A program made the position numbers and the translations under genes. Under the pieces are notes generated by a model. It saw only the letters and a program-made list of their open reading frames with translations, was not told the origin of the DNA and did no database searches. Shown piece after piece: positions 1 to 50,509 of a stretch of DNA of 50,509 nt; positions within the stretch are counted from its first letter, which is position 1; each line of letters begins with the position of its first letter. Source of the DNA: Methanobrevibacter sp. (lineage in GTDB: Archaea > Methanobacteriota > Methanobacteria > Methanobacteriales > Methanobacteriaceae). The stretch lies in assembly GCA_022775905.1 (NCBI GenBank), contig JALFJX010000014.1, forward strand, positions 1 to 50,509, written 5' to 3'.

Positions 1-281
1 TCCAAAAAACAATGCCAAAATCAAGGAAACGAACATTCAAGACCAAACGAGGTGTTTTAAAACGAATATATCGCAGAGATTTAATTTGGAACCAAAATCG
101 AAAAAACGATTTTGAAAATCAACAAAGTTTTTGAAAGAGTCTCATTTTATATTTTTTATTATATTATTTATTATATTTTATATATAAAATATATAATATT
201 TTTTTATATGAGTTTGATAAAAAATAAGTCACTTAATATATTCCAACAAATTAATAACTTTGAAAATTCAATTAATATAAT
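1..281. other. Left-edge non-coding stretch upstream of the Kiwa-like cassette
   Basis: No recognisable gene. Bases 12-134 hold a 40-codon ORF on the plus strand that is very rich in Lys and Arg and matches no family I know. An 8-bp perfect hairpin (CAAAATCG at 93-100, CGATTTTG at 107-114) lies inside it. The motif GAAAGAGTCTC near 133-143 looks like the end of an inverted repeat, so this may be a remnant of a mobile element. From about 145 on, the sequence turns almost purely A+T and contains a 22-bp perfect A/T palindrome at 172-193. A TATA-like element near 232-242 could serve the gene starting at 282, which has no ribosome binding site. Confidence 0.4.
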
Positions 282-851
282 ATGAATGCCACTAAAGAGT
301 TAAAAAGAACATTGTCAATAAATAAATTATTATTATTTATTAGTGCATATAGTCCTTTATTATTAATCATTGCCATTAAAACAAGTCATTACAAAATAAA
401 AATTCTTTTAAATAACGTATTGTACGAGATTCATATTGTATCAATAATATTTGTAGCTTTATTCATAATATTTATTTTTATTTCATATAAAATGATAAAC
501 AATTCTAAATCAAATACAAAAAAATATTTCAATGTAAATAAAGTAGATGAAAAAACAGACATAATTTTATCTTATTTAATCCCATATATAATATCCTTTA
601 TATCATTAGGAACCCCTGAAGAGATTTTTTCTGCAGCAATCATATTTACATTTGTATTTTTAATATATTCCAATTCCGAAATTATTTATATAAATCCGAT
701 TTTTATGTTATTTGGGTATAAGTTTTATTATTTATACACTGAAAAAAATTATGTGATATTGCTATCAAAACAAGATATATATCGGAATATTGGGGAAAAT
801 ATAAAAGTTAACCAACTTAGTTCAAGATTATATATTGTTGATGGTGAATAA
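282..851 (+). CDS. kwaA: KwaA-like multi-pass membrane protein (Kiwa anti-phage system)
   Basis: 189 residues with three or four hydrophobic membrane segments (about 16-33, 49-68, 93-109 and 115-145). The last one runs into INPIFMLFGYKFYYLY, an NP-x-GY-type stretch that fits my memory of KwaA proteins. It is followed within 1 bp by a DUF4868/KwaB-like gene, the standard Kiwa gene order and sizes. In the described bacterial system KwaA is the inner-membrane sensor that partners with cytoplasmic KwaB during phage infection; here that role is inferred. No Shine-Dalgarno sequence precedes the ATG, and the 5' leader is nearly all A+T, so translation may be leaderless or nearly so. The gene is far more A+T-rich than the core genes, which suggests horizontal transfer. 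Assignment rests on architecture and context; a generic four-TM protein remains possible. Confidence 0.68.
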   Translation: MNATKELKRTLSINKLLLFISAYSPLLLIIAIKTSHYKIKILLNNVLYEIHIVSIIFVALFIIFIFISYKMINNSKSNTKKYFNVNKVDEKTDIILSYLIPYIISFISLGTPEEIFSAAIIFTFVFLIYSNSEIIYINPIFMLFGYKFYYLYTEKNYVILLSKQDIYRNIGENIKVNQLSSRLYIVDGE

Positions 852-852
852 A

Positions 853-1803
853 ATGCAAGAATTATTAAATAAAGTAACTCAAAGTGATATGAATGACATT
901 AATTTATATTTATTCTCAAAACCTAGAAAAAGGGAAAATTTTGAAGTGTTTTCAACTATAATTGATGATGATGAAGTTAAAAAAGATATGAAACACATTC
1001 TCCAAGATCAAATTAGAAATTATATCACTAATGACAATTATGAGACAATAGACTATAATCCTCTATTTGAAGAAAAAGGAATTGTGCAATTTATAAAATG
1101 TGATGAACTAGAATACTTGCCCAAATTTATGGATAAGATTTGTTTGGATTGTGTTGTTTATGATGAAAAAAAATTAAAAAAAGGTCATGAGTTATGGTTA
1201 GCTGCTATTGTAATTGATAATGGGAACGATAAAATAATATCTTTTCAGAAAATAAGATCAAAAACTTTGTTAAAAAATGAAAAATATTTATTTTCCTTTG
1301 GAGATAAAAAACTTAAAAAATTAAATTCTCCATTATTACAATTAGAACAAAAAATGGATTGTATTTGTTATTTAGATAAAGATAATGAATTACATAATCA
1401 AACAATGTATATATTTGATAAATATAACTTTGAACTAATTTTTGGCTTTGAAAGGAAATTTAAAAAAGAAATAAATGAAATGTTAAAAAAACTTGAAGAA
1501 AATGAAAGTTATGATGTAAATTTATTAAACCTTCAACAATTATATTACAAGGTTGAAAATAATAAAAACCATCTGAAAAAATTATATGTAATCTTAAAAA
1601 ACGATAGTTTTAGATATCTAACTAATGAAAATATTGAAAAAATTGAAAATAAAAGTAACATCAAATTTAATAGGCCAACAGGAAAACTTGAACTGGAAAC
1701 TAATGACGATGTTAAAAAAATATTGAATTTTTTAAATGATGATTTTTTAGAAGGGATAGTTTCTGAAAAACCTTTTTTATCATCAAATAAAAGAGATATA
1801 TAA
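853..1803 (+). CDS. kwaB: KwaB-like protein with DUF4868 (Kiwa anti-phage system)
   Basis: 316 residues from the ATG at 853. I chose this start because GGTGA (843-847) sits 5 nt upstream inside the end of the preceding gene; TTG (835, 838), ATG (841) and GTG (844) codons upstream are in frame but lack an RBS. The length matches the roughly 315 residues usual for KwaB. Family-like features are the FELIFGFERKF segment around residue 200, and a C-terminus with LNDDFLEG followed by SSNKR, typical of DUF4868 proteins. No membrane segment and no obvious nuclease motif. In bacteria KwaB is the cytoplasmic, DNA-binding effector partner of KwaA. The two genes are spaced by one base and must be co-transcribed. 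G+C is about 21% in a 120-base sample (1201-1320), against about 34% in a sample from carB, consistent with acquisition. Confidence 0.75.
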   Translation: MQELLNKVTQSDMNDINLYLFSKPRKRENFEVFSTIIDDDEVKKDMKHILQDQIRNYITNDNYETIDYNPLFEEKGIVQFIKCDELEYLPKFMDKICLDCVVYDEKKLKKGHELWLAAIVIDNGNDKIISFQKIRSKTLLKNEKYLFSFGDKKLKKLNSPLLQLEQKMDCICYLDKDNELHNQTMYIFDKYNFELIFGFERKFKKEINEMLKKLEENESYDVNLLNLQQLYYKVENNKNHLKKLYVILKNDSFRYLTNENIEKIENKSNIKFNRPTGKLELETNDDVKKILNFLNDDFLEGIVSEKPFLSSNKRDI

Positions 1804-2072
1804 TATTAAATATCTAATCATGTTTAATCAACATGTCTGGTAAGTAATATATGATATTACTCTAATAAAAATTTTCATACAATCCTATTTTGTGATATTC
1901 TCCGTAATTCCTATATCAATTATTTTTACCATATTATTTATTATATCCATTATATAAAACAAATAATATACCAACTGAAATATCACAACCTTATCCACAA
2001 ATTTAATTAACCTGCCAAATCTAAACTATAGTATAGAAAGGTTGAGAGAGAAAGCATATAAGCAACTGATAT

Positions 2073-4141
2073 TTAGAGTGATATAATGATGTTACCATCA
2101 TCATCAGTCACATCAGTTAAATTTAGAATTATTTCAACATCTTTTCTTACCACCAATGAAACATTTTGACCTGCTTCATTGGAATTGCATTGGAATACCA
2201 CATCACTTGCAGGAGAAACAGTTACTCCATTTGCACCCCAGTATGTTACATTATTTAAAGTAACCGGAGAATTAGATGAAATAGCATTAATAACTGAATT
2301 CCCACCAGAAAGTCTAATCTGCAATTCAGTACAATTAGAATTCAAAGATCGGGACAAACCAGTGACTCTTGCCTTATTTTCCAAAAGAGTACAGTTAGTA
2401 AGTTTAGGAGATTGACCTTCCACATATATAGCACTACCTTCAGCAAATGCACAGTTATACATGAAAGTAGAATTAATGATATTACTTGCAGTATTATTAC
2501 CAAAATACGCAACAGCAGCACCAGAAGATGCATTATTGTATTTGAATGTTGAATTTATAATATCGCATTTAAGATTATCTCCTTCATATCCAATAGCACC
2601 TCCACGGCTGTATTCAGCAATATTGTTAATGAAATCAGCATTGATTATTTGATTTTCCTTTGATTCCCTGTAATAAATAGCACCACCTTCACAGTTAACA
2701 CTATTGCTATCAAATAAAACATTATTTATACTATTATAATTGGATAAATCATAATAAATAGCACCACCATATCCTTGATAGAAACTGTAAGGTCTATCCT
2801 TTGCATCATTTCCTTTAAAAGTGACATTATTGGAAATTGTATTATAGGAGGATTTATAATAATAAATTGCACACCACAAGAGTAAGGAGTAGCAGTTATT
2901 ATTTCATAATATGCAGTATTATTTATAAACTTAACATTATCTGAGATAGTATTGATGAAGACCAATAATAATATATAGCTCCACCCAATTCAAGAGCAGT
3001 ATTGTTTATAAATTCAGATTGCTTTATTATACTTGTCATTTGACCGTTTCCATCAATAAAAACAGCACCACCATTTTTAGCAGTATTATTTAAGAAAGTA
3101 GAATTTTCTATAGTCCAAAACTTATTGTTTATTCTAATTATTACTGCACCGGCACTTTTAGCTGCAGAATTGTTTTCAAAGTAGGAATTAGCAATAGTTG
3201 AACCACAAGCACCTCCAATTGCACCACCACTACCAGCAGCATGATTTCCAATGAATTTAGAGCCATTGATTAAAATTGAACCAGAACTTAACGGAGAAGT
3301 CCAGATTGCACCACCAGACTGATCATTAGTTTGTATTGCATTGTTTTCAACAAAAGTACAATTGTTTACAACAACAGAAGGCCCAATATCCAAAGCACCA
3401 CCATACATAACAGTGTTGTTTTTGAAAGTACAGTTTTCAATTAAAATTGAACTGGAACCTTTCATCATATATATTGCACCAGCAGAATACTTGGATAAAC
3501 TATTGTTGGCAAAGACTGAATTGATTATTTTTACATTGCAGCATTTACATAAATAGCCCCACCATTAGATTGTCCACCAACAGAACCAGTGATTGAATTT
3601 CCTTCAAAAGTACAGTTATCCAATAAACCATCATTTCCATTCCAGTAAATTGCACCACCATACACATCTGAAGACCCATCAATGAAATTTAAGTTTTTAA
3701 TGATGACATTACTTCCAGATATGTTGAATATTCTTGAAATATCATTACCACTGACAGTAAATCCATTACCATTGATTGTAATTCCTTGAGTAATTGGAAT
3801 ACCAGTTTTATAATCATTATCACTGGACGTCAAATGCATAATTCTTTTCCAGATTCAAGATTCCATTTTCAGGAGTTGTATTTATTAAATTATTTAATTC
3901 ATGAATTACCTGAATCAATTGTTTCGCCTTCTTTTAGAACATTAGCATTACCATCATTACTAATGACATCACCAAGTCCATCATTTGTATTAAAATTAGT
4001 TTTTTCAATAGCCAATCCATTATCATCCAATGAACCAGCTGTTGTATTGTCTTGTGTAGCGCATACTGCACCTATGCTTAAAACAAATATTAATAATATT
4101 GATAAGAACAGTAGCCTGCATTTCAAATTATTATTTTCCAT
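2073..4141 (-). pseudogene. Adhesin-like protein with pmp/parallel beta-helix repeats, multiply frameshifted
   Basis: The N-terminus (4141 down to 3899) has a clear signal peptide: charged MENNNLKCR, a hydrophobic core, and a likely cleavage after VCA. The rest is a series of short repeats of the N-x-T/S-F-x-x-N-x-A-x-x-GGAI-Y type (chlamydial pmp-like, right-handed beta-helix) found in the many secreted adhesin-like proteins of Methanobrevibacter. The reading frame switches at least five times: near 3903, 3840, 3535, 2958 and 2875. At 3535 an expected GCAAATG reads GCAATG; at 2875 an expected GGTGGTGC reads GGTGTGC. The last fragment stops soon after what looks like the start of an Ig-like domain, so the cell-surface anchoring C-terminus is also missing. 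In its intact form it would have been exported and bound to the cell envelope. Now almost certainly non-functional, unless the indels are assembly errors. Confidence 0.85.
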
Positions 4142-4397
4142 AATAATAACCTTTTAAGTTTTTCCGAACATTTTGTAAAATTAAACATGATTTATAAAAT
4201 CATAATACTTGATTAACTAAATAAAAAAGCATAGATCCACTATTATATAACTTTCAACTATTATATAAATCTGTATAATTTAAATTATAAACTGAATAAT
4301 ATGTTTAAAAAATATATGGAAATAAAAAAATATCCAATATCCTGAAAATTAACTGAATTATTCCAGTTATGAACAAAAAAAGAAAAAAATAATAAAA

Positions 4398-5414
4398 TTA
4401 GTCAATGTTTAAAGGCAAATCACCAATAACATTGGCTTTTTTTGAGATACTGACAGTATCTTCAAGGCGAACTCCAAATTCCCCTTCCAAGTAGATTCCA
4501 GGCTCAACTGTTATAACCATACCATTTTCAATCATAGTATCATCACGGGCGGAAAATCCAGGATTTTCATGAATATCCAAACCTAAACTGTGACCGGTTG
4601 TGTGAATGAACTTATCACCATAGCCATATTCAGTTATGATATCACGAGCCACTTTATCAACTTCACAGCATTTCATACCCACTTTAGCTGCTTTTATTGC
4701 CTTGTCATGGGCTTCTGCAACAATGTCCCAAATTTCCTGTTGGCGTTCAGTATAAATCATTGTACGAGTATTATCAGAACAGTACCCTTCAAATATTGCA
4801 CCCCAATCAATTAAAATAGGCTGTTCCAGTTTTTTGACCTCTGGAATTGCATGAGGAAGACTTGAATTAGCACCACTTGTGACGATTGTATCAAATGACT
4901 CCTTTGAAGCCCCATTTTCAATCATATACCGTGCAAGGTCAAAAGCAATTTCCTTTTCGGTGTTCTTATTGTTCAGGATATCCAATTGCAAGAATGATTT
5001 TTGAGCTATTTCAGTTGCTTTTGTAATCTTTGCAATTTCATCATCAGTCTTGATCATACGTTGCTTGTCGACATATGTTTTTGAGGACACATCAAAATCA
5101 TCCCTGAAGCGAACATATGTGCTGTAAGGAAGTGTAGGTTCAATTGCGAGGTTTTTGATACCCTCTTCCTTTAATTCATTAATCATCAATTCATATGATT
5201 CATATTTTTTAACTTCAATAGCCGAATCACGGACCGCAAGTTCCATATCCATTCCTGATGCATAGATAATCGGATTTTCCTTGATTATGCAGAAAGCGAA
5301 ACTTGTCGGCTTATATCCTGAAAGGTATTCGACATTGGTAAATTGTGTAAGTAAATAAGCTTGAATATCATCTTTTTTTATATCATTTAAAATATTGTTC
5401 ACATGTAAGTCCAT
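4398..5414 (-). CDS. M24 family metallopeptidase (Xaa-Pro aminopeptidase/dipeptidase type)
   Basis: 338 residues with the two-domain creatinase/prolidase layout: an N-terminal domain (about 1-120) and a pita-bread catalytic domain (about 125-335). The dinuclear metal ligands are all present: Asp203 (LIDWGA), Asp214 (SDNTRT), His275 (GHSLGLDIHE), Glu304 (VEPGIY) and Glu318 (VRLEDT). It is expected to be a cytosolic enzyme that removes residues next to proline in peptide turnover. The gene is transcribed divergently from the M50 protease operon with 65 bp between them. No Shine-Dalgarno motif is seen before the ATG. Aminopeptidase versus dipeptidase specificity cannot be settled from sequence alone. 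Confidence 0.88.
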   Translation of the reverse strand: MDLHVNNILNDIKKDDIQAYLLTQFTNVEYLSGYKPTSFAFCIIKENPIIYASGMDMELAVRDSAIEVKKYESYELMINELKEEGIKNLAIEPTLPYSTYVRFRDDFDVSSKTYVDKQRMIKTDDEIAKITKATEIAQKSFLQLDILNNKNTEKEIAFDLARYMIENGASKESFDTIVTSGANSSLPHAIPEVKKLEQPILIDWGAIFEGYCSDNTRTMIYTERQQEIWDIVAEAHDKAIKAAKVGMKCCEVDKVARDIITEYGYGDKFIHTTGHSLGLDIHENPGFSARDDTMIENGMVITVEPGIYLEGEFGVRLEDTVSISKKANVIGDLPLNID

Positions 5415-5479
5415 GTTTATATATTTTAGACAAAATATTATAAAAAATTATATTAAAGTCAAATTAGATATTTTAACAT

Positions 5480-6121
5480 ATGTTTAAATTTACAACTAGT
5501 GAAATAAGAGATTTGATAATTGCATTTGTCGTTATTTCTCTAAGTTTTGCAATAGTAAATGGTGGTAGAGACCCATCTGCCGTACTTACAATATTGCCAA
5601 TTGTTATGGTTGGCGTAGGTGCAGGTTTCATCTTGCATGAACTCGGACATAAATTTGTCTCAATGAAATACGGATATTGGGCTGAATTCAAATTATGGCC
5701 TCAGGGATTGATTTTTGCACTAATCAGTTCATTTTTAGGATTCGTATTTGCAGCACCAGGTGCAGTATACACTTATGCAAACTACATGACTGATGAAATC
5801 AATGGTAAAATCTCCATTGCAGGACCTATTGTCAATATTGTTCTTGCATTAATATTTTTAGCAATTTGTATAGTTATTTATCCATCCGCATTCACTTCAG
5901 AAACTTCAGTATTGATATTTGTCATCTGTTCAGTTGGTTATTCAATCAACAGTTTCCTTGCTGCATTTAACTTAATACCAATCGGAAACTTGGACGGATC
6001 CAAAGTATTAACCTGGAATGCTGGAATTTGGGTTGCTACAATTGCAGTTGCTGGAATAATGACCTTGATGTCTATGACAATGGGCGTTGAAACCATAGTA
6101 AGAATTATTTTAGGATTTTAA
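5480..6121 (+). CDS. M50 family site-2-type membrane metalloprotease
   Basis: 213 residues and mostly hydrophobic, with about five or six membrane segments. The zinc-binding HELGH motif is at residues 53-57, at the end of a membrane helix, and the third ligand is supplied by NLIPIGNLDG (Asp172), both hallmarks of S2P proteases. The compact form without PDZ or CBS domains is common in archaea. Family members cut transmembrane substrates within the membrane; the substrate here is unknown. The stop codon is 1 bp before the ycaO start, so the gene forms an operon with ycaO and tfuA. That pairing is worth noting because those two genes act on a soluble enzyme. Confidence 0.88.
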   Translation: MFKFTTSEIRDLIIAFVVISLSFAIVNGGRDPSAVLTILPIVMVGVGAGFILHELGHKFVSMKYGYWAEFKLWPQGLIFALISSFLGFVFAAPGAVYTYANYMTDEINGKISIAGPIVNIVLALIFLAICIVIYPSAFTSETSVLIFVICSVGYSINSFLAAFNLIPIGNLDGSKVLTWNAGIWVATIAVAGIMTLMSMTMGVETIVRIILGF

Positions 6122-6122
6122 A

Positions 6123-7325
6123 ATGAGAGAAGAACTCACATATTTTGAAGGAACACACAGAGTTATTGCTCCAAAAAAAACAATAGAAATTAACGAAGGA
6201 AAGTTAAGAACTGCTGGAATTACCCGTATTGCAGACATTACTGATTTAGATAGAATTGGGATGCCTGTTTTTACTGCAATAAGGCCCACTGCAGAAGATG
6301 GTGCAATCAGCATTTATGGTGGAAAAGGAATCACAAAAGACCACGCTAAAGCTTCAGCAATGATGGAAGGATTTGAGAGATATTCCGCTGAAAAGCAAAA
6401 TGACGACGAAACCATAATTGCAACAGTCAGCGAAATTTCAGATAAAGGAAAATTCATTGATCCTAAATCATTGAATTTACCTCAAAAATATGAAAAGGAA
6501 GACATTTCAGAAATTCAATTGGAATGGACTCTTGCAACAGATTTAATATCTGGTGATGAATACTACGTTCCTTCAAATGCAGTGTTCCACCCATACATTC
6601 ATGAAAATGATGTTCAAAGCTTCTTTAAGTCAAACACCAATGGTCTTGCATCAGGAAACATATTGGATGAAGCAATATTGCACGGAATATTTGAAGTTAT
6701 CGAAAGAGATGCATGGAGCATTTTTGAATTGACCCATAAGAACTATTCACAGATCAATTTAGAAAGCATTGAAAGTGAATTGATAAATGATGTGATTGGA
6801 AAATTCGAATCAAATGGAATTAAAATCAAACTGATGGATTTTACTGCAGACATCAAAGTTCCGACAATAGCTGCTTCAGCAGACGATACAGTTACAAGGG
6901 ATGCAGGACTGTTGACACTAGGCATGGGAACACATTTGGATCCTGAAGTTGCAATACTAAGAGCATTGACTGAAGTTGCACAAAGCAGAGCAACACAAAT
7001 CAATGGTGCTCGTGAAGATACCGTTAGGGCGGACTTTGCACGTGAAGCAGGCTATGAAAGGATGAAAAGAATCAACAAATACTACTTTAGAGAGGAAGAA
7101 AAACAAATCAACCTCCAAGATATTGAAAATAAGTCAACAACATCAATTAAAAAAGATTTGGAAATTGTAAAAGATGAATTGATGGCCAATGACATCAAGC
7201 ACATTCTATACACAAATCTTACAAGAGAAGAACTTGACGTTAACGTTGCAAGAGTAATAATTCCTGAAATGGAAATTTATGCACTTGACCCTGAAAGAGC
7301 AGGATACAGATTTTTAAGAGTATGA
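6123..7325 (+). CDS. ycaO: YcaO family ATP-dependent thioamidation protein (methanogenesis marker 1)
   Basis: 400 residues. The YcaO ATP/Mg-binding pattern is visible: the GGKG loop (66-69), MMEGFERYSAE (E82, E85), EAILHGIFEVIERDAW (E183, E191, E194) and LTEVAQSRA near 285-293. Together with TfuA this family activates a backbone amide with ATP and installs thioglycine in the alpha subunit of methyl-coenzyme M reductase (McrA); that function is known for methanogen homologues. The next gene, 4 bp downstream, encodes TfuA, which strongly supports this role over a RiPP biosynthesis role. The start ATG follows the M50 protease stop by 1 bp. No precursor peptide gene is seen nearby, which fits a protein substrate encoded elsewhere. 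Confidence 0.92.
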   Translation: MREELTYFEGTHRVIAPKKTIEINEGKLRTAGITRIADITDLDRIGMPVFTAIRPTAEDGAISIYGGKGITKDHAKASAMMEGFERYSAEKQNDDETIIATVSEISDKGKFIDPKSLNLPQKYEKEDISEIQLEWTLATDLISGDEYYVPSNAVFHPYIHENDVQSFFKSNTNGLASGNILDEAILHGIFEVIERDAWSIFELTHKNYSQINLESIESELINDVIGKFESNGIKIKLMDFTADIKVPTIAASADDTVTRDAGLLTLGMGTHLDPEVAILRALTEVAQSRATQINGAREDTVRADFAREAGYERMKRINKYYFREEEKQINLQDIENKSTTSIKKDLEIVKDELMANDIKHILYTNLTREELDVNVARVIIPEMEIYALDPERAGYRFLRV

Positions 7326-7329
7326 TATC

Positions 7330-7983
7330 ATGGTTAAAATCATAATTTATACAGGACTTTCACTTCCTTTTGATAAAGCTCGAGAAATCCTGGATTCACA
7401 CGATGACATTGAAGTAATCTACAAAAGACCAATTAAAAGAGGAGATTTAGGCCAGGACATAAAAGAAAATCCTGATATAATTGGAATTATTGATGGAGTA
7501 TTTCACCAAAACTCCGCTGTTGGACACAGAGAAATCCTCAGCGTTATGAAAAAAGGAGTTAAGGTATTTGGAGCTTCAAGTATGGGTGCACTTAGAGCAT
7601 CCGAGCTTGACAGTCTTGGAATGGAAGGAATAGGTTATTGCTATAACGAATATGCAAGTGGAAATGTTGACTCCGATGATGATGTTGCAGTAATGCTTGA
7701 CTCAGAAAGCCTGGAAGCACTTTCAGTTCCATTAATCAGTATGAATTATGTATTTAAAAATGCAGTTAAGGAAGGAATCATCACCCAAGAGGAAAAAGAG
7801 GAATTGAGCAAAATTTCAAAAGAAACTTTTTATCCTAAAAGAACTTATGCTCAAACACTATCCCAATCAAGCTTAAATAGCGATAAAAAAGGTGAACTGA
7901 TTGATTTCATCCGTACTTCCAAAAACATCAAAGAAGAGGATGCAAGAGAATTAATCACCCATATTAAAACATTGGTAGAATAA
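7330..7983 (+). CDS. tfuA: TfuA-like protein, partner of YcaO in McrA thioglycine formation
   Basis: 217 residues of the TfuA-like core family. Characteristic stretches are IDGVFHQNSAVGHREIL (about 54-70) and VFGASSMGALRASEL (about 78-92). The protein is thought to deliver sulfur to, or act with, YcaO during thioamide formation on McrA. The start is 4 bp after the ycaO stop, so the two are translationally close. This is the last gene of the M50-ycaO-tfuA operon; the following 418 bp are decayed sequence. No membrane segments. Confidence 0.9.
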   Translation: MVKIIIYTGLSLPFDKAREILDSHDDIEVIYKRPIKRGDLGQDIKENPDIIGIIDGVFHQNSAVGHREILSVMKKGVKVFGASSMGALRASELDSLGMEGIGYCYNEYASGNVDSDDDVAVMLDSESLEALSVPLISMNYVFKNAVKEGIITQEEKEELSKISKETFYPKRTYAQTLSQSSLNSDKKGELIDFIRTSKNIKEEDARELITHIKTLVE

Positions 7984-8401
7984 AATAAAATATACTATCA
8001 CCAAAAATAACCAAAATATTGTTAATACTGACTGTGAACTGGCCAAAGTTAATGACTTTGGAAGTCTTAGTGATTGTAAAGTTGACAAGATTTGTGAAAT
8101 TGTTAACTAAAATAAATTTAAAGACATTAACGATGAATTAAAAAGTAAGTATTATGAAAAAACTATCTTTAAATTTATCCAAAAATAAAAATAACAATAG
8201 AATAATTCCTGATTATACGAATGGTTTATTTTCATATTAATAACAAACATGAAAAATACAAAACACTGTTCACTCAGAAAATTATCAATAAAAACAAAAA
8301 GAAAAAATAGAAAATATTGATATTTTCAATACAGGAATAAAATTATGAAAATGCAGTAAAATAGTTTTATGCACACCACAATCTAAATTGAGAAGAAACA
8401 T
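7984..8401 (+). pseudogene. Decayed remnant of an unidentified gene
   Basis: There is no open gene here, yet the plus strand reads like coding sequence broken by stops and shifts. From 7982 one frame stays open to the TAA at 8108-8110 and encodes a balanced peptide ending in DFGSLSDCKVDKICEIVN. The same frame continues past that stop for about 25 codons (KFKDINDELKSKYYEKTIF). Further pieces follow in other frames (for example RIIPDYTNGLFSY, HEKYKTLFTQKIINKNKK and YENAVK). No start codon belongs to it, and I cannot name the family; a transposase or a surface or defence protein is possible. The strand is inferred from peptide quality only. Confidence 0.35.
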
Positions 8402-8863
8402 TTAGTTTCCTTTCATTTCCCTATATTTTTTTAAAACAATATCTGGAGTTTCGATACAATGATCAAAAGTTGTTGAAAATTCCTTAGGTTCAAAATCCTC
8501 TTCGACATTTCTTAAATCTTTAAGGAAAATAGACCCACCATCAATTTTAAACCCTACATCATCTGCCGAGATAGAAATCAAATTTATTTCAATTTGAGAA
8601 GCATTATCCAAAATTGCATCTGCTTTTACCTCATATTTTAAGTTTAATGTTTTATGAGGCATTATCTCATTGATAGTTCTTTTGATAACAGAATCAAAAA
8701 GTTCTAAAAATTTAACGGCTGGAGGCATATTATTTGCCCACCAATAAGCAAGTACAGAGTTTAAAACAATGTTGTGTTCAGAGAAATCATCATATAATCT
8801 CGCACGAACACCAACACTAGTATTGTCAACTACCTTAATCACTAATACTGGATTTACAGCCAT
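8402..8863 (-). CDS. Hypothetical protein, third gene of the UspA-CBS operon
   Basis: 153 residues, soluble, without membrane segments or a known motif. I do not recognise the family; it is probably restricted to methanogens. It begins 7 bp after the stop of the CBS-domain gene, with a weak GGTATA in front of the ATG, so it is co-transcribed with the CBS and UspA genes. The sequence alternates predicted beta strands (VLVIKVVDNTSVGVRARL, KYEVKADAIL, EINLISISADDVGFKI) with helices, suggesting a compact alpha/beta fold. Its position suggests a role linked to nucleotide sensing or stress response, but nothing in the sequence shows it. Confidence 0.75.
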   Translation of the reverse strand: MAVNPVLVIKVVDNTSVGVRARLYDDFSEHNIVLNSVLAYWWANNMPPAVKFLELFDSVIKRTINEIMPHKTLNLKYEVKADAILDNASQIEINLISISADDVGFKIDGGSIFLKDLRNVEEDFEPKEFSTTFDHCIETPDIVLKKYREMKGN

Positions 8864-8870
8864 TATACCA

Positions 8871-9716
8871 CTATTCTTGTGGGACTAATGCTTTGATTAA
8901 ATCACTAGCTCTTACAAGACCTACTAAATTGCCTTCAACACCAATAACAGGAATTTGTTCAATGTTTAAGGTTTTCATTTTTTTAGCACAGTCTGAAACT
9001 TTGGTTTTGGAGTTAGCTACTTCAACATTACCAACAGCAACATCACAGACAGCTTTATCAGTGAATTTTAAATGATTTTTCTCAATGTATAATACAGAAG
9101 TACTGTCCCAAGACCATTTGTCTCCTTCAGTACCTACAGTAGAACTGTGTTCACTTCTTTCAGAAATGATTTCGATTTCAGAGATAAAATCAGTTTCAGT
9201 TAAAATTCCAGATAATTTTGCTTCATCATCAAGAGTTAAAACAGATTTTAATCCAAATTGATTCATAGTTTCAAATGCAACATTCAATGGAGCTTTTTCC
9301 CAAGTGGTTGGCACAGTTGTAATCATGTAATTTTCAACTGCATCATCAATTTCAGTTTTGGTTAATGCGTTAGATACTAAATCGAAAGAAGTAATAATTC
9401 CAACTAATTTTCCTTCATCATCCACTACAGGAACTCTTCTAACATCATTTTCCATCATTTTACGAGCAGCATCAATTACATCATCACCAGGAGCTACTGT
9501 AATTAAGTCTCTACTCATTAACATTGCAATTTGTTCTTCATCAGGATTATTAATTAAGTCAGAACGAGTTACGATTCCTACTAAAATATCAGTGTCTCCT
9601 TTGACAACTGGTAATACTGCTTTTTTTTCTTTCCTCATTAAGTCTAAAACTTTGTCCCTGTTACCTGGAACAGAAACACTAACAACATTTTTAGACATTG
9701 TTCTTTTAACTAACAT
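8871..9716 (-). CDS. Protein with four CBS motifs
   Basis: 281 residues from the ATG at 9716. An in-frame GTG at 9725 is possible, but GGTG lies directly upstream of the ATG with proper spacing, and the GTG would overlap it. Four CBS motifs fill the protein: about 4-55, 63-118, 125-185 and 220-278, each with the V-P-V/L-V-D...L-V-G-I-V/I-T pattern. CBS pairs (Bateman modules) bind adenine nucleotides or S-adenosylmethionine derivatives and act as energy sensors. No catalytic or membrane domain is attached, so it probably regulates a partner, perhaps the 153-residue protein encoded 7 bp downstream. A UspA-type nucleotide-binding gene lies 45 bp upstream on the same strand. Confidence 0.88.
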   Translation of the reverse strand: MLVKRTMSKNVVSVSVPGNRDKVLDLMRKEKKAVLPVVKGDTDILVGIVTRSDLINNPDEEQIAMLMSRDLITVAPGDDVIDAARKMMENDVRRVPVVDDEGKLVGIITSFDLVSNALTKTEIDDAVENYMITTVPTTWEKAPLNVAFETMNQFGLKSVLTLDDEAKLSGILTETDFISEIEIISERSEHSSTVGTEGDKWSWDSTSVLYIEKNHLKFTDKAVCDVAVGNVEVANSKTKVSDCAKKMKTLNIEQIPVIGVEGNLVGLVRASDLIKALVPQE

Positions 9717-9761
9717 AAAAAACACCTTTTATAAATACAATAATAAAATGGTAAATTAAAT

Positions 9762-10184
9762 TTAATGAACTACAAGTACTGCACATTTAGCTGAATTGAC
9801 AACCTTATCTGCTACACTACCCATAATAAATCTATCGAATCCAGATTTACCAGAACTACCCATTACTATCAAATCAATATTTTCTTCTTTTGCTACCTCG
9901 AGAATAACTTTAGCAGGTGACCCTTCTCTAACTATGTGGGTAATCTTCAACTCATCTTCATTTAATTTATCAAATTCTTTAAGATTTTCTTCAGATCTTT
10001 CTTTTAAGATTTGATTTAACTGGTATACTTCATCATCTAATGGAAGCCCGTTAACAAAATTATTCTCTGTAACACTTATAGCAATAATTTCCGCTCCAGA
10101 TACCTTTGATAAAAACAAAGCATGTTTTTGAGCTTTTTTTGCGAATTCAGATCCATCAGTAGGGACCAATATTTTTTTATACAT
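9762..10184 (-). CDS. UspA family universal stress protein
   Basis: 140 residues from the ATG at 10184. The in-frame ATG at 10193 abuts the GGGAG motif with no spacer, whereas 10184 has a 9-nt spacer, so I chose the latter. The family ends are typical: KKILVPTDGSEFAKKA at the start, and the ATP-binding loop G109-SS-G112-x9-G122-S123 near the end, so it belongs to the nucleotide-binding UspA class. It is likely a cytosolic homodimer. It is the first gene of a minus-strand operon with the CBS-domain protein and the 153-residue orphan; two adenine-nucleotide-binding proteins in one operon suggest an energy- or stress-sensing role. Confidence 0.9.
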   Translation of the reverse strand: MYKKILVPTDGSEFAKKAQKHALFLSKVSGAEIIAISVTENNFVNGLPLDDEVYQLNQILKERSEENLKEFDKLNEDELKITHIVREGSPAKVILEVAKEENIDLIVMGSSGKSGFDRFIMGSVADKVVNSAKCAVLVVH

Positions 10185-10226
10185 TATTAACATCTCCCAT
10201 AATATATAGATTAATATCCATTTATA

Positions 10227-11381
10227 TTATATGGTTGTTTTTTTATTAATTCTATATAATATATTTTTCGTTTCACAGCGATTTATTATATTAATGTAAT
10301 GATTTTTAGAAAAAGAATTGAACACATTGAATTCTGCAAAATTATTTTCATCAATTACAGACTTTTGAATTACATCATTAATACCGAATCGGCAAACATT
10401 AGTTGTTGCCATCTTTAAGAGACCACATGGGTCAATATACTGTTTATAATATACAGACATTATCTTTAAGACAAATTCCAATTCACGAAGCATGTTTGGA
10501 GAATTAAGCATTACATTATCAGTTCCAAGCATCGGCTTTATGCCCAAATCAATCATCTGAGGTAATGGTACAACACCAACATTCAATGTAGCGTTAGCCC
10601 TTGGACAAACAACAACATTTTGACCAGATTCTGCAACGGATTTCAAATCATCATTTTTTGGATTAGTAAGATGAACCAGTTGGGAAAATTTATTTGAAAC
10701 TCCCTTTCCAATTTCACTTAATCCACTGTTTTCCAAGGATTCAATCTGATTGGATTCAGATTCTGCCACATGAATTGAAGAGATCTTACCTGCTTTTTTA
10801 CATTCAGCCACAATTATCTCAGCAACATCCACAGTGATTTCACCAAAACCACTTGGTGCAATTCCATCGGCATATTTTAAGAGTTTACGAATAGCTACTT
10901 TAACTTTACTTAAATCCGGGTCATCACCATAAAAACTGTCGTCACGTCCTAAAATTATTGGTGTTATTGGAATACCTTCAGCAGCTTTTCTTAAAAGCCT
11001 GACCCCATTTAGACCACCTTCACGATAATCAATGAAATGAGTTGTTCCACCATAAACCATATCCCACATTGAAGATTTCATTGCCTCAATTAAATCATTA
11101 TCACTGGCGTTAGCTAATGCAACATGCTTAACACCATAAGGAGGTTTTACCATTTCACTTAAAGACAATCCATAACCTTCATCTTTTATAATAGAATCCC
11201 CTATATGCATATGACCATTTATAAATGATGGGCAAACAACAGCACCATCGACATCAATAATTTTACCTTCAGAGGATTCTTTTCCAATTTCAATTATTTT
11301 TCCTTCATCAACAACAATATTTTCACGGGTTGGAACCAAATCTTTGCCTTTTAATATGATTCCATTAGCTATAGTAAACAT
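10227..11381 (-). CDS. Amidohydrolase family protein (TRZ/ATZ or cytosine deaminase-like)
   Basis: 384 residues with the composite beta-domain plus TIM-barrel layout. The metal ligands can be followed: the HxH pair in FINGHMHIGD (His57, His59), the central His in SSIHVAESE (about 204) and the Asp in LGTDN (about 293). An N-terminal strand region (VDEGKIIEIGKE) and the return strand near residue 360 form the small domain. Such enzymes deaminate or hydrolyse cyclic amidines such as nucleobases, S-adenosylhomocysteine or pterins; the substrate cannot be read from sequence. No Shine-Dalgarno precedes the ATG. The last ~20 residues are basic and look atypical for the family, so the C-terminus may be slightly altered. 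Confidence 0.85.
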   Translation of the reverse strand: MFTIANGIILKGKDLVPTRENIVVDEGKIIEIGKESSEGKIIDVDGAVVCPSFINGHMHIGDSIIKDEGYGLSLSEMVKPPYGVKHVALANASDNDLIEAMKSSMWDMVYGGTTHFIDYREGGLNGVRLLRKAAEGIPITPIILGRDDSFYGDDPDLSKVKVAIRKLLKYADGIAPSGFGEITVDVAEIIVAECKKAGKISSIHVAESESNQIESLENSGLSEIGKGVSNKFSQLVHLTNPKNDDLKSVAESGQNVVVCPRANATLNVGVVPLPQMIDLGIKPMLGTDNVMLNSPNMLRELEFVLKIMSVYYKQYIDPCGLLKMATTNVCRFGINDVIQKSVIDENNFAEFNVFNSFSKNHYINIINRCETKNILYRINKKTTI

Positions 11382-11479
11382 TAAAAGAAAATCTAATTTT
11401 TTTTATTAATATAATTATCTTTATTAAATTGTAAAAACAAAATTAAGATATATCAGAGAACAATTTAACTTAATACCAC

Positions 11480-12090
11480 ATGTCTTTAAACCATAAGGTG
11501 ATACTATTAACTCTCAAGAAATAAGATACTTTTACAGGAATATTATAAAAACTGGAGACGTATACAGAGTTAAATACAATAATAAAGATTATGGAGAATT
11601 TAAAAAGTTATCTGATGCATTATACGAAAGAGATGCACTATTTTTTTGTAATTTTGATTATGATTTGCTTGTTGAATGCGACCTTGAAAACAAGTATGAA
11701 AATAAAGTTCTACCACCATTTCCAGAAAAAAGACCAAAAGGCAGAATCAAAGGAACCAAAGTCAACAAAAAAGAAAGGGAAGGGGAAATTCTCTTTGACC
11801 ACAAGCTTAGAAAGTTCTATATTCAGAAAGGTGATGAAACAATTGGCCAATATGATACTATGACTGAAGCGTTTTATTATAAGAAGATACTGATGGCTAA
11901 TAATTGGGACATAAATGCCCTGAAAACAAATATCACTCAGAAAATTGAAGTCAATGCAGTTATTGATCCTAATATTGAATATGAAGTACAATTAAACTTC
12001 TGTCCTAAATGTAAAAACAGATTAAAAATTGGAGAAACAGAATGTCCTTCCTGCGGTATTAATATCCAGGAATATTTATTCAATAATTAA
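11480..12090 (+). pseudogene. Zinc-ribbon protein with a damaged 5' end
   Basis: The frame is open from 11497 to the stop at 12090 and encodes one consistent protein (NSQEIRYFYRN..., DALYERDALFF..., a basic middle) ending in a zinc ribbon CPKC-x9-CPSC. No ATG, GTG or TTG occurs in this frame before TTG 11665, which would discard about 55 good residues. Just upstream, ATG 11480 starts a peptide MSL, but one base appears to be missing after it and TAA 11494-11496 sits where a residue such as Tyr would be expected (KP-stop-GDT). I read this as a gene that lost its start through a 1-nt deletion and a nonsense change. A shortened 141-residue protein from TTG 11665 remains possible. Function unknown; the zinc ribbon suggests nucleic acid or protein binding. 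Confidence 0.55.
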
Positions 12091-12118
12091 AAAAAAGGAT
12101 AGAGAATAATTATTCTCC
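12089..12118 (-). terminator. Intrinsic terminator at the carB 3' end
   Basis: A perfect 16-nt palindrome (GAGAATAATTATTCTC, 12102-12117) overlaps the carB stop codon. On the minus strand it is followed by TATCC and then eight T (12096-12089), the form of an intrinsic terminator. It lies in the 19-bp gap between the convergent zinc-ribbon gene and carB, so it may insulate both. Confidence 0.65.
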
Positions 12119-15100
12119 ATCAACATAATCATTTAAAGATTTTACATTGATTTCATTATTTTGAACAGCTTTAATAGCATTTAAAACTGCTCTTGCTCCT
12201 GCAAGTGTGGTAACGTATGGTATGCCCAGTTCAATTGCAAGACGTCTGATGATATAACCATCTTTTGCAGACTGTTTACCTTCAGATGTGTTAATAATTA
12301 AATCAACTTCTTTGTTTAAGATAGCATCTCTGATGTTTGGAGATCCTTGAGATACTTTCAATACTTTTTCAACTGAGTCAAGACCAGTAGCTTTAGCAGT
12401 ACCATCAGTTGCAATTAAATCAAATCCTAAGTTAGCTGCGGTTTCAGCAATAGGTCTGATTTTCTTTCTGTCTGCTTTTTTAACACTGATGAATATTTTA
12501 CCTTCAGTAGGCAATTCCATACCTGCGGAGAGTTGTGATTTATAGAATGCCATTCCATAATTCTCATCGATACCAATACTTTCACCAGTGGATTTCATTT
12601 CAGGTCCAAGGACAGTATCGGATTCTGGGAGTTTTAAGAATGGGAATACAGATTCTTTTACTGCAACATGATTTAATTTAATCTCTTTGGTTAATCCGAA
12701 GTCTTTTAATTTAGCTCCTTGCATAATCCAGGTTGCAACTTTTGCAAGTGGCACACCAATTGCTTTACTTACAAATGGCACAGTTCTACTTGCACGAGGG
12801 TTAGCTTCAATAATGTAAACCATTTCCTCATCGAGTTTTACTGCATATTGAATGTTCATTAAACCTTTGACATCTAATTCAAGAGCTAATTTTGTTGAAT
12901 TTTCACGAATAGTGTCTAAGATATATGCTGGAATAGTTTGAGGAGGTATTACACATGCGGAGTCTCCAGAGTGAACACCAGCTTCTTCGATGTGTTCCAT
13001 GATTCCTGCAATGAATACATCTTCACCATCACATAATATATCTACATCAAGTTCAATAGCATCTTCCAAGAACTTGTCAACTAAAATTGGGTGTTCAGGA
13101 GAGACTTTTACAGCTTCTTTCATATATTCTTCAAGCTCATTGTTATCATAAACAATTTCCATTGCTCTTCCACCAATTACATATGATGGACGTACGAGAA
13201 CTGGGAAGGTAATTTCTTCTGCAATAGCTTTTGCTTCTTCAAATGAATTTGCAGTTCCGTATGGAGCTTGGTGAATGTGTAATTTTTCCAAGAGCTCTGC
13301 GAATAATTCTCTGTCTTCTACTCTATCAATACTTTCATATGGAGTACCTAAAATTTTAACTCCAGCATTTGCGAGTGGAACAGATAAGTTAATTGATGTT
13401 TGACCACCAAATTGAACAATTACCCCATCAGGTTTTTCCTGTTCAATTACTCCCATCACATCTTCAAATGTAAGTGGTTCGAAGAATAATTTATCAGAAA
13501 TGTCGTAATCAGTACTTACAGTTTCTGGGTTGTTGTTGATCAATATTGTTTCAATTCCTTTTTCTTTTAAAGCTAAGGAAGAGTGTACACAGCAGTAATC
13601 GAATTCAATACCTTGACCAATTCTGATTGGTCCTGCTCCAAGAATTACAACTTTTTTCTTGTTTGTTGATACAAGTTCATTTCCTTTATCATAACTGCTG
13701 TAGTAGTAAGGAGTTTTTGCTTCAAATTCGGCAGCACATGTATCTACCATTTTATAGGATGGTTTTATGTTGAATCTTGAAAGTAAGTTTTTAACATATT
13801 CTTCAGTTTGACCAGATAAAGTAGCTAATCTTTTATTGGAACAACCAATTTGTTTAGCTTTTCTTAAGAAGTCTTCATCTTCTAATTTTTCAGCAGTTAC
13901 GCTGTTTTCGAAGTTAACAATGTTTCTAATTTTGTATAAGAAGAAATTGTCGATTTTTGTGAGTTCTCTGATTTTATCAATTTCCATTCCATCTTTAATA
14001 GCTGAATAAATTTGGAAGTAGATTTTATCAGTAGGGTGTTTTAAGTCTTCTTCAGTGTAATCAATGTATTCAAAACCATCGAATCCCATATCAAGTGATC
14101 TAAGTGCTTTTTGGAATGCTTCTTCAAAGGTTCTTCCAATAGCCATTACTTCCCCAGTAGCTTTCATTTGAACTCCGACTTCACGACTTACACTTTTGAA
14201 TTTGTCAAATGGCCATCTTGGGATTTTAATAACGACATAATCAATAGCTGGTTCGAAAGATGCTGGTGTTTCTTTGGTAATATCGTTTTTAATTTCATCC
14301 AAGGTTAATCCTAAAGCTATTTTGGAAGAGATTTTTGCAATTGGATAACCAGTTGCTTTAGATGCAAGTGCACTACTTCTGGATACACGAGGGTTTACCT
14401 CAATAACTTTGTATTCATCAGTTTCAGGGTTAAGTGCGAATTGAATGTTACATCCACCTCTAATTCCTAATGCTCTGATGATTTTAATGGATGCATCTCT
14501 CATTTTTTGAATGGTTTCATCACATAAGTTTTGGATAGGAGCAACTACAACACTATCCCCTGTGTGGATACCCATAGGATCAATGTTTTCCATAGTACAT
14601 ACAATGATACAAGTGTCTTCTTTGTCCCTCATTACTTCAAATTCTATTTCTTTCCATCCGAGAACAGATTCATCGATGAGAACTTGATTGATGAAACTCA
14701 TATCTAATCCGTGAGTTGCAATTTCAATTAATTCTTCTTCATTGTGAGCAATTCCCCCACCAGTACCACCTAAGGTGAATGCTGGTCTTACAATAACAGG
14801 ATATCCAATGTCCTCTACTGCTTCAAGTGCTGCTTCTACACTTTCAACCGCATGACATTTAGGGATTTTTTCTCCGATTTTGTCCATGAGGTTTGCAAAT
14901 AAGTCACGGTCTTCCACGTCTTTAATTGTTTGAACGTCAGAACCTAATACTTTAATTCCGTCAAGTAATCCTAAGTCTCCAAGACCTGTTGCAATGTTCA
15001 ATCCAGTTTGTCCACCCATAGTAGGTAAGATGGAATCAACTTTTTCTTCTTCGATGATTTTAGCAACAACCTCAGGAGTTAATGGTTCTGTGTAAACAGT

Positions 15101-15286
15101 ATCTGCCATATCAATATCAGTTTGAATTGTAGCAGGATTACTGTTAACAAGGACTGTTTCAATTCCCTCTTCTCTTAATGATTTACATGCTTGTGATCCT
15201 GAATAATCGAACTCAGCTGCTTGTCCGATTTGAATAGGTCCAGAACCAATAATTAATACTTTTTTAATATCCTTATCAACTGGCAT
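12110..15286 (-). CDS. carB: Carbamoyl-phosphate synthase large subunit
   Basis: 1058 residues, full length for the family. Two homologous ATP-grasp halves are visible: the first begins [20 protein letters not shown] near residue 9 and carries [13 protein letters not shown] near 170, and the second begins [20 protein letters not shown] near 545 with [12 protein letters not shown] near 700. An oligomerisation region lies between them, and an MGS-like allosteric domain covers the last ~130 residues. The enzyme makes carbamoyl phosphate from ATP, bicarbonate and glutamine-derived ammonia for pyrimidine and arginine synthesis. carA lies 23 bp upstream on the same strand, and GAGGAT precedes the ATG. 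No frame disruption in 3.2 kb. Confidence 0.98.
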
Positions 15287-15309
15287 ATTATAATCCTCAT
15301 TAAATTTAT

Positions 15310-16392
15310 TTAGTAATCATCCATCATTTGATTAAATTTGTCAAAAACATTTCTTGTATCGTTTGGACCTGGTCCTGCTTCAGGATGGTACTGTATACAA
15401 TGTAATGGTAATTCTTTATGTGAAATTCCTTCAGGAGTTCCATCGTTTAAGTTAATTTGGGTTAAAACTAAATCAGTTTCTTTTAATGATTCTTTGTCAA
15501 TGGTAAATCCATGGTTTTGTGAAGTAATAAATACTTTTCCAGTAGTTAAATCTTTAACTGGTTGGTTTTCTCCCCTGTGCCCAAATTTCATTTTGTATGA
15601 TTTTGCTCCGAAAGATTTAGCGATTAATTGTTGACCCATACAGATACCGAAAATTGGTAATCTGTTTGATAATTTTTTCATGGTCTCGATAGTTTCAGAC
15701 ACTCTGTCAGGGTTTCCCGGTCCTGAGGTAATCATCAAACCATTAGGAGAATAATCCAAAATAGTTTTATAATCAGTATCGTAAGGGAATAAAATTACAC
15801 CAATGTCCCTTTCTAAAAATGAGTTGATAATATTCTTTTTAACACCACAGTCAATTAATGCAACTTTTTTGTCAGCATCTTCATTGAACAATTTTATTTC
15901 TTTTGTAGATACCAATGGAACAACATCCATTTCTTCGATACTTGGCTGGGAACGTGCCATTTCGAGTAATTTGTCATCACCAATGTCTTCAGTTGTTAAT
16001 GCTGCTTTAAGTGAACCTCTTTCACGAATTTTGAGTGTTAAATCACGAGTATCAATTCCACTGATTCCCGGAGTTTTGAATTCTTTTAAGAAATCATCCA
16101 AAGTTTTTTGAGGTCCGAAGTTAGAAACTTCACGACAAACTTCACGACATACAAAACCTTCAGCTTGAATTTTATCTGATTGATACCACTTCTCACTTAC
16201 ACCATGATTTCCCTCTAATGGGTAAGTAGACATTAAAATTTCTCCTTTAAAAGACGGGTCAGTTAAAGATTCAGTATAACCACCCATACCGGTTGAGAAA
16301 ACAAGTTCTCCCAATTTAGTGGTTTCATAACCGAATGCGTCACCTTTTAAAATAGTACCATCTTCTAAAGCTAATTTAGCTATTTTTACCAT
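15310..16392 (-). CDS. carA: Carbamoyl-phosphate synthase small subunit (glutamine amidotransferase)
   Basis: 360 residues. The N-terminal small-subunit domain (1-150, with [16 protein letters not shown]) is followed by a class I glutamine amidotransferase domain with the nucleophile in GICMGQQL (Cys251) and the dyad [10 protein letters not shown] (His336, Glu338). It releases ammonia from glutamine and channels it to CarB, encoded 23 bp downstream. GGTGAT precedes the ATG at the normal position. The 228-bp A+T-rich gap to the divergent SNF2 gene must hold both promoters. Confidence 0.98.
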
Positions 16393-16620
16393 TAAATCAC
16401 CATCATAAAAAATATAAAATTACTTTCTATCTTTAATATATATTATTTTACTATATTATTAAAGTTTGTTTTTTAGAAAAAAATGATGTATTCCGAAAAA
16501 CAATGAAAATATATTTGGTGACTTATTATCAAAAAACCGCAAAAAGATTAAACCAAATGTGAAAAAATATTTAATAAATATCATCAAACATTCATTTATT
16601 AAAATCAAAGGGCAAGGACA

Positions 16621-18141
16621 ATGGATTCAAAATCTGAAGAAATATTTAAAAAACACTTAAAAAATGCCAAGGAATATTCTAAATTCAAAAAATTAGTTGA
16701 TGAAACAAAAGTTTATGACATTCCAGATGATTTGACTGCTGAATTAAGGCCATATCAAAAGATGGGTTATTCCTGGCTTGTTCAAAACATCAAATATAAC
16801 TTCGGATGCATTTTGGCAGATGATATGGGACTTGGAAAAACAATTCAAGTTTTAACAACAATTCTTCATTTCAAAGAGCAAAATCCATACGACAATGAGC
16901 CTTCACTCATTATAGTTCCTCCAGCATTGCTTTCAAACTGGGAAAATGAGATTAAAAAGTTCACACCAACTCTTTCATATTATATTTATCATGGATCAAA
17001 CAGAACATTCCCCTTAGAAGAGTATGACATTATTTTAACATCATATGGTGTAATTAGACTTGATTTGGACATGTTTTCAGACAAGAAATGGTTCATATGC
17101 GTCATTGATGAAGCACAGAATATTAAAAATCCAAATACTCAACAAACCAAAGCGATTAAAAAAGTCCCAGCAATCAATAAGATAGCATTAACAGGTACTC
17201 CTATTGAAAATAAATTAACTGATTACTGGTCAATATTTGATTTTGTAAATAAAGGATACTTATCAAGTTTAGATAACTTTAAAGCAAATTATGTCTTTAG
17301 AATCGAAAGACTTGAAGAAGAATCCACCTTGGAAAAATTCAAAACAATAACAAAACCATTTGTTTTAAGACGTCTTAAAACAGACGACAACATCAAGGAT
17401 GAACTTCCAGACAAAATTGTTAACGACATTTATTGCAGCATGACTAAAAAACAAATTTTGCTTTATAATGCAATTATGGAAGGAATATTCGAAGATCTGG
17501 AAGGAAAAACCGGTATTGAAAGGCGTGGAATAATTTTAAATATTATTACTGGATTAAAACAGGCATGTAATCACCCCGCACAATATTTGCGCTCAGACAA
17601 TCCCAAAATCAATGAATCCGGAAAAATGGAATTGTTGATTACTCTTTTGGAAAATATCCTATATGCAGATGAAAAAGTCATAATATTTACACAATATGCA
17701 AAGATGGGAGAAATCATACAGAAATTAGTTTCCAAAAAGTTAAAGACAGACGTGTTATTCCTGCACGGTTCACTTACACAGGAAAAGAGAACAGAAGTAA
17801 TTTCCACATTCCAAGAGGACGAAAACCATAAAATTTTAGTTGCAACCCTTAAAACTGGTGGTGTTGGATTAAACTTGACTGCCGCTCAAAACGTTATCCA
17901 TTACGATTTATGGTGGAATCCTGCAATTGAAAATCAGGCAACCGATCGTGTACATCGTATAGGTCAGGAAAAAGATGTTATGGTATATAGATTCATAACA
18001 AAAGGAACATTAGAAGAAGTAATAGATGAAATGAGTAAAAATAAATTGAATTTGGCTGAAAAAGCCATAAGCAATGATGAAACTTTCATTACCGAAATGA
18101 GTGATGATGAACTTAAGGAAAAATTATCATTAAGATTATAA
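16621..18141 (+). CDS. SNF2 family DEAD-like helicase, core only
   Basis: 506 residues made almost entirely of the two RecA-like lobes. Motif I is ADDMGLGKT (66-74), motif II DEAQ (163-166), motif III TGTPIEN (191-197), and motif VI lies in NQATDRVHRIGQEKDV near 440-455. SNF2 proteins translocate on double-stranded DNA using ATP and remodel protein-DNA or RNA polymerase complexes. Many archaeal and bacterial homologues carry long N-terminal extensions (SWIM zinc finger and others); here only about 40 residues precede the helicase, so this is a minimal version. AAGG precedes the ATG. The 3' end overlaps nadC on the opposite strand by 6 bp. Confidence 0.93.
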   Translation: MDSKSEEIFKKHLKNAKEYSKFKKLVDETKVYDIPDDLTAELRPYQKMGYSWLVQNIKYNFGCILADDMGLGKTIQVLTTILHFKEQNPYDNEPSLIIVPPALLSNWENEIKKFTPTLSYYIYHGSNRTFPLEEYDIILTSYGVIRLDLDMFSDKKWFICVIDEAQNIKNPNTQQTKAIKKVPAINKIALTGTPIENKLTDYWSIFDFVNKGYLSSLDNFKANYVFRIERLEEESTLEKFKTITKPFVLRRLKTDDNIKDELPDKIVNDIYCSMTKKQILLYNAIMEGIFEDLEGKTGIERRGIILNIITGLKQACNHPAQYLRSDNPKINESGKMELLITLLENILYADEKVIIFTQYAKMGEIIQKLVSKKLKTDVLFLHGSLTQEKRTEVISTFQEDENHKILVATLKTGGVGLNLTAAQNVIHYDLWWNPAIENQATDRVHRIGQEKDVMVYRFITKGTLEEVIDEMSKNKLNLAEKAISNDETFITEMSDDELKEKLSLRL

Positions 18142-18966
18142 TTTTTCCATTTTCAAACTGAAGTTTAGGCTTCTGGATGAATGAGTTAAAGCACCTATTG
18201 AAATAATATCCACACCATATTCAACATAATCCAGGATATTATCCTCAGTAATTCCACCGGAAACTTCAATTAGTGAATTTTGACGGATGTTTAATTTTTC
18301 AAGTTCATCAATGACATCCTTAACTTCATGACCAGTCATATTGTCAAGCATTACAATATCTGCTTTGTTTTCAACACATTCAATAGCATCATGCAATGTT
18401 TCAACTTCAATTTCGATTTTTTTGGAAAAGCTAGTAACTTTTTTTGCTTTTAAAAGTGCATCCAATGGAGAATCACACATTGCAATATGATTGTCCTTAA
18501 TTAGAACCATATCATCCAAACTAAAACGATGAGTATCCGCACCACCTACTTTAAGCGCATATTTGTCAAATTTAGAGATTGCTGGAGAAGTTTTACGGGT
18601 TCCCGCAATTCTTACATCATAATCTTTAACCAAATCAACATAATGGTTAGCAGCACTAGCTACCCCACTCATTCTCATTGACAAGTTAAGCGCAGTTCTC
18701 TCAAGAAGCAATATTGTTCTAGCATCACCTCTAACAGACATCAATAAATCTTTTTTTGAAATTTCACAACCATCATTTAACCAGAATGTGACTTCCACAC
18801 CAAACTCTTCAAATAATTCACGAACAATATCCATTCCTGCTAAAATACCATCATCTTTTGAAATAATATATGCATTAGCTTCCAAACCTTTTTCAACAGT
18901 AGATTCAGAAGTGATGTCTCCAAATCCCTTATCTTCTTCAAGCATATATTCAATTATTCTATCCAA
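18136..18966 (-). CDS. nadC: Nicotinate-nucleotide pyrophosphorylase (carboxylating)
   Basis: 276 residues from a TTG start at 18966. I chose TTG because GGTGAT (18976-18971) lies just upstream of it; in-frame GTG 18975 and TTG 18978 overlap or precede that site, so they cannot use it. Active-site stretches are GTRKTSPAISKFDKYALKVGG (quinolinate and PRPP binding), HRFSLDDMVLIKDNHI and VMLDNM. It converts quinolinate and PRPP into nicotinate mononucleotide in de novo NAD synthesis. nadA, the preceding pathway step, lies 1.7 kb away on the other strand. The gene is convergent with and overlaps the SNF2 gene, and divergent from rnz. Confidence 0.95.
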   Translation of the reverse strand: MDRIIEYMLEEDKGFGDITSESTVEKGLEANAYIISKDDGILAGMDIVRELFEEFGVEVTFWLNDGCEISKKDLLMSVRGDARTILLLERTALNLSMRMSGVASAANHYVDLVKDYDVRIAGTRKTSPAISKFDKYALKVGGADTHRFSLDDMVLIKDNHIAMCDSPLDALLKAKKVTSFSKKIEIEVETLHDAIECVENKADIVMLDNMTGHEVKDVIDELEKLNIRQNSLIEVSGGITEDNILDYVEYGVDIISIGALTHSSRSLNFSLKMEKL

Positions 18967-19035
18967 AAAAATCACCAAAATTTACTTATTATAATTAATA
19001 TATACTATTTTTATAATATAAAAATAAGTGATTAT

Positions 19036-19929
19036 ATGGAAATTATATTTTTAGGAACATCCTCAGCAGTACATTCATATAACAGAAACCACCCTGCAAT
19101 TATTTTAAAAGCATTTGGTGAGACAATGTTATTTGATTGCGGCGAAGGAACACAAAGACAACTAATTTTTGCTAAAGTAAGTCCTATGAAAATATCCAAG
19201 ATATTTCTTAGCCATTATCACGGAGATCATATTTTAGGCCTTCCAGGATTGTTGCAATCCATGAATTTCAGAGGAAGAGAAACAAAATTAACAATATATG
19301 GTCCAAAAGGTTTAAACACACTAAAAAATGCAATATTTAACTTAGGATACTGTAAAATTGATTTTCCAATTGAATTTATTGAAATAGGTACAGAAACTAT
19401 TGAAAGCTGTGAAGAATACATTATCAAATCACAGGACGTCAATCACCAAGTTCCATGCTTAGCATACACCGTTAAAGAACTCAAAAAGCCTAGGTTTTTA
19501 CGTGAAAAAGCTATTGAATTAGGCGTTCCAGTAGGTCCTGCCTTCGGAAAACTTCACAACGGCGAAGAAGTTGAAGTTAACGGCAAAATTATAAAACCAG
19601 AACAGGTTTTAGGCCCTGCAAGAAAAGGAAATAAAGTAACCTATTCAGGAGACACAACACCATGTGAAGAAATGATTGAATTTGCAAAAGATTCAACCCT
19701 CCTCATTCACGAGTCAACATATGTAAATGAAGATGCCGACAAGGCAAAGGACAATTTCCATTCAACATCTTCTGATGCAGCAAGAATAGCTAAAAAAAGC
19801 AATTCAAAACAATTAGTTTTAACACATTTCAGTACAAGATACACTTCATTGGATGATCTGCTTAAAGAAGCAAAGGAAATCTTTGAAAATACCAAACTTG
19901 CAAAAGATTTCATGAAGATAGAAATTTAA
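19036..19929 (+). CDS. rnz: Ribonuclease Z (tRNA 3' processing)
   Basis: 297 residues of the short RNase Z type. The metallo-beta-lactamase signature is SHYHGDHILGLPG (HYHGDH at 60-65), with further ligands in SGDTTPC, HESTYV and LVLTHFSTRY. It cuts tRNA precursors after the discriminator base to prepare the 3' end for CCA. GTGAT precedes the ATG. It heads a rnz-mscS-nadA operon with gaps of 10 bp and an overlap; the three functions are unrelated. Confidence 0.96.
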   Translation: MEIIFLGTSSAVHSYNRNHPAIILKAFGETMLFDCGEGTQRQLIFAKVSPMKISKIFLSHYHGDHILGLPGLLQSMNFRGRETKLTIYGPKGLNTLKNAIFNLGYCKIDFPIEFIEIGTETIESCEEYIIKSQDVNHQVPCLAYTVKELKKPRFLREKAIELGVPVGPAFGKLHNGEEVEVNGKIIKPEQVLGPARKGNKVTYSGDTTPCEEMIEFAKDSTLLIHESTYVNEDADKAKDNFHSTSSDAARIAKKSNSKQLVLTHFSTRYTSLDDLLKEAKEIFENTKLAKDFMKIEI

Positions 19930-19939
19930 AGATGATATT

Positions 19940-20686
19940 ATGGACATTCCGCTAATAGATAACCCAACAAGAACTCTAATTTATATTTTAATAGTTATCA
20001 TTGGAACATCAATTCTAACAAGAGTTGTTGCTTTTTTAATGAATAGAATGAATCGTTTTCATGGAAATCAAGCAGCAATCTATCTCACAAGAGACATAAT
20101 AAATTATGTAATTTATTTTGTTGCATTGATGATTATTTTACAGTTCTTTGGAATCAATCTTGCAGGAACACTATTGAGTTTAGGAATAGCAGGTATTGCT
20201 TTGAGTTTTGCAGCTAAAGACATAATATCAAATTTATTTTCAGGAATAATATTGATTATCGGAAGAAGTATTCAAGTTGGAGACACCATTGAAATAAACA
20301 ATAAAAAAGGTGTTGTTGAAAGACTTACACTTAGATCAACAATTATTTCTGATGACAATGGAGTTAAAGAAATCATTCCAAACTCCACATTGACAAATAA
20401 TCCTTATTATTACTTTAAAACTCCTGAAAAATATAGGGCAGATTTGGAAATCTGCTTAACATTAGATGTTGATGTTGAGGAGTTTGAAGAGTATATTGTG
20501 GATAAAATGTTAAAGCAGGATGGAATATTAGAAAATCCAAAGCCTGCTGTTTACTCAAAAGGAACTGCATTTGATGAAAGCCAACTAAAAGTTTCATTTT
20601 GGGTAAAAGACTTTAATAGTAAAGATAAATATAAATTAATAATCACTAACGAAATAAGAAAATTTATAAAAATGGGTGAAAAATAA
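19940..20686 (+). CDS. Small-conductance mechanosensitive ion channel (MscS family)
   Basis: 248 residues. Three membrane helices (about 12-34, 52-72, 75-110) are followed by a cytoplasmic beta and alpha/beta domain. The pore-lining third helix shows the Gly/Ala-rich MscS pattern (LLSLGIAGIALSFAAKDIISN), and GDTIEINNKKGVVERLTLRS is the typical start of the beta domain. These channels open on hypo-osmotic membrane tension and release solutes. GATGAT precedes the ATG. The TAA stop overlaps the nadA start as TAATG, so the two are translationally coupled. Confidence 0.93.
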   Translation: MDIPLIDNPTRTLIYILIVIIGTSILTRVVAFLMNRMNRFHGNQAAIYLTRDIINYVIYFVALMIILQFFGINLAGTLLSLGIAGIALSFAAKDIISNLFSGIILIIGRSIQVGDTIEINNKKGVVERLTLRSTIISDDNGVKEIIPNSTLTNNPYYYFKTPEKYRADLEICLTLDVDVEEFEEYIVDKMLKQDGILENPKPAVYSKGTAFDESQLKVSFWVKDFNSKDKYKLIITNEIRKFIKMGEK

Positions 20687-21603
20687 TGACTAACGCTCTT
20701 CAAGACGAAATTTTAAAATTGAAAGATGAAAAAAATGCAATCATACTTGCACACAATTACCAACCAAAAGAAGTTCAGGAAATCGCAGACTTCCTTGGAG
20801 ATTCATTAGAATTATGTATCAAAGCTTCTGAAATTGACGATAAAGATTTAGTAATATTCTGTGGTGTGGATTTCATGGCAGAAACTGCATTCATATTAAA
20901 TCCTGACAAAAAAATTGTCATTCCAACATTAGAAGCAGAATGTCCAATGGCACACATGTTACCTGAAGAAGTTCTTTTAGAAGTTAAAGAAGAGCATCCT
21001 GATGCTGGAGTTATCCTTTATGTAAACAGTATTGCTGAAGCAAAACAACATGCAGACACATTATGTACTTCAGCTAATGCAGTGAAAGTTGCTGAAAGCA
21101 TACCTCATAAAAAAATATTATTTGGACCAGATAAAAACTTAGGAGCACACGTTGCAGCTAAACTTGATAAAGAAATCATTCCAGTTCCAAAAGATGGTCA
21201 CTGTTACGTTCACAGATTATTCCATATTGAAGATGTCGAACTTAAAAGAGAACAACACCCTAATGCAGAAATAATATGCCATCCAGAATGTGACATGAAA
21301 GTTCAAAAAGCATGTGATCAAGTAATGTCCACCGGAGGAATGTTAAGATACATTGCAGCAAGTGATAAGGAAGAATTCGTAATCGGAACTGAAATTGACA
21401 TGATTACAAGAATCAATGCAGAAGTTCCTGGTAAAAAATTATATCCTTTACTTGAAGGAGCTATTTGTGAAACTATGAAGTTACACACACTTGAAAAAAT
21501 TAGAGATTCCCTTGTAAACGAAGCTCCACAAGTCACATTACCTAAAGATGTTGCTGACAAATCAAGAAAAGCAGTACAACATATGCTTGATGCTTCAAAA
21601 TAA
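20686..21603 (+). CDS. nadA: Quinolinate synthase
   Basis: 305 residues. The three cysteines that hold the [4Fe-4S] cluster sit at the expected spacing: Cys86 (EAECPMAH), Cys173 (DGHCYVH) and Cys261 (EGAICETM). LAHNYQPKEVQ near the start is family-typical. It condenses iminoaspartate with dihydroxyacetone phosphate to form quinolinate, the substrate of NadC. It overlaps the end of mscS by one base. A strong hairpin terminator follows at 21618. The partner that makes iminoaspartate (aspartate dehydrogenase or NadB) is not in this window. Confidence 0.97.
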   Translation: MTNALQDEILKLKDEKNAIILAHNYQPKEVQEIADFLGDSLELCIKASEIDDKDLVIFCGVDFMAETAFILNPDKKIVIPTLEAECPMAHMLPEEVLLEVKEEHPDAGVILYVNSIAEAKQHADTLCTSANAVKVAESIPHKKILFGPDKNLGAHVAAKLDKEIIPVPKDGHCYVHRLFHIEDVELKREQHPNAEIICHPECDMKVQKACDQVMSTGGMLRYIAASDKEEFVIGTEIDMITRINAEVPGKKLYPLLEGAICETMKLHTLEKIRDSLVNEAPQVTLPKDVADKSRKAVQHMLDASK

Positions 21604-21617
21604 TTAAAAAAAATTAT

Positions 21618-21654
21618 AAAGCTAATTTCTAATTAGCTTTTTCTTATTCTATTT
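21618..21654 (+). terminator. Hairpin terminator after nadA
   Basis: AAAGCTAAT (21618-21626) pairs perfectly with ATTAGCTTT (21632-21640) around a 5-nt loop, and a T-rich tract follows. It lies between the convergent nadA and hydrolase remnant and could stop transcripts from both sides. Confidence 0.7.
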
Positions 21655-22618
21655 CATATTCATTTACAAATGAGAGTATTTTGTAAATGGAATCATTTTT
21701 GTTATTATAATCAAATTCTTCAGCTTCTGGAGTAATTACTTTTATAACCACATTATCAATTGTTCCTTCTAAAGGCAATACATCATTTTCAATATCCATA
21801 TAAAATAGATCAGATGTAGTTACAATTAAAGTGCTTGCTTTAATATTGGATAGTTTATCTACGACATCATACTCCAAGAGACACTTTGTGAGGTATTTCA
21901 AATCAAAAATATCTCTGAATAAACCTGCTTCAACAAAATCCTCAAGCATAGCATCAACTTCTTCTCTGGATGCATTAGCAAGTTGGTCTCTAGACAAATA
22001 ATTTAAAAACAGCAAACGATTGATTACCACAACCAATTGTGATAAAGAAGAATCATAAACATCAGAATAAAGGGCATCGTTAGATTCCAAAATCGCTTCT
22101 ATAGATTTAAAAAATACATAATTCCTTCCAGACAATTTAGACATATTATTCAAAGACACAATATGTTCCATGTAATCAGGATATTCAGCAGCCCATGTAA
22201 ATACTTCACAGCCTCCAATACCTTCACCAATTATTGCCAAAACATTATCTATGTCAAATTTCTCTTTCAAGAATTGTTTTTTAAAGTTGACAGAATCCCT
22301 AAAAGTTTATACTGGGGATTTATATTTTAAACCTGTTGTGGATGGTGAACAGGATTCAGGTGAACCTAATGCAAGAATCCTTATAAAAAAGTATTTATTA
22401 TTACGAATAAACTCAAATTCCTCACCCTCATGAAGAATTTCCTTTGTTAAATTATTATGAAGATTAAGTAAAGCAGAGCGTTCTCCTTTAAGAGTAGAAC
22501 AAAATACAATTGCATTAATCATATTTCCATCTTCATCATATTTTGGAATCCCCATTGTACTATATTCAACATTTACATCCTCAAGAACTGCACCGGATTC
22601 AAATTCAAAAGAAGACAT
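21644..22618 (-). pseudogene. MetX-like alpha/beta hydrolase copy, interrupted by TAA and lacking catalytic residues
   Basis: Reading through a single in-frame TAA (22307-22309) gives a protein of about 324 residues that aligns along its length with the intact hydrolase encoded just upstream (22982-23932). The TAA falls where the intact copy has Tyr in FPKYSIND. The two halves are in the same frame, so this is a nonsense change, not a shift. The copy has also lost the nucleophile: GNSMGG in the intact protein reads GEGIGG here, and no His matches the LGHLCF site. It therefore could not act as a homoserine O-acetyltransferase-type enzyme even before the stop. ATG 22618 (MSSFEFESG) is the likely original start; the frame remains open a little upstream. 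Confidence 0.75.
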
Positions 22619-22713
22619 GGCATGATTACCAAATTCAACATTCAATTCTCGAATAATAATAACACATCCCTTATTTAATTAATATAATACAAATAATTTA
22701 GAATATAAATAGT

Positions 22714-22992
22714 TTATACCATATCCTCTAAAAAACTAGACAAAAATACAAACATTTCTATTTCTTCCCTTACAATGAAATCATCAAGCCTAAACTGTGC
22801 AACATCACTTTGAAAAGGATATAATTTTTCATCAAAATACATTTTAATTATTAAAATATTTTCATTGATTACTATATTTTCAGACAAATTGTTCATAAGA
22901 TAATCCATTTGTGCAGGTAACAATCCAGACACACTATACTCAACGAATTTGCGATTATTTTCATCACCATAATTTGAAATCTTAACAATCAT
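22714..22992 (-). CDS. Hypothetical small acidic protein
   Basis: 92 residues that I do not recognise. Soluble, with an LPAQMDYLMNNLSENIVINENILIIKMYF stretch suggesting a helix followed by strands; no cysteines and no known motif. Its ATG overlaps the last codons of the intact hydrolase gene by 11 bp, so translation is probably coupled and the two proteins may work together. The decayed second hydrolase copy follows downstream on the same strand. Confidence 0.6.
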   Translation of the reverse strand: MIVKISNYGDENNRKFVEYSVSGLLPAQMDYLMNNLSENIVINENILIIKMYFDEKLYPFQSDVAQFRLDDFIVREEIEMFVFLSSFLEDMV

Positions 22993-23932
22993 TAAATTCC
23001 CCCATAAACTCTTTTAATTCATTTGAAATTGTATCTAATTCATTGAAACACAAATGCCCCAAGTCAGAATCCATAATTATTAATTGAGAACCATCAATCA
23101 TTTGAGACATTGGAATAGCATCTAATTCTGGAGGAAAATGTGGATCTTGCTTGCATGCAATTATCAATGTCTTTGATTTGATTTTATCCAATTCATTTTC
23201 AACATCAAAATACATGCATGCTTCATTGCAGTACTTCAAATCATAGATATCTGTTTCTATGCTTTCATTGCCGAAGTTTTCAAATTCAGAATGCAATTCT
23301 GCTTTAGACATATTCCTTAAAGCTTCTTTAGACAATCCAAAATTAAATTCCGCCAAACTAGCTATCCTCAATGTTCTATTTAAAGAATAAGTTAATTCAC
23401 CACGATTATAATCAGGGTCAGATTCTATTATTTCATTTACAAAGTGAGATAGAATGAAATCATGACCTGCAACTTTATAACTGCTAACACCACAAATGAT
23501 AAAATCAGCATAATCCTGGAAGTTAATTGCTGAAGTAAGAGCAACAAAACCCCCCATAGAGTTACCAATCATGCCTAAAACATGATTAATGCTGAATTTT
23601 TGTGCCAGGAATTCCTTTTGAAAGTTCACAACATCATTAATTGAATATTTTGGAAACCTGTTTTTTAAATCAGTAGTTGATGGTGAACAGGATCCAGGAG
23701 AACCAAGAGCTGAAATACAAATGAAGAAATATTTATTTTCATCAAAAGCATCATTTTCACCAAGTAATGGTGCAAGTTTTTTTACTGAAGAATAGCTGCC
23801 CAAAGAACCGTGACAGTACACTACAGCATTTTTTATAAAGCCATTTTCATCATAGACAGGAGTTCCAAAAGTCATGTATTCCACAGTTACATCAGTCAAT
23901 ACATCACCATTTTCAAATTCAAATGAATCCAT
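22982..23932 (-). CDS. Alpha/beta hydrolase, homoserine O-acetyltransferase (MetX)-like
   Basis: 316 residues from ATG 23932 (an in-frame GTG lies one codon upstream). The catalytic triad is visible: Ser125 in GNSMGG, Asp263 in ACKQDPHFPPE and His293 in LGHLCF. The N-terminal FENGDVLTDVTVEYMTFGTP and the SALGSPGSCSPSTT segment fit the MetX family, but the protein is shorter than true MetX (about 370-490 residues) and lacks part of the lid, so acetyl transfer to homoserine is uncertain. The frame stays open upstream of the ATG and a GGAGG lies near 23986, so the true start may be further up with a non-standard codon. It is the first gene of a minus-strand cluster with a 92-residue orphan and a decayed paralogue. 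Confidence 0.78.
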   Translation of the reverse strand: MDSFEFENGDVLTDVTVEYMTFGTPVYDENGFIKNAVVYCHGSLGSYSSVKKLAPLLGENDAFDENKYFFICISALGSPGSCSPSTTDLKNRFPKYSINDVVNFQKEFLAQKFSINHVLGMIGNSMGGFVALTSAINFQDYADFIICGVSSYKVAGHDFILSHFVNEIIESDPDYNRGELTYSLNRTLRIASLAEFNFGLSKEALRNMSKAELHSEFENFGNESIETDIYDLKYCNEACMYFDVENELDKIKSKTLIIACKQDPHFPPELDAIPMSQMIDGSQLIIMDSDLGHLCFNELDTISNELKEFMGEFNDC

Positions 23933-24058
23933 CACAAAGTATTCATTTTTTGATATAAAATAATCATCATCGTAAATTAAAATTCCTCCATCCCAAATTG
24001 AATTAAATTATTCTTTAAAAAACAAATTATTTAAATTAAACTAAACAATGTTATTGTA

Positions 24059-24841
24059 ATGAAATATAAAATCTTAGAAAAACCTAGTTGCGAAGAAGGA
24101 TACGACCTTGTTCAGGAAGCTTTACGTAAAAAAGCAACAATATTAATCTTTGCTTGCTGTAAAGTCAGCTATGAAGGAAGAGCATTAAGTGAACTCAACT
24201 GGGGAGAACGTATAATAATGATTAAGCCAGACGGTGCATTCTTAATTCACCAAGAGAAAAAAGTAGAACCTGTTAACTGGCAACCACCAAAATCAAGGAC
24301 TAGAAGTTACATCAAAAATGACAATCTATTTTTAGAAAGTCACAGAAGAACCCCAAAAGAATTGTTAACCGTTGAAATTAGGAAAATCCAATTTATCAAT
24401 TATGCCAATATTGAAGACTTTGAAGAGCTTGAACAGGCAGGATACGAAAAAGATATGAGTGACATGATAATGGAAAAACCTCACATGATTGAAAAAGGTT
24501 TTACTCCAACTACCCGTGAATACAGCGTAGACCATGGATTCATTGACATTTTAGGAAAAGACAAAGACAATAACCTAATGGTTCTTGAATTAAAAGCCCG
24601 TAAAGCTGGAGTTACAGCAGTAAAACAACTCAGAAGATATCTTCAAGATTTAAAAAATACAGATAACGACTATTTAAGAGAGTGCAAATCAGAGAAAAAA
24701 CAGATTAGAGGATTACTTGTTGCACCTTCAATAATGGACGATGCTTTGGAATTGCTTGAAGAAGAAGGCATTGAATTTGTGTCCGTGGAACCTCCACGTG
24801 AGCTAAAAAGAGATAAAAAAGTAACATTAGATGCATTCTAA
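24059..24841 (+). CDS. nucS: Endonuclease NucS
   Basis: 260 residues. The N-terminal half (about 1-120) is the DNA-binding domain. The C-terminal half is a RecB-like nuclease with Asp163 (GFIDIL), Glu177 and Lys179 (VLELKA) and Gln190 (AVKQLRRY). Archaeal and actinobacterial NucS/EndoMS cut both strands at mismatches and can act on branched DNA together with the sliding clamp. The extreme C-terminus VTLDAF resembles a short PCNA-interacting tail. No Shine-Dalgarno is seen. The last 4 bp overlap the convergent neighbour. Confidence 0.95.
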   Translation: MKYKILEKPSCEEGYDLVQEALRKKATILIFACCKVSYEGRALSELNWGERIIMIKPDGAFLIHQEKKVEPVNWQPPKSRTRSYIKNDNLFLESHRRTPKELLTVEIRKIQFINYANIEDFEELEQAGYEKDMSDMIMEKPHMIEKGFTPTTREYSVDHGFIDILGKDKDNNLMVLELKARKAGVTAVKQLRRYLQDLKNTDNDYLRECKSEKKQIRGLLVAPSIMDDALELLEEEGIEFVSVEPPRELKRDKKVTLDAF

Positions 24842-25317
24842 TCCAATGCATCCTCAATTTTTTTCAATTCATTATTATAATAATTTATTGTGTATAAATT
24901 AGCAGGTGTAGATTTAACCACATGACAGTCTTTTTCTAATTTATAAATAAGATAATCTTCACCATCTAAAGGAATGGTTGCATCTTCATCCAACAATTCT
25001 AAATTTTCAAGTTCTTCCAAGATATTTTGATATTCTTTTTCTTCAAGAGCAATCAAATCATCCAATTCCATGTCCTGAGCCTTAGGGTTTAAATGAGTTG
25101 CAATAGCTACAAACCCATTGACCATTTTATCTGACAATTCAAATATTGCAGTTCTAATTTCAACCATAGACATTTTTACATGAATTAAAGTGTTTTTGGT
25201 GACTGGAATTTCCTTAGACAAACCTATTTGGTTAATTTCATAGTTATTTTTCCACTCCCCAATTTTGTAAACTGCATAATTTATATCATTAACATTAATA
25301 ATTTCTTCATTGGTCAT
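24838..25317 (-). CDS. Hypothetical acidic protein
   Basis: 159 residues, strongly acidic, without membrane segments or recognised motifs. The central part (about 65-110) is helical and charged and may form a short coiled coil. GTGATAGA precedes the ATG. It overlaps nucS tail to tail by 4 bp and is divergent from the zinc-ribbon membrane protein across a 92-bp promoter region with a perfect inverted repeat. I cannot assign a function. Confidence 0.65.
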   Translation of the reverse strand: MTNEEIINVNDINYAVYKIGEWKNNYEINQIGLSKEIPVTKNTLIHVKMSMVEIRTAIFELSDKMVNGFVAIATHLNPKAQDMELDDLIALEEKEYQNILEELENLELLDEDATIPLDGEDYLIYKLEKDCHVVKSTPANLYTINYYNNELKKIEDALD

Positions 25318-25335
25318 TCTATCACGATTATAAAT

Positions 25336-25359
25336 ATCTATTTATAATAATAAATAGAT
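25336..25359. promoter_or_regulatory. Inverted repeat in a divergent promoter, possible operator
   Basis: ATCTATTTAT (25336-25345) and ATAAATAGAT (25350-25359) form a perfect 10-bp inverted repeat with a 4-nt spacer, midway between the divergent genes starting at 25317 and 25410. The position suits a regulator binding site for both. In such A+T-rich DNA a chance palindrome is possible. Confidence 0.35.
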
Positions 25360-25409
25360 TATTATAAATATTGTTAATAATAAATGTAAATTTTAATGGA
25401 GGTTAAACA

Positions 25410-26126
25410 GTGAAAAAATGTCCTGAATGTGGAAATCCTAGTTATGATGGAGCCCCAGTTTGTGGAAACTGTGGATATAAATTCCCTATGGCTAAAAAAA
25501 TAGTGCCTAAAGGTGAAGATATATTCAAAAAAGAACCCAAAAAGGTCAAAAAACAATCCAAAAAGGGAAAAACTTCCAATGACGAAAGTACACTTAATAT
25601 TTTAAAACAAAAGAAACTTATTATTGGAATAATCTTAGTTATAACTTTAATTATAATTTGTGGAATCTTTTTAACAGGATCAAGTGACAAATCTTCCCCA
25701 ATTCAAAGTATTGACTCCGCTCAATACAGTGCAGGTGATTTTTCATTCAAATATCCTAACAATTGGCAGCAAATAAACCAAACTGATGCTGAACACCCTG
25801 GTGCAATATTCTACAAAACAACAAACAATACAACTGTTGAATACTATAATGTAAGCAGCAGTGCATCATCCTTGAAAGAAATAAATCAAAACAGAATCAG
25901 CCATGCTCAAAGCGTAGGTGCATCCGTAACACTTCTTGAAACTATAACATTAGACGGAAGAAATGCATCAAATATCATCTTAGAGAATGCTGATGGAAAC
26001 TACACAAGATATGTTTCAATGTTTAGTGATGGTGAACTATATGTATTTAGACTTTCTGGCGATTCTGTAAATTCCGTTACATCTGATGAAATTACCGGAA
26101 TGATAAACTCTGCAGATATTGCTTAA
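25410..26126 (+). CDS. Membrane-anchored zinc-ribbon protein with a PsbP/DUF1795-like outer domain
   Basis: 238 residues. The N-terminus is a zinc ribbon (Cys4, Cys7, Cys18, Cys21), followed by a Lys-rich linker (about 28-60), one membrane helix (70-88) and an outer domain of about 150 residues. The outer domain contains FSFKYPNNWQQINQ, a pattern seen in PsbP/DUF1795-type lipoprotein domains. The ribbon should face the cytoplasm and the C-terminal domain the outside. Translation starts at GTG 25410, supported by GGAGGT at 25399-25404. A palindromic terminator follows directly. Function unknown. Confidence 0.75.
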   Translation: MKKCPECGNPSYDGAPVCGNCGYKFPMAKKIVPKGEDIFKKEPKKVKKQSKKGKTSNDESTLNILKQKKLIIGIILVITLIIICGIFLTGSSDKSSPIQSIDSAQYSAGDFSFKYPNNWQQINQTDAEHPGAIFYKTTNNTTVEYYNVSSSASSLKEINQNRISHAQSVGASVTLLETITLDGRNASNIILENADGNYTRYVSMFSDGELYVFRLSGDSVNSVTSDEITGMINSADIA

Positions 26127-26160
26127 GTATGATTTAAATCATACTTCTTTTCTATTTTTT
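26125..26160 (+). terminator. Palindromic terminator after the zinc-ribbon membrane protein gene
   Basis: A 22-nt perfect palindrome (arms AAGTATGATTT and AAATCATACTT, 26125-26146) begins at the stop codon and is followed by a T-rich tract ending in TTTTTT. It separates this gene from the nitrilase gene 12 nt further on. Confidence 0.7.
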
Positions 26161-26171
26161 AAGTGTTTAAA

Positions 26172-26999
26172 ATGACAAAAATTAAGCTTGCTTTATGTCA
26201 AATGAATGTTGTCGACAATAAAGAAAAAAACATAAAAACAGCTCGTTTGATGATTGAAGAAAGCATATCTAAAAATGCTGATTTTATAATATTACCTGAA
26301 ATGTTTAACTGCCCATATTCCAACGACAAATTTATTGAATATGGTGAAAAAGAGAAAAGCAGTGAAACACTTTCTGAAATTTCCAAATTAGCTAAATCAA
26401 ACAATGTATACATCCTTGCAGGATCAATTCCGGAAATAGAAGAAGACAAATTATACAATACCAGTTATCTTTTCGATAGACAAGGAAATGTTATTGCAAA
26501 GCATAGGAAAATGCATCTCTTTGATATTGACGTTAAAAGAAAGATAACATTTAAAGAGTCAGATGTGCTAACCGCAGGTAATGACTTTACAATAGCTGAT
26601 ACTGAATTTGGGAAAGTTGGTATTGGAATATGTTATGACATTCGTTTCCCAGAGCTTGCAAAAATCATGGTTGAAAACGGAGCATTAATCTTGATTTATC
26701 CAGGTGCATTCAATATGACAACAGGCCCAGCACATTGGGAGTTGCTATTCCGTTCAAGAGCAATGGACAATCAGGCATTCTGTATTGGCGTTGCACCCGC
26801 ATTGAATAATGATGCAAGTTACCATAGCTATGGACATTCAATAATTACAAATCCTTGGGGAGAAGTAATAGCCCAAGCTAGTGAAAAAGAAAGTTTAATA
26901 ATTTCAGAAATCGATTTAAGTGAAATAAAAAAAGTAAGGGAAGAGTTACCTCTTTTAAAGAATAAAAGAGATGACCTCTACGAAGTTATTCAAAAATAA
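26172..26999 (+). CDS. Carbon-nitrogen hydrolase (nitrilase superfamily, omega-amidase-like)
   Basis: 275 residues from ATG 26172; an in-frame GTG lies three codons earlier, without an RBS. The catalytic triad is Glu43 (LPEMFNCP), Lys113 (HRKMHLFD) and Cys154 (GICYDIRFPE). The motif set RKMHLFD and FNMTTGPAHWELL is closest to the Nit2/omega-amidase branch, which hydrolyses alpha-ketoglutaramate and related amides. The substrate is inferred. Its stop codon directly abuts the stop of the convergent HEAT-repeat gene. Confidence 0.9.
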   Translation: MTKIKLALCQMNVVDNKEKNIKTARLMIEESISKNADFIILPEMFNCPYSNDKFIEYGEKEKSSETLSEISKLAKSNNVYILAGSIPEIEEDKLYNTSYLFDRQGNVIAKHRKMHLFDIDVKRKITFKESDVLTAGNDFTIADTEFGKVGIGICYDIRFPELAKIMVENGALILIYPGAFNMTTGPAHWELLFRSRAMDNQAFCIGVAPALNNDASYHSYGHSIITNPWGEVIAQASEKESLIISEIDLSEIKKVREELPLLKNKRDDLYEVIQK

Positions 27000-27848
27000 C
27001 TATTTTAATTTTGCCAATCTTTTCTCGAAGTAAGATAATTTTTTATCATTGTCTGCAAATACTTCAATTGCAGTTTCAATTACTCTAACTTCATTGTCAT
27101 AGTCATTATCTTTCCTATATAATACACATAATCTTTTGTATGGAGCATCTTTAGCCTGTTTTGACTCAACATACCTTTCGTATTCTTTAATAGCTTTTTG
27201 CATATTGGTTTTTTCCCATTCTTTAATGGTACTCATTGGAATGACTTTAACAACAGATTTTCCAGATGCTTTTGCTTTTTGTCTTTTTTGTGCCTTTTTA
27301 ATAGCTTTATTACATGATTTTTTGAAGTCTTCATCTTTTTCTGCTTTTCTTGCATCTTTAATTGCTTTAATTGATTCATCAGTTGCAAGGTCTCCTAAAG
27401 ATTGAATAGCTGCTAATCTAACACCCCAATCCTCATCCTGAAGACATTTTGAAATTGAATCAAGTTCATCTGCAGCTTGAAGTTCACCTAATGCACGTAC
27501 GGCAACTTTCCTAACTCCAAAATCCTCATCTTCAGTTGCTTCAACAAAATAAGGTACAACTTTACTATTTTCAGTTTCTTTAAGTGCAAAAGCTAAAAAT
27601 CTTTTGTTTTTACCTTCAGCATTGCTAAATTCCTCAATTAATTTATCAACAGCCATTTCACCCATGTTACCTAAAATTTCAGCTGCTTTGAATCTGACTT
27701 GTGCATTATCATCAGTAGTAGCTTTAATTAATGGTTCAATAGCTGATTCATCAGTAATTCCAACTAATGATTCTATAGCTTCTTTTCTAACTTTGACATC
27801 CTCATCAGATAGTTTAGAAATAGCATCATCAAAACTTAAATTAGTCAT
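27000..27848 (-). CDS. HEAT-repeat (PBS lyase-like) protein
   Basis: 282 residues. At least four or five repeats of about 31 residues cover residues 1-170, each with the pattern D-x-x-x-x-V-R-x-x-A-x-x-x-L-G (for example AQVRFKAAEILGNMG, FGVRKVAVRALGELQ, WGVRLAAIQSLGDL). A Lys-rich helical linker (about 175-200) follows, then a helical C-terminus (KEYERYVESKQAKDAPYKRL) that resembles TPR. Such proteins are usually scaffolds for protein-protein contacts. The stop is adjacent, with no gap, to that of the nitrilase gene. Confidence 0.88.
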   Translation of the reverse strand: MTNLSFDDAISKLSDEDVKVRKEAIESLVGITDESAIEPLIKATTDDNAQVRFKAAEILGNMGEMAVDKLIEEFSNAEGKNKRFLAFALKETENSKVVPYFVEATEDEDFGVRKVAVRALGELQAADELDSISKCLQDEDWGVRLAAIQSLGDLATDESIKAIKDARKAEKDEDFKKSCNKAIKKAQKRQKAKASGKSVVKVIPMSTIKEWEKTNMQKAIKEYERYVESKQAKDAPYKRLCVLYRKDNDYDNEVRVIETAIEVFADNDKKLSYFEKRLAKLK

Positions 27849-27900
27849 GATAATAAGTTAGTTTTTAAGAATATATAATCTTTTAATAAAAATAGGAAAT

Positions 27901-27928
27901 TAAATAAGAGAAAAAATTCTCTTATTTA
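27901..27928 (-). terminator. Hairpin terminator at the SDR 3' end
   Basis: TAAATAAGAGAA (27901-27912) pairs with TTCTCTTATTTA (27917-27928) around AAAA, a 12-bp stem that includes the stop codon of the minus-strand SDR gene. Confidence 0.6.
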
Positions 27929-28695
27929 AATAGCAGTCCAACCACCATCGATACATATTAATTGACCAGTACAATAACTGGATGCATCGGATGCCAAGTA
28001 AATTGCAATACCATCCAATTCACCAGGTTGACCTAAACGACCAGCCGGACAGTATGCTTTAATAAGATCCATGAATCCATCGAGTTCAATAGTATCAATA
28101 GTCAATTCTGTTTCAAATACCGCAGGACCAATTGCATTTACGGTAATGTTGTATTTTGCCCATTCAACAGCCAATTTTTTGGTTAAGTTCATTACGCCAC
28201 CTTTAGCTGAAGAATATGCGCTGATACCTCCACCAGGGAAGATTACTCTGGAGTGGATTGAACCAATGTTTATGATTTTACCATATTCTTGTTCAATCAT
28301 AATTTCTCCGACAGCTTTACACATGTAGTATACACCACTTAAGTCAATGTGAATGTGTCTTTCCCATTCTTCATTGCTTTGATCGGTAACCATTTTGTTA
28401 TTTCCCATACCTGCTGCGTTAACTAAAATATCAATTCTTCCATATGCATCCATAACTTTTGCAACAGCAGCTGTGATGCTGTCGTAGTCACCTACATCAC
28501 ATACAGCATACATTACATCGAAATCGAATTTTTCTTCTATTCAGCGACATTTTCTTGAAGTCTTTCTTCTCTTCTAGCAAATAATGCTACTTTAGCACCT
28601 TGACTTGCATATGCTTGTGCAATTTGCCAACCAAGACCAGAAGAAGCACCAGTAATTACTGCAACTTTGTCTTTAATATCAAAATAGTTTTTCAT
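27926..28695 (-). pseudogene. Short-chain dehydrogenase/reductase with a single-base frameshift
   Basis: The true start is ATG 28695, preceded by AGGTGGT with good spacing. The N-terminal 50 or so residues contain the Rossmann motif TGASSGLGWQIA (about 15-26) and then hit TAG. The remainder (28513 down to 27926) continues in another frame with the SDR residues NAAGMG, the catalytic YSSAKG and the C-terminal CIDGGW. Adding one T at the TT in CTATTCAG (28540-28541) restores a continuous protein of about 256 residues reading AEIEEKFDFDV across the junction. When intact it would be an NAD(P)-dependent oxidoreductase of the classical type; the substrate is unknown. Either a recent inactivation or a base-call error. 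Confidence 0.85.
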
Positions 28696-29011
28696 TTTCA
28701 ATACCACCTAAGCACTAAGCCCATGAATGAATATATTATAAATTAAACTATTTAACTATTTTATTTAGTTTTTTATATATTTGATAAATTATATTCAATA
28801 AATAGAATAATAACTATATAATATTCAAATAATTTGATTAAATAAACCCTTAAAAAAATAGCGATATGAATAAAAAATACCAATGAAAATTACTACACTG
28901 GAAAAATATTCCGACAATATTATTAAACTGAACATGACTAGTTATAATAAAATTAAATACTATAAAGATTAAAAGGTTAATAATATTCAAATTAAAATCA
29001 GGAGAATAACA
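28696..29011. other. Intergenic region between the divergent SDR and lhr genes
   Basis: 316 bp, very A+T-rich, which must hold both promoters. The only notable item is a 29-codon ORF (28883-28972, plus) without a ribosome binding site, upstream of lhr. No RNA gene is seen. GGAG lies 7-8 nt before the lhr ATG. Confidence 0.4.
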
Positions 29012-31609
29012 ATGATTGAAGAACAAACCAAAGTCTACACCAAAAAACAAATATTCAAAACCCTACACCCATGGGTTCAAAAATGGTTTGATTCAAAGTT
29101 TGAAGATTTTACTCCCGCACAAAAGATGTCAATCATAGATATCCACAAGAAGAACAACATTTTAATTTCATCACCAACAGGATCAGGAAAAACATTAACA
29201 GCATTCCTATCAGTGATAAGTGAATTGACAACACTTGCAGAAAAGGACCAACTAGAAGATAAGGTATACTGCATTTACATTTCACCACTAAAAGCATTAG
29301 ACAATGATATTGAAAAAAATTTAGAGGAACCCCTAAAAGGAATTGAAGAAATATCCGGTCAGGATTTAGGAATCAGAAAAGCAGTAAGAACCGGAGACAC
29401 TTCACAATACCAAAGGCAAAAGATGCTTAAAAAACCACCACATATTTTGATTACAACACCCGAAACATTATCCATTTTACTCGTAGCACCAAAATTTAGG
29501 GAAAAATTGAGCGGAGTCAAATATGTGATTATTGATGAAATCCACTCACTAGCCGAAAACAAACGTGGAGTTCATTTAAGCTTATCATTAGAAAGATTAC
29601 AACACTTAATAGGACAATACACAAGAATTGGACTTTCAGCAACCGTAAGTCCTCTTGAAGAAGTTGCGAGATTCCTTGTAGGTTACGAATATGGCGTTGA
29701 GCGAAACTGCAAAGTCGTTAAAATAAACTATCTAAAAGAGTTGGATATGGAAGTTATGTGTCCCGTAAGTGATATTGTGCTAGCTGACGAAGAGGACACC
29801 CGACTTGGAATGTATGATTTACTTGATGATTTAATTCAGGAAAACAAAACAACATTAGTCTTTACAAACACACGTAGTGGAACAGAACGCTTTGTCTACA
29901 ATCTAAAGAAAATGTATCCAATGAATTACAATGATTCAAACATCATGGCTCACCATTCCTCACTTTCAAAAGAAGTAAGATTAGATACTGAAAACAAATT
30001 AAAGGAAGGAAAACTCAAAGTAGTAATCTCATCAACATCTTTGGAGCTTGGAATTGATATAGGATACATTGATCTTGTTGTTTTGATAAACTCCCCAAAA
30101 TCTGTTGCAAGAGCACTTCAAAGAATCGGAAGAAGTGGACACAAACTGCATGAAAAGTCAAAAGGAAAAATAATTGTAACAAACCGTGACGACCTGGTTG
30201 AATGCTCAGTATTACTTAAAAATGCAAAAGAAGGAAAAATTGACAAAATCAATATCCCAACCAACTGTTTGGATGTTTTAGCACAGCACATTTACGGAAT
30301 GGGGATTGAAAACCCATGGGATATCGATTATGCATTTGATGTAATCAAAAAGAGTTATTGCTATAAAGACTTATCAAGAGATGATTATGAAGATGTTTTA
30401 AGTTATATGGCAGGAGAATATCCTGAACTTGAAGAAAGATACGTCTATGCAAAAATCTGGATTGACTATAAGGAAAACACATTTGGAAAACGTGGAAAAC
30501 TAGCTAGAGCAATCTATTCAACAAATATAGGAACAATACCTGACAGTTCGGGAGTTCTCGTTAAATGTGATGGAGAAACTGTTGGAAAAATCGAAGAAAG
30601 TTTCATGGAAAGATTAAAAAAAGGAGATACCTTCGTTTTAGGAGGTAGAACATACAGATTCAACTACGGAAAAGGAATGACAATCAATGTATCTCCTGCA
30701 AGTGGACCTCCTACAATACCATCATGGTTTTCACAGCAATTGCCATTATCTTTTGACCTTGCAATGGACATTCAACGTTTTAGATCCCACATGGAAAGTA
30801 GATTTGAATACAGAAGAAGCAAAGAAGATATCATGGAATTCATTTACGATTACTTGTATGTTGATGATTTTGCAGCCAATTCAATCTACGAATACTTTGT
30901 TGAACAATACAAATACGCTAAAATTCCAAGTAACCGTATTTTACTCATCGAATATTATAAAGGGTTTGGTGGAAGGAATTTTGTAATATTCCATTCATTA
31001 TTTGGAAGAAAAGTAAATGATGCATTATCCCGTGCCGTCGCATATGTTGTTGCACGCCAATACAATACAAATGTAACAATATCCATTAGTGACAACGGAT
31101 TTTATTTAAGTTCAGATGGCAAAATCGGAGGATTAGAGTCATTTAAAGAATTAACACCTGAAAACTTTGAAACAATATTAACAAAATCATTAAACAAGAC
31201 CGAAACACTTGCATCCAGATTCAGACACTGTGCTGGAAGGTCCCTCATGACCTTGAGAAGATACAAAGGAGAATCCAAGTCTGTTGGCCGCCAGCAAGTC
31301 CGTGGGAAAATATTGCTTAAATTCGTTCAGGACATGGATGAAAATTTCTCAATTCTAAAGGAAGCTCGAAGAGAAGCACTTGAAGACTATATGGACATCA
31401 AGAATGCCAAAAAAGTAATAGATATGGTGGCTAACGGTTCAATGGAAATAAAGACAATAAATACTGTAATTCCAAGTCCTTTTGCATTTAACCTAGTTTC
31501 ACAAGGATATTTAGATGTTCTTAACCAAAATGATAAAGCAGAATTTACAAAAAGGATGCATAAAGCAATACTTGATCAAATTAAAGACAAATTAAAAGAC
31601 ATATATTAG
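29012..31609 (+). CDS. lhr: Lhr-like ATP-dependent DNA helicase
   Basis: 865 residues, the Lhr-core length usual in archaea (bacterial Lhr is about 1,500). Motif I is SPTGSGKT (54-61), motif II DEIH (175-178), motif III LSATVSP, and motif [18 protein letters not shown] lies near 370-385. The winged-helix and Lhr C-terminal domains follow. It is a superfamily 2 helicase moving 3'-5' on DNA, linked to repair of damaged or stalled forks. The flavodoxin gene follows after 8 bp. Confidence 0.95.
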
Positions 31610-31617
31610 GTGAAAAT

Positions 31618-32079
31618 ATGAAAACCTTACTCGTTTACTATTCAAGAACAAACATTACAAAAGAAATAGCTGAAACAATACAGAAAAAACTTGATTGTGA
31701 TATTGAAGAGATAACAGACAACAACAAATATTCCGGAAAACTTGGATTTTTAAAAGGAGGAATGAATGCTGCAATGGGAAGAACAACAGACATCAATCCC
31801 ATATCAAAAAATCCATCAGATTATGATTTAATCATCATTGGAACTCCAGTTTGGGCTTCAAATATGGCAACTCCAATTTATACATATCTAATGAAATACA
31901 ACAGTGAAATTAAAAATGTGGCATCATTCTGTACCTGTATGGGCAACGGATATGAACAAACTTTAAAGAATATTTCAGAAGTATGTGGTAAAGAACAAAT
32001 TTCAACAATGTTTTTGACTGCAGAAGATATTAAAAACCCAGAAGAAAAAATAAATATTTTTATTAATGAAATCAGATAA
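31618..32079 (+). CDS. Flavodoxin family protein
   Basis: 153 residues with the FMN phosphate-binding loop YSRTNITKEIAE (9-20) and the flavin-contact loops IIGTPVWASNMATPI (about 79-93) and CTCMGNGYE. It should be a cytosolic electron carrier or flavin oxidoreductase. AGGTGA precedes the ATG, 8 bp after lhr, so it is probably co-transcribed with the helicase; no functional link is apparent. Confidence 0.9.
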   Translation: MKTLLVYYSRTNITKEIAETIQKKLDCDIEEITDNNKYSGKLGFLKGGMNAAMGRTTDINPISKNPSDYDLIIIGTPVWASNMATPIYTYLMKYNSEIKNVASFCTCMGNGYEQTLKNISEVCGKEQISTMFLTAEDIKNPEEKINIFINEIR

Positions 32080-32099
32080 TTATATATGATGGTGATATT

Positions 32100-32468
32100 A
32101 TGACTAAATGGAAAGCAGTAATTATAGGTTTCATATTAGCTATAATAGTTAAATCATTTTTCGCCCAATATGAATTTATTGGATTATTAATTGTTGGATT
32201 TATCACAGGTTATATTGCACATGACGGAGCACTTAGCGGATTATGGAATGCTGCTGTTGCAGGAGCATTAGGTACAATTGTTAGTGCAGTATTATTTGTT
32301 TTAGTCGCAACTTTCGGTGGAAGTTTATTCGGTATTTTCGGAGGATTGACTGGATTTACCCTCTCCGGAATCACAAGTATAACCATAGTAATAACATATT
32401 TGATTTATTACGCAATTGTAATGGGAATAACTGGAGCATTCGGTGGAATAATAGCTTCTAAAAAATAA
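32100..32468 (+). CDS. DUF5518-like small membrane protein
   Basis: 122 residues, almost entirely hydrophobic, with about four membrane helices (5-20, 25-45, 50-75, 95-118) and Gly/Ala-rich segments. It resembles the DUF5518 membrane proteins common in Methanobrevibacter, whose function is unknown. GGTGATATTATG gives a strong start. It lies 20 bp after the flavodoxin gene and 18 bp before another membrane protein. Confidence 0.75.
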   Translation: MTKWKAVIIGFILAIIVKSFFAQYEFIGLLIVGFITGYIAHDGALSGLWNAAVAGALGTIVSAVLFVLVATFGGSLFGIFGGLTGFTLSGITSITIVITYLIYYAIVMGITGAFGGIIASKK

Positions 32469-32486
32469 GGATTTGGAGATTAAATT

Positions 32487-32912
32487 ATGAATATGTTTTC
32501 AGAGCTAAATGTAAAAGCATTAGTTTTTGGAGCAGCAATAGCTGCAGGATTTATATTACTCGGATGGCAAATCAATGATTGGTTATATCCATTTTCAGCA
32601 TTAGGACTTATTTATGCAGGGTATGGCCAACCAGACATTAAAACTGGAACCATTATGGGTGCATTAGCTGCAACACCAATTGTAGTATTGACATTTCAAG
32701 GATATTTAGGACAATTTGACGGAGTTTTCTTAACTGAAAATGGAATAATTGCAGTGACCCTTATAATTATCGGTGTTGGAGCATTTGTTGGTTTTGTTGG
32801 TGCATGGGGTAAAAGAGACCGTGTTAGAGCATTAGAACAATATGAAAAGAAACAAAAAATAGGCAAAAACAAAACCAAAGCAAAAAAAACAAAACAAAGT
32901 TCAAACAACTGA
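32487..32912 (+). CDS. Hypothetical membrane protein, C-terminal tail probably frameshifted
   Basis: 141 residues with four membrane segments (about 8-27, 30-45, 55-72, 88-108) and a Lys-rich cytoplasmic tail. The tail passes through a run of eight A (32882-32889). After this run another frame encodes a sensible continuation (KVQTTEPKKGFLNKILKK) ending at TAA 32950-32952, whereas the present frame stops after SSNN. A one-base change in the A run is the simplest explanation, so the original protein was probably about 13 residues longer. The membrane part is unaffected. Function unknown. Confidence 0.65.
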   Translation: MNMFSELNVKALVFGAAIAAGFILLGWQINDWLYPFSALGLIYAGYGQPDIKTGTIMGALAATPIVVLTFQGYLGQFDGVFLTENGIIAVTLIIIGVGAFVGFVGAWGKRDRVRALEQYEKKQKIGKNKTKAKKTKQSSNN

Positions 32913-32968
32913 ACCTAAAAAAGGATTTTTAAATAAAATCTTAAAAAAATAAAATTTAAAAAAAAATA

Positions 32969-33003
32969 AAAAATAATAACGAACTTATGTTATTATTTTT
33001 TCT
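32969..33003 (+). terminator. Hairpin terminator between convergent genes
   Basis: AAAAATAATAAC (32969-32980) pairs with GTTATTATTTTT (32989-33000) around an 8-nt loop and ends in a T run. It follows the plus-strand membrane protein gene and covers the purP stop codon on the minus strand. Confidence 0.65.
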
Positions 33004-34076
33004 AATTCTTCTCTTTCTATACCGTTTTTGATTTCAAGAGCAATTCTTCTACCCATACTCATTGGTTTTCCATAAGTTAAATAGGAATAAGGTGAACCGT
33101 CCATGAATGTGTTTGTTCCACCGTCAGTTCTTGCACTGATTTCAAAACAAATTACTTCTAAGTTATCGTTAACTAAAGTTTGCATACAGAAAGGACCATT
33201 TAATCCTGGAGCAACTAATTTTTTAGCACTTTCAGTTAATTTGTCTGCAATGTCAAATACTTGTGTAAGTAATGATTCACGAATTACAGCAGGGTGGTTA
33301 CCAGTTACTACATAAGATGGACTTAAATCAATGTCCAATTGATCTTTTGCAGGCATTCTTACAAAACCATCAATACTGGATTCGTATCTTGTATCCATAC
33401 CCATTAATTCAACAGTATCATCTAATGCAGAGTAGAAATAGTGTATACAGTAGTTACAACCAGATACATATTCTTCAATGTGAGCTGCTTCAACATCACT
33501 GTCTTCTAACCATCCACGTGCTTTCATAGCTTCAATTTTTGAGTCGAACTCTTCAGTAGATGAAGCAACAAAGTAACCTCTTCCACCTCTTGCACCTGGG
33601 AATTTTACCATTACAGGTCTGTCGATTTCAGAAGGACTGTCATATTTGAAAGGTATTCTTACGCCACCTTCAACAAGCAATTGTCTTTCTTTGTCTCTTT
33701 CAGCTTCCCATCTGAGCACATCACGGTTTCCGAACATTGGAACATTGAATTTATCTTCAACATTATCCAAACCGGCATATGCAACAAAAGATCCATGAGG
33801 AACAACAATAGCATTCATATCTCTGAGTTTTTGTTGTACATCTTCATTTACAATGTCCTTGAATTTGTCAACCATTATAAATTCATCTGCAACTCCAAAT
33901 CTTTGATATGGAATTTCACGTCCTTTTTCACAAACAACAGCAGTTCTAAAACCCTCTTCTTTTGCACCTTGCAAAATATGTAAGGATGTATGGCTTCCAA
34001 GGGTAGCTATTGTTATATCACTTTTGTCATATTTAGCCAAGATATCTAAGATATCTTCCTTTTTCACTTTTCCCAT
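32985..34076 (-). CDS. purP: Formate-dependent FAICAR synthetase PurP
   Basis: 363 residues of the archaeal ATP-grasp enzyme PurP. The N-terminal domain has TLGSHTSLHILQGAKEEGF (near 26-44). The ATP-grasp part has MVKFPGARGGRGYFVASS (about 155-172), and the C-terminus has CFEISARTDGGTNTFMDGSPY. It makes 5-formaminoimidazole-4-carboxamide ribonucleotide from AICAR, formate and ATP in purine synthesis, replacing PurH transformylase, which fits an H2/formate-using methanogen. GGAGAG precedes the ATG. Full length, with no defects. Confidence 0.97.
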   Translation of the reverse strand: MGKVKKEDILDILAKYDKSDITIATLGSHTSLHILQGAKEEGFRTAVVCEKGREIPYQRFGVADEFIMVDKFKDIVNEDVQQKLRDMNAIVVPHGSFVAYAGLDNVEDKFNVPMFGNRDVLRWEAERDKERQLLVEGGVRIPFKYDSPSEIDRPVMVKFPGARGGRGYFVASSTEEFDSKIEAMKARGWLEDSDVEAAHIEEYVSGCNYCIHYFYSALDDTVELMGMDTRYESSIDGFVRMPAKDQLDIDLSPSYVVTGNHPAVIRESLLTQVFDIADKLTESAKKLVAPGLNGPFCMQTLVNDNLEVICFEISARTDGGTNTFMDGSPYSYLTYGKPMSMGRRIALEIKNGIEREELEKIIT

Positions 34077-34212
34077 TTTATCTCTCCTAAAAAGAATGAT
34101 GATTTTATATATATTTTTCTGAATTAATAATAGTTTTTATTTAATTAAGCAAATATGATTAAAAAGGATGATAGACAAATATCTTAAATGAATAAATAAG
34201 GATTGAAAAATT

Positions 34213-34743
34213 ATGTTAATCGGTTTGATTTCAGACACCCACATTCCTGATAGAGCAAAAGAAATACCTCAAAAGGTGATTGATACTTTTAAAGATGTTG
34301 ATTTAATATTGCACGCTGGAGATTTAACTTCAATGGAAGTTATTGAGGAATTAGAAAAAATAGCTCCAGTAATGGCAATCCAAGGAAATATGGATAGAGT
34401 AAATGGAATTGACCTTCCAAAAGCCAGAGTGATTAAAGCAGAAGATTTAAGAATTGGTCTGGTTCATGGAGAAGTTTATCCAAGAGCAGACACACAGCAA
34501 TTATTATATCTTGCAAGACAATTAGATGCAGATATTTTAGTGTCAGGACATTCACACCAACCGAAAATCGAACAGATTGAAGGAATTTTACTTTTAAATC
34601 CTGGAAGTCCAATCGTGCCAAGACTTGCAGATAGAACTGTAATGTTACTTGAAATAAACAAAAAAGAAGTAGACGTTGAAATAATAAAAATTGGTGCGCC
34701 AGTTTGCAGTGCACTTGACTTTGACAAATACAAGAGGGATTAA
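34213..34743 (+). CDS. YfcE/MJ0936-type metallophosphoesterase
   Basis: 176 residues. The calcineurin-like metal site is complete: Asp8 and His10 (SDTHIPDRA), Asp37 (HAGDLT), Asn59 (QGNMD), His85 (VHGE), His113 and His115 (SGHSHQP). Family members are small phosphodiesterases of unclear natural substrate. The stop is followed by ATG after 1 bp, so the gene forms an operon with rlmE. Confidence 0.92.
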
Positions 34744-34744
34744 A

Positions 34745-35383
34745 ATGGGAAGCAGATGGCAAATGGAAAAACACAATGACCCATATTATAAACAAGCTAA
34801 AAAAGAAGAATACCGTTCAAGAGCATCATATAAACTCAAACAACTTGATAAAAAATATAAACTCATTAAAGAAGGAAATACCGTAGTTGATCTTGGAGCA
34901 GCACCCGGAGGATGGTCTCAAGTTGCTCTTGAAAAAGTTGGTGAAGAAGGAATTGTTGTTGGAGTTGACTTAAACAGATTCAAAAAATTCCATGAACCTA
35001 ACTATTATGGACTTAGAGGAGATTTCACAACCCCTGAAGTTCAGGAAAAGATTATGAGCATCATTGGTGGGAAGGCAAAAGTAGTAATGTCTGATGCATC
35101 ACCATCATTATGTGGAATCAAGAATATTGACCAATTAAGATCAATTGATTTAGTCAATGTTGTAATTGAAATCGCTGAAAACATTCTAGAAGAAAAAGGA
35201 AACCTTGTAATGAAAGTATTCCAAGGCCCAGAATACAAAAATATGTTAGAATCACTAAAAGGTAAATTTAGACATGTTAGAACTACAAAACCCGCATCAT
35301 CACGTAAAAAAAGTTCTGAAATGTATGTTGTCGGCTTAGAATATATGCCAAATAAAAGAAATAGAAAAAAAAGAAAAAATTAG
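34745..35383 (+). CDS. rlmE: 23S rRNA 2'-O-methyltransferase, RrmJ/FtsJ type
   Basis: 212 residues from ATG 34745 (GAGGG from the end of the previous gene serves as RBS; longer in-frame starts would overlap that gene by 50 bp). The SAM site is [11 protein letters not shown] (49-59), and the K-D-K-E catalytic set is Lys30, Asp117 (SDASPS), Lys157 (MKVFQG) and Glu192 (SSEMYVVG). It methylates the ribose of the A-loop uridine of 23S rRNA. The C-terminus is a Lys/Arg-rich tail. The 3' end overlaps the convergent gene by 4 bp. Confidence 0.95.
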
Positions 35384-35799
35384 AGACTATTATAAGCCTT
35401 TTGAGCAGTTTCAAGTTTTTCTTTAGCGAAAACTATTCTGCTATCAACATCATTTGATGGTTTACCTGCATCCAAAGCACTTTGAACATTTTCAATAGCG
35501 GAATTGGCCCGAGATAGTTCCAGTTTAGCATCATTGTAAACTTGCACATCATCAGAATCGCCAGCATAATAAGTGGATTTAGCATTGTCAAACTTGACAG
35601 ATAAATTACCATATTCTGCTTTAAGCTCAGCGAGCTCATCATATTGTGTTCCAGAGGATATTTCATTTGTAATGCTGGAAGAAACCATACTGTATCCCAC
35701 ATATGCCACAACAATAATTGTTGAAATTATCATTATGATTCCGACAACAGAAATCATCATGGAAGTGGATTTGAATAAACTTAACCTAGATTTTCTCAT
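35380..35799 (-). CDS. Hypothetical membrane-anchored protein with a helical outer part
   Basis: 139 residues. A basic start ([10 protein letters not shown]) and one membrane helix (about 14-37) are followed by a helical, coiled-coil-like region (50-139) rich in Ala, Glu, Lys and Tyr. The positive N-terminus predicts that the helical part is outside the cell. GAGGATAAA precedes the ATG. It overlaps rlmE by 4 bp and is divergent from mcm. I do not recognise the family. Confidence 0.7.
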
Positions 35800-35930
35800 T
35801 TTATCCTCGCATAATATTAATATAAAAAAAATATTAGATTATACTATATTAATTTTAGTATATAATTTTTATTGCCAACACCACAAATATCAAAATTTTT
35901 TTTAACTATGAAAAAAATAATAATAAGATA

Positions 35931-37931
35931 ATGAATTCAACTACTAAATCACAAACATCAATTGCAAAATTCGAAGAGTTTTTTGCTACATTATATAAGG
36001 ATGATGTATTTGACATCCTTGAAAAATATCCTGATGAACGATCACTTAATGTGGATTATCGTACATTGGAAATATTTGATCCAGACTTGGCAGATTTATT
36101 AATCGACAAACCAGAGGAAGTTATTGATGCTGCTAGATTAGCTATTAAGAACATTGACCCTCTCGTTAAAGATGCGGATATCAACATCCGTTTTGAACAT
36201 TTAAGCAATGTCATTCCATTGAAAACACTTTTAAGTAAATACATTGGAACATTTGTTGCTGCAGACGGAATCGTTAGAAAAACTGATGAAATCAGACCAC
36301 GTATCGAAACAGGTGTGTTTGAGTGTAGAGGATGTATGAGACTGCATGAGGTAGACCAAACTTCCGCAAACACCATAATAGAACCTTCATTATGTAGTGA
36401 ATGTGGTGGAAGGTCATTTAGATTACTCCAAGAAGAATCAAAATACGTAGATACACAAACTGCAAGGATGCAGGAACCATTGGAAAACTTATCTGGAGGA
36501 ACTGAACCTAAACAGATGTTAATGATTTTAGAAGATGATTTAGTAGATAGATTAAATCCTGGAGACAAAGTAAGAATCACCGGGACATTAAAAACATTCA
36601 GAGAAGAAAGAAGCGGCAAATTCAAGAATTATATTTATGTAAATCACATTGAACCGCTTGAACAAGAGTTTGAAGAATTGCAACTCTCTGAAGAAGATGA
36701 AGAAAAAATCATTGAATTGTCAAAAGACCCACATATTTACGATAAAATTATCAAATCAACAGCACCTTCAATTAAAGGTTATAGGGATGTAAAAGAAGCT
36801 ATTGCATTGCAGTTATTTGGAGGAGCTTCCAAACAGCTTGAAGATGAAACTAAACTGAGAGGAGACATTCATATTCTCATTGTAGGGGACCCTGGTATCG
36901 GTAAGTCCCAGATATTGAAATATGTTTCAAGACTCGCTCCAAGAAGTATTTACACAAGTGGTAAAGGTACAACAGGTGCGGGTTTAACTGCAGCAGCTGT
37001 AAGAGATGAACTTGGTGGATGGTCTCTTGAAGCAGGTGCATTAGTACTTGGGGACCAAGGTAACGTTTGTGTTGACGAGCTCGATAAAATGAGATCTGAA
37101 GACAGATCCGCGCTCCACGAAGCATTGGAACAACAAACAGTAAGTATTGCAAAAGCAGGTATTATGGCAACATTGAACTCAAGATGTTCAGTACTCGCAG
37201 CAGCAAACCCAAAATTCGGAAGATTTGACAGATATAAAGTACTTGCAGAACAAATTGATTTGCCAGCACCAATTATTTCTCGTTTCGATTTGATTTTTGT
37301 AATTGAAGATAAACCAAGTAAAGAAAGAGATTCAGAATTAGCAGAGCATATTTTGAAAACTCACCAGTTCAATACTGTTGATTATGAAATTGAACCAGAA
37401 TTGCTTAGAAAATACATCGCATATGCACGTAAAAATGTTAATCCTAGATTAACTGAAGCAGCAAATGAAGTTTTAAAAGAGTTCTATGTAAGTACAAGGA
37501 ACAGTAACCCAGAAGAACAAGGTGCAGTTCCTATTACCGCAAGACAGCTCGAAGCAATTATTCGTTTATCTGAAGCTAGTGCTAAAATCAAACTTAAAGA
37601 AACCGTTGACAAAGAAGATGCGGAAAAAGCTGTTAGATTACAATTAGCTTGTCTTAGAGAAGTTGGTGTTGATCCTGAAACCGGTGAAATGGACGCTGAT
37701 ATCGTAAGTGGTGGAACCAGAAAATCAGAAAGAGACAAAATAAAAATTGTATCTGAAGAAATCAAATTCCTTGAAGAGGAATATGGTGGACAGGCTCCTT
37801 TAAACGTATTGATATCCAATATGAGTGACAAGCATGGAATAAGTGAAGATAAAACAGAACAAATCATTAGAAACTTAGTCCAAAAAGGAGTCATATACGA
37901 ACCATCAACTGGATACTTTAGACTTGCTTAA
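35931..37931 (+). CDS. mcm: Replicative helicase MCM
   Basis: 666 residues. An N-terminal DNA-binding domain with a zinc site (Cys132, Cys135, Cys155, Cys158) is followed by the AAA+ core with Walker A GDPGIGKS (319-326), Walker [10 protein letters not shown] (379-387) and the arginine finger SRFD (450-453). A winged helix forms the C-terminal ~80 residues. The homohexamer unwinds DNA at archaeal replication forks. The start has no clear RBS. It heads a run of information-processing genes (aIF2-beta, nmd3, tyrS). Confidence 0.97.
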
Positions 37932-38062
37932 AGTATCTGCCTTTTTATTTTTTTATTAAACTTTTTTTATAAAATCCTTTAAATAACAATACATTAATAA
38001 ATGATTAAAATAAAACTTAATATATTATATTATACTTATACTAATTTTCACGGAGAGATAAC

Positions 38063-38470
38063 ATGGATAAATACGAAGATTTATTAGAAAGAGCAATTGA
38101 CCAATTACCTCCTGAAGTATTTGAACACAAAAGGTTCAAAATCCCTAAAGCTTATTCAGACATCCAAGGTAATAGAACTTTCATTAAAAACTTTAAAGAC
38201 GTTGCAGAAGGTTTAAACAGAGACCCTCAACACTTATTAAAATTCTTAATGAGAGAATTAGGTACTGCAGGAAACATAGAAGGTCAAAGAGCAATCTTAC
38301 AAGGTAAATTTACTCATTACTTAATTAATGAAAGAATTGAAGATTACGTAGACAAATATGTAATTTGCCACGAATGTAACAGACCAGATACTAGAATTAT
38401 CAGAGAAGGTAGAATATTCTTACTTAAATGTGCTGCTTGCGGAGCAACTGCACCTTTAAAATCATTATAA
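38063..38470 (+). CDS. eif2b: Translation initiation factor aIF2 subunit beta
   Basis: 135 residues, the usual archaeal length. The central [21 protein letters not shown] segment and the C-terminal zinc ribbon (Cys102, Cys105, Cys123, Cys126) define the family. As part of the aIF2 trimer it helps bring initiator Met-tRNA to the ribosome. GGAGAGATAAC precedes the ATG. A T-rich tract (38476-38496) after the stop may act as a U-tract terminator before nmd3. Confidence 0.97.
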
Positions 38471-38503
38471 TCTTACCTTTTTTCTTATTTTTTTATTGAT
38501 ACT

Positions 38504-39547
38504 ATGTTTTGTCCAGAGTGCGGAAGTACTGATAAGAAGATGGTTGGCAACATCTGTATAGACTGTTTTTTAAAAGATTTTCAGATGATTGAACTACCTA
38601 AAAGAATTGAAGTTCAAATATGCAGCCATTGTAATAGTAAACTTGAAGAAGGGAAATGGAGTGAAGAGTTCATTCCCGAAGAAGAGATTATTTACAGAGC
38701 ACTTGAGCGAAACATAAAAATCTCTGATGAAGTTTCAAATGAGATTGTCAATTTGGAAATTGACCAGATGAAAGGTACAATAGCTGAATGCTATGTGGAA
38801 ATTGTTGGAGAAGTTGAAGGAACTGAAATTGAAGAAACCAAGGAAACCGAGGTTAAAATTTTAAAAACAGTTTGTCCAACATGCAGTAAAGTGCAATCAG
38901 GATATTATGAAGCAGTTATTCAATTCAGAGCAGACAAAAGAGAAATAAAAAGCGAAGAATTCCAGAAAGCTGATGAAATAGTTGAAAGAACTTTAATAAA
39001 ACAGCAAAAAACTGACAAATTAGCATACTGCCCACAAATAGCAAGACCTAAAGAAGGTCATGATTATTATATCGGTTCTTTAAAAAGTGGTAGAAAAGTT
39101 GCAGAAGCTTTAAAAGAGGAATTTGGAGGAGTAATCAAAGAATCTCCAAGACTTATAAGTGAAGACAAATCTACCGGAAAAGGACTTTACAGAATTTGGA
39201 TTTCAGTTAGAATTCCAGAATTTGAACTTAATGACTTCGTCAAATTTGAAGATAAAATAATCCAGGTAACTGGTATTGACAAAAATAGAGTTGTTGGTAA
39301 AGATATCAAAACAAATAAGAAACAAAATATTCCTTTAAAGAATATTGAGAAAATAGAACTTCTCAAAAAGTCATCAGATGTCGAAACAACAACAATAATT
39401 TCAATGTCTCCAAGCACAATTCAAATATTGGATCCTGTTGATTACTCAGCAGTTGATTTGGAAATGAGCGAAGAGTTTGCGAACTACAATATCGGAGACG
39501 AAATAAAGCTTATAAAAATTGATAATTACACATATTTATTAAACTAA
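38504..39547 (+). CDS. nmd3: NMD3 family protein (large-subunit ribosome assembly)
   Basis: 347 residues. Treble-clef/zinc-ribbon cysteines are Cys3, Cys6, Cys18, Cys21, then Cys40, Cys43 and Cys124, Cys127. NMD3-typical stretches are QFRADKREI and [17 protein letters not shown]. The eukaryotic homologue is the export adaptor of the 60S subunit; archaeal forms presumably bind the large subunit during assembly. The start follows a T-rich gap without a clear RBS. tyrS follows after 8 bp. Confidence 0.92.
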
Positions 39548-39555
39548 GTGATAAA

Positions 39556-40518
39556 ATGAATATTGAAGAAAAAATTCAGTTAATCGAAGAAGGAACCTTA
39601 GAAGTTATAGACACAGAAGAATTAAAAGAAGTACTTGAAAAAGACCAACCTATAGCTTATACAGGTTATGAACCTTCTGGTAAAATCCATTTAGGGCATG
39701 CAGTGACTGTACAAAAACTTAAACAGTTACAAAAATTAGGATTTAAAATCAAAATCCTCTTAGCAGACTACCATGCATTTTTAAATGGAAAAGGAACTAT
39801 TGAAGAAATTGCTGAAACTGCTGAGTACAACAAAAAATGTTTCCAAGCTCTTGGTCTTGATGAAACAACTGAGTATGTTTACGGTTCATCATTCCAATTA
39901 GAATCAGATTATACTGATAAAGTTTATCAATTAGCAACCATGACTACTTTAAAAAGAGCAAGAAGAAGTATGGATCAAGTAAGTCGTGCTGATGACAATC
40001 CAAAAGTAGCTAGTGTAATTTATCCAATCATGCAAACCGTAGATATGGCTGCACTTAAAGTAGACATTGCTCTTGGTGGTATGGAACAGAGAAAAATCCA
40101 AATGTTAGCCCGTGAAAACTTAGAAAAAATTGGAGAAAACGTTCCTGTCTGCATTCACACCCCATTATTACACGGTCTTGACGGAGATGCAAAAATGTCC
40201 TCCAGTAAAGGAAACTACATTGCAGTAGATGACTCCGTTAAAGAGATAACTAAAAAAATAAACAAAAGTTACTGCCCACAAGGTGAAATCAAAGGTAATC
40301 CTATGATTGAAATTGCAGAAACATTTGTTTATCCAAATCAAGAAAAATTACTCATTAAAAGACCTGAAAAATTCGGTGGAGACATTGAGCTTACCCATGA
40401 TGAATTAATCAAAGACTTTAGTGAAGGTAATTTACACCCAATGGATTTAAAAAATGGAATCAAAGATTTTTTAATTGAATTCTTTGCTCCGGTAAGAGAA
40501 TACATGGAGGAAAACTAA
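39556..40518 (+). CDS. tyrS: Tyrosyl-tRNA synthetase
   Basis: 320 residues of the compact archaeal type. The class I signatures are HLGH (45-48) and KMSSS (213-217). The Tyr-binding residues lie in [10 protein letters not shown] and in the [17 protein letters not shown] region. The anticodon-binding C-terminus is short, as in archaea. GTGAT precedes the ATG. The next gene starts immediately after the stop, so they are co-transcribed. Confidence 0.97.
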
Positions 40519-40728
40519 ATGGTTGAAGAAAAAGAAGAATTTGAAATGGGTTTACCAAATGGTGTTGGCGAACAAATGCTTGCTCATGCATTCGAAAAAT
40601 TTGACATCACACTAGAACATAGTGAATTTGGACCTAAAATCATAGGAGAATACGATGAACTTGTAAAAGTAAAAGAATTCTTAGAAACTGCAATTCGTGA
40701 CAGACTAAAAGAATTAGAAGGAGAATAA
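40519..40728 (+). CDS. Small conserved-looking protein downstream of tyrS
   Basis: 69 residues, acidic, soluble; begins directly after the tyrS stop with GGAGG 14 nt upstream inside tyrS. Two halves are visible: GLPNGVGEQMLAHAFEKFDI and a C-terminal helix of VKVKEFLETAIRDRLKELE. I do not recognise the family. The tight coupling to tyrS suggests a role in translation or a house-keeping process, but no motif shows it. Confidence 0.7.
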   Translation: MVEEKEEFEMGLPNGVGEQMLAHAFEKFDITLEHSEFGPKIIGEYDELVKVKEFLETAIRDRLKELEGE

Positions 40729-40750
40729 TCTCCTTTATATTTTATTTTAT
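40718..40750 (+). terminator. Hairpin terminator between tyrS operon and tmk
   Basis: AAGGAGA (40718-40724) pairs with TCTCCTT (40729-40735) around a 4-nt loop that includes part of the stop codon, followed by a T-rich stretch. It separates convergent transcription units. Confidence 0.65.
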
Positions 40751-41325
40751 AGTATACAATCAGGACAGATTCCAAGATAGGGTGCAACTGCTTTTTTTAT
40801 ATCTGAAGATACCTTATTAACACCATTATTTGCATTGATAATTTCAGTAGTATAATTTTCAGCTAATTTTAAATAATTGTCTTTAACACCAGTTAAAAAT
40901 TCCTCATTTTCAAATGTGTCCTCACCATAGGTTCTTGAAACTGACCTTTTAACATCCAAATCAAGCAATAATAACAAATCTGGTTTTTTAGCATATTTAT
41001 TTAAGACTCCAATCCAATCTGCAGGTTCCTGATAAGCTAAACTTGATATGAATGATCTGTCAGAAATGATTATTTTTGATTTGTCTTCAAGTTTATCCAT
41101 TATTAACATCCGATCAGCTGCAAAGAGTAATCCTAATGTTTTTTGAACCCTATCATTTGTTGCATCCGGACGTTGCAGTATTTTTCTGATTAGTTTTCCA
41201 ATTTCTGAATCAGTCGGTTCAACCAATGTTTCAACTCTAAATCCATTTGCTTCAAGCCATTCTTTTAATAATTGGATTTGGGTTGATTTTCCAGCACCAT
41301 CAATTCCTTCAAATACAATATACAT
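40747..41325 (-). CDS. tmk: Thymidylate kinase
   Basis: 192 residues. The P-loop is GIDGAGKS (7-14). The DRSFISSLAYQ segment carries the DR motif, and RSVSRTYGEDTFENEEF covers the lid region. It phosphorylates dTMP to dTDP. The C-terminal CPDCIL tail is not part of the catalytic core and gives a CxxC pair, an oddity. No Shine-Dalgarno precedes the ATG. It is divergent from the U32 genes. Confidence 0.95.
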   Translation of the reverse strand: MYIVFEGIDGAGKSTQIQLLKEWLEANGFRVETLVEPTDSEIGKLIRKILQRPDATNDRVQKTLGLLFAADRMLIMDKLEDKSKIIISDRSFISSLAYQEPADWIGVLNKYAKKPDLLLLLDLDVKRSVSRTYGEDTFENEEFLTGVKDNYLKLAENYTTEIINANNGVNKVSSDIKKAVAPYLGICPDCIL

Positions 41326-41404
41326 AAAATAGAATATGTTTTAAATTTAATATATAATTAATTATAAAAATATAAATGAATAATCAATCAAGGTGTAAAA
41401 ATAA

Positions 41405-43903
41405 ATGGTTTTAGAAGAATTATTAGCCCCTGCAGGCTCATATGAAGTATTGATTACAGCAGTAAATGCTGGTGCAGATGCAGTATATATTGCAGGGCCA
41501 AATTACGGTGCAAGAGCATATGCCAAAAATTTTACCATGGAAGAATTGGAAAAGGCAGTTAATTATGCTCATTTAAATGGTGTTGACATCCATGTAACTG
41601 TTAACACATTAGTCAATAACTTCGAAATAGTAGATGTATTGAAATACTTATTTAAATTATATCAAATTGGAGTAGATGCAGTTATTGTGCAGGATTTCGG
41701 ATTAATCTGGCTTTTAAGGACATTCATTCCAGATTTGGAAGTTCATGCATCAACACAAATGGGATTGAACAATTACAGCTGCATCAAATGGGCTTCAAAC
41801 AACAACATAAAAAGAGTTGTTCTTCCAAGAGAAGTAAACATCAACCAAATAAAAGAAACCTACGAACAGCTTAAAAAAGATAATATCAACATGGATATTG
41901 AAGTATTCGGGCATGGAGCATTATGTTACTGTGTCAGCGGAAAATGTTACATGTCATCATACAATAGTGGCAGAAGCGGTAACAGAGGAGCTTGTGCACA
42001 ACCATGCAGAAGACAATACCGCTTGAAATACAGAGGATACAACATAGGAAACGGATTCCTTCTTTCAACACACGATCTTGCTACATACAAGAATATACAA
42101 GAAATTTCAGATGCTGGAGTAAAGTCTCTCAAATTAGAAGGTAGGATGAAATCCAAAGATTATATTGGAACTATAGTAAACAGCTACAGAAACATCATTG
42201 ACGGAAATCCGGGAGATTATGAAAAAGATTTACACCTTGTTTTCAACAGAAAATTCACCGACGGATACATAATGGGAGACAAACCCGGAGAAGTAATGGG
42301 TAGAGGAAGTTCTGGTCATGAAGGATTATACATCGGAGATATTACCAACATTGACGGAACAAAAGTCACCATTGAAATCAAAAACAAAGAAATTCCAGTT
42401 ATTTTAGAGCCAGGTGACGGAATTGCATTTAAATACAATGGTAAAATCAAAGGGATTTACTTGGAAAACATTATCAAACAGGATGAAAATGAAATCATAA
42501 TAGATACTACACGTCTTGTTAAAGAAGGAACCGAAGTATTTATCAGTTATTCTGCATCAACTCACGAATATTTAAAACAATTCGAAAAAGAAACCATTAA
42601 AAATCATATTGGACTTAACTTATCCTTGACTTGGGATGCTGATTTGAACTTATACACCAAAGTTGAATATCATGTCGGTGATGAATTAATTAATTTCAGA
42701 CACAAAGCTCTCGATATGTTTGAAAAAGCTAAAAATAAACCAATTGATGAAGAAACAATTGAAGTACAGCTCAACAAAACAGGGGGAACACCATTTTATA
42801 TTGAAAACATTCGTTTCAACAATATGCCAAATGACATGTTTACACAAATTCGTAAGATTAACCAGATTAGGCGTGAAATTTTGGATACTGCAACAGAAAT
42901 GCTGATGAATCATTACACACCGACCAAAAAGGCTGTAAAAGAAGTGCGTAAGAATTTAACAAAATTTTTCGATGATTACGAAAATAGCGGAAAAATCAAA
43001 CCAAAAACACCTAAATTATCAATATTCATCGATGACTTATCACAAATAAGAGCAGCATCAGGATTTGACTTGAAAAGAATCTATTTTGATGGAACTTGCC
43101 ACTACAACAACCCAGATGACTACTTCAAAAATATTAAAGACACATTAATGAAAGGTAGTCTAATGGCATCTCAGGCAGAATTTGTCTGGGTTTTATCTTC
43201 ATTTATCTCAGAAGAAGATGCTATAAAATGCAATGAAATTGTGAAAGAACTTGAAAATAAAGGAATAATCATTTCAGTAATGGGAGATTTCCCTGGAATG
43301 AATGACATATTTGACTGTCCAATCCACGGAAACCATAACTTAAATGTATGGAACAGTTTCTGCGTTCGTGACTTAAATGAAGCAGGATTTAAATCTTTAA
43401 TATTATCTTCTGAACTCTCAGGCAAGGAAATTAGGGAAGTTGTCCTCAAAAACCACGACAGGAATATAGATCTTGGAATGATTGTTAATGGAAACCTGGA
43501 AGTTATCGTAAGTAAAGATGATTTCACCAATTTGAATGACGGTAAAGACTTTATCATTTCAAATGATGCCGATTATGCCATTCTTGAAGATAAAAAGAGG
43601 AAAAAATTCAAATACAAAGTGTTCTTTGACTACAACAGACAAAGCCACATCATCAACAAGGATTGCTTATGCTTGATTGAGGAAATAAATGAAATAAAAG
43701 AGTTTGGTCTTGATACATTGATTCTCGATTGCAGATACTCAAATGAACAGTACACCAAACAAATATTATCAATCTATAATGAAAGCCTCAGCAATAAAGA
43801 TGAAGAGGAATTGAGCAAATACAAATACCAGATTATGGATTTCTCACAGTCTTACATTAACAAAGGAAATTATATTGAAGGTAGATTACACGAGGATAAA
43901 TAA
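41405..43903 (+). CDS. U32 family protein (peptidase/RNA- or cofactor-modifying type), first of a tandem pair
   Basis: 832 residues. The N-terminal ~300 residues are the U32 TIM-barrel-like domain, opening with LLAPAGSYEVL and carrying the signature EVFGHGALC (166-174). Cys174, Cys181, Cys197 and Cys201 match the four cysteines that bind an iron-sulfur cluster in UbiU/UbiV and tRNA hydroxylase relatives. A C-terminal extension of over 450 residues follows, containing an IRFNNMPNDMF segment and a second repeat-like region. AGGTGT precedes the ATG. The stop overlaps the next gene as TAATG. Classic annotation is peptidase, but the cysteine set makes an O2-independent hydroxylase or RNA-modifying role more likely; this is inference. 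Confidence 0.88.
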   Translation: MVLEELLAPAGSYEVLITAVNAGADAVYIAGPNYGARAYAKNFTMEELEKAVNYAHLNGVDIHVTVNTLVNNFEIVDVLKYLFKLYQIGVDAVIVQDFGLIWLLRTFIPDLEVHASTQMGLNNYSCIKWASNNNIKRVVLPREVNINQIKETYEQLKKDNINMDIEVFGHGALCYCVSGKCYMSSYNSGRSGNRGACAQPCRRQYRLKYRGYNIGNGFLLSTHDLATYKNIQEISDAGVKSLKLEGRMKSKDYIGTIVNSYRNIIDGNPGDYEKDLHLVFNRKFTDGYIMGDKPGEVMGRGSSGHEGLYIGDITNIDGTKVTIEIKNKEIPVILEPGDGIAFKYNGKIKGIYLENIIKQDENEIIIDTTRLVKEGTEVFISYSASTHEYLKQFEKETIKNHIGLNLSLTWDADLNLYTKVEYHVGDELINFRHKALDMFEKAKNKPIDEETIEVQLNKTGGTPFYIENIRFNNMPNDMFTQIRKINQIRREILDTATEMLMNHYTPTKKAVKEVRKNLTKFFDDYENSGKIKPKTPKLSIFIDDLSQIRAASGFDLKRIYFDGTCHYNNPDDYFKNIKDTLMKGSLMASQAEFVWVLSSFISEEDAIKCNEIVKELENKGIIISVMGDFPGMNDIFDCPIHGNHNLNVWNSFCVRDLNEAGFKSLILSSELSGKEIREVVLKNHDRNIDLGMIVNGNLEVIVSKDDFTNLNDGKDFIISNDADYAILEDKKRKKFKYKVFFDYNRQSHIINKDCLCLIEEINEIKEFGLDTLILDCRYSNEQYTKQILSIYNESLSNKDEEELSKYKYQIMDFSQSYINKGNYIEGRLHEDK

Positions 43904-46320
43904 TGAGAATTCCTGAATTACTTGCACCCGTTGGGTCTATGGATCATTTGAAAGTTGCAATAAATGCAGGAGCAAGTTCAGTTTACTTATCTGGAAAAGA
44001 TTATGGTGCTCGTAAATATGCAACAAACTTTACTTTAGATGAGATTGATGAAGCAGTAAATACTGCACACATACATAATGTCAAAGTTTACGTTACCGTA
44101 AACACATTGATAAAAGAAGATGAATTAGAAGATGTGATTAATTATGTTTATCACCTATATGCTATTGGAGTTGATGCTATTTTAGTACAAGATTTAGGAC
44201 TGGTTGAGTTGATCAACAAGCACGTACCTAAATTAAAAATCCATGCATCAACACAGATGACCTGTGAAAATCAATTGAAATTAAACTATTTGGAAAGTAA
44301 AGGGATAAAACGTGTTGTACTTCCACGTGAAATGAAAAAAGAAGAAATCAAGGCACTTGATACAAATATGGAATTTGAAATATTTGCTCATGGAGCTTTA
44401 TGTTATTCTTACTCAGGACAATGCCTAATGAGTAGTTTTAAAGGTGGAAGAAGCGGAAACAGAGGAACCTGTGCTCAACCTTGCCGTCAAAAATATAGAA
44501 TCGACGGAATTAAAAAAGAAAATTATTACTTATCACCATGTGATTTAAGTTTATTCAATCAGCTAAAAGAAATTTCAGAAATGAATATTACATGCATTAA
44601 GATTGAAGGCAGAATGAGAAACAAGGAATATTTAGCTATTGTAATAAGTTCCTATCGTAAAGCATTGAATAAACTAAAAAGCAACAAAGAAACAAAAAGT
44701 GAAAACATAAATCTCGTATTCAATAGAGGACTTTGTGAAGGATTATTCAATGAGTCACCACAAAGAAGCCTTAAAGCAGGCCATATTGGACTGAAAATAG
44801 GTAGAGTCATAAAATCCGAGAAAAATCAAATCGCAATTAGATTAGATGATTCCATAAAGACCATTCCTGAAAAAGGAGATGGACTATTAATAATCAAAAA
44901 CAACAATGATTACGGATTTGAAGTATCTCAAAATCCTCTCGTCACTACATTGAATCACTTTAAAACCGGAAAAAATAAACCTGTGAAAGATTTATCAAGA
45001 AAAGACAAGGTTTTAGTTGTTAAAAAAGTATGGCAAAATAAGAAAAGTACATTTAATTTGAATGAATCTGATGTGTACCTAACAAAAAGAAATAGTTTAA
45101 CCAAAAAAGTTAAGAAAATAGAAACTAAAGGATCAAGCTTTGTAAAATCCAAATTGATACTTACTTTTTCAGTTAAAAATAAGTTCCCTGTGCTTAAAGG
45201 AAGATTAACTCTTGCAAACAGAAAAGAGTTTGAATGTGAAGTTGTAGGAAATACCCCATTTGAAAAACCTCTCAAAAAGAGCGTTACAAGAGAAACAATC
45301 AAAAAACAGCTTCAAAAAATTGATAATTATCCCTATCAAATAGTTCAAATCAACATAAATTATGATGGAACATTATTCATACCGATAAGCAAAATAAATG
45401 AACTCAGAAGGAATTTATTTGAAAAAATAGAATATGACGTTGTCAATTCATTTAAAAATAACAGTAAGAAAATCAAGTTAGATGAATGCAACAGCAAAAA
45501 TAATGAAACAGAATGCAATATTTCATTTTATACAAATAACTTAAAACATTTAGAGCATGTAAAAAATGTTAAAAGAGTTTATTTGGAAATTCCAAATCCG
45601 GATGATTCATTGGTTCTTTCAGATGAAAATCCAAACCTCAATTATATGATTAGTTTCATTAAGAAAGCATACGAAATATCCTATGACAAAGATTATGAAT
45701 TAGTCTGGAAGTGGCCAGACATAACTCATGACAGCTTAATAAAGTCATTGAACAAGGTAAGAGGAATATTAAATAAAATGCATTATACTTTGCCTATAAT
45801 GAGCAACAGTTTTAATGGACAGTACGGATTTTATTCCATGAACATCACAAATAATGAGACAATAAACAGTCTTGAAGGATATGAAATACTAACATTATCT
45901 CCTGAATTAACAAAAAAAGATTATGAAAACATAATTAAGCACTGCAAATATCCTCAGAAAGTTGAAATATTGGTTCAAGGATCTGTTGAACTTATGAAGA
46001 CAAGATATCCATTACTTTATGGATTTGAAAAAGACAAGAACTATAAAAATTATTTGATTGATAAGAAAAACAACAGATATCCAATTCACAAAAGCATTTC
46101 ATCACAGGAATTGACAATATTTAATGATAGTGAACTTTCATTAATTAATGAGATAGAACATTTAAAAAATATCAATTATTCCAATTTTGCAATTGACGGT
46201 AGATATAAAGATGATAACTATTATAAAATTGTTGATATCTATAATGATGCTCTTAACGGCAATGTCAATGAAAAAGAATTGAAAAAATATAGTTCTAAAA
46301 ACACTGCTGCAAACTATTAA
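43903..46320 (+). CDS. U32 family protein, second of a tandem pair
   Basis: 805 residues, paralogous to the preceding gene over its whole length (LLAPVGSMDHL start, AHGALC signature, RSGNRGTCAQPCRQKYR). The four putative iron-sulfur cysteines are Cys167, Cys174, Cys190 and Cys194. The C-terminal half is more Lys- and Asn-rich and more diverged than that of its neighbour. ATG overlaps the stop of the first copy by one base, so the two are translationally coupled, as in UbiU-UbiV pairs that work as heterodimers. A heterodimeric function is an attractive inference. Confidence 0.88.
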   Translation: MRIPELLAPVGSMDHLKVAINAGASSVYLSGKDYGARKYATNFTLDEIDEAVNTAHIHNVKVYVTVNTLIKEDELEDVINYVYHLYAIGVDAILVQDLGLVELINKHVPKLKIHASTQMTCENQLKLNYLESKGIKRVVLPREMKKEEIKALDTNMEFEIFAHGALCYSYSGQCLMSSFKGGRSGNRGTCAQPCRQKYRIDGIKKENYYLSPCDLSLFNQLKEISEMNITCIKIEGRMRNKEYLAIVISSYRKALNKLKSNKETKSENINLVFNRGLCEGLFNESPQRSLKAGHIGLKIGRVIKSEKNQIAIRLDDSIKTIPEKGDGLLIIKNNNDYGFEVSQNPLVTTLNHFKTGKNKPVKDLSRKDKVLVVKKVWQNKKSTFNLNESDVYLTKRNSLTKKVKKIETKGSSFVKSKLILTFSVKNKFPVLKGRLTLANRKEFECEVVGNTPFEKPLKKSVTRETIKKQLQKIDNYPYQIVQININYDGTLFIPISKINELRRNLFEKIEYDVVNSFKNNSKKIKLDECNSKNNETECNISFYTNNLKHLEHVKNVKRVYLEIPNPDDSLVLSDENPNLNYMISFIKKAYEISYDKDYELVWKWPDITHDSLIKSLNKVRGILNKMHYTLPIMSNSFNGQYGFYSMNITNNETINSLEGYEILTLSPELTKKDYENIIKHCKYPQKVEILVQGSVELMKTRYPLLYGFEKDKNYKNYLIDKKNNRYPIHKSISSQELTIFNDSELSLINEIEHLKNINYSNFAIDGRYKDDNYYKIVDIYNDALNGNVNEKELKKYSSKNTAANY

Positions 46321-46399
46321 AATATTACTTTTCAAATGCTCTCGGCAATGTTGAATATATATTAAAAGAAATATCATATGACAGAAAGGGTTGGTAAAA

Positions 46400-48325
46400 A
46401 TGCAAAGGGAAAGAATTACATTGCAAAACATAAAAGGAATTGGAGATAAAATATCTGAAAAAATCATAAAAAGTGTTGGAGGTGAAGAAGAACTCCAGAA
46501 GATAGTCGATAATGTTGATGTTGAAAAAATAATCAATATCGATGGGATAAGTCAAAGAAAAGCAATTGACATTATGAACCAATTGTTAAACAATCCAAAA
46601 TATGAATTCATAAAAAGCGACAGAGCTATGGAACTTTATGAAGATATCATCAATAAAATACTAGCATACTCTAACACAGCATATTCAAAAAATAGAATTT
46701 TATTACTTTCCCCTTCAAAAGATATTAAAAAAATTAATTCACAGCTTGATTTTGTAATGGATGCTAAAGAACACGTTTCACAACTTCCAATAATCAAATT
46801 AAGAGGATTAATGAAAAATCTAAAAGAAGTTGAAGAAGTAAAAGCAGAATATGATCCAAGTAAAGCAATTCTTGTTGAAAGTGAAGAAGACAATTCATAC
46901 CTTACTGATTTAGGATTAAACCAGTATTATCCAATAATAACTGCAAACGATTCACCATTACTTCAAGAAGAAATGATGAATTATGATTTGGTATTTTATG
47001 TATATTCACAGGGAGTACTTGATTTTGAAGGAATGCCAAATCTTGTAATGGTAAGTATTGAAGACAATGATTATGAGATAGTTCCTGAAAAAATTATCAA
47101 TTTCTTTATTCAAAATAAAGATTTATTCACAAGAGTTCATGAGATACAAAAAATTAGAAATAAGGAAAGTGTGCTTGGAGAAATCATTCCTATTATCGAT
47201 GAAGTAAATATTATTGATAAGAGAGAAGTAGATATTGAGAAACTTGTTTATTCTCTTAAAGATGATATGGATAGTGAATTAGAAAAATCCATAAAACAAG
47301 TTGATCTTGAAGGAGATGAAATTCTCAATCTATTAAATAATAACTTCCCTCCAAAGATTAGCAAAATATTTGATGAAATTATCAATAAAAGAAAAGAAAT
47401 TATTCGTGAAAAAACTGGAATAAGTTTTGACCCTTTTTTAAGAAAATATCCAATTGAAATAGATGATAGTGAAATTCAAAGAATTACACTTGAACAGTCA
47501 TCTAAAAAAGAAAATGATATTTTCGACATTAAAAGAAGTGCTGCAATTGAATTGAATTCAATGAAAAATAAAGCTATTGCAGAAGTTGAAGATGCAATCA
47601 AATTTGATTACGAATTCAGTTTAGGTAGTTTCGCATATGAATATGACTTATGCAGACCGGAATTTAGCGAAGAAATTCAATTAGACGGAGCCCTTCATTT
47701 AGAATTAGCACTTAAAAAAGACAAAGAGTACATTCAAAAAGTAGATTATCAATTAACACAAGATGAAAACATTGCACTTTTAACAGGGGCAAACAGTGGA
47801 GGTAAAACAACATTACTTGAAACATTAACACAAATATCCATTATGGCACAAATGGGACTTCCAGTAAGTGCAAATAGTGCAAAAATTAAATTATTTGATG
47901 AAATTTATCATTTCTCCAAGAAACGATCCCTTGATGCTGGAGCATTTGAATCATTCTTAAATGTGTTCATACCAATTGTCACCACAAATAGTGAAAAGTT
48001 AGTGCTGTTAGATGAACTTGAAGGAATAACTGAACTTGATGCAGCAGTTAAAATCATATCCACATTCATAGATATGATAAAAGAATCCAATTCTTATGGA
48101 GTAATTGTAACCCATATGGCAAGAGAACTCATGAACTATACTGATATCCGAGTTGACGGTATTGAAGCAAAAGGATTGGATGAAAATTATAATTTAATTG
48201 TTGATAGAACACCTAAAATGAATTTCCTTGCAAAAAGTACACCAGAATTAATTCTAAAAAGAATATATGAAAAATCAGATGATGATTTAAAAGCAGTATA
48301 TGCTAGGATTTTAGAAAAATTCTAA
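46400..48325 (+). CDS. HhH-MutS family ATPase (archaeal MutS5-like)
   Basis: 641 residues from ATG 46400 (AAAGGG upstream; an in-frame TTG lies three codons earlier). The N-terminus has two helix-hairpin-helix units (IKGIGDKISEKI near 11-22, IDGISQRKAIDI near 47-58). The middle is the MutS lever/core region, and the ATPase has Walker A GANSGGKT (463-470) and Walker B LVLLDELEGITELD. The mismatch-reading domain I with Phe-x-Glu is absent, and so is the Smr nuclease of MutS2. Archaeal MutS5 with HhH has been linked to Holliday-junction or recombination intermediates, so a role in recombination is more likely than mismatch repair. It lies 79 bp after the U32 pair. Confidence 0.88.
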   Translation: MQRERITLQNIKGIGDKISEKIIKSVGGEEELQKIVDNVDVEKIINIDGISQRKAIDIMNQLLNNPKYEFIKSDRAMELYEDIINKILAYSNTAYSKNRILLLSPSKDIKKINSQLDFVMDAKEHVSQLPIIKLRGLMKNLKEVEEVKAEYDPSKAILVESEEDNSYLTDLGLNQYYPIITANDSPLLQEEMMNYDLVFYVYSQGVLDFEGMPNLVMVSIEDNDYEIVPEKIINFFIQNKDLFTRVHEIQKIRNKESVLGEIIPIIDEVNIIDKREVDIEKLVYSLKDDMDSELEKSIKQVDLEGDEILNLLNNNFPPKISKIFDEIINKRKEIIREKTGISFDPFLRKYPIEIDDSEIQRITLEQSSKKENDIFDIKRSAAIELNSMKNKAIAEVEDAIKFDYEFSLGSFAYEYDLCRPEFSEEIQLDGALHLELALKKDKEYIQKVDYQLTQDENIALLTGANSGGKTTLLETLTQISIMAQMGLPVSANSAKIKLFDEIYHFSKKRSLDAGAFESFLNVFIPIVTTNSEKLVLLDELEGITELDAAVKIISTFIDMIKESNSYGVIVTHMARELMNYTDIRVDGIEAKGLDENYNLIVDRTPKMNFLAKSTPELILKRIYEKSDDDLKAVYARILEKF

Positions 48326-48356
48326 CCTACTTTTTACTATTTTTTAAAAAAAAAGA

Positions 48357-50262
48357 TTAATCTAATGGAAATGTCAATCTGAAACACATTCCATCATCCT
48401 TATAAACTTCATATTTACCCTTAAGCTGATCAACTAATGCATTAATAATAACCCAACCTAAACCTGAAGTTTCTTTAGGATTAAAATCATCAGGGACACC
48501 AATACCATTATCACGATACAATATTTCACAGCAATTATCCTTTTTATAAATAGCACCATGAATCATTTTACGATTAATAGGAAAATCAACATAAGCATGT
48601 TTAATAGAGTTAGTAAGCAATTCATTAGTTATTAAACTAAAAGGAACAATTTTATCGGCAGATACCATAAAATCACTATCATCCTCACTAGTAAAAACAA
48701 TATCCTCATAAGTAGGATAGACATCAGTTATTTTAATAGCAAAATTTTTAAAGTATTCCATAATCAATACCTCGTCAGAACTAGGACCTGTATAAAGTAA
48801 ATTATGGAATAAATCCAATGATTTAATTCTAAATTCCATTTTATTAATTACTTCAGCGAGATTGTCCTTATTAAGTCTTTTTTCTAAAGAAATATATCTA
48901 AGTAGAATATTCAAGTTATTTTTAATTCTGTGATTAGATTCTTTTATTAATAAGTTTAATGAATCATTTGCCTTAATTAATTCATTTTGACGCTTATATT
49001 CATCAGTAATATCCTGAACTCCAGAAGGAAATAAATTTCACCATCAATCAATTCTTTTTGAATAATAAAATGTAACCTACGTAATTCTTCACCATCTTCA
49101 AAATTATAATCAAAGACACGATCCATCTTATCTAATTTACCAGCAAACAACATTGCAATTTCATCACTAAAATCTCCATTATCGACAACTTTACTCCAAA
49201 ATTCTTCAAAAATTTCATGAAATGAACTCCATCGAAGTATTTATGGAAAGCCAATTCTGAGACATAGTTTTTGCAGTAATGTAAATTAGTGATTTTTTCA
49301 ACTTCAGGAGTAAAAAGTGCACCTCTTTCAGGGTGAACGACAAAATTACCAGTACCCAATTCCAAATTAATTCTGGATACCAAAATATCTAAAATAGCAC
49401 TATCCTGCTTTTCCAATGTCTCTTTGGTAACATCTAGAACATATATCAATTTAAATCTGAATTTTCCAAATGTATCATAAGAAGTTGTAGTATAAAACTG
49501 CAAGATTTTATTTATATTATTTTCAGTAGTAATAGTTGCAACGAATTTATCCTGACCTAAATCATTCTCATATTCTTCCAGTTTTTTTAATTTTTCAAAA
49601 TCATCAGGTTTTCATTACATCTTTTAATATATTATAGGAAGTATCTTCAGTTCTTGGTTTACATTCTAAAATTTCATAGATACTTGGATCCCAATAATAA
49701 CTGCCATCAATTCCTTTAGTAAATAATATCCCCTTATCTTCATCATACAAAGTGTGAATCAAACTATTTTCCTGATTTCTTAAAATAACATTAGTCTCAT
49801 CAATATGAAGTAAATAAATGTATCCTTTATTGTATATTATCTCTATTTTTAAATTTTCAATCAATTGATCATCATTTAGATAACAATTTCAAGGAATTCA
49901 GTTTTATGAGTTTTATAAACACGAACTAAAGGAGGAATCAGATATTCTTTCATATAACTCAAATAATCCCCCATAATGTAATCCAGGGATTTTTTCATAT
50001 TTAGAAGAAATAACCCTACCTGACAACAGTTTATTTATTTTAGAGTATACAATAACAAAATCTTCAAAATCAGGCAACGGTTCTAAAATAAGAACATCCA
50101 AAGATGAATTATCAATAAAAGTAGTATCTAAATCTATATCTAATTTAGAAGGTTTAGAATTCTTAAAATTTTTATCTTTTTTGATTTTTAACCAATTTTT
50201 TCATCTTTAGCAAAAACCCAAATAATTGCAGGGTCTTTATTATATTGAATTTCGAATACCAT
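48357..50262 (-). pseudogene. PAS-type sensor histidine kinase (HisKA_2/HATPase), six frameshifts
   Basis: A single gene from ATG 50262 (AGGT 8-9 nt upstream) to TAA at 48357 can be pieced together as about 630 residues. The order is an N-terminal sensing region, a PAS-like part (DGSYYWDPSIYEILECKP), a second PAS-like part with RRLHFIIQKE and GVQDITDEY, the phospho-acceptor box ESNHRIKNNL, and a HATPase domain with NELLTNSIKHAY, DNGIGVPDDF and SGLGW. The kinase half (48357 to about 49025) is intact. The upstream part shifts frame near 50196-50201, 49990-49995, 49876-49884, 49609-49612, 49220-49222 and 49029-49031, nearly all in runs of A or T. No membrane segment is seen, so it would have been a cytosolic sensor. 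The intact kinase half alone could still be made from an internal TTG. Confidence 0.85.
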
Positions 50263-50401
50263 AATAATACCTGATTAAAACAATTATTATAAAATAATAT
50301 TGATCATCACAATATAATAATCTTTCCGTAATATAAATAAAACATCAAAAATATCAATAAAATTAAACAAAATAAGTAAAGTAAATAATTGTAATATAGA
50401 A

Positions 50402-50509
<108 letters not shown>

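Follow-up and report, generated by a model that had tools for sequence, protein, structure and literature searches.

A putative pseudohydrolase family beside the DUF5750-linked MetX-like hydrolase of Methanobrevibacter, and its interrupted copy in one genome

Three adjoining genes on the minus strand

We analyzed a stretch of 50,509 nucleotides (referred to as the window) from a Methanobrevibacter sp. assembly (GCA_022775905.1, contig JALFJX010000014.1, positions 1 to 50,509). Three genes lie in a row on its minus strand (Table 1), namely, a MetX-like hydrolase gene (A), a member of the DUF5750 family, which was absent from the first-pass annotation of this DNA, and a diverged copy of the hydrolase gene (B). 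The protein encoded by A passed the cut-off of the Pfam family Abhydrolase_1 (46.9 bits versus 25.8) and contains the motif IGNSMGG as well as Ser126, Asp264, and His294, numbered from the GTG start; the numbers 125, 263, and 293 given previously start at an ATG 3 bases after the GTG. By its sequence, A fits the alpha/beta hydrolases of the MetX-like superfamily with a Ser-Asp-His triad. Its AlphaFold2 model had a pLDDT of 87.8. In Foldseek searches with the models of A and of the B protein of locus L035, the best matches included acetylester hydrolases, MetX, and deacetylcephalosporin C acetyltransferase. In two genomes of the genus, G130 and G135 (loci L076 and L112), A is split into two frames.

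Gene B of the window is a single frame from an ATG at 22618 to a stop codon at 21644-21646, with one internal TAA. B could be aligned with A over most of its length: BLASTP aligned A with the N-terminal piece of B at E=3e-28 (52% identity over 102) and with its C-terminal piece at E=1e-22 (28% identity over 173), so that the previous description of a diverged copy adjoining an intact MetX-like enzyme rests on alignments far beyond chance. With 18.1 bits, the C-terminal piece alone stayed below the Pfam cut-off of 25.8; no Pfam match was obtained for the N-terminal piece. The replacement of GNSMGG by GEGIGG and the loss of the catalytic His site, both noted before, were found again in the window sequence, and the TAA is indeed the sole stop within the frame and occupies the position of a Tyr codon in the nearest relative, G030.

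Table 1. Features of the A-DUF5750-B locus in the window
Feature	Position	Strand	Remark
Shine-Dalgarno GGAGG	23985..23989	-	7 bases upstream of the ATT codon of A
AUU (ATT) putative start codon of A	23975-23977	-	conserved column in the genus
Gene A	22985-23935 from GTG (317 codons); 22985..23977 from AUU (331 codons)	-	MetX-like alpha/beta hydrolase
Gene A stop codon	22982-22984	-	
DUF5750 gene	22714-22992	-	Pfam PF19024, E=1.2e-30; ATG overlaps the 3' end of A
Gene B	21644..22618	-	putative non-catalytic MetX-like paralogue, one in-frame stop
In-frame TAA in B	22307-22309	-	Tyr codon in the nearest relative, G030
Nucleophile elbow GEGIGG of B	22211-22228	-	Gly at the serine position

Homoserine O-acetyltransferases of the MetX type and MetX-like esterases (PDB 2vat, 5d6o, 5e4y, and 5jkf) resemble A and B in fold and lid architecture; the Ser-Asp-His triad is common to MetX and A, whereas B lacks it. 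Nevertheless, A is probably not the MetX of this genome, as judged by sequence profiles. It scored 107.5 bits with NCBIfam TIGR01392 (cut-off of 500) and 90.9 bits with PRK00175 (cut-off of 331), and it reads GHLCF, without the GHD(G/A)FL motif that a study on MetX places next to the catalytic His (PMC6937278). A better candidate is encoded at L003, with 530.2 bits for PRK00175 (cut-off of 331) and 477.9 bits for TIGR01392, slightly below the cut-off of 500. This candidate (L003:1438-2901) has a CBS-like C-terminal part.

In A genes throughout the genus, the usual first canonical start is preceded by a conserved N-terminal peptide. In the 64 genes compared, which include the split A of G130 (its row taken from the wrong frame) and of G135, the first codon of this peptide was ATT in 50, ATG in 6, GTG in 1, ATC in 1, and another codon in 5 cases, and one frame was closed. 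In 40 of the 64 genes, a G-rich motif resembling a Shine-Dalgarno sequence ends 7 bases before this codon, and in nine more the distance is 8 bases. A stop codon directly precedes the first codon in 14 genes, 13 of which have ATT there (G133 has ATG), and in G004, G054, G092, G097, G105, G124, and G127 there is no ATG, GTG, or TTG between the upstream stop and the conserved core. One of these codons exists in the remaining genes, usually 15 codons downstream but in a few cases upstream, so that their translation may begin at a canonical start. Within A genes, 891 of 1,571 Ile codons are ATT, so the near-fixation of ATT is not due to codon usage alone, although shared descent has to be taken into account. 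An AUU start of A seems to be the best reading of these sequences. Judged by title and abstract, literature searches for AUU start codons in archaea and for noncanonical start codons in methanogens retrieved nothing relevant. In bacteria, the level of infC is set at initiation through an AUU start codon.

Distribution, descent, and residue loss of the B family

To compile the B repertoire, a six-frame search with the C-terminal piece of B was made in 119 genomes of the family, at least 114 of which had a match, mostly to A, and a search for DUF5750 in 67 genomes of the genus, with matches in 62. The loci obtained through both searches numbered 66 and came from 65 genomes, G126 and G128 being left out; all 17 named records carrying A are Methanobrevibacter and, so far as indicated, metagenome assemblies. 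In 46 of the 65 Methanobrevibacter-group genomes, a single locus contained A and DUF5750 together with one or more intact B genes of full length; these genomes include G130 and G135, with their split A, and G134, in which one B lacks the C-terminal part. Two B genes in tandem were observed in 9 of the 46. The previously suggested check for intact non-catalytic homologues beside MetX-like genes was thus positive, and we discarded the notion of a lone local pseudogene. In 16 of the 65 genomes, A and DUF5750 occur without a full-length B: (i) B is broken in the window and in G115; (ii) B fragments lie at contig ends in G116, G129, and G092; (iii) the contig of G078 stops about 180 bases past DUF5750; and (iv) G004, G020, G043, G054, G063, G069, G084, G109, G118, and G119 have kept A and DUF5750 and have no B. 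Downstream of the gene pair in these ten B-less genomes, the only match to a B remnant comprised 24 residues (G118, E=0.008) and was taken as chance. G111 carries A without DUF5750 and without B, and in G112 and G113 the B genes lie on contigs lacking A. The counts of full-length B omit fragments of less than 280 amino acids at A loci, namely, those at contig ends in G129, G116, G092, and G098, and the broken copy of G115.

The B gene of G115 (L059) is broken into three frames, although two of the pieces match the relative in G107 with 92-95% identity; the break may reflect a frameshift or an assembly fault. Another 18 B-type copies (L153-L170) are located elsewhere in these genomes on stretches that hold no A; one of them, L156, with 228 amino acids, was retained in the counts. 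The neighboring genes were considered as a clue to function, but no neighborhood was common to more than 5 of these 18 loci. Many of the unlinked copies read LGVGxGG, and L166, a long branch, reads LANSVGG.

No B was found at the loci fetched from other genera, where A was present; second and third matches of some genomes were left out of this set. DUF5750 was within the stretch at 10 of the 20 loci chosen for A, and A adjoined DUF5750 at 14 of the 15 loci chosen for DUF5750; these loci (L118-L152) span three families. A followed by DUF5750 is evidently an old pair of the Methanobacteriales, older than B. In some genera A is present without an adjacent DUF5750, and the DUF5750 match of G009 (L118) has an in-frame TAG. 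Our literature search found no paper naming DUF5750.

We then aligned 173 proteins, namely, 62 A sequences of the genus, 34 A sequences of other genera, and 77 B sequences, 59 of which derive from A/DUF5750 loci (including the window, two of G113, and one of G112) and 18 from the unlinked loci. The 77 B sequences formed one clade, with SH-aLRT support of 100 in two quick trees made without bootstrap. The full Ser-Asp-His triad was present in 62/62 A proteins of the genus and 34/34 of other genera, the split A of G130 and G135 being omitted, and in 0/77 B proteins. The Ser column of B contains Gly in 62, Ser in 9, and Ala, Arg, and Glu in 2 sequences each, whereas the His column contains His in only 3 of the 77, all with Gly at the Ser column; in 8 of the 77 a His lies at most 4 residues from this column. 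The catalytic Asp is retained in 31 of the 77, and the oxyanion glycine is present in 96/96 A and 7/77 B proteins. None of the nine copies with Ser has the His, so that loss of His before Ser is the simplest order. The first split of the B clade places eight of these nine copies and both Ala copies on one side, and the ninth, L166, branches at the base of the other side.

Sequence entropy in B was highest in the His loop (2.76) and at the oxyanion site (2.42); the C-terminal helix came next (2.29), ahead of the Asp loop (1.95). In contrast, residues 67-114 had an entropy of 1.10 versus 0.70 in A, and the segment LG.P.SCSPST..L...FP.Y...D.VNF is nearly as conserved as in A. Residues of its own in B are Trp135 (100%), Tyr181 (97%), and Met143 (94%). 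We considered segment 67-114 as a docking surface for DUF5750, a reading that is unsupported because A of the 10 loci without adjacent DUF5750 retains it. The AlphaFold2 model of the L035 B protein had a pLDDT of 84.9, with values below 50 at residues 46-61, beside the oxyanion loop, and 292-297, in the His loop; Foldseek matched it to 2vat with an E value of 1.8e-19. According to this model, the B family keeps the alpha/beta hydrolase fold.

The dN/dS check that had been proposed was carried out on the twelve closest B pairs. In eight of them, for which t was about 2 at most, omega was 0.09-0.20, and omega=1 was rejected (2dlnL of 47-111); the other four, with larger t, had omega values of 0.035-0.096. 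For the twelve closest A pairs, omega was 0.01-0.08. Constraint is thus seen in the less saturated pairs, and intact B is under purifying selection. With its catalytic residues lost and its coding sequence under selection, the B family fits the description of a pseudoenzyme. Since B is one clade, has the triad in none of its 77 members, and shows low omega values, catalysis would have been lost long before the stop codon arose, in agreement with the order of events proposed originally.

The interrupted copy in the window

Window B is the sister of G030 B (support of 100). Among the A genes, those of G004, G030, and the window group most closely (support of 97-99), with that of G069 next (86). 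In G004, G069, G054, and G111, A is placed inside the B-bearing clade, yet there is no B; in the first three genomes, the next gene, which we take to be NadA-like, follows DUF5750 within about 60 bases, with no remnant of B. Given the single origin of B, these absences are losses, and close relatives of the window species have lost B cleanly.

The B genes of the window and G030 aligned over 972 bases without a gap and with 255 differences (77, 48, and 130 by codon position). Omega was 0.053 for the pair (2dlnL of 166), with saturated synonymous sites, and the branch values were 0.053 for the window and 0.052 for G030, dS being saturated as well. The window branch of the B tree is longer than that of G030 (0.45 versus 0.21), while their A branches are about equal, and the relative-rate chi-square exceeded 3.84 with only 2 of 8 outgroups. 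When between 1/4 and 2/3 of the 255 differences were simulated as random substitutions, a mean of 3.1 to 7.7 stops resulted, and one or no stop was obtained in 16.5% to 0.5% of the runs. Selection, the alignment free of indels, and the simulated stop counts therefore point to a late stop. Apart from the TAA, window B shows little sign of decay at the sequence level, and its branch may or may not include a short spell of relaxation. Its frame is interrupted, as in a pseudogene. The earlier statement that the copy has decayed goes too far: the window copy is broken, but by one stop and with no indel, and decay does not extend to the B family as a whole.

Two other readings of this copy have to be weighed. 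It is rather unlikely that the TAA stems from faulty sequencing or assembly and that B is intact in the window species: the TAA is one base from a Tyr codon, the frame has no other lesion, and the branch is still constrained, but the assembly consists of 37 contigs and is rated 99.98% complete, and the absence of B from close relatives indicates that B is dispensable in this clade. Far less probable is that B is a plain pseudogene that has drifted since its catalytic residues were lost. The stop in the window copy, the broken B of G115, the missing B in G004, G069, G054, and G111, and the window branch of twice the length of that of G030 would be compatible with drift. However, there are dozens of intact frames, omega is 0.035-0.20 in the twelve closest B pairs, some residues are fixed in B but not in A, and the 255 differences from G030 include no indel and are accompanied by one stop instead of the 3 to 8 of the neutral simulation. 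The pseudogene reading is contradicted for the B family but may hold for the window copy alone, because a recent stop leaves little trace.

Proposed history and possible role of B

The account that we favor is that the monophyletic family B arose within the Methanobrevibacter group when hydrolase A, linked to DUF5750, was duplicated. In most B copies, the catalytic His and the oxyanion glycine would have disappeared first, and most lineages would then have lost Ser, to Gly and sometimes to Ala, Arg, or Glu, while selection retained the fold and the frame, as shown by sequences and models. B is dispensable in some species, and some lineages of the group copied it to other loci. A single nonsense codon would recently have interrupted the linked copy of the window species, provided that the assembly is correct at this site. 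That B is a pseudohydrolase clade that arose by duplication of A, with catalysis lost and the fold kept, is in our view very probable.

As to its role, B may be a non-catalytic protein of the pathway of A, possibly a regulatory or stabilizing subunit of A or of A-DUF5750. This partner role, which had been put forward before, is suggested by the gene order and by analogy with dead paralogues, and we propose it tentatively, at slightly less than an even chance; for the evolutionary account and the partner role jointly, the balance appears even. Searching the literature for a precedent, we found only the analogy of deoxyhypusine synthase, the fold of which is unrelated to that of A and B. There, too, a catalytic enzyme is accompanied by a retained catalytically dead paralogue; in trypanosomatids, a complex of the two and 3000-fold activation are reported (PMC3663545), whereas for A and B a corresponding contact or activation is conjectural. 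MetX enzymes dimerize via lid helices, according to the study cited above (PMC6937278). With lid limits set by analogy, the identity between A and B was 31% for the whole lid, compared with about 35% overall and 59% for residues 67-114; single lid helices ranged from 19 to 45% (19% for 183-197 and 39% for 157-172). There is thus no sign that B specially keeps the dimer face of A, and the divergence of the lid argues mildly against an A-type face in B. Two further points speak against the partner role: 18 B-type copies lie on stretches without A, and ten genomes have A and DUF5750 without B, so that A does not depend on B everywhere.

An unlikely but serious alternative is that B is a free-standing ligand-binding protein, such as a sensor or carrier, which uses the old substrate pocket independently of A. 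The conserved 67-114 segment (1.10 versus 0.70), the existence of unlinked copies, and the diverged lid are in accordance with such a function; against it, the linkage to A-DUF5750 is kept in 46 of 65 genomes, and the His and oxyanion loops are the most variable parts of B, with a variable Asp loop as well, so that the pocket itself is poorly kept. We consider it very unlikely that B has gained a different catalytic chemistry with other residues: B is constrained and has fixed residues of its own, but the nucleophile column holds Gly in 62 of 77 sequences, Ser in 9, and Ala, Arg, or Glu in 2 each, and never Cys or Asp.

Returning to the partner role, its most elaborate form, which we regard as speculative and doubtful, would be that A, DUF5750, and B constitute a heteromeric enzyme of the Methanobacteriales, with a dead hydrolase specific to the genus tuning an old hydrolase whose level is set at the AUU start. 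If this were true, nature would have knocked out the dead subunit in the window species and in its relatives. The species without B provide natural controls for the effect of B on A. To our knowledge, pseudoenzyme families with a placed origin, graded residue loss, and independent losses have been described mostly from eukaryotes, and a literature search for Methanobrevibacter with "pseudoenzyme" retrieved nothing. In the B family, intermediate states coexist in one archaeal genus: nine copies have Ser without His, Ala occurs in two, and Gly is present in 62 of 77.
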